Positions 1-64,000 of a stretch of 64,000 bases of DNA are shown here, piece by piece. The position numbers and the translations under genes were made by a program. Location of the stretch: positions 3,177,745 to 3,241,744 of the forward strand of contig NZ_CP121106.1 in NCBI RefSeq assembly GCF_029623755.1. Direction: 5' to 3'. The notes under the pieces are model-generated. The model saw nothing but the letters and a program-made list of their open reading frames with translations. It made no database searches and was not told the origin of the DNA. Position 1 is the stretch's first letter; the number at the start of each line of letters is the position of its first letter. Source of the DNA: Altererythrobacter sp. CAU 1644. GTDB taxonomy: Bacteria; Pseudomonadota; Alphaproteobacteria; Sphingomonadales; Sphingomonadaceae.

Positions 1-1
1 A

Positions 2-973
2 CTCGATATTTCGCCGTTCAGTGAGCCGTCGGGCGTGCTGGCGACCCTTTTCGTTGCGATCAACGGTGAGGAAGGCAGCCGTTATCATGGGCGGGTGACC
101 CTCAACAGCCGCTGCGTCACCGTAACCTATGAAGACGGCACACGCGTCGATCTCATGCCGATCGCCCGGCTCGACCAAACGCCCCTGAAGGCTGGCCATC
201 TTTTTCACTGGCGCCAAGAGACCGCCGAAACCTACCACAAGACGGTCAATCCTTGGGGCTTCGCCGATTATTTCAATCGTGAGGTGGCGTTCGATCCGGT
301 TTTCGCGACGATGTTCGACGCCCGTCGCCAGATATCGGATGGCGTGGTCGCGAAGGCCGAAACCGACCCGCTACCCGGTCGCGTTCCGCTCTCGGAAAAA
401 TCCTCGCGCGTCGTGGCGCTCCAGTTGCTGAAGCGGAATCGCGATGTCCGCTACCGCTCGCGCGATGGTCGGAAGCCGCCGTCGGTAGTGCTCGCGGCTA
501 TGGCTCTGGATAGCGGTCCGGCGCAGTCCGGGCTGGTTGACGAGGTCGTCAATATTGCCTCGCACATCAGTGGCCAGCTTCAGGATCACGTTCGCCGGTT
601 TGACACCTTGGTCGTACGCAACCCCTCCTTCCCGGAGGATATCTTCACAGATCGATGGCCTAGGGAGGTCGCCGCGCAGAACGTTTATATGCGTGATCTC
701 GATCATCTGCAGCGGCAGCTTGGTCGCCTTCGCAGCGACAACGCAAATCTGACCGAAATGCGGACCATCCTCGATGACCTGTTTGGCGAGACGGCGGCGG
801 GCTTCGCGGTCGAACGCTTTCTCGATGCAAGCCGGCGCGAAGCCGAACGCGGCGCGATGCGCTTCGGAACGACCGGACGCATCCTTACCGGCGCGCCCGC
901 CATCATCGGCGCTGCGACCAGCACAGCCGCGCGCGCCAGTACCAACATGGGTGGCGGATGCATCCCGGACTGA
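2..973 (+). CDS. CBASS CD-NTase (cGAS/DncV-like nucleotidyltransferase), 5' end missing
   Basis: Makes a cyclic oligonucleotide second messenger when phage infection is sensed. The frame is open to the window edge, so the N-terminus with the GS and first acidic catalytic motifs lies outside. The third catalytic acid is visible as VDLMPIARLD (Asp codon at 149-151). Further family marks are a VNPWGFADYF segment, the helical LQLLKRNRD stretch, KPPSVVLA, and NPSFPEDIFTDRWP. These match the C-terminal half of CD-NTases. The protein ends in MGGGCIPD, so three glycines lie just inside the C-terminus instead of at its very end. In type II CBASS the CD-NTase tail is the substrate of the E2 enzyme, and the next gene is such an E2, overlapping by 16 bases. 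The exact clade and nucleotide product cannot be told from this fragment. Confidence 0.88.
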   Translation, partial: LDISPFSEPSGVLATLFVAINGEEGSRYHGRVTLNSRCVTVTYEDGTRVDLMPIARLDQTPLKAGHLFHWRQETAETYHKTVNPWGFADYFNREVAFDPVFATMFDARRQISDGVVAKAETDPLPGRVPLSEKSSRVVALQLLKRNRDVRYRSRDGRKPPSVVLAAMALDSGPAQSGLVDEVVNIASHISGQLQDHVRRFDTLVVRNPSFPEDIFTDRWPREVAAQNVYMRDLDHLQRQLGRLRSDNANLTEMRTILDDLFGETAAGFAVERFLDASRREAERGAMRFGTTGRILTGAPAIIGAATSTAARASTNMGGGCIPD

Positions 974-1458
974 TCAGCATCGAGAATCAGATTGCCGCGA
1001 TGGCCGAGCGCTGGCCCGGCTTCAAGGTCATCGAGCGCGCCGATCGATACGCTGTCTGGCAGGGACGTCTGCAACCTCTCCAGCGCTTTTACACGGTTCG
1101 GATCGGCTATCGTGTGCCGTTGGCGATCGAGGCCTTCTCGCTGCTGCAGGTTCAACCGCGCGTTCAGATTCTCGATCCCGTTCTCGAACGGCATTCAGAC
1201 TATGAGGAAGGCCCTGTCCCCCACGTCTATGTGAACCGCGACGAACCAAGGCTGCCTTATCTCTGCCTGTTCGACGCCTATAATCGCGAGTGGACTCCGA
1301 GCGATCTGCTCGCCGAGACGACGGTGCCGTGGAGTTCGCGCTACCTCTTCTTCTATGAGGGTTGGCTCGCGACTAAGTCATGGCGCGGCGGCGGTCGGCA
1401 CCCGACACGAGAGGAGCAAGATGGCATTGCAAACAAAAAGGCCATCGCGGCGGTCTGA
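958..1458 (+). CDS. E2-like conjugating protein of short type II CBASS
   Basis: A 166-residue stand-alone prokaryotic E2 (ubiquitin-conjugating-like) protein, expected to form a thioester with the CD-NTase C-terminus and prime it for signalling. The probable active-site cysteine is Cys103 in PYLCLF. It is followed by the family pattern EW..(about 12 residues)..TTVPWSSRYLFFYEGWLAT and GGGRHP, which is diagnostic of CBASS E2 domains. No E1 domain is fused to it and no JAB peptidase lies downstream, so this is the short, E2-only form as far as the window shows. The ATG at 958 lies inside the end of the CD-NTase gene and the 3' end overlaps capV by 38 bases, so the three genes are probably translationally coupled. 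Confidence 0.87.
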   Translation: MHPGLISIENQIAAMAERWPGFKVIERADRYAVWQGRLQPLQRFYTVRIGYRVPLAIEAFSLLQVQPRVQILDPVLERHSDYEEGPVPHVYVNRDEPRLPYLCLFDAYNREWTPSDLLAETTVPWSSRYLFFYEGWLATKSWRGGGRHPTREEQDGIANKKAIAAV

Positions 1459-2482
1459 CGGCACATTAGTCGAGCAGCGGGTGCAATTGCCCTGGCCTAC
1501 CGACAAGCCCTTCCGCATTCTCTCGATCGACGGCGGCGGGATTCGCGGCATCCTGCCGGCTGCTCTTTTGGCAGAGTTTGAATCTCGCCACTTGGATGGC
1601 CGCTCGGCAGGCGAATATTTCGACCTAATCGCCGGGACGTCTACAGGTGGTATCATTGCCCTCGGCCTGTCAATTGGAATGCGCGCAAGCGAAATCCTCA
1701 AGCTCTACCTCGATCATGGCGAAGCAATATTTCCGCCAATCCGCCCCCCTTTTAGCAGGCTTAAATCGGGCCTTCGCTTTTTCCATTCGTTGACTCGCTA
1801 CCAGTATGAGCGTGGTCCACTCGAACGCGAGCTACGCAAGCTGTTCGGCGAGCGGCAAATCGGCGATGCGCACTGCCGTTTGTGCATACCGGCATTCGAT
1901 GGCTTCACCGAGGTCCACATCTTCAAGACACCGCACCACCCCGACTTCAAACTCGACTGGCGCGAGGAAATGGTGACAGCCGCACTCGCAACCTCCGCGG
2001 CGCCGACTTTCTTCTCCGTCTATAGGAATGGGGAGCGGCGCTTTGCCGACGGAGGCGTCTGGGCGAACAATCCTGTTATGGTTGCGCTAGTCGATGCGCT
2101 AAGCTGCCATGATCTCAATCGGCGCCAAGTCCAGATTCTGTCGCTCGGCTGTGGCGAGTCCGAGATGCTTATCTCAGATGATCAGGTCCGGCTCGGCGGA
2201 CTATGGCACTGGAAAGAGGTCATCTCGTCGGCAATGCGGCTTGCTAGCCAGAACGCGCTTGGTCAAGCAGGACTTCTCATTGGTCGCGACCAACTCGTGA
2301 GAATTGACGCGCCCCTGATGCCTGATAACCCCATCGAGCTCGACGATTATTATCGCGCCAAACAAGTTCTGCTTCCACTTGCTGCGCCCTTGGCGAGCAC
2401 TTTTGACGAGGTTGTTAGCCAGCGCTTTTTCGCAGTGCCTGTCGATCCTTATGAAGCATTTCATGGCTCGCGAGCGGGCTAA
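1421..2482 (+). CDS. capV: CapV-type patatin-like phospholipase, CBASS effector
   Basis: A 353-residue patatin-like phospholipase, expected to be switched on by the cyclic nucleotide and to degrade the inner membrane, killing the infected cell. The oxyanion-hole motif DGGGIRG is at residues 37-43, the nucleophile elbow GTSTG has Ser74, and the catalytic Asp210 is in FADGGVWANNP. I chose the ATG at 1421 because GAGGAG lies five bases upstream; an upstream GTG at 1355 would add 22 residues with no patatin similarity. The gene overlaps the E2 gene by 38 bases and is the last gene of the operon. No membrane segment or signal peptide is seen. The gene converges on the ParB-like gene. Confidence 0.9.
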   Translation: MALQTKRPSRRSDGTLVEQRVQLPWPTDKPFRILSIDGGGIRGILPAALLAEFESRHLDGRSAGEYFDLIAGTSTGGIIALGLSIGMRASEILKLYLDHGEAIFPPIRPPFSRLKSGLRFFHSLTRYQYERGPLERELRKLFGERQIGDAHCRLCIPAFDGFTEVHIFKTPHHPDFKLDWREEMVTAALATSAAPTFFSVYRNGERRFADGGVWANNPVMVALVDALSCHDLNRRQVQILSLGCGESEMLISDDQVRLGGLWHWKEVISSAMRLASQNALGQAGLLIGRDQLVRIDAPLMPDNPIELDDYYRAKQVLLPLAAPLASTFDEVVSQRFFAVPVDPYEAFHGSRAG

Positions 2483-2564
2483 TGGCCGACTATTCGGTGA
2501 GCGAAGCCGAAGCTGACCGAGGGCTTCCAGCCCAAATGCGGCTCAGATTTTAACATCCAGATGG

Positions 2565-2590
2565 CGGCCCGTCCCGAGAGGGACGGACCG
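2565..2590. terminator. GC-rich hairpin between capV and the ParB-like gene
   Basis: The arms GGCCCGTCCC and GGGACGGACC flank a GAGA loop with one mismatch. It sits 83 bases after the capV stop and 33 bases past the stop of the convergent ParB-like gene. There is no T tract on either side, so a transcription-terminating role is only inferred from position. Confidence 0.4.
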
Positions 2591-2622
2591 CCTGCCGAGT
2601 GACCTGGACCTGTCAGGAGGGG

Positions 2623-4596
2623 TCAGGCTGCCTGCTCGGCAATCTCGTCAGTTCCTTCGGCGTTGACCGCCTCGTCTCCGTCGTGGTCGGCCAATTCGAC
2701 TTCTTCAGAATCGTTGAACCGCATGATCGGCGGAACCCAAGCCTGCGCCCGTTCCTTGACCTCGGGCTCGCCAATGAAGTTGCCCGAGAAGATGCGTTCG
2801 GCAGCGCTCGCAAGCTCAGCCTTCTTCGATGCGGCATAACGACTGACCAGTTCGGGACCGCCGGCGGCGTCGAGCGCTTCGAGCGTGCGCGCCTTAGCCA
2901 CCCGGTCGAAGTAGTTTTTCGCCGTGGGACGCCACCAATGCGCGGTCTCGATTTCGAGGAGCGAGCCGAGTGCCTCGTGCATCGGCACCGATCGTTCGCC
3001 TTCGCAGGCAAGGCTGGCAACCAGAGTGCGCGAGACGACATGGCCAAGCCATGCTGAGCGCGCCTCGTCGGAAAGCGCTCGGAATTTCGCGAACCGCTCG
3101 ACATCGCTTTCACCCGCACGCCAGTTTTCATCGAGCGACCCGGCGAACTCGGCAAGCGCGGCACTCGCCGGCGCATCCTTCGCCTCGAACCCGGTGATAG
3201 GCCCGGACGCGACCGAGCCAACGAGGGTCGACGCTTTCTTGGCGCGCCAGTCGTGCCCATCGGCATCGGCGAGCGTGAAGACCATGAAGTCGAGCGCTAG
3301 TGCCGGGTCGTTGGCGAGATGGATTGCCAGGATGTCGCGGCGCTGCATTGCGAGTTCGTCGAGCAGGCGCTGGGAAAGCGAGCTCCCCTTGGGCTTAGCC
3401 GCACCGCTCTCTTCAATGGCCTCGACCACGCCTTCGTCAGCGATGACCTCGGTCTCGGTGTAGAACTGCGGGACCAGGGTCGGCTCGCCATTGCGCGAGA
3501 GGACGAGGAAGGCGCCGGCCTCCGGTTTCAGTTCGTCGGCGAGTACCGGCGGCCGGTCATTGAGCACGCGCATGGCACGGTCGATCACCACTAGTTCCTT
3601 CTCGGCCTTGGCGACCTCGTCCTCGTCGCTGTCCTCGTCTTCGAGCACAGCGGCGACGCGGTCGTAGTCGGCCTCGAGCTCGCCGAGTTCCTGAGCTTCC
3701 TGTTCGGTCATCGGCGCAGGGTCGCAAGGCAGACGGCTCAGACCTTCGACGAGGTCATGGCTGACGTAGTTGCCAAGGGTCGGGCGCACCCAGGCAAGGC
3801 CATATTCGAGCGCGGCCTTTTCTGCGGCTTCGTCCATGGCCTTGTGCGCGAGGTCCTCGAGCAGCGCGACATCGATCCAGCTCTCGCTGGCATCATCGTC
3901 GAACAGTTCGCGCTCGATCCGACCACCTGCGTCGAGATAGGCATCGCGTCCGACTAGCACAGCTCGCGGATCGGAACCGCGCACCGTGGCATCGAGCACC
4001 ATGCGGCGGATCGTGTCGGGCGTGATCTGGTACCAGGCGTGCTGCAGCTCAGCATAGACATGCGCCTGGCGCTCGACGTCGGAAATCGCGCCGTAGGCCT
4101 TGGCCATGTCGAGCGTGATCGTGCCTTCGGCGAGCGCTTCGAAGACGCAAGGCGCGAGACTTGCCAGGCGCAGACGCCCTTCGACGAACCGGACGGTGAG
4201 GCCGAAGCGGCGCGCCACGTCTTCGGTGGTAGCCCCTGCCTCGATGATGGAGGCGAAGGCCTGCGCCTCGTCGGCGGGGTTCATCGCGAGGCGCTGGAAG
4301 TTCTCAGCAAGACTGGCTTCGCGCACTTCGCTTTCTTCGCCTTCGATGACGAGGCAGGTGACCTCGTGGTTCTCGGGCAAGGTGCCCTCTTCGGCCAGCG
4401 CCTGCAGCGCGGTGAGACGGCGACCGCCGGCCTCGACTTCGAACTTGCCGCGCTTTCCTTTGCGCACGACGAGGTTCTGCAGCAGGCCGCGCGCAGCAAT
4501 GTCTGCCCGCAGCTGGAGGTCGGCCAGCACGTCGCTCGACTTGCGAACGTTGCGCGGGCTCGGGACGAGCTTCTTCAAGGGAATCGACTGGATCAT
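2623..4596 (-). CDS. ParB/RepB-family protein of the mobile element
   Basis: A 657-residue protein with an N-terminal ParB/Srx-like nuclease fold: the GGRR box, the counterpart of the ParB GERR motif, is at about residues 57-60, and ENFQRLAMNPADEAQAF follows the usual ParB pattern. A helix-turn-helix lies at about residues 123-144 (TTEDVARRFG). The remaining 500 residues are not recognised; they include an acidic stretch (LEDEDSDEDEVAKAEKE). It is twice the length of chromosomal ParB (about 300 residues), and no ParA gene is adjacent. The ATG at 4596 has AGGAG upstream. It is the last gene of the leftward primase-helicase-ParB operon. A role in element partition, replication or gene control is likely, but which one is open. 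Confidence 0.8.
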   Translation of the reverse strand: MIQSIPLKKLVPSPRNVRKSSDVLADLQLRADIAARGLLQNLVVRKGKRGKFEVEAGGRRLTALQALAEEGTLPENHEVTCLVIEGEESEVREASLAENFQRLAMNPADEAQAFASIIEAGATTEDVARRFGLTVRFVEGRLRLASLAPCVFEALAEGTITLDMAKAYGAISDVERQAHVYAELQHAWYQITPDTIRRMVLDATVRGSDPRAVLVGRDAYLDAGGRIERELFDDDASESWIDVALLEDLAHKAMDEAAEKAALEYGLAWVRPTLGNYVSHDLVEGLSRLPCDPAPMTEQEAQELGELEADYDRVAAVLEDEDSDEDEVAKAEKELVVIDRAMRVLNDRPPVLADELKPEAGAFLVLSRNGEPTLVPQFYTETEVIADEGVVEAIEESGAAKPKGSSLSQRLLDELAMQRRDILAIHLANDPALALDFMVFTLADADGHDWRAKKASTLVGSVASGPITGFEAKDAPASAALAEFAGSLDENWRAGESDVERFAKFRALSDEARSAWLGHVVSRTLVASLACEGERSVPMHEALGSLLEIETAHWWRPTAKNYFDRVAKARTLEALDAAGGPELVSRYAASKKAELASAAERIFSGNFIGEPEVKERAQAWVPPIMRFNDSEEVELADHDGDEAVNAEGTDEIAEQAA

Positions 4597-4700
4597 AGGT
4601 GTTCTCCTGATGGATTGAAGGCGCAGGTGAGGATCACGAGGCCCACAAGCCCAAAGGGCTCCCTCCACTCTCATTCTGAGAATGGGGTCTGCCCGAGGGA

Positions 4701-7700
4701 TCAGGCGGCAAGCGCGGGAAGGATCAAAGAGGCTTTCGACACCGGGACGAACAGCCGCGTGCGGTAGCGGATGATCTCGGTGAAGCAGCCCTTGTTCTTG
4801 TACCAGTCGAGCCGGTCGGGCGAGAACCCGGTCAGTTCAAGGCGCTGTTCGCCGCCGACCAGCGAGCGCTTCACAGTCAGGGAGTCGTGGCTTGCGAGGC
4901 ACAGCGGTTTGCCGCTGGCGAGGACGAGGTCGCCGATCTGCTCTGCCGATGGTCCGGTAACCCCGGAAAGGCCAAAGGTATCGGCGATTGCAGCGAGATC
5001 GACATCGAGCACTTCGCGGCCGATGATCGACTGGCCGTCCTCGGCAACGAGCCGGGTGACGCGGACATGATCGCCGGGGAGGCGCTTCCAGACCGGGAGC
5101 AGCAGTCCGGTGGCGAGATGGACGCGCTCGGTAACCGGTGATTTGGCCGCCTCTTCTTCCTCGGTCCTCCAGGCGCTGGTGAACGCAGTGACGCCAATTT
5201 CTTCCCAGTGGCTCTCACCGAGTGCCTCAAGTGTCCAGTTCGCGGACTTGAGCGGTCGCAGAAGGCGCCGACGTTCGATCACGGCCCCGTCGTCAGCGAT
5301 AAGGCGCCGGGCAGGAACCGAGAGGGCGACCTTGCCCGAGCGCGTATTGCGCATCGGGATAGCGTGCGGGCTGCCGATCTCGTGCATCCGCACCAGGCGC
5401 TGCAATCGCAGAGGCCGAAGGTGCCTCGTCATTTCGAGCGAGACGAGACGGGTCTCGGCTCCGGTCACGGGATCGGTGCGCAGGAGTTCATCTGCCAGGA
5501 CATTGAAACGATCAACCCTGACGGTTTCCAGTCCCTGGTCGAGCGTTCCGGCCTCGCGCGCGGCTTCGATCCGCGCTTCGACGAGACCAAGGTATTCATC
5601 AAATATGGCGTTCTGGAGCGCGATCGGCAGCGCGAGAATGCGGTTGAGCCAACGCTGAATCGTCGGGAGATTGTCGGTCAGCCCGCCATCGGGGTTTTCG
5701 AGCCGGAGACCCGTACGCTCGACAAAATTCCCGAAACTCGTGGCTTCGAGCTTGCCGTCATAGAGCAGCTGGAACCAGCGGCTGAGCGCGTCGCGCGCAT
5801 AGTCGCTTTCGAGATTGTCGGCCGGGTCGAACAGGTTCTGACCGCCCGTCTGGCGCTGGCCGCGCGTCAGCGCGCCCAATGCGTCGAGCCTTCGCGCAAT
5901 GGTTGAGATGAATCGGCGTTCGCCCTTTACGTCGGTGGTTACCGGCCGAAACAGCGGGGCCGAGGCCTGGTTGGTGCGGTTGGTACGACCAAGACCCTGG
6001 ATGGCGTTGTCCGCGCGCCAGCCCGGCTCGAGCAGGAAATGAACCCTGCGCTGCTGGTTTCGGCAGCCGAGGTCGGCATGATAGGATCGCCCCGTGCCGC
6101 CCGCATCCGAGAAGACCAGGATGCGCTTGATCCCTTCCATGAAGCTTTGGGCTTCGGCGACATTGGCGCTGGGGCTACGCCGTTCGAGGCGCTGCTCACC
6201 ATCGCGGCCCAGTACAAGCCTGCGGGTCCGGCCCGTGACTTCGGCCACGGCGTCGGTTCCGAAATGTTCGATAATCGCATCGAGCGCAGTGGCGATGGGC
6301 GGCAGTGCGCAAAGCTGTTCGATCAGCGCATCGCGCACAGCAATGGCGCGCGGGCAGAAAACGGGATTGCCCTCTCCGTCGCTCATCGCCTCGGAGCGAA
6401 GATTGCCGTCCTCGTCGGCGAATACCTGCATCAATCGTATCGGGAAGCTCTTCGTAAGGTAGTCGATGACGTATTCACGCGGGGACAGATCGATATCGAG
6501 AGCTTCGCGTTCTTCCACGGTAAGGTCGGCAAGGCGCCGGTCGAGCATGGCCTCGGCGGTCGAGACCAGCTGCACGACAACCGAATTCTCTTCGCCAAGC
6601 GCTACTTCCATCGCGGGGATCAGGCTCGGCAATTTCATCGAAAGCAGGAGCTGGGCAAAGAAGCGCTGCTTGGTGCCTTCGAAGATCGATAGCGCCGCAG
6701 CCTTGGCATTGCGGTTGAGCGTGTCGCCGCTGTCCTCGTCGACCACGCGGGTTGCTTCGAGCGCAGCTTCGAGGTTGCGGTGGATGATCGCCCAGGCATC
6801 AGCATAGGCATCGTAGATCCGTACCTGTGCTTCGGTCAGGCTATGTTCGAGGATGTCGTACTCGACCCCGGCGAAGGACAGCGCACGGGCAAGATAGAGG
6901 CCCTGGGCCTTGAGATCACGGGCGACGAGCTCCATCGCCGCGACGCCGCCAGCGCGGATCTCGGTCATGAATGCCTCGTGGGTCGGAAAAGCGGTCTCGG
7001 GTCCCCAAAGGCCGAGGCGGGAAGTGTAACCGAGGTTGGCGATATCCGAAGCGCCAGTGGCAGACGCGTAAAGCACGCGGGCGCGCGGCAAGTGGTTCTG
7101 CAGCCTGACGCCCGCCATCCCTTGTTCAGAGCCCTTGACCTTGCCGCGGATTGAAGAGCCCCCGAGCGCATTAGCCATCGCATGGGCTTCGTCGAAAGCG
7201 ATCACGCCGTCGAAATCCTCGCCCGCCCAGGCAAGGATCTGGTCGAGCCGCGTATCCTCGGCGCGGCCCGAGCGCAGCGTCGGATAGGTGACGAAGAGAA
7301 TGCCTTCGGACATCGTTACGGGCTGGCCGAGTTTCCAGCGCGAGAGCGGCTGGAGATCGAGCGGTAGTCCGCCAAGCGCTTCCCAGTCGCGGCGTGCATC
7401 TTCGAGCAGCGCCTCGTTCTTGGTGATCCAGACATGCCGGCGCTCGCCTGCGAGCCAGCGGTCCATGATGACCGCTGCGATCTGCCGTCCCTTGCCCGCT
7501 CCGGTCCCGTCGCCAAGGAAGAAGCCCTGCCGGTAGGTGTGCCCATCTTCGGACAGCTCCAGCGAGGTGGCTTCCTGGCTGACCTTGAACTGACCTGGAA
7601 GATCACGCGAAAATGCCTGGGCAGCGTAAACGAGTGTCTCGCATTGCGCTTCGGACAGCAGGCCATCGGCCTGCCAACCTGCGGGAAGGCGCGGGCAAAC

Positions 7701-8948
7701 ATCGGGCTGCGGTGCCGCGACCGAACCCATGGCGACCGATTCCACGAGCGGGGTGGGATGGACCGGCGCATCTTCGAAGGCGATGCGGCTGGGCCGGTAA
7801 GGCAGGTAGATGCCTGCCTGTTCGGGCACAGGCGCGGGGTCGGCGAGGACCGAATAGGCAAGGTCGATCGCATTCGCGCTGGCTGCTGGTGTCGCGGCGA
7901 ACGGCGCCACCGGCCGAACCGGCGCGCTTTGGGTCGAAGTCTTGCAAACGAGGCGCACTGGCTTGCCGACTGGCAGGCGATGGATGTTGGCGGATGTCTG
8001 CGCACGGGGCGGAAGCGCAGTGATAAGCTCGTGGAGCGCGATCAGGTCGGCAGTATCTCCGGTGATCGCGGGCGAAGCCGCAGTCGGCGTCTTGTCGAAC
8101 ACGACCAGTCGAACGGCAATCCCCGTCCCTGTCCGGCGAAACATCTGCTCCAAGCGGACATTGAGCACGAGCGACGTTTCGTCCTGTGCTTTGGCGAAAG
8201 CGGAAGCATCGAAGCCTTCGGGCATGATGGCGACTATCCTCGCCCCATTTGCAGCCACTCGGATCGCACCGCGCAGGTGACGCATGGCGGTCTCACCGTC
8301 CTTGCCGCGTTCCTGGCTGCGGGCGAATGGCGGGTTCATCAGCACGACCGACGGAACAGGGCCGCGCACCAGGTCGGCGATCAGCTCCCCGTCATACGTG
8401 GTGATCGCGGCTGCGGGGAAGATGTGGCCGAGGCAGTCTCGTCTTGCCGGATCGATCTCGTTGAGGAGCAGCGAAGCGTTCTGGACGCTGCCCCAAAGCG
8501 CAAGGGCGCCATTACCGGCGGATGGTTCGAGAAGCGTGTCTTGCGCAGCAACTGCTGCGGCCTTCGCCATCAGCCAGGCCAGCATTGGCGGGGTCGAGAA
8601 CTGTTGGAGCTCGACCTGTGCTTCGCTGCGCACGTGCCGCGGCGGCAAAGCTGCTTCGAGCCAGTCGAACCGCGCTTCGGCTTCGTGTACATTCGTCGCC
8701 AGATCGATCCGTGAGGACTCTCGAAGCCAGAGTAGTGCGCCGATCTCGACCGCGCTGTTGTAGTCGTCGATCGTCCAGGCACCTCCCCAGTCGAGAACAC
8801 CGGTCTCTTCGGCGAACAGCCCGGAAATGTCGGTACGGGTAAGATGACGACCCGAAGCAAGAAGCGCGGCAACTCGGGTGCCAATGGCATAGGCCAAGGG
8901 TATGGACGGCAACTGCTCGCCGGCGGGAAACAGGTCTGATTGAAACAT
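4701..8948 (-). CDS. N6-methyltransferase plus strawberry-notch SF2 helicase fusion
   Basis: A 1415-residue cytoplasmic protein. An N-terminal class I methyltransferase domain has the SAM motif LLEPSAGNGAL at about 139-149 and the N6-adenine catalytic motif NPPF at about 205-208. It is followed by a helicase with a Walker A-like GDGTGAGKGR at about 480, a DEAH box (AFDEAHAMAN) at about 585 and a C-terminal helicase motif GLGRTNRTNQ at about 985. The GAGKGR form of the P-loop is typical of the strawberry-notch family. Such proteins recur on plasmids and conjugative elements of sphingomonads; the domain pairing recalls phage P1 DarB, which protects DNA from restriction. AGGAGG lies ten bases before the ATG at 8948, so I set aside the slightly longer upstream start. 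Function on this element is unproven. Confidence 0.85.
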   Translation of the reverse strand: MFQSDLFPAGEQLPSIPLAYAIGTRVAALLASGRHLTRTDISGLFAEETGVLDWGGAWTIDDYNSAVEIGALLWLRESSRIDLATNVHEAEARFDWLEAALPPRHVRSEAQVELQQFSTPPMLAWLMAKAAAVAAQDTLLEPSAGNGALALWGSVQNASLLLNEIDPARRDCLGHIFPAAAITTYDGELIADLVRGPVPSVVLMNPPFARSQERGKDGETAMRHLRGAIRVAANGARIVAIMPEGFDASAFAKAQDETSLVLNVRLEQMFRRTGTGIAVRLVVFDKTPTAASPAITGDTADLIALHELITALPPRAQTSANIHRLPVGKPVRLVCKTSTQSAPVRPVAPFAATPAASANAIDLAYSVLADPAPVPEQAGIYLPYRPSRIAFEDAPVHPTPLVESVAMGSVAAPQPDVCPRLPAGWQADGLLSEAQCETLVYAAQAFSRDLPGQFKVSQEATSLELSEDGHTYRQGFFLGDGTGAGKGRQIAAVIMDRWLAGERRHVWITKNEALLEDARRDWEALGGLPLDLQPLSRWKLGQPVTMSEGILFVTYPTLRSGRAEDTRLDQILAWAGEDFDGVIAFDEAHAMANALGGSSIRGKVKGSEQGMAGVRLQNHLPRARVLYASATGASDIANLGYTSRLGLWGPETAFPTHEAFMTEIRAGGVAAMELVARDLKAQGLYLARALSFAGVEYDILEHSLTEAQVRIYDAYADAWAIIHRNLEAALEATRVVDEDSGDTLNRNAKAAALSIFEGTKQRFFAQLLLSMKLPSLIPAMEVALGEENSVVVQLVSTAEAMLDRRLADLTVEEREALDIDLSPREYVIDYLTKSFPIRLMQVFADEDGNLRSEAMSDGEGNPVFCPRAIAVRDALIEQLCALPPIATALDAIIEHFGTDAVAEVTGRTRRLVLGRDGEQRLERRSPSANVAEAQSFMEGIKRILVFSDAGGTGRSYHADLGCRNQQRRVHFLLEPGWRADNAIQGLGRTNRTNQASAPLFRPVTTDVKGERRFISTIARRLDALGALTRGQRQTGGQNLFDPADNLESDYARDALSRWFQLLYDGKLEATSFGNFVERTGLRLENPDGGLTDNLPTIQRWLNRILALPIALQNAIFDEYLGLVEARIEAAREAGTLDQGLETVRVDRFNVLADELLRTDPVTGAETRLVSLEMTRHLRPLRLQRLVRMHEIGSPHAIPMRNTRSGKVALSVPARRLIADDGAVIERRRLLRPLKSANWTLEALGESHWEEIGVTAFTSAWRTEEEEAAKSPVTERVHLATGLLLPVWKRLPGDHVRVTRLVAEDGQSIIGREVLDVDLAAIADTFGLSGVTGPSAEQIGDLVLASGKPLCLASHDSLTVKRSLVGGEQRLELTGFSPDRLDWYKNKGCFTEIIRYRTRLFVPVSKASLILPALAA

Positions 8949-9023
8949 GGCAATTCGTCCTCCTGATGGGGGCATCGGGACACGCCCTCTGCCGGATCAA
9001 GAAATCGAGAAGCCCTCTCTCCT

Positions 9024-9938
9024 CTAACGCGCCGCTTTGCGGCGCAGCCATGCTATGAGTTCATCGTTCCAGTCGGTATCGCTTGGATGTGGCTTGCGGA
9101 CTTGGATCGTCCGCCCTTCCTGCGCGTAGGCTCCGAGGCCACGCGAGGCGGCCAGCTCGCCGCCAGCATCATGATCGACGAACAGATGAAGCTCGGTCAC
9201 ACTCTCGGGAATGCTTACGAGACCGAAACGCTCATTCCCAAGGGTCGCCCAAACGGGAATGCCGGTGAGCGCATAGGCTGACAACGCGCTCTCGATCCCC
9301 TCGGCAAGGCCGAGCTTCCCGGAAACCGGAGCAAAGAGACGGACAGCAGCTTCACCGAGCGAGCCAAGCGCGCGCTTTGGCTTGTCGAAGGTGGCCTTGG
9401 TTGAAGCCTCGGTGGACAAAAACGTGCGGTGGATCGCGATCGGCCCCTCATCGAGGCTGACCGCCGCAATCATAGCGGGAAGAAAGCGGGCCTGTCCTTT
9501 CGGCCCGAGCGGCGTTTGCGGATGAAAGCGAAGAGCTGAAGATGCGGCCAGGATGCCGCGGCTCTCGAGGTAGGCCTTCGCCGGACTGGCACCCAATGGT
9601 TCCGCTTCGCGCCAGATCCTCAACGCTGCTGCCGAGGGTGTGCGTAGCCTTGTTGGCTCGATCTGATCCTCGGCCGAAGAACCCGAGAAAAACCTGGCCA
9701 CCTCGAAACCTTCGCGCGCCATTGCGGAAAGCACGCTCTGTTGATCGCAGCCCGCAAAGCAATGGAAGAGAATAGCCTTTCGGCCGAGCGTCACGCCGAG
9801 CGAAGGTGTGCGGTCATCATGCGCGGGACAGCACGCCATCCCCTTTGTGCCTGACCATTTGCCCCCTCGGCTTTCGCAGATGTTGCGGGCGGTGTCCTCA
9901 AGCGAGGTACGTGACAGGGTTGAATTCGAAACAGGCAT
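9024..9938 (-). CDS. CHC2-type zinc finger plus Toprim primase-like protein
   Basis: A 304-residue plasmid/element-type primase. The N-terminal zinc-binding part has Cys36/Cys37, His40, Cys60 and Cys64 (CCPAHDDRTPSL and FHCFAGC), like CHC2 fingers of DnaG-type primases. The Toprim fold shows the catalytic Glu213 (LAEGIESALSAY) and Asp255-x-Asp257 (LFVDHDAGG). It probably makes primers for element replication after excision or transfer. It is first in the leftward operon with the helicase (75-base gap) and the ParB-like gene. A possible promoter on the minus strand (TTGCCT, 17 bases, TAAATA) overlaps the SOS box at 10030-10044, which suggests LexA control of the whole operon. Confidence 0.83.
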   Translation of the reverse strand: MPVSNSTLSRTSLEDTARNICESRGGKWSGTKGMACCPAHDDRTPSLGVTLGRKAILFHCFAGCDQQSVLSAMAREGFEVARFFSGSSAEDQIEPTRLRTPSAAALRIWREAEPLGASPAKAYLESRGILAASSALRFHPQTPLGPKGQARFLPAMIAAVSLDEGPIAIHRTFLSTEASTKATFDKPKRALGSLGEAAVRLFAPVSGKLGLAEGIESALSAYALTGIPVWATLGNERFGLVSIPESVTELHLFVDHDAGGELAASRGLGAYAQEGRTIQVRKPHPSDTDWNDELIAWLRRKAAR

Positions 9939-10029
9939 ACCGGCTCCATCGCCTCACAATTGCCCCCTCCAGACGAACCCCTCTCCTCTCGGATAAACTT
10001 GCAAAAAAAACGTTTTCCTACACCCATTT

Positions 10030-10044
10030 GTTCTATTTATGTTC
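10030..10044. promoter_or_regulatory. Predicted LexA (SOS) box
   Basis: The site reads GTTC-TATTTAT-GTTC, an exact match to the alphaproteobacterial LexA consensus GTTC-N7-GTTC. It lies 35 bases upstream of the transglycosylase start and 92 bases from the start of the divergent primase operon. A binding site here would cover the likely -10 regions in both directions, the usual geometry for LexA repression. Confidence 0.75.
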
Positions 10045-10078
10045 TCTTGCGGATCGAGGCAACGTGAAAGGTAATTCA

Positions 10079-10669
10079 ATGCGAATGTCTCTGGTGGCTT
10101 GCGGTTGCGGTGCGCTCGCGATTGCGATTTCGGGATCCGCGCACGCGCAGGAGTTTCAGGTCTTCGACCATGACCTCGGCACAGTTGAGGTTACAAACGA
10201 CAAAGGGCGCGCTTTCAACCCGACTGCAATCCACTTGGGCAAGCCAGATGGCGGCGCGGCCTATATCGATAGAAGCTTCAAGGAAGCCTTGTATGAGCCA
10301 CTCATCCGGCAAGCTGAAGCGCGATACCAATTGCCGCCTCGACTGCTTCAGGCCCTGATTTGGCAGGAATCGCGGTTCAACCCGATGGCAATCAGTCCGG
10401 CTGGCGCCGCTGGGCTCGCTCAACTCATGCCGGGAACGGCAAGAGAACTTGGTGTCAGCAATCGCCACGATCCGGCTGAGAACATCGATGGCGGCGCGCG
10501 GTATCTGAAGCAGATGCTAGAGCGCTTCGGTGCGATCCATCTCGCGCTGGCCGCATACAATGCTGGTCCCGGCGCCGTGTCGCGAGCCGGCGGAATACCG
10601 AAAAATCGTGAAACACCTGGATATGTGAAGAGCGTTATCGACCGATGGATGGCATACGGTTCGATATGA
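10079..10669 (+). CDS. Lytic transglycosylase (SLT, VirB1-like), secreted
   Basis: A 196-residue periplasmic peptidoglycan lytic transglycosylase. The signal peptide spans residues 1-24, with likely cleavage after AHA-Q. The SLT domain fills residues 75-190; the catalytic Glu97 is in WQESRFNP, followed by SPAGAAGLAQLMPGTA and AAYNAGPGAV. On mobile elements such enzymes open the cell wall for a conjugation channel, but no type IV secretion genes are visible in this window. The ATG at 10079 was chosen because a proper signal sequence starts there; a much longer upstream frame has no signal peptide. Its stop overlaps the start of the next gene (ATGA). Confidence 0.85.
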   Translation: MRMSLVACGCGALAIAISGSAHAQEFQVFDHDLGTVEVTNDKGRAFNPTAIHLGKPDGGAAYIDRSFKEALYEPLIRQAEARYQLPPRLLQALIWQESRFNPMAISPAGAAGLAQLMPGTARELGVSNRHDPAENIDGGARYLKQMLERFGAIHLALAAYNAGPGAVSRAGGIPKNRETPGYVKSVIDRWMAYGSI

Positions 10670-10869
10670 CTACGAATCGGAAAAGGATCAGCGGACGGCT
10701 CGAGCACCTTCCTCGGGGAGCCGTAATTGTAACCGATGCCGGAGATCATTGGGTTCTCGAAGACTACGAACCCTCAAACAACGACTTTGGATTTGAGGTT
10801 ACCGCAGAGGGTATCGTTGTCGGGTTCGACCGCCTTCGCGTCGAATGGCTGGGGCAGGTGCCCGCCTAG
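10666..10869 (+). CDS. Small conserved-looking protein (DUF5818-like?), 67 aa
   Basis: A 67-residue soluble protein with no signal peptide. It starts at an ATGA overlap with the transglycosylase stop, which strongly suggests translational coupling and a real gene. The sequence is rich in beta-type segments (GAVIVTDAGDHWVLEDYE). It vaguely resembles the small DUF5818 proteins common in sphingomonads, but I cannot confirm this by eye. It converges on the integrase, whose stop is 7 bases away. No function can be given. Confidence 0.6.
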   Translation: MTTNRKRISGRLEHLPRGAVIVTDAGDHWVLEDYEPSNNDFGFEVTAEGIVVGFDRLRVEWLGQVPA

Positions 10870-10876
10870 GAGCAGG

Positions 10877-12130
10877 TCAAGCGGCTCTCAAAACAGCAAT
10901 GTTTTGCGCTTTGCCGCCGATGGAATCGAGGAAGTCTGCCCAATCCTGCAGCATTGCACGACGGGGAGCGAGATATTCGGCAGCATTGTATGCCCCGCGA
11001 ACCTCGTTCTCTTCGCTGTGTGCCAATTGCAGTTCGACCCAGTCTTCATGATATCTGCGGATCCACATCGGTGGTTCGCCGACCTCGACCAGCTGCTCAT
11101 TCGCCCAGGTGCTCGCCAGACCCCTGAAGCCGTGAACAGTTTGTCGCCCGTGGTAACCGAGGCGATAGAGGCCATAGATCATCGTATTCTCGGAAAGCGG
11201 CATCTTGGGCTTCTGGCCTGGAAAGACGTATTCGCCTTCGGACTTGCTGATCATATCTTGAGCAAGAGAAGCGGCTTGTCGCGACAAAGGCACGATATGC
11301 TCGCGGCCCATTTTCATCCGATCAGCGCCAATGCGCCAAACTGGTAAATCTCCGACTAGACCTTCAAACTCGTGCTTCTTGGCGAACCGGAGTTCCTTGG
11401 TCCGGACCCATGTAAGAAGAGCAAAGGTCAATGCCGCCCGCGTAATTTCGGATCGTCTCTCACCCTCTTCCTGGTATCGCTCCATCTTGATGATGAGTTC
11501 GGGTAGCTGTGCCAGAGGCAGCTTCGCCATATGCTTGACCCGAGGACGTGGCTTCAAAGCCCCCCGAAGATGCGCCGTTGGATCGGAATCGCAAAGTCCG
11601 CTGGCAATCGCGAACTGGAATACCTGACCAATGCATTGCTTGGCCCGTCGACTGATGTCGAGCGCGCCGCGCTCCTCGATCTTCCGAATGACCTTCAGGA
11701 CTTCTGGTGGAGTTATCTCATGCATCATGAGCTCGCCTAAGACAGGAAGCACGTCCTGCTCCATCCGCGACCACACGCGCTTCGCATGGGCGGGATTGAG
11801 ACTACTTGCTCTGTTCTCATGCCACATGGTGGCAATCGCCCTGAAGGTCTTAGCCTCTTCGAAGTCCCGACCCGGTTTGTGAACCATCGGGTCCCTGCCT
11901 TCGGCCAGCACACCCTTGGCAGCTCTCTTGAGTTCTCTTGCGGCCGCTATTCCGACTTCGGGGTAGGCACCGAAAGAAAGCAGCTTCTCCTTCCCGTGGT
12001 ACCGGTATTTCAGCCGCCAGAGCTTCGAGCCGTTCTTTTGCACCAGGAGGAATAATCCCTCCCCATCCGCAAGCTTGTATGGACGCTCAGCCGCCTTCGC
12101 TTTTTTGATCTGAATCTCACTCAAGGCCAT
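10877..12130 (-). CDS. int: P4-type tyrosine integrase (DUF4102 N-terminus)
   Basis: A 417-residue site-specific recombinase that integrates and excises the element. The N-terminal DUF4102 arm-binding domain (about residues 3-85) has the usual KLADGEGLFLLV and FGAYPEV motifs. The catalytic set is present: Arg243 (WVRTKELR), His333-x-x-Arg336 (HGFRG), His371 and Tyr381 (RGAYNAAEYL). The C-terminus is complete, so the enzyme should be active. The gene begins 180 bases from the 3' end of tRNA-Met and reads away from it, the standard layout for a tRNA-targeting integrase beside its attachment site. A TACCCCC heptamer sits directly upstream of the ATG. Confidence 0.93.
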   Translation of the reverse strand: MALSEIQIKKAKAAERPYKLADGEGLFLLVQKNGSKLWRLKYRYHGKEKLLSFGAYPEVGIAAARELKRAAKGVLAEGRDPMVHKPGRDFEEAKTFRAIATMWHENRASSLNPAHAKRVWSRMEQDVLPVLGELMMHEITPPEVLKVIRKIEERGALDISRRAKQCIGQVFQFAIASGLCDSDPTAHLRGALKPRPRVKHMAKLPLAQLPELIIKMERYQEEGERRSEITRAALTFALLTWVRTKELRFAKKHEFEGLVGDLPVWRIGADRMKMGREHIVPLSRQAASLAQDMISKSEGEYVFPGQKPKMPLSENTMIYGLYRLGYHGRQTVHGFRGLASTWANEQLVEVGEPPMWIRRYHEDWVELQLAHSEENEVRGAYNAAEYLAPRRAMLQDWADFLDSIGGKAQNIAVLRAA

Positions 12131-12131
12131 T

Positions 12132-12183
12132 GGGGGTATCGCTCCTTTTCGCTACCCCCGGAAAATACCCCCAAAATACCCCC
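12132..12183. repeat. TACCCCC heptamer iterons at the integrase promoter
   Basis: The heptamer TACCCCC occurs three times in direct orientation (12153-12159, 12166-12172, 12177-12183) and once inverted (GGGGGTA, 12132-12138), all within 52 bases upstream of the integrase ATG. The last two copies share an AAAA prefix and are 11 bases apart, about one helical turn. They are likely protein-binding sites: integrase arm sites or an integrase/excisionase operator. Confidence 0.6.
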
Positions 12184-12206
12184 ACACCAAATCCGGCTTC
12201 AAGCGA

Positions 12207-12291
12207 ATGCATGCGCACGCAAGCGGACGCGAATCACTCACATCATTCTGTTTTAATTGAAGTTTACGGATGTATGCGGAAGCAAGCGAAC
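12207..12291. repeat. Imperfect 22-bp direct repeat in the attachment region
   Basis: Copy 1 (12207-12228) and copy 2 (12270-12291) share the pattern ATG-ATGCG-A-GCAAGCG-AC with four mismatches and are 63 bases apart, about six helical turns. They lie between the integrase promoter and the tRNA 3' end, where arm-type or accessory recombination sites are expected. Confidence 0.55.
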
Positions 12292-12308
12292 CCATGCGGA
12301 TTCGAGAT

Positions 12309-12385
12309 TGGTAGCGGAGGAGGGACTCGAACCCCCGACACGCGGATTATGATTCCGCTGCTCTAACCACCTGAGCTACTCCGCC
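12309..12385 (-). tRNA. tRNA-Met (anticodon CAT)
   Basis: A 77-base cloverleaf on the minus strand with encoded CCA at 12309-12311. The acceptor arms are GGCGGAG and CTCCGCT (one G-U pair). The D arm has GCTCAGGTGGTTAGAGC, the anticodon stem GCGGA/TCCGC holds the loop ATCATAA, and the T arm reads GGGGGTTCGAGTCCCTC. It resembles elongator tRNA-Met; it lacks initiator features. The mobile element is joined at its 3' end, so part of the 3' half may be supplied by the element. Confidence 0.93.
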
Positions 12386-12475
12386 CCAGTCATTGCCATG
12401 AGGCCTGCCGGGGCGAATTGCCCGCTCGGCAGGCGGCGCATTTAGGGCCGCAGAGCCGCCCGGTCAACACCCATG

Positions 12476-12997
12476 TCACGCCTTTTCGCGCCCTCTGAAT
12501 GGGAAGTTGCGCACCATCTCCCACGGCCCCCCAAGATAGCGATGAAGCTCGAGGCCGGTGAAGTGGAACTCGCGTTGTTCGACGACACTTGCAAGTTCGG
12601 CCTGCAGCGCCCTCGCCTCCTCCTTGGTGACCTTGTTCTGGACGGTGATGTGCAGCCTTGGCTCGTGCAGGTCCTGGTCAGTGAGGGCGCCGTGAAAATG
12701 CTCCGCAATCCCTGCGCGAATGGCGAGCATGCCAGGGCTTTCGATTCGGATCGCGGTGCCCTTCCCCAAATCCATCAAGCCTTCGATCCGCGCCGGTACA
12801 GGCGCAAATTCTCCTGCCACCCGGGGAAGCACGGTCTTGAGCTCTTCGAACAGCGTCGGCGCAAAGCTGTGAAAAAGCGTGACATGCGCGTGCAAGTGAT
12901 TGCGCTCAGGCGGAAAGTGCTCTCGCCGCAGCCTGTCTGCCCAGGCGAACAGATCAGGCGGCAGCGACGCCGTGACGATGAAGGGCGGGTTCTTCAT
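12476..12997 (-). CDS. 2'-5' RNA ligase family protein (2H phosphoesterase)
   Basis: A 173-residue 2H phosphoesterase-fold protein. Two HxT motifs are visible: HAHVTLFH near residue 37 and LHITVQNK near residue 120, the paired catalytic histidines of this family. Members act on RNA 2',3'-cyclic or 2'-5' phosphodiester ends; the natural substrate is unclear. I chose the ATG at 12997, giving MKNPPFIVTASLP, where family similarity begins; no clear ribosome site is seen. It is divergent from the alkylsulfatase and is the first chromosomal gene after the tRNA. Confidence 0.8.
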   Translation of the reverse strand: MKNPPFIVTASLPPDLFAWADRLRREHFPPERNHLHAHVTLFHSFAPTLFEELKTVLPRVAGEFAPVPARIEGLMDLGKGTAIRIESPGMLAIRAGIAEHFHGALTDQDLHEPRLHITVQNKVTKEEARALQAELASVVEQREFHFTGLELHRYLGGPWEMVRNFPFRGREKA

Positions 12998-13095
12998 GGT
13001 GGCGCTATGGACCGGTCGCGCTGCCTTACGCAACGTCACCCTTGTTATCGACCGGGCATGGGAGCAGTCTCCCTTGCAAGGTGGAGGAGAGAAAC

Positions 13096-15054
13096 ATGAC
13101 CGGCAGAATGCGAAACCGTACTCTGGTGACCTTGGCACTGATCGCAGCGCCCCTGCATGGCGAGGCGCTGGCGCAGCCCAAACCTGCTTCTCCTGCCACG
13201 ATCGAGGCGCAGCGCGTCGCCGCCTCGGCCCTGCCCGCCGATGGCGAGCGCGACGCGGCCTTCGCCACGCGCGGATTCCTCGCCACGCGCAGCGACCCGG
13301 TGATCAAGAACGCAAACGGTGAGCCAGTCTGGAACCTCGCCGCTTACGACTTCGTCGATGGCGAGGCGCCTGCAACCGTCCATCCGAGCCTGTGGCGGCA
13401 CATGCGCTACCTCAAGCATCACGGGCTGTTCGAGGTGACAGACGGCGTGTGGCAGGTTCGAGGATTCGACCTGTCGAACATGACCGTCGTGCGCGGTGCC
13501 ACCGGCTGGATCCTGATCGACCCACTGACCACGGCCGAGGTTGCGGCCGCGGCGCTGGAACTCGTCAATGAAACGCTCGGCGAGCGGCCGGTGACGGCGG
13601 TCGTCTACAGCCATAGCCACGCCGATCACTTCGGCGGCGTGCGCGGTGTAGTCGGCGAGGAGGAGGTCAAGGCAGGTCGGGTCGCGGTCATCGCACCCGA
13701 ACACTTCATGGAGGAAGCCAGCTCGGAAAACGTGATGGCCGGCAGCGCCATGACGCGGCGCGCCGCCTATCAGTTCGGACGCGGGCTTCAGCCAGGGCCA
13801 CAAGGCCAGATGGGCAGCGGAATCGGTACGGCGGTGTCCGGCGGGACTGTCACGCTGATCGCGCCCAATGACATCATCAAGCGCACCGGTGAGAAACGGG
13901 TGGTGGATGGCGTTTCGCTGGAATTCCAGATCGTTTCCGGGAGCGAGGCGCCCGCAGAGCTCAACGTCTATGTCGAACCGGCGCGGACGTTTCTAGCGGC
14001 GGAGATCGCGACCTGCACCATGCACAATATCCTGACTCCGCGCGGAGCCAAGGTGCGCGACACGCGCGCCTGGGCGCACTATCTTGACGAGGCGGCCACC
14101 GTTTATGCGCCCAAGAGCGATGTCGTGGTCTCGAGCCATTGCTGGCCGCAATTCGGGACCGAGGCCGGCACGGCCTGGCTTTCGGCCCAGCGCGACAACT
14201 ATCGCTACCTCCACGACCAAACAGTGAGGCGAATGAACCGTGGATCGACCATGGCGGAAATCGCGGAGGACGTTCCCCTTCCCACGAACCTTGGCGAGGA
14301 GTGGTCCAACCACGGTTATTACGGCACCTACAGCCACAATTCGAAGGCCATCTACCAGTATTATCTAGGTTGGTACGATGCCGTTCCGGCGAACCTGCAT
14401 GCGCATCCGCCAATCGAACGCGCCAGGCGCATGGTCGAGGCTCTCGGCGGTTCGGAACGCGTCATGGCGCTCGCCCGGACGGCAATGGCTTCAGGTGACT
14501 ATCGCTGGGCGTCCGACCTCTTGCAGCAACTGGTTTTCACCGCACCTGCCGATGAGCAGGCGCGCGGTCTGCTTGCCGACAGCTATGAACAGCAGGGCTA
14601 CCAGGCAGAGAGCGCAATCTGGCGCAACCAGTTCCTCGTTGCGGCGGATGAGCTACGGAAGGGCGCCCGCGAGGCGTTCCAGACCCAAAGCCCCGACGTC
14701 ATCAGCGCCATCGAAACCGGCCTGCTGCTCGATTCCGCAGCGACGCGGTTCGATCCGACGAAGCTGGCAAGCGGGCCGGTGACGGTCCAGCTTCACCTGA
14801 CCGATCGCGGAGAAACCGCGGTGATCGAGGCGAACGACCGGATCATGATCGGGCGATTGGGTCAGCAGGTCGAGGCTCCCGATGTCGTTCTGCGCGGGCC
14901 GCGGCAGATGATCCTGGGGATGCTTTTCCTGAAAATGCCGGTCGAGCAGATGGCGGCCGCCGGGCTTCAGGTCGAAGGAGATGCCACGGCGATGCAAGGC
15001 TTGATCGATGCGCTCGATCCTGTCGGGGCGGGCTTCAACATCGTCCTGCCCTAA
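13096..15054 (+). CDS. Secreted alkyl/aryl sulfatase, metallo-beta-lactamase fold (SdsA1/BDS1-like)
   Basis: A 652-residue periplasmic enzyme that hydrolyses sulfate esters such as primary alkyl sulfates, releasing the alcohol and sulfate. The signal peptide is residues 1-27 (ends EALAQ). The zinc-binding motif HSHADHFGG begins at His173; a long helical dimerisation region follows, and a C-terminal SCP2-like domain covers about residues 540-652. The length fits SdsA1-type enzymes (about 650). The start at 13096 has GGAGGAG seven bases upstream. It stands alone and converges on mltG. Confidence 0.88.
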   Translation: MTGRMRNRTLVTLALIAAPLHGEALAQPKPASPATIEAQRVAASALPADGERDAAFATRGFLATRSDPVIKNANGEPVWNLAAYDFVDGEAPATVHPSLWRHMRYLKHHGLFEVTDGVWQVRGFDLSNMTVVRGATGWILIDPLTTAEVAAAALELVNETLGERPVTAVVYSHSHADHFGGVRGVVGEEEVKAGRVAVIAPEHFMEEASSENVMAGSAMTRRAAYQFGRGLQPGPQGQMGSGIGTAVSGGTVTLIAPNDIIKRTGEKRVVDGVSLEFQIVSGSEAPAELNVYVEPARTFLAAEIATCTMHNILTPRGAKVRDTRAWAHYLDEAATVYAPKSDVVVSSHCWPQFGTEAGTAWLSAQRDNYRYLHDQTVRRMNRGSTMAEIAEDVPLPTNLGEEWSNHGYYGTYSHNSKAIYQYYLGWYDAVPANLHAHPPIERARRMVEALGGSERVMALARTAMASGDYRWASDLLQQLVFTAPADEQARGLLADSYEQQGYQAESAIWRNQFLVAADELRKGAREAFQTQSPDVISAIETGLLLDSAATRFDPTKLASGPVTVQLHLTDRGETAVIEANDRIMIGRLGQQVEAPDVVLRGPRQMILGMLFLKMPVEQMAAAGLQVEGDATAMQGLIDALDPVGAGFNIVLP

Positions 15055-15072
15055 GCCCAGGGCGGGCTGCAG

Positions 15073-16038
15073 CTACATCTCGCCGCGTTCGCGCCGCAGG
15101 CGATACCATTCGGCGACATTGGCATTGTGCTCGTCAAGCGTGTCGGCGAACTTGTGCCCACCGGTTCCGTCGGCGACCATGTAGAGCGCGTTGGTCGCTG
15201 CCGGATCGAGGACAGCGGCGATGCTCTCCCGCCCCGGGTTGGTGATCGGCCCCTTGGGCAGACCGACCATCGAATAGGTGTTGTAGTCGTTGACCGCGGC
15301 AATCTCGGACTGCCTGATCCGGCGACCGAGCGGCTTGCCCTTGGTGATCGGGTAGATAATCGTCGGATCGGCCTGCAGCATCATGCCCTGCTTGACCCGG
15401 TTGGAATACAGCCCTGCAACCATGCGGCGTTCGCGCGCGACGCCGGTTTCCTTCTCGACGATCGAGGCCAGGATCAGCGCATCGCGCATGGTGTCGACAG
15501 CAATGCCCGGCTTGCGCTTGGCCCAGGCCTCGGCGAGGTAGGTGTCCATCGCCGCCTGCATCCGTTCGACCACCACCTGGCGGCTCTCGCCGCGCTCAAA
15601 ATCGTAGGTATCGGGCAGGATCGAGCCTTCGGGCGGAACGTCGATCTCTCCCGTCAACAGCTCTTCCGCCATCAGCTTCTCGAACACCATGATCGATGGC
15701 CAGCCTTCTGGGATCGTAACGAAGCGCCGGATGACGTCGCCGGACTGAAACGCCTCGAGCATGTCGCCCTGGCTCATGTCGGCAGTAAGCTCGAATTCGC
15801 CCGCCTGGATCGGATCACCGCCGCCGAGCAGTTTTGCCCGCAACAGGAAACCGTTTGCGGAGGATATCAGCCCCTCTTCTTCCAGCTTCTCCGCGACCGA
15901 GGTCAGCGACGATCCAGCCGGGATGACGAATGACGTGTCCTCTTCGACCGTAGCCGAACCGAACATTCCGCTGGCAAAGACACCGGCGGCGACTAACAGC
16001 AATGCGAGGATGGCTACGACGAGGCAGCCACGCTTCAT
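15073..16038 (-). CDS. mltG: Endolytic transglycosylase MltG
   Basis: A 321-residue inner-membrane enzyme that cuts nascent glycan strands and so ends peptidoglycan polymerisation. One N-terminal membrane anchor lies at residues 3-23. The YceG-like domain shows the catalytic Glu in ILASIVEKETGVARER, followed by LQADPTIIYP and TYSMVGLPKGPITNPG, all typical. The ATG at 16038 is preferred; a GTG one codon upstream is equally possible. It follows fabF by five bases, as in many proteobacteria (fabF-mltG), so it is probably in the acpP-fabF-mltG operon. Confidence 0.93.
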   Translation of the reverse strand: MKRGCLVVAILALLLVAAGVFASGMFGSATVEEDTSFVIPAGSSLTSVAEKLEEEGLISSANGFLLRAKLLGGGDPIQAGEFELTADMSQGDMLEAFQSGDVIRRFVTIPEGWPSIMVFEKLMAEELLTGEIDVPPEGSILPDTYDFERGESRQVVVERMQAAMDTYLAEAWAKRKPGIAVDTMRDALILASIVEKETGVARERRMVAGLYSNRVKQGMMLQADPTIIYPITKGKPLGRRIRQSEIAAVNDYNTYSMVGLPKGPITNPGRESIAAVLDPAATNALYMVADGTGGHKFADTLDEHNANVAEWYRLRRERGEM

Positions 16039-16043
16039 CACGT

Positions 16044-17303
16044 TCAGTCGACCTTCTTCATGATGAGCGAGGCGTTGGTGCCGCCAAATCCGAAGCTGTT
16101 ATTGAGCACGGCACGTACCTCGCGCTGCTTCGCCTCAAGCGGAACGAGGTCGACACCCTCGGTGCCCTCATCGGGATTGTGCAGATTGAGCGTGGGCGGA
16201 ACCACCTGGTCGCGCATGGCGAGGATGCAAAATACCGCCTCGACCGCGCCCGCGCCGCCGAGAAGGTGGCCGATCGCCGATTTGGTGCTCGACATCGAGG
16301 CGCCCGAGAGGTCGTCGCCCAGCACGCGCTTGACCGCAGCGAGTTCGATCGTGTCGGCCATGGTCGATGTGCCGTGCGCGTTGACGTAATCGATATCGCC
16401 GGCGTCCATACCGGCCTTCCGCAGCGCCATGCGCATCGCGAGTTCGGCGCCCTTGCCTTCCGGGTGAGGTGCAGTGACGTGATAGGCGTCGCCTGACAGG
16501 CCGTAGCCGACCACCTCGGCGTAGATCTTCGCGCCACGCGCCTTGGCGTGTTCGTATTCTTCCAACACCACCACGCCTGCGCCCTCGCCCATGACGAAAC
16601 CGTCGCGGTCCTTGTCGTAGGGGCGGCTGGCCTCGGTCGGGCGGTCGTTCATGCTCATGTTGAGCGCGCGCGCCTGGGCAAAGCCCGCAACCCCGAGCGG
16701 GTTGATCGTGCTTTCAGCTCCGCCGGCAAGCATGACATCGGCATCGCCGTCCTTGATCATGCGGGCGGCATCGCCAATCGAGTGCGCACCGGTCGAACAG
16801 GCGGTCACGACCGCGTGGTTGGGACCCATCAGGCCGTATTTGATCGAGACCTGGCCGCTGATCAGGTTGATCAGGCGTCCATGGACGAAGTGCGGGCTGA
16901 CGCGACCGGGACCACGTTCGTGCAGCACGATCGATTCGCTCTCGATGCCAGGTAGCCCACCGATGCCCGAACCGATCGAACAGCCGGTGCGGGTCTTGAG
17001 GTCATCGTCCATCTCGGCAAGGCCTGCATCCTCCAGCGCCTGGCCGGCTGCATCGATACCGTAGACGATGAAGGGATCGACCTGACGCTGCACCTTGTGA
17101 TCCACGCGCTTGTCCGGGTCGAAACCGTCTTCGTGGTCCTTGGGCTTCACCTCACAAGCGATCTGGCACTTCTGGTCTGATGCATCGAAACGGGTGATCG
17201 GACCTGCACCGCTCTTGCCTGCGATGAGGTTCCGCCAGCTGGTTTCCACGTCTCCACCCAAGGGAGTGACGAGGCCAAGACCGGTTACGACGACACGACG
17301 CAT
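16044..17303 (-). CDS. fabF: 3-oxoacyl-ACP synthase II (KAS II)
   Basis: A 419-residue condensing enzyme of type II fatty acid synthesis that elongates acyl-ACP with malonyl-ACP. The active-site Cys is in TACSTGAHS, the two histidines in NAHGTSTMADTIE and IGHLLGGAGAVEA, and the C-terminal NSFGFGGTN is intact. Length and N-terminus (RRVVVTGLG) are standard. It lies downstream of acpP with a strong hairpin in the 98-base gap, so its expression relative to acpP may be set by partial termination. Confidence 0.96.
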   Translation of the reverse strand: MRRVVVTGLGLVTPLGGDVETSWRNLIAGKSGAGPITRFDASDQKCQIACEVKPKDHEDGFDPDKRVDHKVQRQVDPFIVYGIDAAGQALEDAGLAEMDDDLKTRTGCSIGSGIGGLPGIESESIVLHERGPGRVSPHFVHGRLINLISGQVSIKYGLMGPNHAVVTACSTGAHSIGDAARMIKDGDADVMLAGGAESTINPLGVAGFAQARALNMSMNDRPTEASRPYDKDRDGFVMGEGAGVVVLEEYEHAKARGAKIYAEVVGYGLSGDAYHVTAPHPEGKGAELAMRMALRKAGMDAGDIDYVNAHGTSTMADTIELAAVKRVLGDDLSGASMSSTKSAIGHLLGGAGAVEAVFCILAMRDQVVPPTLNLHNPDEGTEGVDLVPLEAKQREVRAVLNNSFGFGGTNASLIMKKVD

Positions 17304-17327
17304 TCAGTAATCTCCGCAAAAATGCCA

Positions 17328-17357
17328 CAGGCCCGGCCCGGTTACGGGTCGGGCCTG
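17328..17357 (-). terminator. Hairpin with T-run between acpP and fabF (attenuator-like)
   Basis: On the minus strand the stem CAGGCCCG-a-CCCG pairs with CGGG-c-CGGGCCTG around a four-base loop, 12 pairs plus one mismatch. Five T residues follow six bases after the stem. This is a probable intrinsic terminator lying inside the acpP-fabF-mltG unit. It would let acpP be made in excess of fabF, as ACP is needed in large amounts. Confidence 0.65.
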
Positions 17358-17401
17358 TCCAGTGCCACCACCGGGGCGGCAGCGAAAACGCTCAGGTGTG
17401 T

Positions 17402-17638
17402 TTAGCCCTTGTGTTCTTCGATGTATTTCGTGGCGTCACCGACCGTGGTGATCTTTTCGGCCGCATCGTCCGGGATTTCCACGCCGAATTCTTCTTCGAA
17501 GGCCATCACGAGTTCGACGATGTCGAGGCTGTCTGCGCCCAGATCATCGATGAAGCTGGCTTCTTGGGTGACCTTGTCGGCCTCGACGCCGAGATGCTCG
17601 ACGACAATCTTCTGCACGCGGTCGGCAGTATCGCTCAT
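17402..17638 (-). CDS. acpP: Acyl carrier protein
   Basis: A 78-residue acidic carrier protein of fatty acid synthesis. The phosphopantetheine attachment Ser is in the canonical [15 protein letters not shown] motif. Length is exactly that of housekeeping ACPs. The ATG at 17638 is preceded by AGAGGGA; longer upstream frames have no ACP similarity. It heads the leftward acpP-fabF-mltG unit. Confidence 0.96.
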
Positions 17639-17883
17639 ATTATTCCCTCTGTTCCTGGGGGTTTCGAATATCGCTTTTCGCCCTAATGAACCGATCAACG
17701 GAGCGCAAGGGGCATGGCAAATTGCTGTTCGACGGCGTCGCTTCCTGTTTTCAACACGTACCTCGAACGTAGCAATGCATCGACGGAAATTTTCGTATAA
17801 ACAGGATCGGCGGGATCGCACCAATGAGCAGTATCCGAAAATATCGGAGCTAGCTTTACATATTGTCGGACAAGGATTTTTTC

Positions 17884-18648
17884 ATGCGTCAATTGGTTTT
17901 GGCCGCCCTTGCGGCTGTTTCGCTTTCCATTCCGTCCGCTGCCCTCGCACAGGACCGCTCCTCCGCGAAGAAGCAGCAGGACCGCGGCACCGCCGAGATT
18001 CCGCGTTGCAGCCACAATCTTGGAACTGTCGCTATCGTCGAGCCCGACAATCAGTGGTGGCGAGAGCTCAGCCTTGGCAGCCCCGAAGCCATCATGAAGA
18101 TCTTCGTGCAGCAATCCGGCTGCTTCACGCTCGTCAATCGCGGCCGCTCGATGCAGAGCCGCGCGATGGAACGCGCCCTCGCCGACCAGGGCGAGCTGCA
18201 GGAAGGATCAAACCTCGGAAAGGGCCAGGTCAAGGCGGCAGACTATTTCCTCCAGCCCGATATCGTCACCACCAACAGCAATAGCGGCGGCGGCGGCCTC
18301 GGCGGCGCCATCGGCGGACTGCTCGGCAACCGGTTGCTGGGCGGACTCGCGGGCGGCATCAACGTGAAGAAGAAAGAGGCCAACGTTACCCTTTCGATCG
18401 TCAATGCTCGTACGACCGTCGAAGAGGCGCTGACCGAAGGCTACGCCCGCAAGAAGGATATCGGCTTCGGAGCCGGCGGCGGTGGCGGCTGGTGGGGCGG
18501 TTTCGCCGCGGCCGGCGGAACAGGCTATCAAAACACCGAGATCGGACAGGTCATCGTCCTCGCTTATCTCGATGCCTATACCAAACTCGTCGACCAGCTC
18601 GGCGGACTTCCTGACGATGCCGCTGCTGCCGCGCCGGAAGCCAAATAG
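17884..18648 (+). CDS. CsgG/HfaB-family secreted protein
   Basis: A 254-residue envelope protein of the CsgG/HfaB family, whose members form outer-membrane secretion pores or assembly factors for curli or holdfast. The signal peptide is residues 1-22 (ends SAALAQ). Family features are the FTLVNRG and ADYFLQPDIV stretches, a glycine-rich central part, NVTLSIVNARTTVEEALTEGYA, and a late GQVIVLAYLDAYTKLV. Unlike CsgG it has no lipobox cysteine at the cleavage site. No curli or holdfast genes lie nearby. The ATG at 17884 starts the signal peptide; AAGGA lies about nine bases upstream. Confidence 0.8.
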   Translation: MRQLVLAALAAVSLSIPSAALAQDRSSAKKQQDRGTAEIPRCSHNLGTVAIVEPDNQWWRELSLGSPEAIMKIFVQQSGCFTLVNRGRSMQSRAMERALADQGELQEGSNLGKGQVKAADYFLQPDIVTTNSNSGGGGLGGAIGGLLGNRLLGGLAGGINVKKKEANVTLSIVNARTTVEEALTEGYARKKDIGFGAGGGGGWWGGFAAAGGTGYQNTEIGQVIVLAYLDAYTKLVDQLGGLPDDAAAAAPEAK

Positions 18649-18665
18649 GGGCAAATGACCACACT

Positions 18666-18735
18666 GGAGGTCGATCGAACCTCCTAGATACCATCCATCG
18701 CGTTATCCCGAGGGTGGACATGATCCACCCTCGGG
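18666..18735. repeat. Two adjacent inverted repeats after the CsgG-like gene
   Basis: The first (18666-18684) is GGAGGT/ACCTCC around a seven-base centre. The second (18707-18735) is a perfect 12-bp stem, CCCGAGGGTGGA and its complement, around CATGA. They lie 17 and 58 bases after the CsgG-like stop and before the antiporter. They could end transcription, but no T tract follows; the second could also be an operator for the antiporter gene. Confidence 0.5.
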
Positions 18736-18777
18736 CGCACCATCGCTACTCGTTCGATTGGAACAGGGGGTAGCTGG

Positions 18778-20019
18778 ATGGAAGGGATCGGCCTGCTGGT
18801 CGTGCTGGCCGCGATCTTTACTTTCGCCATGTTCGGGCGGAGGCTCGAACGCACGATCATCACGGCGCCGATGGTCTTCCTGGCTGTGGGATATGCACTG
18901 TCCTCTACCGACTGGTTGCCCGAGGATGCGGCCCGCGAATCGCTCGAGATCCTCGCCGAGGTAACGCTCGTCATCCTGCTGTTCCTCGATGCTTCGCAAA
19001 TCGACCTTGGCCATCTCAAGAAACAGCATGTCTGGCCGCAGCGAATGCTCATTCGCGGAATGCCGCTTGCTATAGTATTCGGCACACTTGCGGCATGGCT
19101 GTTCTTTCCTTCCTGGCCGCTGGTCGCGCTTGCCCTGGTCGCCGCGCTCCTGACACCGACCGACGCCGCGCTGGGCCAATCAATCCTGATGAACAAGCAG
19201 ATCCCGGTTCGCGTACGGCGGAGCCTGACCGTCGAAAGCGGCCTCAACGACGGTCTCGCGCTCCCTGCTGTGCTGTTGTTCGCCAGCCTCACCGCGCAGG
19301 CAATGGATCTGGGCACGCGCGACTGGCTGCTGTTCGCCATCCTTCAGTTGACGCTCGGCCCGCTGGTGGGGGTGGTCATCGGCTACGCTGCAGGCAAGGC
19401 CCATCTGGCAGCCGATGAACGAATGCTATCCTCGCGCACCCTTGAAGGAATCGCCGCGCTCACGCTGGCCATGGCGACCTATCTGATCGCGGACCTCGTG
19501 GGCGGCAACGGGTTCATGGCCGCCTTTGTGGGCGGGCTCTGCTTCGGAAACATCGTGAAGGGCAAATGCGACTTCGTCTTCGAATTTAGCGAGGGCGAAG
19601 GCCAACTGCTGATGTGGGGTACGTTTCTCCTGGTCGGACTGACCTTGCTTCCAGATGCGCTGGCAATGCTCGATTGGCGGGTTGCCGGGCTGATCCTCGT
19701 CAGCCTGTTCATCGTGCGCCCGCTGGCAATCTGGTTGTCACTGGCCGGTAGCGATGCTTCCCCAACAACGCGGCTGTTCTTCGGCTGGTTCGGGCCGAGG
19801 GGGCTTGCGACCGCGATTTTCGCGCTGCTGATAATCGAAAAGCTGGACGGCTGGCTGGCCGCCCCGATCATGGCGGTCGCGATCAACGCGGTGTGGATCA
19901 GCGCATTGTTGCACGGCGTGACTGCCGCTCCGCTCGGCAATGCCTATGCCCGCAAAGCCGAGGCGACCGACGAATGTCCGGAGAAGATGGCGATCATCGA
20001 GCCGTTCGGGCGCGTCTAG
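18778..20019 (+). CDS. Cation:proton antiporter (CPA1, NhaP-like)
   Basis: A 413-residue inner-membrane antiporter with about 12 hydrophobic segments, exchanging Na+ or K+ for protons. The CPA1 signature is clear: LTPTDAALGQSI with the transport Asp, then RRSLTVESGLNDGLALP carrying the ESGLND motif, and FFGWFGPRGLATAIF near the C-terminus. No regulatory RCK or TrkA domain is attached, so it differs from KefB/KefC. It follows two inverted repeats and is monocistronic as far as seen. Confidence 0.88.
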   Translation: MEGIGLLVVLAAIFTFAMFGRRLERTIITAPMVFLAVGYALSSTDWLPEDAARESLEILAEVTLVILLFLDASQIDLGHLKKQHVWPQRMLIRGMPLAIVFGTLAAWLFFPSWPLVALALVAALLTPTDAALGQSILMNKQIPVRVRRSLTVESGLNDGLALPAVLLFASLTAQAMDLGTRDWLLFAILQLTLGPLVGVVIGYAAGKAHLAADERMLSSRTLEGIAALTLAMATYLIADLVGGNGFMAAFVGGLCFGNIVKGKCDFVFEFSEGEGQLLMWGTFLLVGLTLLPDALAMLDWRVAGLILVSLFIVRPLAIWLSLAGSDASPTTRLFFGWFGPRGLATAIFALLIIEKLDGWLAAPIMAVAINAVWISALLHGVTAAPLGNAYARKAEATDECPEKMAIIEPFGRV

Positions 20020-20143
20020 CAAAGCGATCTCTCGCACAATATCCGAAACGCGCCTTCAATCCTCTGCAAAATTCGCAGGCCGGGCGCCCGTTGAACGGAC
20101 CGGCGCGGCAAAAGGGCGGCCCACCTATATCTTTTCGGAAACG

Positions 20144-20170
20144 GGAACCCTTTAGCCCTTCCCATGCGTT
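20144..20170 (+). promoter_or_regulatory. Possible EcfG-type general stress promoter
   Basis: GGAAC at 20144-20148 and CGTT at 20167-20170 are separated by 18 bases, close to the alphaproteobacterial EcfG consensus GGAAC-N16/17-CGTT but one base long. It sits 40 bases before the start of a DUF2383 gene, a class often stress induced. Tentative. Confidence 0.3.
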
Positions 20171-20209
20171 GGTGATGTATCCAACCTTCTGAAAAGGGAC
20201 GCAAAACAC

Positions 20210-20641
20210 ATGGCTAGTACCGTATTCAAATCGCTTACCGACACCACCTTCGATTCGGTCGAGGGCTATCGCAAGGCGGCCGAAAAGGCCGAGAGTCCGA
20301 GCCTCAAGCAGGCCCTTACACAACGTTGCCAGCAGCGTGAGCAGACCCTGCAGCAGATGAACGCCGAACTGCAGCGACAGGGTGACGAACTTGTCACCAA
20401 GGGCACCGTCAGCGGCGAACTGCATCAACTGTGGATGGGCATCACCGACATGTTCGAAAATGGCGACGAAGCCGCGACCGAGCGCGTCGAGGAAGGCGAA
20501 GACTACATCAAGGGCAAGTTCGAATCGGCGCTGAAGAGCGATGCGCTGGACGTCCAAGAACGTGCGATCGTCGAGCAGTGCTACAACGAGATCTGCGAAG
20601 GCGAACGCTTCGCCGATATGCTCGAACACCAGTACGACTGA
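20210..20641 (+). CDS. PA2169-family four-helix-bundle protein (DUF2383)
   Basis: A 143-residue all-helical, ferritin-like protein of unknown function. The start FKSLTDTTFDSVEGYRKAAEKAESPSLK-type pattern, AELQRQGDELV and the C-terminal ALDVQERAIVEQCYNEI are typical of DUF2383. Acidic and basic helices suggest a soluble cytoplasmic bundle. The gene has a strong terminator and perhaps a stress promoter, so it is a single-gene unit. Confidence 0.82.
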   Translation: MASTVFKSLTDTTFDSVEGYRKAAEKAESPSLKQALTQRCQQREQTLQQMNAELQRQGDELVTKGTVSGELHQLWMGITDMFENGDEAATERVEEGEDYIKGKFESALKSDALDVQERAIVEQCYNEICEGERFADMLEHQYD

Positions 20642-20662
20642 TCATTTGGTCGCCCGAACGAT

Positions 20663-20694
20663 AAAGGGCGCGGTTTCGACACCGCGCCCTTTTT
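20663..20694. terminator. Bidirectional intrinsic terminator
   Basis: A perfect 12-bp stem AAAGGGCGCGGT/ACCGCGCCCTTT with loop TTCGAC is followed by more T residues on the plus strand. It ends the DUF2383 gene and can also serve the convergent aspS gene. Confidence 0.88.
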
Positions 20695-20716
20695 CATTTC
20701 GTCGAGTGATAGGCGA

Positions 20717-22513
20717 TTATGCGCCCTCGCCCTCTTTCTTCGGCGGCTCGACCACCCGCAGGTGAAGTTCGCGCAACTGCTTGGGCTCCGGCTTGCTCGG
20801 CGCGCCCATCAGCAGGTCTTCCGCTTTCTGGTTCATCGGGAACAGCGTGATCTCGCGCAGGTTCTGCGCGCCGCAGAGCAGCATCACGATCCGATCGACG
20901 CCAGCGGCCATCCCGCCATGCGGTGGAGCGCCATACTGGAACGCGCGGTACATGCCGCCAAACTGTTCCTCGACGTCTGCCTTGCTCAGCCCGACAATTT
21001 CGAAGGCCTTCACCATGGTTTCTGGCTTGTGGTTACGGATCGATCCCGAGGCGATTTCGTAGCCGTTGCAGACGAGGTCGTACTGGTAGGCGTTGATCGT
21101 CAACGGATCCTTGGTTTCAAGCGCCTCCAGTTCGCCCTGCGGCATCGAGAACGGGTTGTGGCTGAAGTCGACTTTCTTCTCGTCCTCGTCATATTCGTAG
21201 AACGGGAAATCGATGATCCAGGCGAGTTCGAACCGGTCCTTGTCGATCAGTTCCAATTGCTCGCCGACGCGAATGCGCGCAGCGCCTGCCAGCTTGGCCG
21301 CGTCGCTTTCCTTGCCTGCGGCAAAGAAACAGCCGTCGTTCTCGCCCAGGCCCAGCTCGGCATAGAGCTTCTCCATGCCCTCCTGGCCGTGGTTCTTGGC
21401 GATCGGGCCGCCAAACTCGCCACCCTTGCGGGTAACATAGCCAAGCCCGGCGAAGCCTTCCTTGCGCGCCCAATCGTTCATGTCGTCGAAGAACTTGCGG
21501 CTCTTCTCATGCGTGCCCGGCGCCGGGATCACGCGCACAACACCGCCGGTTCCGACGATCTTCTCGAACAGACCAAAGCCAGACTTTGCGAAATGCGTCG
21601 TGACATCGGTGATGATCAGCGGATTGCGCAGGTCGGGCTTGTCGCTGCCGTATTTGAGCATCGCTTCGGCATATGGGATGCGCGGGAACTGGCCCGCGGG
21701 CGTCACATGCTTGCCATTGGCAAAGGCTTCGAAGGTACCGGCAATCACCGGCTCCATGGTGTCCCACACCTCTTCCTGGGTGACGAAGCTCATTTCGAGG
21801 TCGAGCTGGTAGAACTCGCCCGGCAGGCGGTCTGCCCGTGGGTCCTCGTCACGGAAGCAGGGCGCGATCTGGAAGTAGCGGTCGAACCCGGCGACCATCA
21901 GCAGCTGTTTGTACTGCTGCGGCGCCTGCGGCAGCGCGTAGAACTTGCCGGCATGAATGCGGCTCGGAACCAGGAAGTCTCGCGCGCCTTCGGGGCTCGA
22001 CGCTGTCAGAATCGGGGTCGAGAATTCGTTGAAGCCCGCGCCCTTCATGCGCTCGCGCATGTCCGAAACGACGGCCACGCGGGTCATGATGTTCTTGTGC
22101 AGCGTTTCACGACGCAAGTCGAGGAAGCGGTACTTGAGCCGGATATCCTCGGGATATTCCTGCTCCCCGGCAACCGGCATCGGCAGTTCTTCCGCCGCAC
22201 TCTGGACGGTGATTCCGCGAGCAAAGACCTCGATCTCGCCGGTGGGAAGATCCTTGTTCACTGTCTCGGGAGTGCGCGCCTTCACTTGGCCATCGACCGT
22301 TACAACCGATTCGGGACGGAGCCGCTCCAACACCGCCAAAGCCGGCGAATCCTCGTCGGCAACGATCTGGGTGATGCCGTAATGATCGCGCAAATCGACG
22401 AACAGCACGCCGCCATGGTCGCGCTTGCGATGAATCCAACCCGACAGGCGGACTGTTTCTCCGACATTTTCTGCCGAAAGCTGTGCGCAGTTGTGGGTAC
22501 GATAGGCGTGCAT
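20717..22513 (-). CDS. aspS: Aspartyl-tRNA synthetase
   Basis: A 598-residue class II synthetase that charges tRNA-Asp. The N-terminal OB-fold anticodon-binding domain ([23 protein letters not shown]) is followed by motif 2 ([16 protein letters not shown]) and motif 3 ([13 protein letters not shown]). The bacterial insertion (GAD) domain is present in the middle, which accounts for the length. Start and length fit the bacterial enzyme. Many alphaproteobacteria use this enzyme to charge both tRNA-Asp and tRNA-Asn; that was not tested here. Confidence 0.96.
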
Positions 22514-22696
22514 CTAAAATCTTTCCATTTTCGGAGCTATGACGCTAAGGGCGCCCGCAAACAAAACAGGCGTGCGCCGCATGCGACTGTATCGCGCGCG
22601 CTAACAGGGGAAGAGGGTGGCTTTGTCAAGGCACCTGACCCTCCAATTGGGCTTTGGCCCGGGGGCGGCACTCCGCCCACAGAAACGAAATGACGA

Positions 22697-23899
22697 ATGA
22701 AAATACATGATCTGATTACCACGACCGAGGCCCTCGAAGATCTCTGCGAGCGCCTGGCCAAGTCCGAATTCGTTGCCGTTGACACCGAATTCATGCGTGA
22801 AAACACCTATTGGCCCGAACTCTGCCTCGTGCAGATCGCCAATGAAGAAGAGGCCGCGGCAATCGACCCGCTCGCCGACGGGATCGACCTTTCTCCCCTG
22901 CTCGACCTGATGTGCGCGAATGAAGACGTGCTCAAGGTCTTCCATGCAGGCGGCCAGGATGTCGAGATAATCGTCAACCTGGCAGGCAAGACCCCGCATC
23001 CGATCTTCGACACGCAGATCGCGATGATGGCGATCAGCCAGTCCGAACAGATCGGCTACGCCAATCTGGTCGAAAGCTGGCTGGGAATCACGGTCGACAA
23101 GGGCGCGCGCTTCACCGACTGGAGTCGCCGCCCTCTCACCAGCCGACAGATCGAGTATGCGATTGGCGACGTCACGCATCTCTCGAAGATTTTCCCGAAA
23201 ATCCTCAAGAAGCTGATCAAGACCGGGCGCGGAGCCTGGCTCGATGCCGAAATGGACAAGCTGGCCGACGTGTCGAACTACGTCGTCGATCCCGAGCAGG
23301 CGTGGCGCCGCATTCGCCAGCCGGGTCGCAACCCGCAGGTCCTGGGTCGGCTCAAGTCTCTTGCCGCGTGGCGCGAAGGCGAAGCGCAGCACAAGAACAT
23401 CCCGCGTGGACGGATCATGCGCGACGAAACCCTCGCCGACATCGCCAGCCACCCGCCCAAGCAGCAGAACGATCTCGCCAAGGTGCGCGGGCTCTCGAGT
23501 GCCTGGCGCGACAACGATATCGGCAAGCGGCTGATGAAGGTGCTCGAGAAGGCCGAGCCGCTCGACAAGGACGAACTGCCCGAAAAGATGAAGCGCGGCG
23601 CACCGCTGGGCAAGGAAGGGGCGCTGGTAGCCGATCTGCTCAAGCTACTGCTCAAGATCCGCTCGCGCGAGATCGATGTGGCATCGCGGCTGTTGACCCG
23701 GGCCGAGGAAATGGAAGCGCTCGCCGCCGGCGTCCGCGACCTACCGGTGCTTGAGGGCTGGCGCTACGAAGTTTTTGGGCGCGACGCGCTCGAACTCGTC
23801 GAGGGCAAGCTCGCCTTCGCTGTTCGCAACGGCAAGCTCGCCATGACACATATCGATGATATGCAAGCGGTCATGGAAGAAGCGCTCGCCGCCGAATGA
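22697..23899 (+). CDS. rnd: Ribonuclease D
   Basis: A 400-residue 3'-5' exoribonuclease for tRNA and structured RNA maturation. The DEDD nuclease domain is N-terminal: VDTEFMRE (Exo I), VFHAGGQDVEI (Exo II) and QIEYAIGDVTHL (Exo III). An HRDC domain follows at about 205-290 (WREGEAQHKNIPRGRIM). It is slightly longer than the Escherichia coli protein (375). Its stop overlaps the oxyR start by ATGA, so the two are translationally coupled. Confidence 0.95.
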   Translation: MKIHDLITTTEALEDLCERLAKSEFVAVDTEFMRENTYWPELCLVQIANEEEAAAIDPLADGIDLSPLLDLMCANEDVLKVFHAGGQDVEIIVNLAGKTPHPIFDTQIAMMAISQSEQIGYANLVESWLGITVDKGARFTDWSRRPLTSRQIEYAIGDVTHLSKIFPKILKKLIKTGRGAWLDAEMDKLADVSNYVVDPEQAWRRIRQPGRNPQVLGRLKSLAAWREGEAQHKNIPRGRIMRDETLADIASHPPKQQNDLAKVRGLSSAWRDNDIGKRLMKVLEKAEPLDKDELPEKMKRGAPLGKEGALVADLLKLLLKIRSREIDVASRLLTRAEEMEALAAGVRDLPVLEGWRYEVFGRDALELVEGKLAFAVRNGKLAMTHIDDMQAVMEEALAAE

Positions 23900-24792
23900 G
23901 CACCTACCTTCCGACCATCAAGCAATTGCAATATCTCGTTGCCTTGCACGAGCATGGCCATTTCGGCCGCGCGGCCGAGGCGAGCTTCGTGTCGCAATCG
24001 ACCCTGTCCGCGGGGATCCGCGAGCTGGAATCGCTGCTTGGCGTGACGCTGGTTGAGCGCAGTCGCCGTGTTGTACGGTTCACATCGTTGGGCGAACAGG
24101 TGGTGGAGAAGGCGCACCGGCTGTTGCGCGAGGCAGAAGAGCTTTCCGACCTGGTTCAAGCGGCGGGGAAGCCCCTGTCGGGCACGCTTCGCATGAGCGT
24201 GATCCCAACTATCGCGCCTTTCATGCTCCCGCGGATCCTTCCGCGCCTCAAGAAGGAACGCCCGGAACTCAAGCTCTTCCTGCGCGAAGAGACCAGCCAG
24301 GATGCTGTCGAATCACTCCAGCATGGGCGGGTCGATTGCGTCTTGCTCGCCCTACCCTTCGCGACCGGCGAAGTCGAAAGCGCGCACATTGCCGACGACC
24401 GCCTGTTCGTGGCTTTCCCCAAGGACGACCCGCGCGATCCCCCGGACGCGGTGCCGCCCTCGATGATTGACGAGGGGCGCTTGCTGCTGCTGGAAGATGG
24501 GCACTGCCTGAAGGAGCACGCGCTCGCCGCTTGCAACCGGCCGGAGCTACGCGCTTCAGCGACCATGATCGGCACCTCGCTTCACACCCTGGTGCAAATG
24601 GTCGATAACGATCTCGGGCTGACGATGCTGCCCGAAATGGCACTTGAAGCGGGAATCCTGACCGGGACGGAGGTGGTCGCGCGACCCCTTAAGACCGTCA
24701 ATGCCAAACGCGAAATCGCGCTGATCTGGCGCAAGAATTCACCCCGTGCCGAGGAATTCAAACTGCTGGCTGAAGAATTGAAGGCGGGTTAG
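23896..24792 (+). CDS. oxyR: OxyR, LysR-type peroxide sensor
   Basis: A 298-residue LysR-family regulator. The winged helix is at residues 1-60 (LQYLVALHEHGHFGRAAEAS, then SQSTLSAGIRELE). The redox pair is visible as Cys204 and Cys213 in GHCLKEHALAAC, the same nine-residue spacing as Cys199/Cys208 of E. coli OxyR, so it should form the peroxide-induced disulfide. It probably activates catalase or peroxidase genes elsewhere; none is nearby. It is coupled to rnd by a four-base overlap, an unusual partner, and its stop overlaps the end of a convergent small membrane gene by four bases. Confidence 0.93.
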   Translation: MSTYLPTIKQLQYLVALHEHGHFGRAAEASFVSQSTLSAGIRELESLLGVTLVERSRRVVRFTSLGEQVVEKAHRLLREAEELSDLVQAAGKPLSGTLRMSVIPTIAPFMLPRILPRLKKERPELKLFLREETSQDAVESLQHGRVDCVLLALPFATGEVESAHIADDRLFVAFPKDDPRDPPDAVPPSMIDEGRLLLLEDGHCLKEHALAACNRPELRASATMIGTSLHTLVQMVDNDLGLTMLPEMALEAGILTGTEVVARPLKTVNAKREIALIWRKNSPRAEEFKLLAEELKAG

Positions 24793-25055
24793 CCGGCTTT
24801 CGCGGGTGCCGTCGCGAGTTTTTCCATCGCGAAGCGTTCGAGCCGTTTCGCTGCAACGATCGGCACGATGACCGACAGCGCAATCCCGGCCAGCGAACAC
24901 ATACCGAGCCAGATCGCCATCGCCGATCCACCCGACTGGTACATCGCATAGAGCACGGGAACGGCGAGCACCGCACCGCGCACTTCGTTGAAGATCAGGG
25001 CGTAGGCGCCGGCCTTGAAAAACAGGCCAATAAATGTCGTCAGCGAAAAACTCAT
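24789..25055 (-). CDS. Small hypothetical membrane protein, 88 aa
   Basis: Not recognised as a named family. It has two to three hydrophobic segments (about residues 4-22, 26-42 and 45-68) and an amphipathic basic C-terminus (AAKRLERFAMEKLATAPAKAG). The start at 25055 gives MSFSLTTFIGLFFKAG. It lies tail to tail with oxyR with a four-base overlap. Codon use is normal for the window. Likely real, function unknown. Confidence 0.6.
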   Translation of the reverse strand: MSFSLTTFIGLFFKAGAYALIFNEVRGAVLAVPVLYAMYQSGGSAMAIWLGMCSLAGIALSVIVPIVAAKRLERFAMEKLATAPAKAG

Positions 25056-25273
25056 GCCGCCGTCCTAGGGGCAAGAGGTTGACATTCGGTTGATAGGCGC
25101 GCGTTTCCCGCGCGCGCGCTGCAGAAGTGCATGACGAGCGCCCGATAATCGTGTTGTTGTCTATAACCCTATTAGCGCACAAACCGCGTTTTGGTTTCAC
25201 CCGGAAATAAAGAAAATCGGGGATCGTAAGATCATTGGCGACACGAATACTTGCCGCGCCGAATCTTATCTCG

Positions 25274-25867
25274 TTAATCCATATGCTTAAGGCCGACGCG
25301 GAGATAGTCCCAGCCGGTCATCAATGTCAGGACGGCCGCAGCCCAAAGGGTGGTCAGACCGACCGTATGCGGCACATTCGCCTCGATCCCTGCCACAACC
25401 ACGTTCCAGCCAGGCAGCCCTTTACCCAGAATAAGCGAGCCCAACGCGATCAGTTGGAAGGTCGTCTTCCATTTCGCGAGGCGCGTCACGGGTACCGAGA
25501 CCTGCAATCCGCCGAGAAACTCACGCAGGCCTGAAACGGCAATCTCGCGCACAAGAATGATCAGCCCTGCGATGACGTGCATGTCGCCTACATAGGGTCC
25601 GCGCAATACGCCCTGGGCGGTCAGTACCAGGATGACCGCGGCGACCATGATCTTGTCGGCGATGGGATCGAGAAAGATACCGAGTTTCGACACGGCGCCA
25701 CTCGACCGCGCGAGGTAGCCATCGAAATAGTCGGTGATCCCCATCAGGCTGTAGAGCCCGAAAGCCAACAGGTATCCCATCGCCCAGTCGGGCCACCACA
25801 GCAGAAAGGCAAGGAACGGCACCGCGAAGATGCGCGAGAGCGTCAGGATGTTCGGCAACGTCAGCAT
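25274..25867 (-). CDS. pgsA: CDP-diacylglycerol-glycerol-3-phosphate 3-phosphatidyltransferase
   Basis: A 197-residue inner-membrane enzyme making phosphatidylglycerol phosphate, the precursor of phosphatidylglycerol and cardiolipin. The CDP-alcohol phosphotransferase motif is intact: TDYFDGYLAR followed by GIFLDPIADK (pattern DG-x2-AR-x8-G-x3-D-x3-D). It starts with TLPNILTLSRI, the usual N-terminus, so the ATG at 25867 is chosen over a longer frame. It is divergent from an LplT-like lysophospholipid transporter, a sensible functional neighbour. Confidence 0.93.
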   Translation of the reverse strand: MLTLPNILTLSRIFAVPFLAFLLWWPDWAMGYLLAFGLYSLMGITDYFDGYLARSSGAVSKLGIFLDPIADKIMVAAVILVLTAQGVLRGPYVGDMHVIAGLIILVREIAVSGLREFLGGLQVSVPVTRLAKWKTTFQLIALGSLILGKGLPGWNVVVAGIEANVPHTVGLTTLWAAAVLTLMTGWDYLRVGLKHMD

Positions 25868-25979
25868 CCCGCATTCCCTAGCGGCAGTTAGCGCGGGGCA
25901 AAAGATGCGCGCATTACCTTGTTCACCGCTACGCATGGTCTAAGGACCGCAATTGGGTGAGGATACATCGGGAAGCCAT

Positions 25980-27287
25980 ATGACGACGTCCACGCATCTG
26001 CTGAGCCGCCGACGCTTCCTGCCCTTGTTCTGCACGCAGTTTCTGAACGCCTTCAACGACAATCTCTACAAGACCGCGATGGTGCTGTTCGTGGTCTACG
26101 CGGTGTATAATGACGAGAACGCCGAGGGGACTTTCAGTGCTGTCGCGTCGGGTCTGTTCATTTTTCCGTTCTTCATCCTGTCGGCGCTGGCCGGCCAACT
26201 CGCCGACATGCGCGACAAGGCCATGATCATCCGTCGGGTCAAGCTGTGCGAAATCGGCCTGATGCTGATCGGTGCCGCCGGGCTTTACCTGGCGTGGAAA
26301 GGCATCGCGGTTCACACCTTTGCCATTCCCCTCCTGCTGCTTGCGCTGTTCCTCACCGGAGTGCAGTCGACATTCCTCGGCCCGATCAAATATGCGATCC
26401 TCCCGCAGCACCTGAGGCGCGAGGAGGTGCTGGCCGGGACCGGGCTGATCGAGGCGGGAACCTATGTCGCGATCCTGATGGGAACGATCCTCGCGGGGTG
26501 GATCCCGGTCGAATGGGCTGCGGGTGGAATTATCGTCACTTCGGTGATCGGCTATCTGACCAGCCGCCAGGTCCCCAGCGCGCCGCCGGTCGCGAAGATC
26601 GAGAAGCTCGACTGGCACATCCTCCGCGCCTCGATCGAGCTGATCCGCAACACCATGCACGACAAGCAGATCTTTTACGCGATCCTGTCGATCAGCTTCT
26701 TCTGGACGATCGGTGCCGTCCTGTTCATCCAGTTCCCGCCCCTGGCCAAGAACACGCTGATGGCGAGCAAGGAAGTCGCAAGCCTGTTCCTGGTGATCTT
26801 CTCCATCGGCGTGGCGCTCGGTTCGATTTCGGTCAATGCACTGCTCAAGGGCAAGGTATCAGCCCGCTATGCGCCCTCCTCCGTAATCGTGATGGGCATG
26901 TTCGTGGTCGCCTTCTACACAGTCTGCCGGTTGTGGCAGGCCGACCAGCCGACCGAACTACTCAACGTGAGCGAGTTCATCGCCTGGCCACTCGCCGTTG
27001 CGATCATGCTCTGCCTCCTTGGAATCGCGGTTGCCGGGGGCATGTTCGTGGTTCCGCTCTATGCTTTCCTGACGACGCGCTGTTCGCCGGACCAGGCCAG
27101 CCGCACCATTGCCGCCAACAACATCGTCAATTCAGGCGCGATGGTGGTCGGATCGCTCGTGGCGATGGCGATGAACATGATCGGGGTCGCGGTGGCGGAG
27201 CAGCTGCTGCTCAGCGCGGCGATGTGTCTGTTTTCCGCGTGGCTCGGCAAGCGGCTGCATCGGGCAGAGATCGAGCACGCGCACTAG
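25980..27287 (+). CDS. MFS transporter, LplT-like (lysophospholipid flippase type)
   Basis: A 435-residue major facilitator protein with about 12 membrane segments. The start RRRFLPLFCTQFLNAFNDNLYK and the segment FLGPIKYAILPQHL are typical of LplT, which moves lysophospholipids inward across the inner membrane for re-acylation. In some bacteria the acyltransferase is fused or adjacent; here none is. I chose the ATG at 25980, with GGGAAG upstream. Specificity is inferred from family and from the pgsA neighbour. Confidence 0.83.
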   Translation: MTTSTHLLSRRRFLPLFCTQFLNAFNDNLYKTAMVLFVVYAVYNDENAEGTFSAVASGLFIFPFFILSALAGQLADMRDKAMIIRRVKLCEIGLMLIGAAGLYLAWKGIAVHTFAIPLLLLALFLTGVQSTFLGPIKYAILPQHLRREEVLAGTGLIEAGTYVAILMGTILAGWIPVEWAAGGIIVTSVIGYLTSRQVPSAPPVAKIEKLDWHILRASIELIRNTMHDKQIFYAILSISFFWTIGAVLFIQFPPLAKNTLMASKEVASLFLVIFSIGVALGSISVNALLKGKVSARYAPSSVIVMGMFVVAFYTVCRLWQADQPTELLNVSEFIAWPLAVAIMLCLLGIAVAGGMFVVPLYAFLTTRCSPDQASRTIAANNIVNSGAMVVGSLVAMAMNMIGVAVAEQLLLSAAMCLFSAWLGKRLHRAEIEHAH

Positions 27288-27299
27288 GCGCAACCCAGC

Positions 27300-27491
27300 T
27301 CAAATGATGAAAGCGAGAACTGCCGCGAAGGTCGCGATGTAGGTCGTCGCAAAGCCGCGAACATCGTCCTGCGTCAGCCGCCAGAGCGACTCGGCCGGAT
27401 GCTCGTATTCGTTGCTGCGGACATGCGCGGGAAGAGAGGCACGGAAGGGGTGCCGGGCGACTTCGTCGGTAAGGACCAGGGCTCTACGCAT
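27300..27491 (-). CDS. Small hypothetical tail-anchored protein, 63 aa
   Basis: A short protein ending in a hydrophobic segment (TTYIATFAAVLAFII) that reaches the C-terminus, so it may be tail anchored. The N-terminal part (MRRALVLTDEVARHPFRA) is soluble. The start is uncertain: ATG at 27491 is preferred, ATG at 27560 would add 23 residues; neither has a clear ribosome site. No family is recognised. Confidence 0.45.
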   Translation of the reverse strand: MRRALVLTDEVARHPFRASLPAHVRSNEYEHPAESLWRLTQDDVRGFATTYIATFAAVLAFII

Positions 27492-27630
27492 GATGCAGGT
27501 GTTAACGCGATAATAACCATCGCGCTCCCCGGAAATCAGCGCTGTAGCAGCGCGGGACATTAAGCACGCATGTTCATGGTGAATATCCACCGCATTGCCT
27601 CACGCGCGCCCCGCAGCTAAGCGCCGCGCC

Positions 27631-29292
27631 ATGACTCAAGCCAAGACCCCAGGCGCCGCTGCGCTGCTCGTCGACTGCCTGATCGAACAAGGCACAGACC
27701 GAATTTTCACCGTGCCCGGCGAAAGCTTCCTGCCGGTCCTCGATGCCCTGCATGATCGCCCGCAGATCGACGTCGTGACCTGCCGCCAGGAAGGGGGCGC
27801 CGCCTTCATGGCTTGTGCCGATGGGACGATGAAGGGACGCCCGGGGATATGCTTCGTCACGCGCGGCCCCGGTGCCACCAATGCCAGCATCGGTGTCCAT
27901 GTCGCTCACCAGGATTCGCAGCCGATGATCCTCTTCGTCGGCGACGTTGCACGCGACGCCCGCGATCGAGAGGGCTTCCAGGAGGTCAATTTCGAGGCCT
28001 TTTTCGGACCGATCTGCAAATGGGCGGCGCGGATCGACGATCCTGCCCGCATTCCCGAATATGTCGCGCGCGCCTATTCCACCGCGATCTCGGGTCGACC
28101 GGGACCGGTCGTGATCGCGCTGCCTGAGGACATGTTGCACGAGGAAGTCATCGGTTCACCCCGACCGATGGTTGCGCGACCAGCGCAGGCCCCTTGCCCC
28201 GACGCGATGCAGACCATGATGGCGATGATTGGCGATGCCGCCAGCCCGATCGCGATTATCGGCGGCGCGGGTTGGAACGCCAAGGCGCGCGAGCATTTCC
28301 AGCTTTTCGCTGAACGGATCGGCCTGCCGGTCGCGACCGCTTTTCGGCGCCAGGACGCGATCTCGCCTTCCTCGCCGGTCTATGCCGGCAACCTTGGCTA
28401 CGGTCCCAACCCCGGCCTGGTCGAGCGCGTCAAAAAAGCCGATCTGATTCTCGCGATTGGCGCGCGATTGGGCGAGGCCACTACCGATGGCTATAGATTC
28501 CCGACGCTCGACCACCCCGATCAGCTGTTGATCCACGTCCATCCCGATCCAGAGGAATTGGGCCGGGTCTATCGCGCTGACCTGTCGCTCTGCTGCGCCA
28601 TGGACGATTTCGCCGAAAGCGCAGCGCTGTGGGAGGACGAGAGCATCCTTTCCTTCGACGCCGGCGCAGAAGCCCATGCGCAATGGGACGCGTGGGCGAC
28701 GGCCAAGCCAAATGGTTTCGATCTCGACATGGGCCAAGCCGTTACCTTCATGCGCGATACTTTTCCCGCCGATACGATCATCTGCAACGGGGCGGGTAAT
28801 TTTTCTGGCTGGTGGCACCGCTATTGGCGCTACGAGGGTTTCCCGACCCAGCTCGCACCGACCGCCGGTGCGATGGGATATGGCGTTCCCGCCGCGGTCG
28901 CTGCGGCGCGCCGTTTTCCGGAGCGTATGGTAGTGGCGGTCGCCGGTGACGGCGACTTCCTGATGAACGGGCAAGAGCTAGCGACTGCCGCACAGCACGA
29001 TTGCAACATGCTGGTGATCGTGGTCGACAACTCGACCTACGGTACGATCCGTATGCACCAGGAGCGGGAGTTCCCTGCTCGCCTTTCCGCAACCCACCTC
29101 GACAATCCGGATTTTGCCGCGTTCGGGGCAGCTTTCGGCGCATGGACGCAGGCGGTCGATACCACTGAGGGGTTCAAGAATGCCTTGGCCGAAGCACGCG
29201 GCCGAACCGGCCTGCGGCTGATCCATGCCAAGATCGATATCGAGCAATTGGCAGCGAGCGGTGCGACGGTGAGCGGGCTGCGCGCCCGCTGA
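27631..29292 (+). CDS. Thiamine pyrophosphate-dependent enzyme, acetolactate synthase large subunit-like
   Basis: A 553-residue three-domain TPP enzyme. The N-terminal domain has the catalytic Glu in CRQEGGAAFMA; the TPP/metal motif GDGDFLMNGQE runs to DNSTYG. Length and order (N-domain, central domain, TPP domain) match acetolactate synthase and relatives. No small regulatory subunit (ilvH) or ilvC is adjacent, so it may be a different carboligase or decarboxylase, not the biosynthetic IlvB. The ATG at 27631 was chosen because conservation begins there. Confidence 0.85.
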   Translation: MTQAKTPGAAALLVDCLIEQGTDRIFTVPGESFLPVLDALHDRPQIDVVTCRQEGGAAFMACADGTMKGRPGICFVTRGPGATNASIGVHVAHQDSQPMILFVGDVARDARDREGFQEVNFEAFFGPICKWAARIDDPARIPEYVARAYSTAISGRPGPVVIALPEDMLHEEVIGSPRPMVARPAQAPCPDAMQTMMAMIGDAASPIAIIGGAGWNAKAREHFQLFAERIGLPVATAFRRQDAISPSSPVYAGNLGYGPNPGLVERVKKADLILAIGARLGEATTDGYRFPTLDHPDQLLIHVHPDPEELGRVYRADLSLCCAMDDFAESAALWEDESILSFDAGAEAHAQWDAWATAKPNGFDLDMGQAVTFMRDTFPADTIICNGAGNFSGWWHRYWRYEGFPTQLAPTAGAMGYGVPAAVAAARRFPERMVVAVAGDGDFLMNGQELATAAQHDCNMLVIVVDNSTYGTIRMHQEREFPARLSATHLDNPDFAAFGAAFGAWTQAVDTTEGFKNALAEARGRTGLRLIHAKIDIEQLAASGATVSGLRAR

Positions 29293-29298
29293 GACCTG

Positions 29299-29709
29299 CT
29301 ATTCCCCTGCCAGTTCGAGGATGACCTTCCATTCCTCGGGCGTGATCTCCGCGACCGACAGTCGACCGAGCCGGATCAACTCGCATTCGGCCAGGCGGGG
29401 CTCGGCCTTGATCTGCTTCAGCGATACCGGGCTCTTGAGCTTGCGCTTGGGCTTGATCTTCACGGCTGCCCATTTGCCTTCGGGATCGGTCGGATCGGTG
29501 ATGCCCTCGACGCTGATGGTGACGATCCCGACGATCTCCAGCCCTTCGCGCGAATGGTAGAAGAAGGCTTCCTCGCCAACCGTCATTGCCGCCAGGTTGT
29601 TCTTAGCACGGTGATTGCGGACGCCGTCCCACGTGCCTTCTTTTTCGGCGACGAGATCGTCCCAACTGTATTTGAACGGTTCGGACTTCATCAGCCAATA
29701 GCGCGACAA
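29299..29709 (-). CDS. EVE domain-containing protein
   Basis: A 136-residue single-domain protein. The EVE signature is plain: RYWLMKSEPFKYSWDDL at the start, then WDGVRNHRAKNNL, and EEAFFYHS. EVE domains resemble YTH/ASCH folds and bind modified bases in nucleic acid; bacterial members are often found near oxidative stress or restriction genes. Here it converges on the TPP enzyme with a six-base gap. Function in this cell is unknown. Confidence 0.9.
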   Translation of the reverse strand: MSRYWLMKSEPFKYSWDDLVAEKEGTWDGVRNHRAKNNLAAMTVGEEAFFYHSREGLEIVGIVTISVEGITDPTDPEGKWAAVKIKPKRKLKSPVSLKQIKAEPRLAECELIRLGRLSVAEITPEEWKVILELAGE

Positions 29710-29930
29710 GCTACATTCTCCTTCGATGTGTTCCTACCCTCGCCCTAGCCGCGAGATTGCCTGCCGGCCAACCCCCAACAAGGCTGCAAAGCAGGATTAA
29801 CCCGATCTTCAGTACGTTCACGCATAGACTGTTCGCCAATGGGATAAATCTGGGGAATACACCGCTTGCGGTAAGATCTCACCATGACGGGGCAGGTTCG
29901 TTGATCGATCGGAACGCAATTGCGAGTCGG

Positions 29931-31568
29931 ATGGGAGCCGCCGAGCGCGATCTCGTTGCGCTCGGAATTGCCATTGCCGCGATCATCCTGTTCATCGCCA
30001 CCGGGGGCCAGGTGGTCCCCGACGTCGTACGTTCGATGCTCGGCCATGGTCCCGGACCGGACAAGATCCTCGCCAACGCATTGCTACTCAATATCGCGCT
30101 GATCATCTTCGGTTGGCGCCGCTATCGTGAACTGACCAACGAGATCGCCGAACGCCGCAAGGCCGAGGAAGTGGCCCGTCAGCTCGCCGAGACCGACCCG
30201 CTCACGGGCTGTCTCAATCGTCGCAGCATGACTCGTGCGACCACCGCACTTCGATCCGAAGCGGAAGCCCGCGATCAGTCGATCGCATTCTTCATGATCG
30301 ACCTCGACAACTTCAAACAAATCAATGACATGAACGGCCACTCGACCGGTGATCGGGTGTTGACGAAGATCGCCCAGGTCCTGCGCGACAACCTGCCATC
30401 GGAGGCCTCGCTCGCCCGGCTTGGTGGTGACGAATTCGCGATCGTCCTGCCCTTCGATCGCGGACAGCCTCAGCAGGTCGACGATCACGTCATGCGCTTG
30501 TTCGAGATGATCGGGCGCGCGCTCGAGCGCGAAGGCGTATCGGTCGATGTCACCATGTCGATCGGCATTTCGAGCGACCAGGATGCCAGCATTCGCAACG
30601 CCGCTGTCGACTATGCGCAGACCCTGATGCATCGCGCCGACATCGCGATGTACCAGGCGAAGAAGCAGGGCAAAAACCGCTACGTGTGGTTCGAACCGAC
30701 GATGGAGAACGAACTTCGCTTTCGCAACGAGCTCGAAACCGGTGTTCGTCGCGGCATTTCCAATGGTGAATTCGTACCGTTCTACGAACAGCAGATCGAT
30801 ATCGAAACCGGCAGACTGGTCGGCTTCGAGATGTTGGCGCGGTGGAACTCGCCCCAGCTCGGCCTGGTCAAACCCGATATCTTTATCCCCATCGCAGAAG
30901 ATGTCGGCGTTATCGCCGAACTTTCAGAGCAGTTGATGGTGCGCGCCTTCGCTGACGCACAGGAATGGGATCCGACCCTGACGTTGTCGGTCAATATTTC
31001 GCCGGTCCAGCTGCGCGACCCGTGGTTTGCGCAAAAATTGCTCAAGCTGCTGGTCGAAAACAACTTTCCGACCCACCGCCTCGAGATCGAGATCACCGAG
31101 AGTTGTCTCCACCAGGACGTTGGTATGGTCCGGGCGATGATCGCCAGCCTGAAGAACCAGGGCGTTCGCATCAGCCTCGACGATTTCGGCACGGGCTATT
31201 CGAGCCTGGCCCAGCTTCGCTCCTTGCCGTTCGACCGGATCAAGATCGATCGCAGCTTCATCACTGAGCTCGGCGACGCCAAGGCGTCGGACAAGATCGT
31301 CGATGCGATCATCTCGCTCGGCAACGGTCTCGAAATGCCGATTACCGCGGAAGGGATCGAAAACGAGCAGATCCTCACCACGCTCAAGCGGATGGGACAG
31401 CTCAAGGGACAGGGCTATCTCTACGGCCGCCCTGAAACGGCGGCACAGGTGCGCAATCGATTGACCAAGGCAGGCAGGATGGCTGGAAAGCCCGGCGCGG
31501 ATGCCGAAGCCAAGCACTCCGACATCGAGCCGGTGACCGAGGAAACCAGACGCGCCGCTGAGGGCTGA
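29931..31568 (+). CDS. Membrane GGDEF/EAL cyclic-di-GMP enzyme
   Basis: A 545-residue protein with two N-terminal membrane helices (about 8-29 and 46-62), a GGDEF domain (LGGDEF at 164-169, preceded by DPLTGCLNRR) and an EAL domain. The EAL motif is FEMLARW (residues 299-305), and metal and catalytic residues in NISPVQLRD, EIEITES, DDFGTGYSSL and KIDRSFI are intact, so both synthesis and hydrolysis look possible. The RxxD inhibitory I-site before GGDEF is absent. The ATG at 29931 lacks a strong ribosome site; an in-frame TTG at 29901 is an alternative. Confidence 0.9.
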   Translation: MGAAERDLVALGIAIAAIILFIATGGQVVPDVVRSMLGHGPGPDKILANALLLNIALIIFGWRRYRELTNEIAERRKAEEVARQLAETDPLTGCLNRRSMTRATTALRSEAEARDQSIAFFMIDLDNFKQINDMNGHSTGDRVLTKIAQVLRDNLPSEASLARLGGDEFAIVLPFDRGQPQQVDDHVMRLFEMIGRALEREGVSVDVTMSIGISSDQDASIRNAAVDYAQTLMHRADIAMYQAKKQGKNRYVWFEPTMENELRFRNELETGVRRGISNGEFVPFYEQQIDIETGRLVGFEMLARWNSPQLGLVKPDIFIPIAEDVGVIAELSEQLMVRAFADAQEWDPTLTLSVNISPVQLRDPWFAQKLLKLLVENNFPTHRLEIEITESCLHQDVGMVRAMIASLKNQGVRISLDDFGTGYSSLAQLRSLPFDRIKIDRSFITELGDAKASDKIVDAIISLGNGLEMPITAEGIENEQILTTLKRMGQLKGQGYLYGRPETAAQVRNRLTKAGRMAGKPGADAEAKHSDIEPVTEETRRAAEG

Positions 31569-31631
31569 GCCCCATCGCGGAGCGCGCTAGGGCTGGACGC
31601 CGCCCCTGCGCATGCATAGATGCGCCTCGCA

Positions 31632-32441
31632 ATGCGCATTTCCTTCACCAAGATGCACGGTCTGGGCAATGATTTCATCATGCTCGATAGGCGCGAGACG
31701 GCTTTGCCGGCAATGACGCCTCCCGTCGCCAAGGCATTGGCCGATCGCACCACCGGGATCGGCTGCGACCAGCTGATCGTGCTCGAACCATGTGACAGCG
31801 CCGATTTTCGCATGCGCATCTTCAATTCCGACGGGGGCGAAGTCGAGGCTTGCGGCAACGCGGCGCGTGCCGTTGCCTTGCTGCACGGTGCGCCGGCCAG
31901 GGTGCAGACCGATGGGGGCGTGATCGCGCTCGAACCGACGACCGATGGTGCACGGGTCGACATGGGCGAGCCCCGCTTTGATTGGACAGATATTCCCCTC
32001 GCCTATGCGATGGATACGCTGGCGATGCCGGTGGGATGGGAGATGCTGGAAAATCCCTCGGCGGTGAACGTCGGCAATCCACACGTCATATTCTTCGTGG
32101 ACGATATCGACGCCGTGCCGCTCGACATTCTTGGCCCGCAGATCGAGAACGACCCTCTCTTTCCAGAGCGTATCAACGTCAACGTCGCCAGTATCGTAAA
32201 TCGCGAGGCGATCCGTCTCCGCGTCTGGGAACGCGGCGTGGGATTGACCCGTGCTTGCGGCACCGGAGCGTGCGCGACTGCGGTGGTTGCGATGAAGCGC
32301 GGGCTGGTCGACCGCAAAGTGACGGTAACCTTGCCTGGCGGCGACCTTAGCATCGAATGGACCGAGGCGGATCGTATCCTCATGGCAGGCCCGGCCACGG
32401 AAAGCTTTCGCGGTTCCTTCGAGTGGGACCAATTCGCATGA
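31632..32441 (+). CDS. dapF: Diaminopimelate epimerase
   Basis: A 269-residue cofactor-free epimerase converting LL- to meso-diaminopimelate for lysine and peptidoglycan. The two catalytic cysteines are in EACGNAARA and RACGTGACA. The N-terminus FTKMHGLGNDFIMLD is canonical. An ATG four codons upstream (31620) is also possible. It is first in a run of genes joined by four-base or one-base overlaps: dapF-mtaB-ftsY-yciB, the usual alphaproteobacterial order. Confidence 0.95.
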   Translation: MRISFTKMHGLGNDFIMLDRRETALPAMTPPVAKALADRTTGIGCDQLIVLEPCDSADFRMRIFNSDGGEVEACGNAARAVALLHGAPARVQTDGGVIALEPTTDGARVDMGEPRFDWTDIPLAYAMDTLAMPVGWEMLENPSAVNVGNPHVIFFVDDIDAVPLDILGPQIENDPLFPERINVNVASIVNREAIRLRVWERGVGLTRACGTGACATAVVAMKRGLVDRKVTVTLPGGDLSIEWTEADRILMAGPATESFRGSFEWDQFA

Positions 32442-33619
32442 GCCAGGCAGGTGCGGAAGTCGTGTCGCTCGGGTGTCGATTGAATATTTCGGAGAGCGAG
32501 CAGATCCGCGCCTTGCTCGCGCAGGAACGAGAGCTTGTGGTCGTCAACAGCTGCGCCGTGACCTCCGAAGCGGTCCGCCAGACACGGCAGGCGATCCGCC
32601 GTTTGCGCCGCGAACGACCCGAGGCCCGCTTGCTCGTCACAGGATGCGCTGCCGAGGTCGAGCGCGAGCAATTATCGGCGATGCCTGAGGTCGACGGGCT
32701 CATCGCCAACACCGCCAAGCTCGATCCGCGGGCGTGGAACGTCCCAGCCGAGGCCACATCCGTCGTTCCGCAGCACACCCGTGCCTTCATCGCGGTCCAG
32801 AATGGATGCGATCACGCCTGCACTTTTTGCGTCATCCCGCAGGGTCGCGGACAAAGCCGTTCATTGAAGGTAAGTCAGGTCCTCAGCGAAGTCGAAGCGC
32901 ATCTGGCGCAGGGTGCGCGCGAAGTGGTCTTGACCGGTGTCGACGTCACCAGTTGGGGGCATGACCTCCCGGAGAAACCGTCGCTGGGGCGACTTGTGTC
33001 GGCCATCCTAAGCGCCTTTCCCGAGCTCCTGCGCCTTCGGATGTCCTCGCTGGATGGCATTGAAATCGATGATGAACTTGTGGAACTGCTGGCAGGCGAG
33101 CCACGCCTGATGCCGCATCTGCATCTGTCCCTGCAGCACGGCGACGACCTCATCCTCAAGCGTATGAAGCGCCGTCACTTGCGCGGCGACGCTGTCGCGT
33201 TGGTGACGAGGCTGAAAAAGTCCCGTCCAGACATCGCGATCGGCGCCGACCTCATCGCTGGTTTTCCGACCGAGACCGAGGAGCAGCACCAAGCGAACCT
33301 CTCGATCATCCGCGAACTCGACATCGTCCACGGCCACATATTTCCCTATTCGATGCGGCCCGGAACCCCGGCTGCTCGCATGCCGCAGGTCGACCGGCAG
33401 ACTGTCAAGCGCCGCGCGGCAGAACTGCGCGCGACTGTCTCGGAGATTCGCGAGAATTGGCTGGCCACGCTTGTAGTCCAGGAGTTGTCTGTCCTCGCCG
33501 AACGCGATGGCTGCGGCCATGCCCAGAATTTCGCCCGGGTCGCATTGCCTCAAGGGACACAACCGGGAACGGTCGTAACCATACGCCCTACCATGCTTAG
33601 AGAAGGACTGCTCATATGA
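32438..33619 (+). CDS. mtaB: tRNA threonylcarbamoyladenosine methylthiotransferase MtaB
   Basis: A 393-residue radical SAM enzyme adding a methylthio group to t6A37 of tRNA. The N-terminal domain has three cysteines (LGCRLN, NSCAVT, TGCAAE) for the auxiliary cluster, and the radical SAM motif CDHACTFC follows at about 122-129. The end (VALPQG.., PGTVVTIRP) is a short TRAM-like domain. Start ATGA overlaps the dapF stop, end ATGA overlaps ftsY. Confidence 0.94.
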   Translation: MSQAGAEVVSLGCRLNISESEQIRALLAQERELVVVNSCAVTSEAVRQTRQAIRRLRRERPEARLLVTGCAAEVEREQLSAMPEVDGLIANTAKLDPRAWNVPAEATSVVPQHTRAFIAVQNGCDHACTFCVIPQGRGQSRSLKVSQVLSEVEAHLAQGAREVVLTGVDVTSWGHDLPEKPSLGRLVSAILSAFPELLRLRMSSLDGIEIDDELVELLAGEPRLMPHLHLSLQHGDDLILKRMKRRHLRGDAVALVTRLKKSRPDIAIGADLIAGFPTETEEQHQANLSIIRELDIVHGHIFPYSMRPGTPAARMPQVDRQTVKRRAAELRATVSEIRENWLATLVVQELSVLAERDGCGHAQNFARVALPQGTQPGTVVTIRPTMLREGLLI

Positions 33620-34554
33620 GCGAGCCCGAAGCCAGCCGGAAATCCTGGAGTGAGCGCCTATTCGGCGGCTTCAAGAAAACGTCCGAGCGGCTGTCCGAAA
33701 ACCTTACTACCGCCGTGACCAAGGCAAAGCTCGACGATGCGACGCTTGATGATGTCGAAGATGCGCTGATCATCTCCGATCTTGGCCCCTCGGCAGCCCG
33801 GCGGATTCGCGAAAAGCTCGCCGAAAAGCGTTTCGGTCTCGAGATCTCGCAGCAGGAACTGAAGGAGGCAGTTGCCGAGGAAATCGCGGAAATCCTGCGA
33901 CCGGTCGCCAAGCCGCTCCAGATTACCGCTTTCCCGCGCCCGCAGGTGATCCTCGTCATCGGGGTCAATGGCAGCGGCAAGACCACCACCATCGCCAAGC
34001 TCGCGCATCTGTTTCAGGAAGACGACTACGGCGTGATGCTGGCGGCAGGCGATACCTTCCGCGCAGCAGCGATCGGTCAGCTTGCGACCTGGGCCGAGCG
34101 GATCAATGTGCCGATCGTGCGTGGTCCCGAAGGCGGCGATCCCGCCAGTATCGTCTTCGACGCCGTCAAGTCCGCTACCGACAAAGGCATCGATGCCCTG
34201 ATCGTCGATACGGCCGGGCGATTGCAAAACAAGCGCGAGCTCATGGATGAACTCGCCAAGATCCGCCGTGTGCTCGGCCGGCTCAACGAGGAGGCGCCGC
34301 ACGACGTCGTCCTCGTGCTTGATGCAACCAACGGCCAGAACGCGCTCAGCCAGATCGACGTGTTCAAGGAAGTCGCCGGCGTCACCGGCCTGATCATGAC
34401 CAAGCTCGACGGGACAGCCCGCGGCGGCGTGCTTGTTGCCGCAGCAGAGCAATACGGCCTGCCGATCCACGCCATTGGGGTGGGTGAGAAGATCGACGAC
34501 CTGCGCCCGTTCGATCCCGATCTCGTTGCGCGTGTAATTGCAGGAGTTGCCTGA
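33616..34554 (+). CDS. ftsY: Signal recognition particle receptor FtsY
   Basis: A 312-residue GTPase that docks ribosome-SRP complexes at the inner membrane. The N domain is residues 1-100; G motifs are GVNGSGKTTT at about 116-125, DTAGRLQNK and TKLDGTARGG. The long acidic A domain of E. coli FtsY is missing, as usual in alphaproteobacteria. It overlaps mtaB by four bases and yciB by one base. Confidence 0.96.
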   Translation: MSEPEASRKSWSERLFGGFKKTSERLSENLTTAVTKAKLDDATLDDVEDALIISDLGPSAARRIREKLAEKRFGLEISQQELKEAVAEEIAEILRPVAKPLQITAFPRPQVILVIGVNGSGKTTTIAKLAHLFQEDDYGVMLAAGDTFRAAAIGQLATWAERINVPIVRGPEGGDPASIVFDAVKSATDKGIDALIVDTAGRLQNKRELMDELAKIRRVLGRLNEEAPHDVVLVLDATNGQNALSQIDVFKEVAGVTGLIMTKLDGTARGGVLVAAAEQYGLPIHAIGVGEKIDDLRPFDPDLVARVIAGVA

Positions 34555-35207
34555 TGGACGAGACCGACAAGAAAGCTGAGAAGCCAAAATCAGGCTGGCT
34601 CAATGTCGCGGTCGATTACGGACCACTGCTCGTATTCCTCGGGGTTTACCGTTGGTTCTCGCCGGAAGAGGCCGAACCGATCGGCGAACTCGCGGCCGTC
34701 ATCAAGGGCACTCTGGCATTTATGGTGGCTGCCGTGATCGCGCTCGGTATCTCGAAATGGCGTCTCGGCAAGGTGTCGCCGATGCTGTGGTTCTCGACCA
34801 CGCTGATCGTCGGTTTTGGCGCGCTGACAATCTTTTTCGGTGACCCCACCTTCGTCCAGCTCAAGCCGACAATTATCTATTCGATCTTCGGCATTGCGCT
34901 GCTGGTCGGCTTCTGGCGCGGCAAGGCCTTGTTGCAGATCCTGCTCGAGGCGGCATTCGAGGGTCTTTCCCAGGAAGGATGGCTCAAGCTCAGCCGCAAT
35001 TGGGGCATCTTTTTCTTTGCCCTGGCCGCGCTCAACGAAGGATTGCGGGCCTCTCTCACGTTTGAAGGCTGGCTGTGGGCCAAAATCTGGGTGTTCCTTC
35101 CCCTCACCTTCCTTTTTACCTTCAGCCAGATCCCCATGTTGTTGAAAAACGGGCTTTCACTGGAGGGGGTCGACGAGGAAACGCACAATCCTCCACCGCC
35201 AGGCTGA
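34554..35207 (+). CDS. yciB: Inner membrane protein YciB/IspZ
   Basis: A 217-residue protein with about five to six membrane segments. The family signature is visible in AVDYGPLLVFLGVY, KPTIIYSIFGIALLVGF and SRNWGIFFFALAALNE. YciB affects envelope integrity and septation. It starts on the last base of the ftsY stop (TGATG). The acidic, proline-rich tail (DEETHNPPPPG) is cytoplasmic. Confidence 0.92.
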   Translation: MDETDKKAEKPKSGWLNVAVDYGPLLVFLGVYRWFSPEEAEPIGELAAVIKGTLAFMVAAVIALGISKWRLGKVSPMLWFSTTLIVGFGALTIFFGDPTFVQLKPTIIYSIFGIALLVGFWRGKALLQILLEAAFEGLSQEGWLKLSRNWGIFFFALAALNEGLRASLTFEGWLWAKIWVFLPLTFLFTFSQIPMLLKNGLSLEGVDEETHNPPPPG

Positions 35208-35308
35208 CCGCATCCCTTGCCAATCTCGCTTTGGTGCCTAATCTTCCGCGCCATTCGGCGTCCGGGTCGCGTCTGGGAAATCCCGCCGAAGAATGAGGGG
35301 GAATTGAC

Positions 35309-35881
35309 ATGGCCAAACTGTTTGGAAACCTGCATCTCGTCTTGCTGCTTGGGGTCGTCGCTGCACTCGCAACAATGATCGGTTTTGGCGCAAGCGCGCC
35401 GATTGACGCCAATGCGATCACGCGCTGGCTTCATCTGTTCTTCGGCGTGCTGTGGATTGGCCTGCTGTACTATTTTAACTTCGTGCAAGTGCCGAGCATG
35501 CCCAAGATCGCCGATGAGCATAAGCCAGCCGTTACCAAGACGATCGCACCGAGCGCCCTGTTCTTCTTTCGCTGGGCAGCGGCCCTGACCGTTCTGACCG
35601 GCCTCACGATCGCACACCTCAACGGCTATCTCGTGGAAGCCCTGACCTTTGCCGGCGAAGGCAATGTGAACCTGATCGGCGCTGGCATGTGGATGGCGCT
35701 GGTGATGGCATTCAACGTCTGGTTCATCATCTGGCCAGCGCAGAAGAAAGTGCTCGGCATTGTCGAAGCGAGCGCCGAAGAGAAAGCGGCGGCAGCGCCG
35801 CGCGCGCTGATTGCGAGCCGTCTCAACACCCTGCTGTCGTTCCCGATGATGTGGACGATGGTCAGCGCAAACCTGGGCTGA
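35309..35881 (+). CDS. PuuD-like membrane domain protein (urate hydroxylase N-terminal type)
   Basis: A 190-residue protein with about four to five membrane segments. Similar proteins are often named urate hydroxylase PuuD for their membrane domain (RWLHLFFGVLWIGLLYYFNF and NVWFIIWPAQKKVLG). True PuuD also carries a cytochrome c domain, which is missing here, so urate oxidation is not supported. GAGGGGGA lies a few bases before the ATG. It is monocistronic and ends at a hairpin. Confidence 0.7.
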   Translation: MAKLFGNLHLVLLLGVVAALATMIGFGASAPIDANAITRWLHLFFGVLWIGLLYYFNFVQVPSMPKIADEHKPAVTKTIAPSALFFFRWAAALTVLTGLTIAHLNGYLVEALTFAGEGNVNLIGAGMWMALVMAFNVWFIIWPAQKKVLGIVEASAEEKAAAAPRALIASRLNTLLSFPMMWTMVSANLG

Positions 35882-35899
35882 CCTCGCGTTAGATTACCG

Positions 35900-35929
35900 A
35901 GGGGTGCCGCCGGCGACGGCCGCACCCCT
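35900..35929. terminator. Hairpin between the PuuD-like gene and kup
   Basis: Stem AGGGGTGC-c-GCC pairs with GGC-c-GCACCCCT around a six-base loop. It lies 19 bases after one gene and 12 bases from the stop of the convergent kup gene, so it can serve both. Only a weak T run follows. Confidence 0.6.
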
Positions 35930-35940
35930 TGATTTGCAAG

Positions 35941-37866
35941 CTAGAGCTCGACCTGGCTGCCGAGCTCGACCACTCGGTTGGTGGGCAATTTGAAGAAGTC
36001 CATCGCGGTCGCTGAATTGCGCAGCAGCCAGGCGAATATCTTCTCGCGCCAGATCGGCATCGCCGGGTTCTTCGACGGCAGCAGGGTCTGGCGGCTGAGG
36101 AAGAAGCTCGTCTGCATCATGTCGAACTCGCCACCGCAACGCTCCATGCTCTTGAGCCCCTGCGGAACATCGGTCGATTCCATGAAGCCGTAATGCAGCA
36201 CAGCGCGGTAAAAGCCATCACCAAGGTCATGATATTCGCACCGCTCGTTAGGATCGACGTAGGGAATATCGCCGATGTTCACCGTCAGGATGATCACCCG
36301 CTCGTGCAGCACCTTGTTGTGCTTGATATTGTGAAGCAAGGCCGAGGGCACGCCTGCCGTGCTCGATGCCATGAAGATCGCGGTCCCGGGCACCCTCGTG
36401 GCGGAATTCTTTGCTGACTTGGCAAAGATCTCCATCGGTAGCGCAACCTCACTCATCCGGTCGCGCATGAGTTTGCGGCCGCGCGCCCAGGTCGTGAGCA
36501 AGGTGAACAACACGAGGCCCACTACCAACGGGAACCAGCCGCCGTCAGGCACCTTGGCAAGATTGGCGGCGAAATAGGCCCCATCTACGATCAGGAAGAT
36601 CGCGACGACCGGGGCGGCGTACCACCACTTCCACTTCCACACCCCTACGAACAGGACACCCATCAGCAGCGTGTCGATCGTCACGGCGCCGGTCACCGCG
36701 ATGCCATAGGCCGACGCGAGGTTGGAGGAATTCTGGAATGTCAGTACCAGGATGATCACAGCGACCATCAGCGCCCAATTGACCACGGGAATGTAGATCT
36801 GGCCCCCTTCGGTCTCGCTAGTGTGGCGAATCGAGAGCCGCGGAATGTAGCCCATCTGGATCGCCTGGTGGGTGATCGAGAAGGCGCCGGAGATGACCGC
36901 CTGGCTGGCGATGAATGTCGCAGCCGTCGCGAGGAAAACAAGCGGCAGGCGCCATTGCTCGTTGGCGAGGAAGAAGAACGGGCTCTGAATCGCCTGCGCC
37001 GCTTCCTCGGCGGGCAGGCCGATGATCATCGCACCCTGCCCGAAATAATTGAGCAGCAGGCACGGCATGACAAAGCCGAACCACGACAGGCGCATCGGGC
37101 CGCGTCCGAAATGCCCCATGTCCGAATAGAGCGCCTCCGAACCTGTGACCGCGAGCACGACTGAGCCTAGGGCGAGAAATGCCAGGGTGCCGTCCAGGAT
37201 GAAGAAATTGACCGCGTGATAGGGATTGAGCGCCCAAAGGATCTCGGGCGTTTGAACGATCTGCCAACTGCCCATGCCGGCGATCACGAGGAAATAGACG
37301 ATCATGACCGGGGCGAAGAGCGCCCCAACCTTGGCCGTGCCGCGCTTCTGCAGGATAAACAGGAAGATCAGCAGGACCAGCGCGATCGGGATCACCAGCC
37401 GGTCGAGGCGATGGTCGACGACCGTCAGGCCCTCGACCGCCGAGAGCACCGAAATCGCCGGCGTGATCATGCTGTCGCCATAGAACAGCGAGGTCGCAAA
37501 GACCCCCAACAGCACCGCCATCCACCCGTATCGCGAGCGGCTGATATGGCGCGAAATCAGCGCTACGAGCGCCAGCGAGCCGCCCTGCCCTTTGTTATCG
37601 GCCCGCATCAGGATGGTGACGTACTGGATCGAGACGACAAGCGTCATCGACCAAAAGATCAGGCTGATCACACCGAGAACGTGCGCCGTATCGAGCGCCA
37701 GGGGGTGTGGACCGACAAAGGTCTCACGGAAGGCGTACAGCGGGCTGGTGCCAATATCGCCGAAGACGATACCGATAGCACCGACCGCCAGCGCAGCTTT
37801 CGAAGCGCTGTGGCCGTGTCCACCTGCGTGGCGCGGCGATTCCTGCTGGTCTGATGCTTCGCTCAT
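35941..37866 (-). CDS. kup: Potassium uptake protein Kup
   Basis: A 641-residue inner-membrane K+/H+ symporter of the KUP/HAK family. About 12 membrane segments fill residues 25-470, beginning with [21 protein letters not shown], the family signature. The cytoplasmic C-terminal domain (about 470-641) is complete. Length fits (about 620-640). The His-rich N-terminus (RHAGGHGHS) is a small oddity. It is a single gene between two hairpins. Confidence 0.95.
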
Positions 37867-37910
37867 GGCAAAGGATTTCCCGAATGCACCCGGTACTGCC
37901 CTACTCAGTT

Positions 37911-37954
37911 GAAAACAAAACCGCCCGCCGTCAGGGGCGCGAAGCGGCGGCGCT
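37911..37954 (-). terminator. Terminator after the ccm operon
   Basis: On the minus strand a GC-rich stem (CGCCGCCG with CGGCGG-GCG, one bulge) is followed by TTTTGTTTTC. It lies about 30 bases after the ccmI stop, the end of the leftward ccm operon, and upstream of kup. Confidence 0.55.
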
Positions 37955-37983
37955 TAGCACCAGCCCCAGGGAGGCGCAACAAA

Positions 37984-38628
37984 TCACTGGAGCGCACCGC
38001 TCGCTTCGAGTTCGGCGATAAGCCCGTCCATTCGCTCTATCCGCGAGCGTAGTTCGTCGGTCCATGGAGCGTCTGCCGGCGAAGCCTCCAGCAATCGATT
38101 CCAGACGTCACGCGCTCCCCGCAGGTCGCCCGACCGCAGCAAGGCCGCTCCGAGAAAGAAGGACGGCCCCGGGTGACCGGGCAGTACCGCTTCGGCGCGC
38201 GCATATGCCTCGGCCGCCGCCGGTGTCACATTGCCCCCGGCATGTTCGACCAGCGCATTGCCGAGCGCCAACCAGCCCTCCCCGTCCGCTCGCGTATCGC
38301 CAAGCCGACCCTTGAGCAGCCCGGCCGCGGTCTTGTAGTCTCCTCGGCGCGCAAACCCGTCCGACAGGATGAGATAATCCGCCGGAGGCTGGGTCGAATC
38401 GAACAGCGCCCGTCGCGCTTCGATGATCGCCTCGCCCGAACGGGTCTCTTCGGGCGCACTCGCCTTGGGCGAGGACGCGAGATCGGGCGAGCCTTGCCAC
38501 GCATAGCCGGCGAGGCCCAACGTCAGGACCGCGCCCAGCGTACTCCAGCCGCTCCGCTCGATTCGCAGGACGGTAGCGGCAACGATAAAGGCGGCCGCAG
38601 CCAGAGATATGATCGCAACCCAGTTCAT
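37984..38628 (-). CDS. ccmI: Cytochrome c biogenesis protein CcmI/CycH-like
   Basis: A 214-residue protein with two N-terminal membrane helices (about 3-20 and 29-46) and TPR-like repeats in the periplasmic part (DYLILSDGFARRGDYKTAAGLL, AYARAEAVLPGHPGPSFFLGAAL). CcmI chaperones apocytochrome c to the heme ligation complex. It is shorter than the two-domain enterobacterial form. The ATG at 38628 overlaps the ccmH stop (ATGA). It is last in the ccmC-D-E-F-G-H-I operon. Confidence 0.86.
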   Translation of the reverse strand: MNWVAIISLAAAAFIVAATVLRIERSGWSTLGAVLTLGLAGYAWQGSPDLASSPKASAPEETRSGEAIIEARRALFDSTQPPADYLILSDGFARRGDYKTAAGLLKGRLGDTRADGEGWLALGNALVEHAGGNVTPAAAEAYARAEAVLPGHPGPSFFLGAALLRSGDLRGARDVWNRLLEASPADAPWTDELRSRIERMDGLIAELEASGALQ

Positions 38629-39047
38629 GCCGCATCGCGCTTCGCAGGCTTGCGCGACATGCGGCGCCACAGGATCGCGACGGCGAGCAGCAGCACGATG
38701 AGGGGTAGCGCGAAGAGCGGCCAGGTCGTGGCGCTCATAACCGGTTCGTAGCTGACATAATCGCCATAGCGCTCGACCAGCCATGCGCGGATTGCCTCGG
38801 GCTCCTCGCCCGCCTCGATGCGCGAGCGGACCTGATGACGCATATCGCCTGCCATCGGAGCATCGCTGTCGGCAATCGACTGACTCTGGCACTTGAGGCA
38901 GCGCAGGGTTTCCATCAGCTCGCGCGCGGCGGCTTCCTGCGCCGGATCGTCAAGCTGGCGATAGGCATAGGGCGCGGGCGGCAGTTGGTCCTGTGCCGCA
39001 ACCGGGGTGACGAGGAGGGCCGCAAGGAGAACGAGCAGGAACCTCAT
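38625..39047 (-). CDS. ccmH: Cytochrome c maturation protein CcmH
   Basis: A 140-residue thiol reductase of the heme ligation complex, anchored in the inner membrane with a periplasmic CXXC. The signal sequence is residues 1-18. The motif LRCLKCQSQSIADSDAP is canonical, and one membrane helix lies at about 108-127. It keeps apocytochrome CXXCH cysteines reduced. Overlaps with ccmG and ccmI are four bases each. Confidence 0.93.
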   Translation of the reverse strand: MRFLLVLLAALLVTPVAAQDQLPPAPYAYRQLDDPAQEAAARELMETLRCLKCQSQSIADSDAPMAGDMRHQVRSRIEAGEEPEAIRAWLVERYGDYVSYEPVMSATTWPLFALPLIVLLLAVAILWRRMSRKPAKRDAA

Positions 39048-39571
39048 TCCTCCGCCTCCCGCAATTTCTCTAGCAGTTCCGGCACATTCTCGGCGCGGAT
39101 GTCGCCGATATGCTGGTATCGGATCATGCCATTGCCATCGATAACGAAGGTTTCGGGCACCCCGGATGAGCCGATCTCGAATTGTATTTCACTCAGATCG
39201 TCCGCCGCGATGCGGGTGTAGGGATTGCCATGGGTTGCAAGGAAGCGTGCGACGTCTTCGGGCTTGTCGCGGATCGCTATGCCGACGATCTCGGCACCCT
39301 GCTGCTGGAGCGCCTCGAGCTGAGGCGCCTCCGCGATACAGGGGATGCACCAGCTCGCCCAGATATTGAGCAGCTTGGGCTTGCCATCCTTGAAGTCGGC
39401 CAGCGACGCACCCGGCCGATCAGCGGTGGCCGCGCGCAGATTGAATTGCGGCAGCGGCTTGCCGATCATGGCCGACTGGACGAAGTCGTTCTTGGGCTGG
39501 CTGAGCTGATAACCCGCGATGCCCAGAAACAGCGCAAACAGCAGCAAGGGAAGCCATAAGGTCCAGCGCAT
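39044..39571 (-). CDS. ccmG: Thiol:disulfide interchange protein CcmG/DsbE
   Basis: A 175-residue membrane-anchored thioredoxin-fold protein. The anchor is residues 4-22. The active site is WCIPC in LLNIWASWCIPC, and the cis-proline loop GSSGVPETFVID is present. It supplies electrons to the ccm pathway. It overlaps ccmF by one base and ccmH by four. Confidence 0.94.
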   Translation of the reverse strand: MRWTLWLPLLLFALFLGIAGYQLSQPKNDFVQSAMIGKPLPQFNLRAATADRPGASLADFKDGKPKLLNIWASWCIPCIAEAPQLEALQQQGAEIVGIAIRDKPEDVARFLATHGNPYTRIAADDLSEIQFEIGSSGVPETFVIDGNGMIRYQHIGDIRAENVPELLEKLREAEE

Positions 39572-41529
39572 TATCCGTCCTCCAGCGCGGCAATTTCGCT
39601 GCGGCGCTCATCTCCGCGGCGACGCACCTCGCGTCGTCTGAGGTCGGTGGTGACGCGTCCGATGATGGCGAGCACGCCGCCGAGCGCCACAAGCAGGCCG
39701 CCATACCAGATCAGCGTGACGAACGGCTTCCACCACAGGCGGAGCTGCCAGCGTCCGTCGTCCGAACGATCGCCCAATACCGCGTAGAGCTGACCGTCCC
39801 AGCGAGTCAGCAGGGCGCTCTCGGTGGTCTGCTGCACCGGGGCCCAAAACTGGCGCGATTGCGGATCGAGCCTGATGCCCTCACCACCGCCGCGCGCGGC
39901 GATCAGGTGCGCTTCCAGCGCGGTCCAATTTGGCCCGGCGACCGGATCGATCCCGTTTAGCGTCACGGTCCAATCGCCGATTTCGGTGCTTTGCCCGGGA
40001 GCAACGGCCACCAGGTGCTCCTCGGTAAACGCGCTCTCGCTCGCCATGCCGAACAGCGCCACCGCGATGCCGAAATGCGCGACGACCATCCCCCAAGTCG
40101 CAATCGGAATGCGAGTGATCCGCCGTCCGCGCAGCGGCCAGAAGCTGGCGATGGCGAGCCCGATCGCTATCGCGAGGCCTAGCAGCGGCAGCACATCCAC
40201 ATCGCCCAGCAGGCTTGCCACAACCGCGACTGTGACGATCAGCGCAGCCAGGATCGCGACCGGCAGCTTGACCCGCTCCCAGCTGTCGCCACGCCAGCGC
40301 AGCAGCGGCCCGACTGCCATGACCAGCAACATCGGGATCGCGAATATCGCGCCGACAGGATTGAAATAGGGTGGTCCCACGGAAACGCGCACATCGAAGG
40401 CTTCGGTTAGCAAGGGATAGAGCGTGCCAAGCAATACGATACCGAGGATCGCGCTGAGCATGACGTTATTGAATACCAGCGCACCCTCACGGCTCAGCGG
40501 TTTGAACCGCTGCCCCTCGCTGACCGAGCCGGCCCTGAGCGCAAAGATCAAGAGCGCACCACCGATATAGATTGTGAGAAGCGCGAGGATGAAACTGCCG
40601 CGCTCCGGATCGACCGCGAAAGCGTGTACGCTGGTGAGAACGCCGGACCGCACCAGGAAGGTGCCGACCATGCTCATCGAGAAAGCGACCACGCCCAGCA
40701 TGATCGTCCAGGCCCGCAAGGCATCCCGCGCGGCGAGCACGCTCGCCGAATGAAGCAGCGCCGTTGCCGCAAGCCACGGCATCAGCGACGCGTTCTCGAC
40801 CGGGTCCCAGAACCACCAGCCACCCCAGCCCAGCTCGTAATAGGCCCAGTAACTGCCCGCGGTGATACCGATCGTCAGGAACACCCAGGCGCCGAGCACC
40901 CACGGGCGCATGACTCGCGCGAACTCGGGCGTCACCATACGCGTTACCAACGCACCGACGGCAAAACTGAAAGCGACCGAGAGGCCGACATAGCCGATGT
41001 AGAGCGTCGGCGGATGGAAGGCCAAGCCGATGTCTTGCAGCAGCGGGTTGAGGCCCATGCCTTCGGGGGCCGGCACGGGCAACCGCTCGAATGGGTTCGA
41101 ACTGAATATCAGGAAGGCGTAGAAACCCAGCGCCACAAATCCCTGTGCCGCCAGCGTGGCCTGCATGGTCCGCTCTGGCAGTCGCCGTTCGAGCCAGGCG
41201 ATCAACGCCCCAGCAAGTGACATCACCGTCACCCACAGCAACATCGAGCCCTCATGGTTGCCCCATGCACCGGATAGCTTGTAAATCATCGGTTTGAGCG
41301 AGTGCGAGTTGGTCGCGACCAGTTTCACGGAAAGGTCCGTGATCGCAAAAACCCACAGCAACATGGCGAATGCAAAGGCGGCCAGCAGCCCCTGGAGGAT
41401 GGAGGCAGGCCTCACGAGGCGGGCCAGTGGCCCGTCAATCTCGCGTTGCGCGGCGATACCACCAAACAATTGCAGGGCAGCAAGTGCGGCGGCCAGCCAC
41501 AGCGCGGCAAGGCCGAGTTCCGCGATCAC
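39571..41529 (-). CDS. ccmF: Heme lyase subunit CcmF
   Basis: A 652-residue polytopic membrane protein, the core of cytochrome c heme lyase. About 14-15 membrane segments are expected. The tryptophan-rich WWD motif is visible as GWGGWWFWDPVENASLMPW, together with NHEGSMLLWV. Periplasmic heme-ligand histidines are expected by family. Overlaps with ccmE and ccmG show a tight operon. Confidence 0.95.
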   Translation of the reverse strand: MIAELGLAALWLAAALAALQLFGGIAAQREIDGPLARLVRPASILQGLLAAFAFAMLLWVFAITDLSVKLVATNSHSLKPMIYKLSGAWGNHEGSMLLWVTVMSLAGALIAWLERRLPERTMQATLAAQGFVALGFYAFLIFSSNPFERLPVPAPEGMGLNPLLQDIGLAFHPPTLYIGYVGLSVAFSFAVGALVTRMVTPEFARVMRPWVLGAWVFLTIGITAGSYWAYYELGWGGWWFWDPVENASLMPWLAATALLHSASVLAARDALRAWTIMLGVVAFSMSMVGTFLVRSGVLTSVHAFAVDPERGSFILALLTIYIGGALLIFALRAGSVSEGQRFKPLSREGALVFNNVMLSAILGIVLLGTLYPLLTEAFDVRVSVGPPYFNPVGAIFAIPMLLVMAVGPLLRWRGDSWERVKLPVAILAALIVTVAVVASLLGDVDVLPLLGLAIAIGLAIASFWPLRGRRITRIPIATWGMVVAHFGIAVALFGMASESAFTEEHLVAVAPGQSTEIGDWTVTLNGIDPVAGPNWTALEAHLIAARGGGEGIRLDPQSRQFWAPVQQTTESALLTRWDGQLYAVLGDRSDDGRWQLRLWWKPFVTLIWYGGLLVALGGVLAIIGRVTTDLRRREVRRRGDERRSEIAALEDG

Positions 41530-41996
41530 TCGAGACCTACCGTTGTCTCTTCGGCCATCTTGGCCGCCTGGTGCTGGTCCATTTCCTGCAATTCGCGCGG
41601 GACGTAGTTTTCGTCATGCTTGGCCAGCAGATTGGTCGCGACGAATGTGCCCTGGGCGTCGAGCGACCCTTCGGCGACAACGCCCGAGCCTTCGACAAAC
41701 AGGTCGGGGACGATTCCGCGGTAGGTCACGGGCACCTGCGCCTGGTCCTGGTCGGTAACGGTGAACGCGATGGTGACGCCGTCTTCCATCGTTGCCAGCG
41801 TGCCCTCGGCCACCATGCCGCCCAGCCGTACTGCCTGCCCCACAGCGGGCGGGTTCTCGATCATCTGGGCGGGAAGGTAGAAGTAATTGGCCTGGTTGCG
41901 CAGCGACCATGCCGCCAGCAATCCCGCTGCAAGCAAGGCTACCAGAGCGATTACCACGAGCACCAGTCGCTGATGTTTCGGTTTGAGTGCGCTCAC
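41526..41996 (-). CDS. ccmE: Heme chaperone CcmE
   Basis: A 156-residue periplasmic heme carrier with one N-terminal membrane anchor (about residues 10-30). The covalent heme-binding His is in LLAKHDENYVP. The start is a GTG at 41996 that overlaps the ccmD stop (GTGA); no ATG gives the correct N-terminus. The end overlaps ccmF by four bases. Confidence 0.93.
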   Translation of the reverse strand: MSALKPKHQRLVLVVIALVALLAAGLLAAWSLRNQANYFYLPAQMIENPPAVGQAVRLGGMVAEGTLATMEDGVTIAFTVTDQDQAQVPVTYRGIVPDLFVEGSGVVAEGSLDAQGTFVATNLLAKHDENYVPRELQEMDQHQAAKMAEETTVGLE

Positions 41997-42136
41997 CTGC
42001 GTTTGACCTCGTCGCGGCGCTTCTCGGCGCGTTTCATGGCTATCCAACTCCACCCGACCATCGCCAGTGTCCCACCGACACCCACGGCGTAGGCGGCGAT
42101 GACGAAATTCCATTGGTCGAGCGCTTCGTAGGTCAT
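41993..42136 (-). CDS. ccmD: Heme exporter accessory protein CcmD
   Basis: A 47-residue gene that is easily missed. It encodes MTYEALDQWNFVIAAYAVG, then one membrane helix to about residue 33 and a basic tail (MKRAEKRRDEVKRR), the classic CcmD plan. It starts four bases inside the end of ccmC and its stop overlaps the ccmE GTG. CcmD helps release holo-CcmE from the CcmABC complex. Confidence 0.9.
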   Translation of the reverse strand: MTYEALDQWNFVIAAYAVGVGGTLAMVGWSWIAMKRAEKRRDEVKRR

Positions 42137-42855
42137 GCCGCCTCCATCGCCTTGCGGCGCAGGCGCGCCTCCGCCTGGAATTCCGCCAGCAGCGTTCGCA
42201 TCCGCGCCAGCACGACCCCACCAAACAGCAGCGAGAATCCGAGCACACCGACCATCATCGGGACGAGGAATTCGCTATCGATCGCACTCTTGCCCATGGT
42301 GATGCTCGGCGGCTGATGAAGCGAATTCCACCACACCACACTGCGGTTGATGATGGGGATATTGACCGCTCCGACCAGCCCGAAGATCGCCGGAATGCGG
42401 GCGGAGGCTCCGTCGCGCGCGGTAGCCTGAGATAGCGCGATGTAACCGGCATATAGGAAGAGAAGCACCAGCATGCTGGTCAGCCTACCGTCCCATACCC
42501 ACCAGGTACCCCAGGTCGGCCTGCCCCAGATCGAGCCGGTCGCTAGACAGATCGCCGTGAACACCATGCCGGGGACAGCGGACGCCCGCGCTGCAATTGC
42601 CGCCAGCGGATGTTTCCAGACCAGAAAGGCGAGGCTCGAAAGGGCGATCGCGGTCCACCCGCCCATGCCGAGCCAGGCGCTCGGGACATGCAGGTAAAGA
42701 ATCCGCACCGTCTCGCCCATCAGCCGGTCGGGCGGGACCACGAACAGGCCCCAATAAAGCGCACTGGCAGTCAGAATCGTCCCGCTCGCCAGCAGCAGCG
42801 GCGTCAGCCAGCTGGCAAGCGACAGGAATCGAGTGGGATTTGCGTAGCCGTGCAT
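42133..42855 (-). CDS. ccmC: Heme exporter protein CcmC
   Basis: A 240-residue membrane protein with six helices that loads heme onto CcmE. The WWD-type motif is present as GRPTWGTWWVWDGRLTSMLVL, and the histidine-bearing loop LYLHVPSAWLGMGG is intact. It is the first ccm gene here. The ABC subunits CcmA and CcmB are not adjacent and must be elsewhere. Confidence 0.95.
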   Translation of the reverse strand: MHGYANPTRFLSLASWLTPLLLASGTILTASALYWGLFVVPPDRLMGETVRILYLHVPSAWLGMGGWTAIALSSLAFLVWKHPLAAIAARASAVPGMVFTAICLATGSIWGRPTWGTWWVWDGRLTSMLVLLFLYAGYIALSQATARDGASARIPAIFGLVGAVNIPIINRSVVWWNSLHQPPSITMGKSAIDSEFLVPMMVGVLGFSLLFGGVVLARMRTLLAEFQAEARLRRKAMEAA

Positions 42856-42951
42856 GGGTTCTCTTTGGCCGTCGCTATTGCAGCGCCCGCCCCCCCTCGC
42901 AAGACCGCATTTCGTGCAAGCCGTGTTGCGTTACGCGGCCGTAGCCCTCGC

Positions 42952-44016
42952 TCAGCGGCCGATCAGCTTCTGCGCCATCTTGTCGGCGACCACATCGGGC
43001 GAAAACCCGCTAGTGTCCGACTCTTGCCAGATCTGCTCAAGCCGACCGGGAATCTGCGCGATCCGCTTGCGCACCTCGTTGATATCGCAGGGGTCGCCGT
43101 GCTGGCGGCACAGATATTCCATCGCCACCGAAATGATCCCGCCGGCGTTGATGACATAGTCAGGCGCGTAGAGAATCCCGCGTTCGGCCAGCACCTTGCC
43201 GTGATGCGCGCGCGCAAGTTGGTTGTTGGCACCGCCCGCGACGATCGGGGCTTCGAGCCGCGCAATACCCTCGTCGTCGAGAATGGCGCCGAGCGCATTG
43301 GGGCTGAACACGTCGCAGGCGACACCCATGATCGCGTCGGCCGCGACCGCCTCGCCGCCCAGCTCGTTGGCGAGCTTTTCGGCCCGATCGGCATTGACGT
43401 CGGCCAATGTCAGCTTGGCGCCATCCTTGGCGAGCAATCGAGCAACGCCGCCGCCTACGCTCCCGGTGCCCTGAACCGCGACATGAACGCCATCGACATT
43501 GTCCTTGCCCAGCTTGTGGCGGACTGCCGCCTTGATGCCGTGATAGATGCCCATCGCGGTAAACGGACCCGGATCGCCGCCAGCGGCGTCCTCACCCTCG
43601 ACCGGCAGGCCCGAAACATGCGGAGTGCGTTTCGATACGGCAACCATGTCGGCCTCGGTGATGCCGACATCCTCGGCAGTGACGTAGCGCCCGCCGAGCG
43701 AATCGACTGCATCGCCGAATGCTGCCAGCATCTCTGGGGTCTTCGTGCGATCCGCATCGGCGAGGATGACGGCCTTGCCCCCGCCCATCGGCAGACCGGC
43801 CATCGCGTTCTTGTAGCTCATCCCGCGGCTGAGGCGCAGCGCATCACGCATGGCACCGGCAGGATCGGCATAGTGCCAGAAACGCGTGCCGCCAGCGCCC
43901 GGTCCGAGATGGGTGGAGTGGAGCGCAATAATGGCAGTCAGGCCGCTCTTGGGATCGCGCACGAACTGTACCAGCTCGTGATCGTCGAAATCCGCTTCGG
44001 TCCAGAATGCCGGCAT
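42952..44016 (-). CDS. Glu/Leu/Phe/Val-type amino acid dehydrogenase
   Basis: A 354-residue NAD-dependent oxidative deaminase, most like leucine dehydrogenase. The catalytic Lys lies in GLPMGGGKAVIL, with GPGAGGTRFW before it, and the Rossmann motif is GTGSVGGGVARLL. Length fits leucine/valine dehydrogenases (about 350-360). It opens branched-chain amino acids for catabolism. The ATG at 44016 has AAGGGG upstream. It lies just downstream of the tRNA-His gene on the same strand. Confidence 0.88.
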   Translation of the reverse strand: MPAFWTEADFDDHELVQFVRDPKSGLTAIIALHSTHLGPGAGGTRFWHYADPAGAMRDALRLSRGMSYKNAMAGLPMGGGKAVILADADRTKTPEMLAAFGDAVDSLGGRYVTAEDVGITEADMVAVSKRTPHVSGLPVEGEDAAGGDPGPFTAMGIYHGIKAAVRHKLGKDNVDGVHVAVQGTGSVGGGVARLLAKDGAKLTLADVNADRAEKLANELGGEAVAADAIMGVACDVFSPNALGAILDDEGIARLEAPIVAGGANNQLARAHHGKVLAERGILYAPDYVINAGGIISVAMEYLCRQHGDPCDINEVRKRIAQIPGRLEQIWQESDTSGFSPDVVADKMAQKLIGR

Positions 44017-44067
44017 TGCGTAATCCCCTTGTTCGGCGCGGCGAACAGGCACTTTGAGTGGGGAAGA

Positions 44068-44145
44068 TGGGGCGATCGAGGGGTCTCGAACCCCCGACCT
44101 CCGGTACCACAAACCGGCGCTCTAACCAACTGAGCTACGATCGCC
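44068..44145 (-). tRNA. tRNA-His (anticodon GTG)
   Basis: Cloverleaf on the minus strand with encoded CCA (44068-44070). The acceptor arms GCGATCG/CGATCGC are perfect, with the extra G-1 opposite C73 that marks tRNA-His. The anticodon stem CCGGT/ACCGG holds loop TTGTGGT. Confidence 0.94.
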
Positions 44146-44346
44146 ACATGCCCCGGCCCGCTACCACAAAGGTGCCGCGCAAGCGGGGCTGATACGCGCC
44201 TTGGCCAGCCCGTCAAGGCTCACCGCAGCGGGGGCGAGCCTGTTGCACAAGAGCCCCCCTTTGAAAAGCAAAAACTGCGTGCATTCAGCCCAAACGTAAT
44301 TTTATTTCGCGCTTGCTGGCGGGGCCCTGTCGGCTATCTTGCCCCC

Positions 44347-44982
44347 ATGTCCGCAGCGGGCGAATCTTCTGCTGAAACCCTCCTGCAGCGCGGCGGCGTG
44401 CAGCGAGTGCCCAATGCGAAGATCGAGCTCTTTCAGCTCAAGGGGTTTCTTTCCTCCGGTCACTGCCGCGAACTGATCTCGTTGATCGACGCCAACCGGC
44501 GGCCCTCGACAATCGCGGACGATAATGGCGACGCCTATTTTCGCACCAGCGAAACCTGCGATCTCGAAGCCAGCGAGCCTGCCGTCCAGGAGCTTGAGGT
44601 TCTGCTTCAGTCACTTAGCGGAATCGATCCTGCACATGGCGAACCCTGCCAGGGCCAGCGCTACGCGCCCGGCCAGGAGTTCAAGCCGCACACCGACTAT
44701 TTCGCGCCTGACGGAGCCGACTACGCGAAATTCTGTTCCGTCGCCGGTCAGCGAACCTGGACTTTCATGATCTATCTCAATGAAGTCGAGGCCGGGGGTG
44801 CTACGAGATTCAAGGTTGTCGGAAAGACTTTCCAGCCGGAAACAGGTAAGCTCCTGTGCTGGAACAACCGGCGCCCCGATGGCAGCGTGAACCCGAATAC
44901 GCTCCATCATGGCATGAAAGTTCGTTCGGGCGTCAAATACGTGATCACCAAATGGTATCGCGAAAGAGAATGGGAATGGTGA
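44347..44982 (+). CDS. 2OG-Fe(II) oxygenase, prolyl 4-hydroxylase-like
   Basis: A 211-residue cytoplasmic dioxygenase. The iron ligands are visible as HTDYF (HxD) and the late His in TLHHGMKVRSGVKYVITKWYRE, whose basic residue binds 2-oxoglutarate. The fold matches P4Hc-type bacterial prolyl hydroxylases. The substrate is unknown; some bacterial relatives hydroxylate translation factor EF-Tu. Its stop overlaps the start of a DksA-type gene by one base (TGATG), so the two are co-expressed. Confidence 0.88.
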   Translation: MSAAGESSAETLLQRGGVQRVPNAKIELFQLKGFLSSGHCRELISLIDANRRPSTIADDNGDAYFRTSETCDLEASEPAVQELEVLLQSLSGIDPAHGEPCQGQRYAPGQEFKPHTDYFAPDGADYAKFCSVAGQRTWTFMIYLNEVEAGGATRFKVVGKTFQPETGKLLCWNNRRPDGSVNPNTLHHGMKVRSGVKYVITKWYREREWEW

Positions 44983-45305
44983 TGAGCGAATACACCGACA
45001 TGGCCGAGAAGCTCCGCGTCCGGCTCGAAGATCTGTTGCAGCGCGCCGAGGTTATCGAGGACGACCTGCGCCATCCGCTCGATGCCGACTGGAGCGAACA
45101 GGCGGTGGATCTGGCCGATGACGAGGCGCTGGAAGGCGTCGATGAAGTCCTGCGTGCGGAAATTCAGCAGATCAGGCTGGCGCTCCTGCGCATCGAGAAC
45201 GGCACCTATGGCACCTGCGCAATTTGCGGCGAGGACATTCGCCGCGAGCGACTGGAAGCTCGGCCGATCGCGACCCGCTGCATCAAGTGTGCCGAAGCGG
45301 CCTGA
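44982..45305 (+). CDS. DksA/TraR-type C4 zinc finger protein
   Basis: A 107-residue protein with an N-terminal coiled coil (about residues 3-60) and a four-cysteine zinc finger, CAICGEDI...CIKC (about residues 78-102). The plan matches short DksA/TraR proteins, which bind RNA polymerase through the secondary channel. It is shorter than E. coli DksA (151), and the acidic coiled-coil tip needs checking by alignment. It is coupled to the upstream oxygenase gene. Confidence 0.87.
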   Translation: MSEYTDMAEKLRVRLEDLLQRAEVIEDDLRHPLDADWSEQAVDLADDEALEGVDEVLRAEIQQIRLALLRIENGTYGTCAICGEDIRRERLEARPIATRCIKCAEAA

Positions 45306-45326
45306 TAGCAGCCAATTGAAACGAAA

Positions 45327-45350
45327 AAGGCGGCCCCGTCGGACCGCCTT
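45327..45350. terminator. Bidirectional terminator between dksA-like and rpmE
   Basis: Stem AAGGCGG/CCGCCTT, extended by CC/GG past one mismatch. It lies between two convergent genes; an A tract before it gives a T tract on the minus strand, so it best fits rpmE. Confidence 0.75.
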
Positions 45351-45388
45351 CCCCTTGCAGTACGAGACTGCGAAGCCTGTGTGTTCGC

Positions 45389-45613
45389 TTATTTCTTGAG
45401 CGAAAGACCGCCGAAGCGCTTGTTGAACGCAGCCACGCGGCCACCTTCCTGCACCTGCTGACGACCACCGGTCCACGCCGGGTGGCTGGTCGGGTCGATT
45501 TCGAGGGCGAGCGTGTCACCTTCGCTGCCCCAGGTGGAGCGCGTCTGGAATTCGGTACCATCGGTCATCTTAACCGTGATCATGTGGTATTCGGGGTGCC
45601 CTTCGGCCTTCAT
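45389..45613 (-). CDS. rpmE: 50S ribosomal protein bL31
   Basis: A 74-residue ribosomal protein with the usual start [19 protein letters not shown] and [10 protein letters not shown] near the middle. It has no cysteines, so it is the zinc-independent (C-minus) form. The ATG at 45613 was chosen from the conserved N-terminus. It follows fabZ on the same strand after about 100 bases. Confidence 0.94.
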
Positions 45614-45630
45614 TTCATGTCTCCATAGCT

Positions 45631-45645
45631 TCGGAACGGTTCCGA
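45631..45645. promoter_or_regulatory. Perfect palindrome upstream of rpmE
   Basis: TCGGAAC-G-GTTCCGA, a 7-bp inverted repeat with one central base, 18 bases before the rpmE start. The one-base centre does not suit an RNA hairpin, so a DNA-binding site is the better guess. No regulator can be named. Confidence 0.4.
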
Positions 45646-45716
45646 CCGGTCCAGCTGTTGGTGGGAAAGCGGCGCCAATATAGCTGCACCGCACAAATAT
45701 CAAGCGATTTGGCCGA

Positions 45717-46181
45717 TCACGCGGGCGGGTCTGCAATCATCGCGGTGAACTCGCACTCGCTGGTGGTCTTGCCTTCGACGCTGGCCCGGCCCTTGAACTT
45801 GTAGACACGGCTGCGCTTCTGGACGAATTCGACTTCGAGATCGAGCAGGCACCCGGGCGTTACCGGGCTGCGGAACTTGGCGTTGTCGATCCCCATGAAG
45901 AAGACCAGCTTGCCGGTCCCGGCAAGCTCTAGCGTCTCGATCCCGAGGATCGCCGCGGCTTGCGCCATAGCCTCGATCTGCAAGACGCCGGGCATGATCG
46001 GAGCGCCAGGGAAATGCCCCTGGAAAAACTCCTCGTTCATGGTCACCGCCTTGATCGCGTGTATCCGCTCACCGAGTTCGATCGACTTGACCCGATCGAC
46101 CAGCAGCAAGGGATAGCGATGCGGCAGGGCCTTGAGAATCTTGTGAATGTCGTAGGCCGAAGCCTCGGAACCTTCGCTCAT
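45717..46181 (-). CDS. fabZ: 3-hydroxyacyl-ACP dehydratase FabZ
   Basis: A 154-residue hot-dog fold dehydratase of fatty acid synthesis. The catalytic region is [23 protein letters not shown], with His in HFPG and the following Glu intact. N-terminus [19 protein letters not shown] is canonical. It follows skp directly; the lpxD and lpxA genes that usually flank fabZ in LPS-making proteobacteria are absent. Confidence 0.95.
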
Positions 46182-46218
46182 TGCCCTGCCCCCTTCGCTC
46201 TGCTGCGGCGCGTTGGCC

Positions 46219-46899
46219 TTACCGGCCGGTCGGCGCCTGCGTCTCCGGCTGCTGCTGTGCAGCCTGGCGCGCGGCTGCCTGCTGGGCTGCCACAACCATG
46301 ATCTGCTGGATTGCCTGGTGCATTTCCGCAGTCTGACGACGCGGCTGCCAATTGGCCGGAACGGCGGTGCTGACCGTCGGCAGGCGCTTGTCCATCGCCT
46401 TGACGATGTCTTCGGTCACGTCGACGCTGTTCGGCGCGTACTGGATCGCCTCGGGCGCGAGCATCAGCGAGATTTTCTTGGCGCCGACCACTTCGTTGCG
46501 GGCATTAATGTAGTCGTTGAGCAGCTGCTCGATGACATAGTACTGGGCCATGGCGATCGGCTGGCTGGCAGTAGTTGCCTGCTGTTCCTTGGTCTGGATC
46601 TGCTGGACGACACCAGGGTTGGCGTTGACTTCCGCTTCGGTCAGCTGGCCGTTCTTGTCGGTATCAAGGCTCAACTGGAGATTGTTGATCTCGGTGTTGA
46701 GCTGGTTAACCTGTTGAATCTGCGTGGCATAGGTGGTGTTGATCTGCTGGTAGGCAGCGTTGCGCGCAGCAGCGCGCAGGATCACCATCGTCGGATTGCT
46801 GGTCGCGATGCCGCTAACCTGTGCGGTCGCAGGCATGGCGGTCGCAGCGGTCGCCAAGGCGACACCGGCAGCGAGGGCGGGCTTGAAAAGATTCTTCAT
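46219..46899 (-). CDS. skp: Skp/OmpH-family periplasmic chaperone
   Basis: A 226-residue periplasmic protein with signal peptide 1-26 (ends MPATAQ) and a long coiled-coil middle ([20 protein letters not shown]). It should carry unfolded outer-membrane proteins to the BAM complex. The C-terminus is rich in Ala and Gln. Its start touches the bamA stop, so it is translated with bamA. Confidence 0.88.
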
Positions 46900-49592
46900 T
46901 AGAATTGTGTTCCTACGTTGAACGTGAATTGCTTGGTATCGTCACCAGGTTCCTTTCTAAGGACCTTGGCGAAATCGATCCTGAACGGACCGAAGGGCGA
47001 GTTCCAATTGACCCCGATGCCGACGGAAACGCGCGGCATGGCGGAATCGCCCAGGAAGACCTCACGGAAGGCGCTTCCATTGATGACGTTGGGGGTATTG
47101 GGTGTTGTACCATCCGCGGCGATCGGATTCGTGGTCGGAACCACAGTGGTCGACCCATCAGTTCCCGTTACGATTTCAAGGAACAGAAGGTTACCGTTAG
47201 CGTCGCGCTGCTGGATGCCGTTCGGATTGTCGAGCAGCGGTGGCCGCTTGACCGCAAACAGGGCACCGGCATCGACAAAGATCGACGGCCGCAGACCCAG
47301 TTCGCGTGCGCCCGAGCCGAGCGGGATCTCGAGTTCGGCACGGCCGAGATAGTAGGCCCGGCCGCCCAGCGCGTCGTCCTGGACGCGGTCGCGATCGGTC
47401 ACGACCACCCGGTTGCCATCTTCATCGGTCGTATAGGGCTGGCGCAGAATGCGGGGGCCCACACCGCGAATGTCGAAGCCGCGGATCTGCGGTTCACCGA
47501 GGAAGAACCGGTCGGTGAGGCGCACCGAGTCATTGCCCGGCACGTCGCTGCTCTCGAGCGAATTGATCGCCCCGCCCTCGGCCGAAAGCGAGAAGACGAA
47601 GCCGTTCAGGACCGGCCAGTATTGCGCCGCCTTGCCGCGTACGCGGACGTACTTCACCGAGCCGCCGAGACCTGCCAATTCGGTGCTGAACGTGATGTTC
47701 CGACCGCGCGTGGGTCGCAGGCGGCTGTCGAGCGAGTTGTACGACAGGTTGAGGCCCAGGATGGAGCTGGTGCGCTTGCCCAGCGCCTCACACAGGTAAC
47801 GACCGGCGAAAATCGGCTCACAGGTCCGGATGCCGTCACCGTCGAAATCGGAGAAGTACGTGTCCGGATCGAGCGACACATCGTCGTAGTTCAGCGTGTA
47901 GCTGCCGATCAGCGAGGTATATTCGGTGAGCGGGACGCCAGCGCGGATCGAGAAGCCGGTCGTCGACTGTTCGTACAGGTCGCGGCGGTCGCGCTGGAAC
48001 CTGTTGAAGCTGTTGAAATCGCGGCGGTAAATGTCGACACCGGCCGAGATATTGCGGTCGAAGAGATAGGGCTCGGAGAAGCTCAGCTGGGCCGAGCGCG
48101 AGTAGCGCGAGTAGTTGACGCTGGCACCGACCGTCTGGCCACGGCCGCGGAAGTTGCGCTGGCGGATCGAGGCCGCGAGAATGAAGCTCTCGAGCGAGCT
48201 GAAACCGGCCGACAACTGCAGTTCGCCGGTTGGCTGTTCCTCGACATTGGCTTCGAGTATGATCCGGTCGGGCGCGCTGCCTTCGACCTGGTTGACCTCG
48301 AAATTCTCCTGGAAGTAGCCAAGCGAGTTGATGCGCGCGGTCGAGCGCGACACCGACAGCGAGCTGAACGCGTCGCCTTCCGCCAAGCGGAATTCGCGTC
48401 GGACGACCTTGTCCTGCGTCAGCGTGTTGCCGTTGACGTCAACCCGCTCAACATAGACGCGCGGCGCCTCACGGATGATGAAGTTCACGTCCATCGTGAG
48501 GTTCTCGCGATTGGGCGAGAAGCGCGGCTGGACGTCGGCGAAGGCGTAACCGAAGTTGCCGGCGAGCTCGGTCATCTGCTCGACCGTATCTTCGACCGTC
48601 TTGGCGTTGTACCAGTCGCCATTCTTGATTGACAGGCTGTTGGTCAGGGACTCGCTGTCGAAGTCACGCAACTGGCTTTCGACCGAGACATCGCCGAACT
48701 TGTAGCGCTCGCCTTCCTCGACCACGTAGGTGATGATGAAGTCGCGCTTGTCGGGCGTCAGCTCCGCAACCGCCGAGACGACACGGAAGTCGGCATAGCC
48801 TTCGGTCAGGTAGAACTGGCGCAGCTTCTGCTGGTCGAACGCGAGGCGATCGGGATCGTAGCTGGTGTTCGAGCTGAAGAACCGGGTCCAACGCGCCTGC
48901 TTGGTGACCATTTCGCTGCGCAGATCGCCATCGGAGAACTTCTCGTTGCCGATGATGTTGATCTGGCGAACCTTTGACTTGGGCCCTTCGTTGATCTCGA
49001 ACACGATATCGACGCGGTTCTGGGGCAACTGCACCATCTTTGGTTCGACGGTGGCGGCAAACCGGCCCTGGCGCTTGTACAGCTCGATGATGCGCGCAAC
49101 GTCGGCGCGGACCTTCGAGCGCGTAAATATCTGGCGGGCCGTCAGCTTAATTTCGGGCAGGATCTTGTCGTTCTTGATCCGCTTGTTGCCCTCCAGAACG
49201 ATGCGGTTGATGACCGGGTTCTCGGTCACCGTGATGACAACGTTGCCGGCATCATTGCGGATCGAAAAGTTGGAGAACAGCTCGGTCGCACCGAGGTCCT
49301 TCAGCGCCTGGTCGGCGGCGGCGGAGGTATATTCCTGGCCGACGCGCAAACGAATATAGGACAGGATCGTCTGCGCCTCGAGGCGCTGGGCGCCAGCGAC
49401 GGTGATGGTGCGGATGGTGTTGTCGACCGGTTGTGCGTCGGCTGCGGCAACTTCCTCGGCCTCACCGTCCGGGCTTTCCTGCGCCATCAAGGGCACGGGT
49501 ACACCGGCGAGCATCGATCCGCACAGCAGCGCGATTGCCATCCGGCCAGCGGGGGTAGTCTTCGCCTCTCCCGCCTTCACAAGTCCACTCAT
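46899..49592 (-). CDS. bamA: Outer membrane protein assembly factor BamA
   Basis: A roughly 897-residue Omp85 protein. The signal peptide is about residues 10-35 (ends PLMAQ). Five POTRA domains follow, from TIRTITVAGAQRLEAQTI to about residue 420, then a 16-strand beta barrel; the RGFD-type loop motif is visible as IRGFDIRG, and the last residues (FTFNVGTQF) end in Phe as outer-membrane proteins do. I chose the ATG at 49592; a longer frame to 49727 has no signal-like start. It sits between rseP and skp. Confidence 0.94.
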   Translation of the reverse strand: MSGLVKAGEAKTTPAGRMAIALLCGSMLAGVPVPLMAQESPDGEAEEVAAADAQPVDNTIRTITVAGAQRLEAQTILSYIRLRVGQEYTSAAADQALKDLGATELFSNFSIRNDAGNVVITVTENPVINRIVLEGNKRIKNDKILPEIKLTARQIFTRSKVRADVARIIELYKRQGRFAATVEPKMVQLPQNRVDIVFEINEGPKSKVRQINIIGNEKFSDGDLRSEMVTKQARWTRFFSSNTSYDPDRLAFDQQKLRQFYLTEGYADFRVVSAVAELTPDKRDFIITYVVEEGERYKFGDVSVESQLRDFDSESLTNSLSIKNGDWYNAKTVEDTVEQMTELAGNFGYAFADVQPRFSPNRENLTMDVNFIIREAPRVYVERVDVNGNTLTQDKVVRREFRLAEGDAFSSLSVSRSTARINSLGYFQENFEVNQVEGSAPDRIILEANVEEQPTGELQLSAGFSSLESFILAASIRQRNFRGRGQTVGASVNYSRYSRSAQLSFSEPYLFDRNISAGVDIYRRDFNSFNRFQRDRRDLYEQSTTGFSIRAGVPLTEYTSLIGSYTLNYDDVSLDPDTYFSDFDGDGIRTCEPIFAGRYLCEALGKRTSSILGLNLSYNSLDSRLRPTRGRNITFSTELAGLGGSVKYVRVRGKAAQYWPVLNGFVFSLSAEGGAINSLESSDVPGNDSVRLTDRFFLGEPQIRGFDIRGVGPRILRQPYTTDEDGNRVVVTDRDRVQDDALGGRAYYLGRAELEIPLGSGARELGLRPSIFVDAGALFAVKRPPLLDNPNGIQQRDANGNLLFLEIVTGTDGSTTVVPTTNPIAADGTTPNTPNVINGSAFREVFLGDSAMPRVSVGIGVNWNSPFGPFRIDFAKVLRKEPGDDTKQFTFNVGTQF

Positions 49593-49763
49593 CTTTGGCC
49601 TAATCCCGTCCAAACTCTTCAACCAATTCGGCGACGTCAGAATGCCGCCAACTGCCGGGTCCCTGAACACAGAGCCGACGCGTCCGCCGCCTCTGCCCGA
49701 TGGAGCAATGGCAATCAAGCGGCGCATGCCACCAATCGCCGCCCCTAAGGCTCCTTTCCCCGG

Positions 49764-50897
49764 TTAACTCCCGAAAATCGGCAGCGAGACGAGGTCATTC
49801 ACCGTGACGATCACCATCAGCATGAGTACGAGAGCAACGCCGGTGCGATAGGCCCATTCCATGCCGCGGGGGCCAACCGGCTTCCGGCGGACCGCTTCTG
49901 CCGCGTAGAAAGCCAGATGCCCGCCGTCGAGGGCAGGGATTGGCAACAGGTTGATGAATGCCAAATTAAGCGAGATCAGCGCGACGAAGTTTATGAAGGG
50001 CAGTGCGCCGAGGCTGAGCTGCTCGCCCGAATATTTGGCGATCTTGATCGGCCCGCCCATCTCTTTCAGCGACCGGTCTCCGGTGATGATCTGCTTGATC
50101 CCGGTCACCATCATCCGCACCAGGCCCCAGCTGTGGTCCACCGCCAGTCCCAGCGCAGCAACCGGGCCGACCGTCTCGTATTTGAAGTCCTTCGAATAGA
50201 CGCCGAGGCGACCGACGCGCGCTTCATTGCCGAAGCCGTCGGTTTCGACCGAGCTGGCGATGGTGAGCGGAAAATCCAGCCGTTCGCCGTCGCGCTCGAC
50301 CCCCAGGACAATGCGCTTGTCGGGGAAGAGTGTGACGCGATCCGTAATGTCGGTGAATTCAAGCACCGGCTCGCCATCGATCGCGACGATGCGATCACCC
50401 TCGAGGACCCCGGCCTCCCGCGCAACCGATTGCTCGGCAAACCGGTCGACGACGTTGGTTTCGGCCGGGTCAGCCGGAACCGGCCGCCCGAATGCAACGA
50501 AGAAAGCGGCAAAGATCGCCAGCGCTACCAGGATGTTCGTGGCCGGCCCTGCAAACACTATCAACGCCCGCTTCCACAATTTCGCGTGATGGAAACTGCC
50601 TTCGCGCTCCTCCACCGGAATGTGCTCGATCGCGTCGGGGTCGGGAATGCTCGCGGGGTTCATGTCCCCCTTGAACTGGACGTAGCCGCCCAAGGGAATG
50701 GAGGCGATCTTCCAGCGCGTGCCGCGCTTGTCGGTCCAGCCGACCAATTCGCGACCGAATCCGATGGAAAACGCCTCGGCGCCGACTCCGAACCAGCGTC
50801 CGACGAGATAATGCCCGAGTTCGTGGAGCGTCACCAATGGCCCGAGGACAAGGAGAAACCCGAGGATATACATCCAGAAAGGCGGGGAATCGAACAA
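49764..50897 (-). CDS. rseP: Site-2 metalloprotease RseP (M50)
   Basis: A 377-residue inner-membrane zinc protease. The active site HELGH is at residues 25-29 and the second metal ligand is in LLPIPALDGGH. One PDZ region lies in the middle (GVLEGDRIVAIDGEPV). It cleaves membrane anchors such as anti-sigma factors and signal peptide remnants. It follows dxr by one base. Confidence 0.95.
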   Translation of the reverse strand: MFDSPPFWMYILGFLLVLGPLVTLHELGHYLVGRWFGVGAEAFSIGFGRELVGWTDKRGTRWKIASIPLGGYVQFKGDMNPASIPDPDAIEHIPVEEREGSFHHAKLWKRALIVFAGPATNILVALAIFAAFFVAFGRPVPADPAETNVVDRFAEQSVAREAGVLEGDRIVAIDGEPVLEFTDITDRVTLFPDKRIVLGVERDGERLDFPLTIASSVETDGFGNEARVGRLGVYSKDFKYETVGPVAALGLAVDHSWGLVRMMVTGIKQIITGDRSLKEMGGPIKIAKYSGEQLSLGALPFINFVALISLNLAFINLLPIPALDGGHLAFYAAEAVRRKPVGPRGMEWAYRTGVALVLMLMVIVTVNDLVSLPIFGS

Positions 50898-50898
50898 G

Positions 50899-52050
50899 TT
50901 ATGCGGTCTCCAGCAGTTCGCCAGCGCGCGCCCTTGCCTCGCTATCGACGGTCAAGACGTCCTCGAGGGTTTGCGGCGCGGGCGCCTTATAGCGGGTAAG
51001 GGTTTGTTCGACCATTACCGGGATCCGAGTGAACCCTATCTGACCGTCGAGAAATGCCGCTACGGCAACCTCGTTCGCAGCGTTGAGGATAGCGGGCGCA
51101 GCGCCGCCAGCTTCGATCGCCTCGCGGCACAGGCTCGTAGCCGGAAAACGGTGCTCGTCGGGCGCGACGAAGGTAAGTTCGCCGATCTCGGCCAGGTCGA
51201 GCGGCTGTAGCGGCACGTCCATGCGGTCGGGCCACGCAAGGCACGACGCAATCGGGACGCGCATGTCCGACGGGCCGAGCTGGGCAAGCGTCGAATGGTC
51301 ACGGTATTCCACCATGGAGTGCACAACGCTCTGCGGGTGGACAATTATCCTCAGACGCTCGAGGCCGACGGGGAACAGGTGGTGCGCCTCGATATATTCG
51401 AGACCCTTGTTCATCATCGTTGCGCTGTCGACGCTGATCTTGGCACCCATATCCCAGTTGGGATGGGCAACGGCTTGGGCGGGCGTGGCCGCCTCGAGCT
51501 GTTCCTGCGACCAGGTGCGGAACGGGCCGCCGCTTGCTGTGAGCGTGATCCGGGCCACGTCCTCGATCTTGCCCCCCTGGAGGCACTGGAAGATGGCATT
51601 GTGTTCGCTGTCCACGGGCAACAGGGTTGCGCCGTGGCGTTCGACGGCCGCAGTCATCACTTCGCCTGCGGAAACCAGCGCTTCCTTATTGGCGAGCGCC
51701 ACGGTCCCGCCGCGCTCGATTGCCGCCATCGTCGGGCCGAGCCCGGCACAACCGACAATAGCTGCGACGGTTATGTCGACCGGTCGCGATGCCGCGTCGC
51801 GCAAGGCTGCCAGCCCTGCGGCGGCTTCGATGCCAGTCCCCGCCAGCGCCTCGCGCAATTCGCCGAGGCAGCTCTCGTCGCCGACCACTGCCAGTCGGGC
51901 ATCGAACTCGCGCGCCATCGCAGCAAGTTTCTGCGCGGAACAATTGGCGGTAAGCGCCTCGACCTGCCAATTGGCGCGATTGCGGCGGATCAGATCAAGC
52001 GTTTGCTCGCCGACCGATCCCGTCGCACCAAGGATGGAGATCGAGCGCAT
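50899..52050 (-). CDS. dxr: 1-deoxy-D-xylulose 5-phosphate reductoisomerase
   Basis: A 383-residue NADPH enzyme of the MEP isoprenoid pathway. The NADPH motif is GATGSVGEQTLDLI at the start; substrate and metal residues appear in LLPVDSEHNAIFQCL and the flexible loop LTASGGPFR. The ATG at 52050 overlaps the cdsA stop region. It lies in the standard uppS-cdsA-dxr-rseP order. Confidence 0.96.
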   Translation of the reverse strand: MRSISILGATGSVGEQTLDLIRRNRANWQVEALTANCSAQKLAAMAREFDARLAVVGDESCLGELREALAGTGIEAAAGLAALRDAASRPVDITVAAIVGCAGLGPTMAAIERGGTVALANKEALVSAGEVMTAAVERHGATLLPVDSEHNAIFQCLQGGKIEDVARITLTASGGPFRTWSQEQLEAATPAQAVAHPNWDMGAKISVDSATMMNKGLEYIEAHHLFPVGLERLRIIVHPQSVVHSMVEYRDHSTLAQLGPSDMRVPIASCLAWPDRMDVPLQPLDLAEIGELTFVAPDEHRFPATSLCREAIEAGGAAPAILNAANEVAVAAFLDGQIGFTRIPVMVEQTLTRYKAPAPQTLEDVLTVDSEARARAGELLETA

Positions 52051-52727
52051 CACGGGTGGATAGCCCACAAGCCCAGCGTCGCTATCGCCACTGGCAGCAT
52101 GCCATCGACCCGGTCGAACACACCGCCGTGTCCAGGGATGAGGTTCGAACTGTCCTTCACGCCCGCGCGGCGCTTGAGCCAGCTTTCGAGGAAGTCGCCG
52201 GTCTGCGCCAGTACGGCTAGCCCTGCCCCGATCGCAATCGCCACCAGTCCCATGACGGTGAATACTGCGTCACCCGCATTCGAATAGAAGAATGCGAGCG
52301 AGGTGAGACCCGCGGCAACCATTCCTCCGATCAGCCCAGCCCATGTCTTGGACGGACTGATTTTCGGGGCGATCTTCGGTCCGCCGATGGCACGGCCGCT
52401 GAAATAGGCGCCGGTATCGGTCGCCACCACGATCGCGACGACGCCGATGACCACCGCAATCGGCATCAGGACCAGCGCAGCAACTGCCAGGCCGATGTAG
52501 CACGCCCCGGCAACCAGCCAGCCTATCCGGGCGAGCGGCGATCTCGCAATCGCCAGCACCAGCCGTGCAAACTCCCAGAAGCAGAGCGCGCCGACGATGA
52601 GCGCGAGGGCATCGAACCAGATGCCGCCGAGCCACATGGCAAGGCCCGCCACGGCCAGCATGACCATCGCCGAAACGAACCGTACCGGCAGGTCGGCGTT
52701 TTTCTTCGGGGCCTCACCGTCCGCCAA
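52050..52727 (-). CDS. cdsA: Phosphatidate cytidylyltransferase
   Basis: A 225-residue membrane enzyme making CDP-diacylglycerol, the branch point to all phospholipids (used by pgsA and pssA also in this window). The signature is [12 protein letters not shown], followed by [10 protein letters not shown] and [12 protein letters not shown]. The start appears to be a TTG at 52727 with AAGGGA eight bases upstream, lying 14 bases inside the end of uppS; there is no suitable ATG. Confidence 0.9.
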
Positions 52728-53409
52728 AGCGCCGTTCCCTTCCGGCAAAATCGTCGAGCGCCTGCTGCAGCATTTCTGGCGTGAAGTCGGGCCACAGCGT
52801 GTCGACGAACAGCATTTCGGCATAGGCCGATTGCCACAGCAGGAAATTCGACAACCGCACTTCGCCGCTGGTGCGGACCAGCAGATCGAGCGGCGGCAGG
52901 TCGTTGGTATCGAGATGTGCGGCGATAGTCTTTTCGGTCACTTCGCCGATCGCGGCTGCCTTGGCCGCGGCCCGAGCGATCTCTTGCTGCGAGCCGTAAT
53001 TGAGCGCCACCGCAAGGACGCGCGAGCCCTTGCTTGTCTGCTCAAGCGCATCTTCGAGCATCTCGACGATGTCGGGCGCAAGCCCTTGCCAGTCGCCAAT
53101 AATTTTCAGGCGCACGTCATTGGCGATGAATTCGGGCAGGTCCGATTTAATGAACCGCCGCATCAGGTTCATCAGGTCGTCGACCTCGTCCTCCGGCCGC
53201 TTCCAGTTCTCGCTACTGAATGCATAAAGCGTCAGGCAGTCGAGCCCCATGCCTTCTACGCTGCGGACGAGTTCGCGCACCGCTTCGACCCCGCGCTTGT
53301 GACCCATCGCGCGGGGAAGTCCGCGTTTCTTGGCCCACCGCCCGTTGCCATCCATGATGATGGCGACATGTCTTGGTCGCCCGGAGTTGCCGGCGCGATC
53401 TTCGCCCAT
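52714..53409 (-). CDS. uppS: Undecaprenyl diphosphate synthase
   Basis: A 231-residue cis-prenyltransferase making the C55 lipid carrier for cell wall synthesis. The signature is [17 protein letters not shown] with the catalytic Asp, then [10 protein letters not shown] and [13 protein letters not shown]; the C-terminal [15 protein letters not shown] is intact. It lies 25 bases after frr. Confidence 0.96.
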
Positions 53410-53434
53410 CAGCCCTCTCCGCGGAAAACCGACC

Positions 53435-53992
53435 TCACTGGGTCAGGATTTCCTGTTCCTTCTTCGCTGCAGCCTCGTCGGCCAGGCCGACATATTTGTC
53501 GGTCAGTTTCTGCACCTCTTCCTCGGAACGCTTGCGATCGTCTTCCGAGATTTCCTTCTTCTTTTCGTCGGTCTTCAGCGCTTCCATCCCGTCGCGGCGC
53601 ACGTTGCGGATCGCGATCTTGGCCTTCTCCGAATACTGGCCGGCGAGCTTGGCCAGTTCCTTGCGGCGTTCTTCGGTCAGGTCGGGGATCGGCAGGCGGA
53701 TCGTCTGCCCGTCGATCATCGGGTTGAGGCCGAGGTTCGCATGGGCGATGCCCTTTTCGACCGCGGTCAGGTTCGACTTGTCCCACACCTGCACGCTGAG
53801 CATGCGCGGCTCCGGTGCAGAGACGGTCGCCACCTGGTTGAGCGGCATCATCGAACCGTAGACTTCACAGACCACCGGATCGAGCAGCGTCGTATTCGCG
53901 CGACCGGTCCTCAACCCCGAAAGGTCGCTCTTCAGCGCTTCGACCGCACCGTTCATGCGGCGCTCGATATCGGACTTGTCGTATTGTGCCAT
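53435..53992 (-). CDS. frr: Ribosome recycling factor
   Basis: A 185-residue factor that splits the post-termination ribosome with EF-G. The N-terminal helix ([22 protein letters not shown]) and [29 protein letters not shown] are canonical. It starts three bases after pyrH ends, the usual pyrH-frr pair. Confidence 0.96.
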
Positions 53993-53995
53993 TGC

Positions 53996-54718
53996 TCAGG
54001 CTTCCTCTTGTACAATCGTCTGGACACCCTGCCCTGCCAGGACGCGGGCGACATTCCCTCTTTCGCGGATCGAGAAGACCACTATCGGAATGTCGTTCTC
54101 GCGGCAAAGGGCGACTGCCGCCGCATCCATCACCTTGAGATTATCGGACAACACCTTGTCGTAGGTGATCGTGTCGAAACGCGTCGCATCGGGGTTGGTC
54201 TTGGGATCGGCGCTGTAGACCCCATCGACGCTGGTCCCTTTGAGCAGCGCGTCGCAATTCATTTCGGCAGCGCGTAGGGCGGCGCCGGTATCGGTGGTGA
54301 AGAACGGATTGCCGGTGCCGGCCGCGAAGATCACGATGCGACCCTTCTGCAGGTGTCGTTCGGCGCGGCGCCGGATGTAGGGCTCGCAGACCGAGGACAT
54401 CGGGATCGCCGATTGCACCCGCGTCTGGACGCCGAGCTGCTCGAGTGCGTTCTGCATCGCCAGCGCGTTCATGACGGTCGCGAGCATGCCCATGTAGTCA
54501 CCGGTAGTGCGGTCGAGGCCCTTGGCGGCACCGGCTACGCCGCGAAAGATATTGCCGCCGCCAATCACCAGGCAGACTTCCAGCCCGGTGTCCCGTGCCG
54601 CTTTCACTTCCTCGGCGAGGCGCGCCACATAGGCCGGATCGATGCCATATTCCTGCTCGCCCATCAGCACCTCGCCCGAAAGCTTCAGGAGGATGCGTTT
54701 CATCGGTGGCATGGGCAT
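53996..54718 (-). CDS. pyrH: Uridylate kinase
   Basis: A 240-residue UMP kinase. The start region [14 protein letters not shown] and the motifs [10 protein letters not shown] and [17 protein letters not shown] are canonical. Three in-frame ATGs (54718, 54712, 54703) precede the conserved part with no clear ribosome site; I chose the first, which gives the typical length of 240. Confidence 0.94.
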
Positions 54719-55078
54719 GGGTTCGAACCTGTCATCAGCGGGTTGGATTGCGGCGCTGCTTAGCCGCGAAAGTGCTGACTGGCAAAGGCAAACGCCACCT
54801 TGGTAAACGGCAATGAGGCGAAAGGCACAGGGTGTCGCTTCCCCTGGTGGGTGGGGAGGCCCCGTCCAATTCGAAAGCGACCCGAAAAGTCCGAGACCCT
54901 CGCTGGAGCGAGAGCGACCGCGCGGAATTGGTGTAACGCTCGGGTTCCCGCTATTAACTTTGTTAAAGCCTCGCGTAATTTCCTTACAGAGAATTGAATT
55001 CGCCCGGGAAAAAATAAGGCCGCCCGTCCACGTGGAACGAGCGGCCCAATTTCTTGTCACGCCCAATGGCGTCTAGAA
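54719..55078. other. 360-base gap between tsf and pyrH without a gene
   Basis: No convincing frame. It contains the tsf terminator at its right side and, further left, an AT-richer stretch (about 54950-54990) that may hold a pyrH promoter. A few short GC-rich palindromes are present. Confidence 0.6.
55009..55046 (-). terminator. Intrinsic terminator of the rpsB-tsf unit
   Basis: On the minus strand GGCCGCTCG pairs with CGGGCGGCC (nine pairs, one G-T), loop of 11 bases, followed by TTATTTTTT. It lies 33 bases after the tsf stop, so rpsB-tsf ends here and pyrH-frr and the rest need their own promoter or read-through. Confidence 0.85.
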
Positions 55079-56005
55079 TCAGCCAGCGACGGCGGCTGCC
55101 ACCTCGGCGGCGAAGTCGCTTTCTTCCTTCTCGATGCCTTCGCCGAGCTGGAAGCGGACGTAATCCTTGAGCACGATTTCGCTGCCCGCGTCCTTGCCCG
55201 CCTTGGCGACGGCTTCAGCGACGGTCAGCTTGTTGTCCATCACGAAAGCCTGGCTGAGCAGGGCGTTTTCCTTGGCGAACTTCTTCACCGCGCCTTCGAC
55301 CATCTTTTCCTGGACTTCGGCCGGCTTGCCGCTTTCGGCTGCCTTTTCTGCCGCGATCTTGCGCTCGCGCTCGATCACTTCGGCGTCGAGGCTATCGGCG
55401 TCGAGTGCCTGCGGGAACATCGATGCGATGTGCATCGCAAGCTGCTTGCCCAGCGGCTCGAGCACGTCGGCCGAAGCCGCGCTTTCGAGGGCAACCAGAA
55501 CACCGATCTTACCGAGGCCGTCGGCGGCAGCGTTGTGAACGTAAGGAACGACCGCACCCTGCGACACGGCGACGCTCTTCATGCGGCGAACCTGCTGGTT
55601 CTCGCCGATGGTGGCGACGTTGTCGGTCAACTTGTCGGCAACCGTACCGCCATCGGGGTAGGCAGCCGCCTTGAGCGCTTCGACATCGTTTCCGGCAACG
55701 CCGAGCGCGACCTGGGTGGTCTTGCGGACGAAGTCCTGGAACTTGTCGTTCTTGGCAACAAAGTCGGTTTCCGAATTGACTTCGACAGCCACGCCGTTGG
55801 TGCCTTCGACGGCCACGCCGACGAGGCCTTCGGCCGCGGTGCGGCTCGACTTCTTCTGGGCGGTGGCAAGGCCCTTGGCGCGAAGCGCGTCAACCGCGGC
55901 TTCGATATCGCCACCAGCTTCGCTCAACGCCTTCTTGGCATCCATCATGCCCGCGCCGGTTTTTTCGCGCAGGGCCTTCACATCGGCGACGGTGAAATCG
56001 GCCAT
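55079..56005 (-). CDS. tsf: Translation elongation factor Ts
   Basis: A 308-residue nucleotide exchange factor for EF-Tu. The N-terminal UBA-like part ([19 protein letters not shown]) and the core motif [14 protein letters not shown] are canonical. It follows rpsB as usual and ends at a strong terminator. Confidence 0.97.
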
Positions 56006-56101
56006 TTGTGTTTCCTTTTCGAATAGTGTGCAGGCGCCGGGCCCTTGAGGGGGCAGCCCGGCGCGCTTGGGAGTGGTTGTGACGTGCGCTTGGCGCGCAG
56101 A

Positions 56102-56851
56102 TCAGGCGTCGACTTCGGCCGGCGGCTGTTCCATCGCGCCGACATCTTCACCCGAATCGGCCACCGCACCGCCACGACCGGAAGTCGCAGCCGCGCTGAC
56201 AGCATCACAATAGAGGCGCACGGCACGGGCCGCGTCGTCATTGCCCGGAACCGGAAAAGCGATGCCGGTCGGATCGACATTGGTGTCGAGCACCGCGATC
56301 ACCGGAATGCCGAGCACGGCCGCTTCCTTGATCGCGAGGTCTTCCTTGTTGGCGTCGATCACGAACATCACGTCCGGAATACCGCCCATGTCGCGGATGC
56401 CGCCGAGCGAAAGCTCGAGCTTGTCGCGTTCGCGGGTGAGCTGCAGAACTTCCTTCTTGGTGAAGCCCGAGGTGTCGCCCGAGAGCTGCTCTTCAAGCGT
56501 CTTGAGGCGCTTGATCGACTGCGAAATCGTCTTCCAGTTGGTGAGCATGCCGCCCAGCCACCGGTGGTTGACGAAGTGCTGGCCTGAAGCCTTTGCCGCC
56601 TGTGCGATCGGCTCCTGCGCCTGGCGCTTGGTGCCGACGAACAGGACCTTGCCGCCAGCGCGGACAGTCGATTCGACGAAGTCGAGCGCGCGCGCGAACA
56701 GCGGCACGGTCTGCGACAGGTCGATGATGTGAACACCGTTGCGCGCGCCGAAGATGTACGGCTTCATACGCGGGTTCCAGCGGTGCGTCTGGTGGCCGAA
56801 GTGTGCGCCGGCCTCGATCAATTGCTGCATGGTGACGGTGGGAGCCGCCAT
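56102..56851 (-). CDS. rpsB: 30S ribosomal protein uS2
   Basis: A 249-residue ribosomal protein. [22 protein letters not shown] and VHIIDLSQT are canonical, with [19 protein letters not shown] near the end. It is followed by tsf. A short Gly/Ala-rich acidic tail ([16 protein letters not shown]) is normal for sphingomonads as far as I can judge. Confidence 0.97.
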
Positions 56852-57199
56852 AATTCAATTCCTTTCCGGTTATACCTCTGGAAGGCTGGAACCTGCGGCG
56901 GAGATCCCGCCGCGAAGCACCGGTATGTGTGCCTTCCATGTGGATTTTCCGCCTCGGGAGAAGATCGACAATCGACCCTTTCCGCCCGCGGAAGGCGCGC
57001 CCTTAGCCGTTCATTTCGACAAAATCCAGCCTCAATTCGCCGCTCACGCGATTCCATTGGGCGCATTTTCGCCTTGACAGGTGAGAACAAAAAGAGAACA
57101 TATCGTTCTGGCGCGGAACTGACCGCGTCAATCCGGATTTTCCCCTAGTCGCGCACAGCTTGTCAACAGGCTTGTCCGCCCTGGTAGTGAGACGAAACG
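56852..57199. other. 348-base divergent regulatory region between rpsB and a small membrane gene
   Basis: No gene is supported here. The left half should hold the rpsB leader and promoter. The right half holds a TTGACA element and a perfect SOS box (listed apart). Confidence 0.65.
57074..57103 (+). promoter_or_regulatory. SOS-type promoter: TTGACA plus LexA box
   Basis: TTGACA (57074-57079) is a perfect -35. The box GAAC-AAAAAGA-GAAC at 57085-57099 exactly matches the alphaproteobacterial LexA site (GTTC-N7-GTTC read on the other strand) and fills the spacer up to a weak -10 (ACATAT, 57098-57103). LexA bound here would block RNA polymerase. The first ATG downstream is that of the small membrane gene, about 90 bases on. 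Confidence 0.75.
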
Positions 57200-57436
57200 A
57201 TGATTGCCTATCTGCTGGTTGCCCTGTTCGCTCTTGCCGCAGTTGCGGCCCTCTCCTGCCTCGCCGACAGCGCCATCCGCGCCGGGAACGCCTTGCGCAT
57301 GCTTCGTGCGGAAATGGCGCAGATTGCCAATCCCGCGCCCACCGTGGATGTCGTGAAGCTGCGGCCCCGGGCCGCCATGCAGCGTAGCGCTATGCGTCGC
57401 CCGGTACCGCGGCTGCCGCGCGCCGTTGCCGCTTGA
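57200..57436 (+). CDS. Small SOS-boxed inner membrane protein, 78 aa, unknown
   Basis: Not recognised. One membrane helix fills residues 2-22 (AYLLVALFALAAVAALSCL), followed by a short amphipathic part and a basic, proline-rich cytoplasmic or periplasmic tail ([20 protein letters not shown]). A perfect LexA box in a good promoter lies upstream and no other gene intervenes. Small SOS-induced membrane proteins in Caulobacter (SidA) block cell division, so a similar role is a reasonable guess, not shown by sequence. Its 3' end overlaps convergent pssA by 47 bases. Confidence 0.6.
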   Translation: MIAYLLVALFALAAVAALSCLADSAIRAGNALRMLRAEMAQIANPAPTVDVVKLRPRAAMQRSAMRRPVPRLPRAVAA

Positions 57437-58223
57437 TGCGGCCATATCGTACCAGGCCAACCGGCACGAGTGCGAGATAGACGACGCAAATCGCAATCAG
57501 CGTCCACCACGGTTCGAGTAGCAGCCCGCCCCCGAACAGGATCCCGAACAGCGCCAGGAACTCGAGGCGAATGTTGCGCCGAGGCCTGATCGACGACCAG
57601 CTCAGCGTCGCAATGTTGGAGATCAGCAGGAACGCGATCACCGCGACCCAGATGCCAAGATACAGCGGCGTACGAAACGCATCGATTCCCGTTTCCAGCC
57701 ACAGGTAGACTGGCAGGAAGGCGAGACCCGCGCCGACCGGAGCAGGTACGCCCGTCAGGAAACCGGCCGACTTGTGCGGCTGATCGTCCATGTCGATCCG
57801 CGCGTTGAAGCGCGCCAGTCGCAGGGCCATGCACACCGCGAATGCGAGCGAGGCGAACCAGCCGACGCGCGGAAGGTCCTGCAAGGCCCACATGAAGAGA
57901 ATCAAGGCCGGGGCCACACCGAACGAGACGTTGTCGGCGAGGCTGTCGAGCTCTGCGCCGAAGCGCGATTGGGCTTTGAGCAGGCGCGCGATCCTGCCGT
58001 CGATGCCGTCGAGGACCCCTGCGAGGATGATGGCGATGACAGCGAAATTCCATTCGCCGCTCACCGCAAACCGAATGCCGGTCAGTCCCGAGCAAAGCGC
58101 TGCTGCGGTGATGGCGTTCGGCAACATGGCGCGGAGCGTCAGCCCCCGCGTGCTCTTGCCCGATGGAACCTCGTCTTCCGCGGCCTTGGGGCCCACTCGC
58201 GGAAGGTCGGGTTCATCCATCAC
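57390..58223 (-). CDS. pssA: CDP-diacylglycerol-serine O-phosphatidyltransferase
   Basis: A 277-residue membrane enzyme making phosphatidylserine. The CDP-alcohol phosphotransferase motif is [29 protein letters not shown] (DG-x2-AR-x8-G-x3-D-x3-D). About eight membrane segments. It overlaps psd by four bases; together they make phosphatidylethanolamine. Confidence 0.94.
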
Positions 58224-58969
58224 TGCGCGATGCCTTCGATCAGCTTTTGCGAACCAAGCTCGGCCAGCACGGTTTCGCCCGCGATCACCTTCTGGCCCAG
58301 CAGCACCTTGGGATCGGTCCCGGCAGGCAAGTAGACATCGACTCTGCTGCCAAAGCGGATCAACCCAACCCTTTGCCCGACGGCGACGATGTCACCCGGC
58401 TTGACGAAGGGCACGATCCGGCGCGCAACGAGCCCGGCGATCTGGGTAAATCCGATGGCGAGACCATCCTGTCGTTCGATCAGAATGTGCTGCCGCTCGT
58501 TCTCCTCGCTCGCCTTGTCGAGATCGGCATTCATGAACCGCCCGGGGATGTAGACCACCCGCTGGACCGTACCGCCGATCGGCGCGCGATTGATGTGTAC
58601 GTCGAACACACTCATGAAGATCGAAACGCGCGTAACCTTGCCCGCTGGCAGGCCCTTGGATCCCGATCCGTCGTCGATCTGCAGCTCGACCGGCGGGTCG
58701 ACTTCGGTGATGAGCGAGACCAGCCCGTCAGCGGGCGATACGATCACGTCGTCCGCCTGCGGCACGACGCGTTCGGGATCGCGGAAGAAGGCCAGCACGC
58801 CGAGCGTCAGGAACGCCATCGGCCACGCAATGGTCTCCCACGCAAAAAATGCCGTAACCAGCGCAATCGCGGCTGTGATCAGCCCGAACTTGCGACCTTC
58901 GGGATGGATCGGCGGCCAGCTCCAGCTGACATCGCCACGACCCTTGTTGTCCAAAACTTCACCTGCCAT
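58220..58969 (-). CDS. psd: Phosphatidylserine decarboxylase (short alphaproteobacterial type)
   Basis: A 249-residue proenzyme that cleaves itself to form a pyruvoyl group. The cleavage site Gly-Ser lies in [22 protein letters not shown] and HINRAPIGG are family motifs. Two membrane segments lie near residues 30-65. Short form, as in other alphaproteobacteria. Coupled to pssA. Confidence 0.94.
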
Positions 58970-59161
58970 GACAGCGATCTAGGCGGATGAGGCCGCGCGA
59001 ACAAGCCGGAGTTGCTTCTTTGCCTGCTCGGCCCCGATTTTCGCGCGTCGTTAATCAGCTTTACGCTAGGTCGCGTCTGTTTGTGGGATATCGGCCGTTG
59101 GTGCCCTTTATCTCGACTATCGGGCCGTGCGATAGCTGGCATCCGGACCGGGGAGAATGAC

Positions 59162-60238
59162 GTGAAGCCCGATTTCAGGACAGTGGAGGCATTGTGGGGA
59201 CAAATCCCACTCTATCTGTTCGCGATCGCCGGCATGCTTGTTTGCGCCTGGTTGTGGCAAAGCTATGGCGTCGAGTTCGGCTTCCAGAGCATCGCCCATA
59301 ATCTTGGGCTGTTCGCAGGGTTCTTCATTTTTGTCGGCGGTCCGGTGCTGTTGTGGCGCCTCGCCCGGGCCAAACCCGAGAGCCCGATCGCCTGGGTGCG
59401 CGAGAGGTTGCTTTCACGCACGGCCCGTCATCACCTCATCGTGGGCCTGCCGATGTTCGCGCTGTGCGTCGTGATCATTCCGGCTTTCTCGAGCATCAAG
59501 TCGATGATCCCGCTCTTCACCGAGTATACCTGGGACGAGACCTTCATCGCCTGGGATCGCGCCCTGTTCTTCGGGTATGACCCCTGGCTGCTGCTCCAGC
59601 CACTGCTGGGCTACCCCGTGGTGACCGCCATTGTGGCGGCGATCTATCACCTGTGGATCCTGCTGCTCTACGTCGGCCCCCTGTACTTCGCGTTCTCGCC
59701 GCAGGTGAATGAGATAATCAGGCGGCAGTTCTTCCTCGGCTATGCCATGTCTTGGATGCTGATCGGGGGGCTGATGGCAACCTGGCTGGCGTCGGTCGGG
59801 CCGGTCTTTGCCGAGCCGCTGCTTGGAATCGACACCTTTCGCGCGCAGACCGACTATCTTGCCGCCGCCAATCGCGAAATCCCCATCATGGTCGTGCCGG
59901 TCCAGCAGATGCTGCTGGAGAATTTCCATCTCAACGAACGCGGGCTTGGCAGCGGAATCACCGCGATGCCCAGCATGCATGTTGCGATCTGCGCGCTCTA
60001 CTGGCTCGCAGCGCGGAAAGTTTCGCCCGGGCTGGGCCGCGCATTCTTCGTGTTCATGATCGTCATCTGGATCGGATCGGTCCACACCGCCTATCACTAT
60101 GCGGTCGACGGGCTGGTATCGATCGCCGCGATGATAGTGCTGTGGTGGGTGGTCAAGGCCGTCATCAGGGCCTGGGACCGGATCCCCAGCCCCTTCGCTC
60201 AGCCGACCTTGCGGACGAACACCGTTCCCGCCGAATAA
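59162..60238 (+). CDS. PAP2-family membrane phosphatase/phosphotransferase (AUR1-like)
   Basis: A 358-residue polytopic membrane enzyme. The PAP2 catalytic residues are in ITAMPSMHVAICALYW (second motif) and SVHTAYHYAVD (third motif). The overall form recalls AUR1/inositol phosphotransferase-like PAP2 proteins instead of short lipid phosphatases. Sphingomonads make sphingolipids, so a sphingolipid headgroup role is possible but unproven. The start is a GTG at 59162 with GGGGAG seven bases upstream. The 3' end overlaps the convergent KAS III gene by 40 bases. Confidence 0.8.
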   Translation: MKPDFRTVEALWGQIPLYLFAIAGMLVCAWLWQSYGVEFGFQSIAHNLGLFAGFFIFVGGPVLLWRLARAKPESPIAWVRERLLSRTARHHLIVGLPMFALCVVIIPAFSSIKSMIPLFTEYTWDETFIAWDRALFFGYDPWLLLQPLLGYPVVTAIVAAIYHLWILLLYVGPLYFAFSPQVNEIIRRQFFLGYAMSWMLIGGLMATWLASVGPVFAEPLLGIDTFRAQTDYLAAANREIPIMVVPVQQMLLENFHLNERGLGSGITAMPSMHVAICALYWLAARKVSPGLGRAFFVFMIVIWIGSVHTAYHYAVDGLVSIAAMIVLWWVVKAVIRAWDRIPSPFAQPTLRTNTVPAE

Positions 60239-61329
60239 CCCGCGCCGAAGCTGCAGATCAGCCCCACATCCCCTTCGGCTAGATCCTCGCTGTATTTGTG
60301 GAAAGCGATGATCGAGCCTGCGCTCGAGGTGTTGCCGTAAGTGTCGAGCACGGTCGGGCTCTCGTCGGCATCGGCCTCGTGGCCCAGCACCCGGTGTGCA
60401 ATGAGGCGGTTCATCCCGGCATTGGCCTGGTGCAGCCACAAGCGCCTCAGCCCCTGCGGATCGAGTTCCAGACGCTGCGCTTCGTCAATGATCATCTGCG
60501 CGACCATGGGCACGACTTCCTTGAATACCTTGCGCCCTTCCTGGACGAACAGCTTGTCGGGCGCGCCCGCACTTTCCGGATGAGCGCGGTTGAGGAAGCC
60601 GAAATTATTACGGATGTTGTTCGAGAACACGGTCTTGAGTTTGGTGCCGAGGATATCCCAATGCTCGGCCGGCGCCACGGCGGCGTCCTCGACAAGCACG
60701 GCGGTCGCCACATCGCCGAAGATGAAGTGGCTGTCGCGGTCGCGCCAATTGAGATGACCCGAAGTGATTTCGGGGCTCACGACGAGCACGCTCTTGGCAT
60801 TGCCTGCGCGAATGTAGTCGGCAGCCGTCTGGATACCGAAAGTCGCCGAGGAACAGGCAACATTCATGTCGAAGCCGAAGCCGTCGATCCCGAGTGCGTC
60901 CTGGATCTCCACCGCCATCGCCGGATAGGGGCGCTGCATGTTCGAGGCCGCGCAAAGCACGGCATCGACGTCCTTCGCATCGCGTCCGGCCCGCTCCAGC
61001 GCATCCCGGCACGCCTTGACGCCGATCTCGGCAAGGATGGATAGCTCCTCGTCGGGCCGCTCTTCCCAGCGCGGTGCCATGATCTCTGGATCGAGCACCG
61101 GCTCTTTCGCCATCACGTGGCGCGCCTTGATCCCGCTGGCCTTCTCGATGAATTCGACCGAGCTCGGCTGCAAGGGTTCCATGCTTCCCGCCGCGATTGC
61201 CGCGGCATGCTGGGCGTTGTGGAGCTCGACATATGCGTTGAAGCTGGCGACGAGTTCTTCGTTGGTGATGCTGTCCTCTGGCGTGAACAGGCCGGTCGAG
61301 GAGATGACGGGGCGATAAGTCATTTGCAT
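60199..61329 (-). CDS. Beta-ketoacyl-ACP synthase III-like condensing enzyme
   Basis: A 376-residue thiolase-fold enzyme. The catalytic triad is intact: Cys in NVACSSATFG, His in LWLHQANAGMN, Asn in GNTSSAGS. It is longer than housekeeping FabH (about 320), with an N-terminal insertion after residue 25, so it may use an unusual acyl substrate. The start ATG is 61329 or 61323. It stands alone; no acyl carrier protein is adjacent. Confidence 0.87.
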   Translation of the reverse strand: MQMTYRPVISSTGLFTPEDSITNEELVASFNAYVELHNAQHAAAIAAGSMEPLQPSSVEFIEKASGIKARHVMAKEPVLDPEIMAPRWEERPDEELSILAEIGVKACRDALERAGRDAKDVDAVLCAASNMQRPYPAMAVEIQDALGIDGFGFDMNVACSSATFGIQTAADYIRAGNAKSVLVVSPEITSGHLNWRDRDSHFIFGDVATAVLVEDAAVAPAEHWDILGTKLKTVFSNNIRNNFGFLNRAHPESAGAPDKLFVQEGRKVFKEVVPMVAQMIIDEAQRLELDPQGLRRLWLHQANAGMNRLIAHRVLGHEADADESPTVLDTYGNTSSAGSIIAFHKYSEDLAEGDVGLICSFGAGYSAGTVFVRKVG

Positions 61330-61449
61330 GGCGCGCGTGGTTAAGCCTGCGGGCCGCACGCGGCAAGAGCAGAAGCGCCAGATCGAGCTACAAACGGGTG
61401 GTGGAAGGCGACGGTCTTCGCCCGGGAGTTTCCTATCTCACCGGATTTC

Positions 61450-61473
61450 GGGGCGGCAATAAATATCCGCCCC
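61450..61473. repeat. Inverted repeat upstream of the adhesin gene
   Basis: GGGGCGG and CCGCCCC around a 10-base AT-rich centre, 110 bases before the adhesin start and 120 bases upstream of the divergent KAS III gene. It could be a hairpin or an operator; no T tract follows. Confidence 0.4.
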
Positions 61474-61583
61474 ATCGGCGCACGAGGGCCGATACCGCGT
61501 CCCACCAACAATCATCCCTAACCCCATCTTAACCACGCCTCCGTAGAGCCGCGTAGATCTTGAGTTGAACAGGGCTTTGAAGA

Positions 61584-64000
61584 GTGAGGAAATACATAGG
61601 TTGTTCGGCGATCACGCTGTCTTTCATGCTGGTCGCACCTGCGCACGCGCAAAGTTCGACGGTCACGCTGACCGCCGAGTTTTCGAGCGGTGCAATTGCC
61701 GAATATTCCAATGGGCCTAACCGAACTTCGAACGCCCAGCTGTTCTCGCCGCTGAGCATCTCCTCGATCACCATCAGCCAAGAATCGAATGACGGAAATT
61801 GGGGCGGCAGCCAGGGTAACGACACCGCGGTCACCGCCACAATCACCTATGCGAATGGATCGACCCTCGTCTTTCCGGCCGCGATCAACTGGGTCAAGAA
61901 TACTAGCGGCGGCGGATTCGACTGGATCGGCCTGACCACTTCGACCAATCAGAATGATGGCTACACCGCCCCGGGTGGTGGTTCAAAGACCTACATCCTG
62001 CAGTTTCCGCAGAGTTCGTTGAACCTCTCGACATTGCTTCCCGACAGCCTCGACGGGAGCGCCAACTCGGGTGGCGCGCTCAATGCCCTGAATCTCTATT
62101 TCCCCGGCCCAGGATCGAGTTCGTTGACATTCACTTCGTCCAGCGCTTTCAGCTATCTTGAGAATTCGGGAGACGCGGACGTTATCGGCACCGTCCAGAC
62201 CGCCAATGCAGCGGGCGCGGTCACCTATTCGATCACTTCCGGTAATGCGAATGGCTGGTACGAAATCAATCCAACCACAGGGCAAATCTCGCTGACACCG
62301 GCCGGTGTAGCAGCCGCCGAACCGAACGACTTTGAGACTACGCCGAATAGTCGTACGATTACAGTACAGGCCAATGACGGCTCCGACGTGATCGCTCAGA
62401 CGATAACGCTGTCGGAAACTGACGTTGCCGAAGGTTCACCGATCAGCTTCACCAGCGGCAATGCGTTCAGCTATGCCGAGAACTCTGCCGATAGCGATGT
62501 GCTGGCGAGCATTGCTGCGACCGGCGGCACCGCAGCGCTGACCTATGCCATCATCGCTGGCGATCCCAATGGCTGGTACGAGATCGATCCGGCCACCGGC
62601 GCGATCTCACTGACCCCGGCAGGCGTCGCAGCCGAAGCCAATGATTTCGAGACCGGCAACCCAGCCCATGTGCTCACCGTCCAGGCCAGCGATGGCCTCA
62701 CCTCGGCCAGCATGGACATCACCCTCACCGAGACCGACCTCGACGATACCGCGCCGGTCATTTCCGGTCCCTCGGGCGGCCCGGGCGATGCCAGCTCCAC
62801 CATCGACGTCGATGAAGGCACAACCGCGGTCACCACCATGTCCGCCGACGAAGGCGTGACCTGGTCGATCATCGGTGGCACCGACAGCGGCGATCTCGCG
62901 ATCGATCCGGCAACCGGTGCGATCACGTTCAATGCCAGCCCCGACTTCGAAGCCCCCGTCGATAGCGATACCAACAACAGCTATGTCATCGTGGTCCAGG
63001 CCGAAGATGCAGCCGGCAACACCAGCACCCAGACCCTCACGGTCAATGTCCTCGACCTCGACGATACCGCGCCAACCATCACCTCGGCGGCAAGCTTCGA
63101 TGTCAACGAAGGTGTGACCAGCGTCGCAACGCTGACGGCCAATGAGACGGTGACCTGGTCGATCACCGGCGGAGTGGATGCAGGCGATCTCGCGATCGAT
63201 CCGACTACCGGTGCGATCACGTTCAATGCCAGCCCCGACTTCGAAGCCCCCGTCGATAGCGACACCAACAACAGCTATGTCATCGAAGTGACCGCCACCG
63301 ACGCGGCCGGCAACACCACGGTGCAGACGGTGACGGTCAACGTGCTCGACCTGCCCGAAGGTTCACCGATCAGCTTCACCAGCGGCAATGCGTTCAGCTA
63401 TGCCGAGAACTCTGCCGATAGCGATGTGCTGGCGAGCATTGCTGCGACCGGCGGCACCGCAGCGCTGACCTATGCCATCATCGCTGGCGATCCCAATGGC
63501 TGGTACGAGATCGATCCGGCCACCGGCGCGATCTCACTGACCCCGGCAGGCGTCGCAGCCGAAGCCAATGATTTCGAGACCGGCAACCCAGCCCATGTGC
63601 TCACCGTCCAGGCCAGCGATGGCCTCACCTCGGCCAGCATGGACATCACCCTCACCGAGACCGACCTCGACGATACCGCGCCGGTCATTTCCGGTCCCTC
63701 GGGCGGCCCGGGCGATGCCAGCTCCACCATCGACGTCGATGAAGGCACAACCGCGGTCACCACCATGTCCGCCGACGAAGGCGTGACCTGGTCGATCATC
63801 GGTGGCACCGACAGCGGCGATCTCGCGATCGATCCGGCAACCGGTGCGATCGCGTTCAATGCCAGCCCCGACTTCGAAGCCCCCGTCGATAGCGATACCA
63901 ACAACAGCTATGTCATCGTGGTCCAGGCCGAAGATGCAGCCGGCAACACCAGCACCCAGACCCTCACGGTCAATGTCCTCGACCTCGACGATACCGCGCC
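61584..64000 (+). CDS. Giant cadherin/Ig-like repeat surface protein, 3' end missing
   Basis: An open frame from a GTG at 61584 to the window edge, at least 805 residues. Signal peptide 1-22 (ends APAHA-Q). Residues about 24-165 are a unique N-terminal domain (VTLTAEFSSGAIAEYSNGP). Then come cadherin-like and Ig-like modules of about 100 residues, with motifs such as ENSADSDV, WYEIDPATGAISLTPAG and DDTAP. Such proteins are cell-surface or secreted adhesins. Modules repeat as a 309-residue unit. A normal Sec signal peptide is unlike many type I-secreted RTX adhesins; the export route is not visible. Alternative start ATG at 61626 would cut the signal peptide. Confidence 0.85.
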   Translation, partial: MRKYIGCSAITLSFMLVAPAHAQSSTVTLTAEFSSGAIAEYSNGPNRTSNAQLFSPLSISSITISQESNDGNWGGSQGNDTAVTATITYANGSTLVFPAAINWVKNTSGGGFDWIGLTTSTNQNDGYTAPGGGSKTYILQFPQSSLNLSTLLPDSLDGSANSGGALNALNLYFPGPGSSSLTFTSSSAFSYLENSGDADVIGTVQTANAAGAVTYSITSGNANGWYEINPTTGQISLTPAGVAAAEPNDFETTPNSRTITVQANDGSDVIAQTITLSETDVAEGSPISFTSGNAFSYAENSADSDVLASIAATGGTAALTYAIIAGDPNGWYEIDPATGAISLTPAGVAAEANDFETGNPAHVLTVQASDGLTSASMDITLTETDLDDTAPVISGPSGGPGDASSTIDVDEGTTAVTTMSADEGVTWSIIGGTDSGDLAIDPATGAITFNASPDFEAPVDSDTNNSYVIVVQAEDAAGNTSTQTLTVNVLDLDDTAPTITSAASFDVNEGVTSVATLTANETVTWSITGGVDAGDLAIDPTTGAITFNASPDFEAPVDSDTNNSYVIEVTATDAAGNTTVQTVTVNVLDLPEGSPISFTSGNAFSYAENSADSDVLASIAATGGTAALTYAIIAGDPNGWYEIDPATGAISLTPAGVAAEANDFETGNPAHVLTVQASDGLTSASMDITLTETDLDDTAPVISGPSGGPGDASSTIDVDEGTTAVTTMSADEGVTWSIIGGTDSGDLAIDPATGAIAFNASPDFEAPVDSDTNNSYVIVVQAEDAAGNTSTQTLTVNVLDLDDTA
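62428..64000 (+). repeat. Near-identical 927-bp tandem repeat inside the adhesin gene
   Basis: Copy 1 is 62428-63354; copy 2 begins at 63355 and runs off the edge (646 bases seen). I found one difference, A at 62925 against G at 63852. Each unit holds one WYEIDPATG-type module and two DDTAP-type modules (about 106 and 99 residues), which share a nearly identical stretch of about 105 bases. Confidence 0.93.

Follow-up and report, generated by a model that had tools for sequence, protein, structure and literature searches.

A small gene placed divergently from rpsB in Altererythrobacter sp. CAU 1644 probably encodes an SOS-induced membrane inhibitor of cell division, similar to SidA and SosA and equipped with a built-in degron. 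The window, i.e. the whole stretch of DNA that was analysed (64,000 nucleotides), is part of a 3.24-Mb genome. Comparison between related loci demonstrated, at the level of sequence, a LexA-type promoter, the coding status of the gene, an N-terminal helix in its product and selection on the Ala-Ala end. The features of the locus are listed in Table 1.

Table 1. Positions in the window of the small gene, its control region and its neighbours.
Feature	Position	Strand	Basis
-35 hexamer TTGACA	57074-57079	+	read from sequence
LexA box GAACAAAAAGAGAAC (other strand: GTTCN7GTTC)	57085-57099	+	motif scan
Weak -10-like hexamer GAACAT, sharing the second LexA half-site	57096-57101	+	read from sequence
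Small membrane protein gene, 78 codons	57200-57436	+	ORF list, homologues in 95/95 genus loci, purifying selection
Continuous helix predicted over residues 2-43 (approximately residues 2-22 in the membrane)	57203-57328	+	AlphaFold2, hydropathy
C-terminal Ala-Ala codons (candidate degron)	57428-57433	+	AA counts, wobble test, tmRNA tag likeness
rpsB, divergent neighbour	56102-56851	-	PF00318; TIGR01011 above cut-off
pssA, convergent neighbour	57390-58223	-	TIGR00473, 108.1 bits vs cut-off 107

In an earlier note on this DNA, a perfect LexA box was placed in the spacer of a TTGACA promoter, with a 78-residue single-helix protein encoded by the first gene and rpsB pointing the other way. The box is indeed perfect, its position within the spacer holds in part, since the second half-site forms the start of the -10-like hexamer, and the divergence from rpsB was recovered. 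By our own reading, GAACAT is separated from TTGACA by a 16-nt spacer; a consensus scan for sigma-70 promoters called none on the plus strand at the site of the LexA box. The small gene does not head a series of genes: the next one, pssA, points towards it and the 3′ ends of both overlap by 47 nt (57390-57436). Family matches placed pssA and psd to the right of the small gene, both convergent. The open frame comprises 81 codons and, because an in-frame stop lies only about three codons 5′ of the ATG, this start is nearly forced. A sigma-70-like promoter (TTGACA-18-GAAAAT, 57137-57166, minus strand), directed at rpsB, was observed beyond the LexA box. Near its position TGTCAA was found in 7 of the 95 genus loci described below; as the site is common to just these 7, a promoter of rpsB that would overlap with the LexA region was set aside.

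The motif GAACN7GAAC was found three times in the window, with 1.8 occurrences expected, and 96 times in the genome, vs 63 for a reversed control pattern. A single LexA box in the window is thus no more than chance by itself. As these counts were unremarkable, conservation was tested, and it is conservation that decides. For this, 100 genomes of the genus were drawn; the search located rpsB in 95, whose upstream regions were all read, and the other five were left out. An exact box was present in the gap between rpsB and pssA in all 95 loci and was preceded by TTGAC in each of them, with a gap of 6 nt in 92, 5 nt in two and 7 nt in one. Both GAAC half-sites were invariant, and most columns outside the promoter were near random. 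Counted up to 450 nt from the rpsB start, exact boxes occurred once in 19 loci, twice in 51 and three times in 25; two or three are therefore present in 76 of the 95 loci, and the window has one. In Caulobacter, approximately 97% of SOS promoters are described as having a single LexA box (PMC12700426). Several boxes, as in most loci of the genus, would be expected where leaky expression of the product is harmful. In the triple-box loci (25/95, among L049-L142), box starts were mostly spaced by about 33-34 and 24-25 nt, a spacing that might reflect cooperative binding of LexA.

On the other strand the box reads GTTCN7GTTC, which is given as the LexA motif of Alphaproteobacteria (PMC3323433) and of Caulobacter (PMC12700426). 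The CAU 1644 genome encodes a LexA that scores above the NCBIfam cut-off, with GTTCCACATTCGTTC upstream of its gene. The motif was also located upstream of recA, uvrA and a DNA-repair radical SAM gene (TIGR03916). Every LexA-regulon feature that was checked was found, as judged from sequence: the small gene carries a box in its promoter, and lexA is present with a box of its own. LexA control of the small gene appears close to certain on this comparative evidence, which supports the SOS control proposed earlier.

Other LexA-type boxes were observed in the genome. An AT-rich box, GAACATAAATAGAAC, lies at 10030-10044 of the window (minus strand), approximately 90 nt upstream of an ORF at 9456-9938 (minus strand) with a weak match to the DnaG zinc-finger region (TIGR01391, E 2e-5); the low end of this ORF is open in the stretch read. 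It is possibly an SOS-controlled primase-like gene. Two further ORFs with similar starts, L238:592-999 and L248:632-1000 (at approximately 3155000 and 2232600 of the CAU 1644 genome), stand beside LexA-type boxes. NCBIfam gave neither a name, and just 3′ of the start of the second a weak LexA C-terminal match was found (23.5 bits, below cut-off), which suggests that S24-type repressors belong to the SOS network or are controlled by it.

The small ORF is almost certainly coding, as judged from its conservation and substitution pattern. In an iterated profile search, a homologous ORF was found in the slot between rpsB and pssA in all 95 genus loci, each with an ATG start available and chosen (the selection rule preferred ATG). 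With the pssA overlap excluded, dN/dS was below 1 in 68 of the 69 usable nearest-neighbour pairs (of 75), with a median of 0.25; for the ten closest pairs the median was 0.11. When all 1103 pairs with an intermediate synonymous difference were taken, dN/dS had a median of 0.60 and 93% of values fell below 1, deep pairs being saturated and poorly aligned. The gene proposed in the earlier note is thus supported by both purifying selection and recurrence of the homologous ORF.

The same note held that SidA-like division inhibitors share a plan but no conserved sequence, so that the protein would be missed by homology searches. The comparison supports the SidA-like plan; the absence of conservation is partly wrong. 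Primary sequence does diverge fast, but position, promoter, helix and a C-terminus of small residues are kept in most of the bacterial family as sampled. A single-sequence search returned only seven proteins including the query, whereas the profile search returned 68, with readable product names of 'hypothetical' or 'uncharacterized'. No match to the window's small protein was obtained in Pfam or among solved structures. Seven Pfam families matched one or two of 64 members each (best E 0.0025), which was taken as chance. NCBIfam yielded nothing at E ≤0.01 for these 64 members and one match, at E 0.11, for the window's protein. An identity with SulA was rejected, the small protein being without a PF03846 match, and one of the YneA/ChiZ type was rejected as no LysM occurred in the Pfam matches of the 64 members (E ≤0.1). 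In the open-licence literature, no SOS division inhibitor of a sphingomonad or Erythrobacter was found among the matches listed. For a family member, Sphingopyxis granuli, induction of lexA and recA under anoxia has been described (PMC6472365); the available parts of that study contain no mention of the small gene.

Outside the genus, a set of 40 loci, covering 31 other genera of the bacterial family, was picked among genomes with a listed rpsB position. All 40 have an exact box and, after it, an ORF encoding an N-terminal membrane helix; in some, similarity of the small ORF had faded, and box and helix ORF were kept. At least five of the six letters of TTGACA preceded the box in 35 of these loci (exceptions L197, L201, L203, L205 and L212), and in L177, L193, L205 and L208 the unit was situated 0.8-1.2 kb from rpsB. 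Conservation, put forward earlier as a check, was thus found in 95/95 genus loci, at the same place, and in 40/40 of the others. Following a scan of 1500 nt from rpsB, 18 of 30 further, more distant loci of the bacterial family (26 genera) also had a box with a small membrane ORF; in one of the 18, L325, this ORF has 52 codons and is possibly miscalled. In the remaining 12, box and gene were missing from this 1500-nt stretch, in one of them because the contig ends 26 nt upstream.

As the N-terminal membrane helix is part of the ORF-calling rule outside the genus, the rule was applied to sites without a box. There it yielded an ORF at 10 sites out of 224 and at 122 out of 2000, vs 58 of 58 non-genus loci that have the box; several boxes at some loci raise the chance per locus somewhat above the non-box rate, yet it stays far from 58/58. 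Beyond the bacterial family, no exact box in either orientation was found within 1500 nt in 28 loci of other families of the order (three with less than 750 nt upstream). In 20 loci of the class, the first 1200 nt upstream of rpsB held no box in the same orientation; two of them (L222 and L232) carry an exact one facing the other way, and the profile search gave nothing better than E 0.59. Since the unit is absent from these outgroups of order and class, which are samples, LexA box and small gene beside rpsB appear confined to one bacterial family, the Sphingomonadaceae (in the GTDB sense, including Erythrobacter).

The single-helix protein described earlier was recovered as such: its N-terminal helix is followed by an Arg-rich tail ending in AVAA, and no second helix was found. 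Among the 95 genus proteins, which were picked by homology and not by helix, an N-terminal helix was present in all and a second in none. For 135 proteins (95 of the genus and 40 others) helix hydropathy was at least 1.79, again without a second helix, and the short N-terminal side had a net charge of 0 in 130. Over 153 proteins, length ranged from 52 to 112 residues (median 86; mostly 75-110), and net charge from residue 23 on had a median of +7, with values of 0 or below in three. AlphaFold2 (alignment A1, 64 sequences) predicted one helix over residues 2-43 and an unstructured tail, with a mean pLDDT of 82.7; averages by 10-residue block were 85-98 for the first five and 58-65 for the tail block, where no helix was predicted. 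The topology of membrane proteins follows the positive-inside rule. Because the N-terminal side is uncharged and the tail positive, the N-terminus most likely lies outside and the Arg-rich tail in the cytosol.

From these features we infer induction by DNA damage, a division target, a protease and a topology, which may be combined as follows. LexA, bound to one to three boxes, would cover the promoter. Upon DNA damage LexA would be cleaved, and a monocistronic mRNA would give a small single-span inner-membrane protein, whose helix would extend into the cytosol and end as a flexible Arg-rich tail. The protein would most likely restrain a late division step (the FtsW/FtsI/FtsN complex), as SidA does. 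The encoded Ala-Ala would then allow ClpXP to remove it, so that division resumes; should the tail face out, a Prc/CtpA-type protease would clear it instead. The sequence of the protein itself names no division target. A search for SulA in the CAU 1644 genome found none, which leaves the role of division inhibitor open. A gene that is LexA-controlled, encodes a single helix, often has more boxes than approximately 97% of the SOS promoters in Caulobacter and resides in a genome without SulA fits a late-division inhibitor of the SidA/SosA/YneA functional class, and inhibition of division by its product is judged fairly probable on these grounds.

The same plan, a small LexA-controlled single-helix protein, is that of TisB. 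Single-helix SOS proteins may also be membrane toxins, and a product of the TisB/DinQ kind would depolarise the membrane and slow growth, division not being blocked. DinQ is likewise small, LexA-controlled and single-helix (PMC3567139), and a toxic product would suit multiple LexA boxes. At 52-112 residues, with a helix predicted well beyond the membrane, the proteins found here are no short pore peptides, however, and their C-terminal end is under selection. No sign of an antisense antitoxin was seen, because a search for leader or antitoxin RNAs found no Rfam family in 56700-57500 and the opposing promoter-like site (TGTCAA) is rarely common to relatives. A membrane-active peptide is therefore regarded as rather unlikely.

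A low probability is also given to an SOS-induced regulator of another membrane process, such as envelope stress, a protease, respiration or phospholipid synthesis. The neighbours pssA and psd make phospholipid and would agree with such a role, and SOS has been reported to be linked to envelope regulation in Caulobacter (PMC13384398). Against this, box and small gene are kept in four loci in which pssA was not found in the stretch examined (L205, L314, L316 and L334).

The brake on division proposed above would have to be released, and here the C-terminus is informative. Ala-Ala ends were counted in 133 of 153 products, the window's protein included. Alanine makes up 17.8% of the tails and the AA dipeptide has a frequency of 2.8% within them; among controls, AA ends occurred in three of 49 long ORFs of the window and in 18 of the 122 membrane ORFs called there at sites without a box. 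The end lies opposite pssA, whose mostly Lys and Arg residues there speak for a by-product of the opposite strand; that Ala-Ala is such a by-product, with no function as a degron, is unlikely in our estimate. Of 134 loci with pssA, 127 have 3′ ends that overlap by over 9 nt, and 125 keep an identical overlap phase, though the length of the overlap varies. In this fixed phase, an Ala codon of the small gene requires the pssA codon on the other strand to have G as its wobble base. Once codon context was included, this G was present in 131 of 138 loci for each of the final two residues (expected 87.8, sd 5.3, for the last and 72.8, sd 5.6, for the penultimate). Opposite residue -3 no excess was seen (78 vs 80.6 expected); opposite residue -4, where pssA likewise mostly has Arg codons, G was in deficit (37/135 vs 50.2 expected), as it was opposite residue -5 (38 vs 62.4 expected), and opposite residue -8 there was a small excess (70 vs 61.9 expected). 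The test without codon context gave 117 and 118 of 124, vs 62.6 and 53.1 expected. These statistics treat related genomes as independent, so that the sd is too small; adjacent positions still differ sharply.

The bias of pssA wobble positions to G opposite both alanines points to selection on the Ala-Ala end. In favour of a by-product, the AA end falls from 125/138 in the fixed-phase overlap to 8/15 elsewhere (Fisher p = 8e-4). Against a by-product, it was kept in three of four loci without pssA and in three of four in another phase, yet in two of seven with an overlap of at most 9 nt. In 12 of the 15 proteins outside the fixed-phase overlap the last two residues are only Ala, Gly or Ser. The figure of 8/15 means that the overlap itself contributes, or that those lineages have relaxed. 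Selection on the last two residues, with the overlap helping somewhat, appears to be the best account of these sequences. The convergent overlap of small gene and pssA (57390-57436 and the homologous loci) is also a natural case of double coding. A fourth alternative, a LexA-induced antisense RNA over the pssA 3′ end that acts as transcript rather than protein, is suggested by the frequency of overlaps above 9 nt and is very improbable, as amino acids outside the overlap are under purifying selection and the gene is retained where pssA was not found (four loci) or overlaps by at most 9 nt (seven loci).

ClpX contacts ssrA-type degrons at their C-terminal end, an Ala-Ala that terminates a flexible tail. 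The tmRNA (ssrA) tag of CAU 1644, ANDNEALALAA, has the same ...AA terminus as the small protein, whose Ala-Ala stands on a predicted unstructured tail; the tag is added to stalled peptides, whereas the Ala-Ala studied here is encoded in the gene. A general account of such degrons is available (PMC8138137). The Ala-Ala end is accordingly termed a candidate degron, and we infer its use as one. More tentatively, the protein may be a self-timing checkpoint inhibitor of the whole bacterial family, in which an ssrA-mimic end would let ClpXP clear a membrane brake from the cytosolic side, the degron having been selected despite fixing synonymous pssA codons.

SOS division inhibitors in the literature cited come from few lineages and are mutually unrelated. 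Removal for recovery is described for SulA via Lon and for YneA via CtpA and DdcP (PMC13396833). A large and common bacterial family would now gain a strong candidate, for which nature supplies many divergent variants to compare, and its two-codon end suggests an answer, accessible to direct test, to the question of how a checkpoint in the membrane gets switched off.

Among known systems, SidA of Caulobacter crescentus, also an alphaproteobacterium, is likewise small, LexA-controlled and located in the inner membrane, and it binds FtsW (PMC4211646). SidA has 29 residues, whereas members of the family described here have 52-112, carry an Arg-rich tail and in most cases end in Ala-Ala. DidA, also of Caulobacter, is a division inhibitor induced by DNA damage and SOS-independent (PMC4211646), whereas the small gene has LexA boxes. 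YneA of Bacillus subtilis is SOS-induced, a single-span FtsW inhibitor and subject to fast turnover (PMC13396833); it has an extracellular LysM domain, in contrast to the small protein family, where none was found (64 members). SosA of Staphylococcus aureus, SOS-induced and with 77 residues and an N-terminal helix, has a C-terminus proposed as turnover control (PMC6851548). According to the same source, this C-terminus lies outside and clearance probably occurs by CtpA via the C-terminus, whereas the small protein is predicted to have its C-terminus inside. The small protein is filed as a new family in the manner of the small SOS membrane inhibitors, from which its encoded candidate degron distinguishes it.
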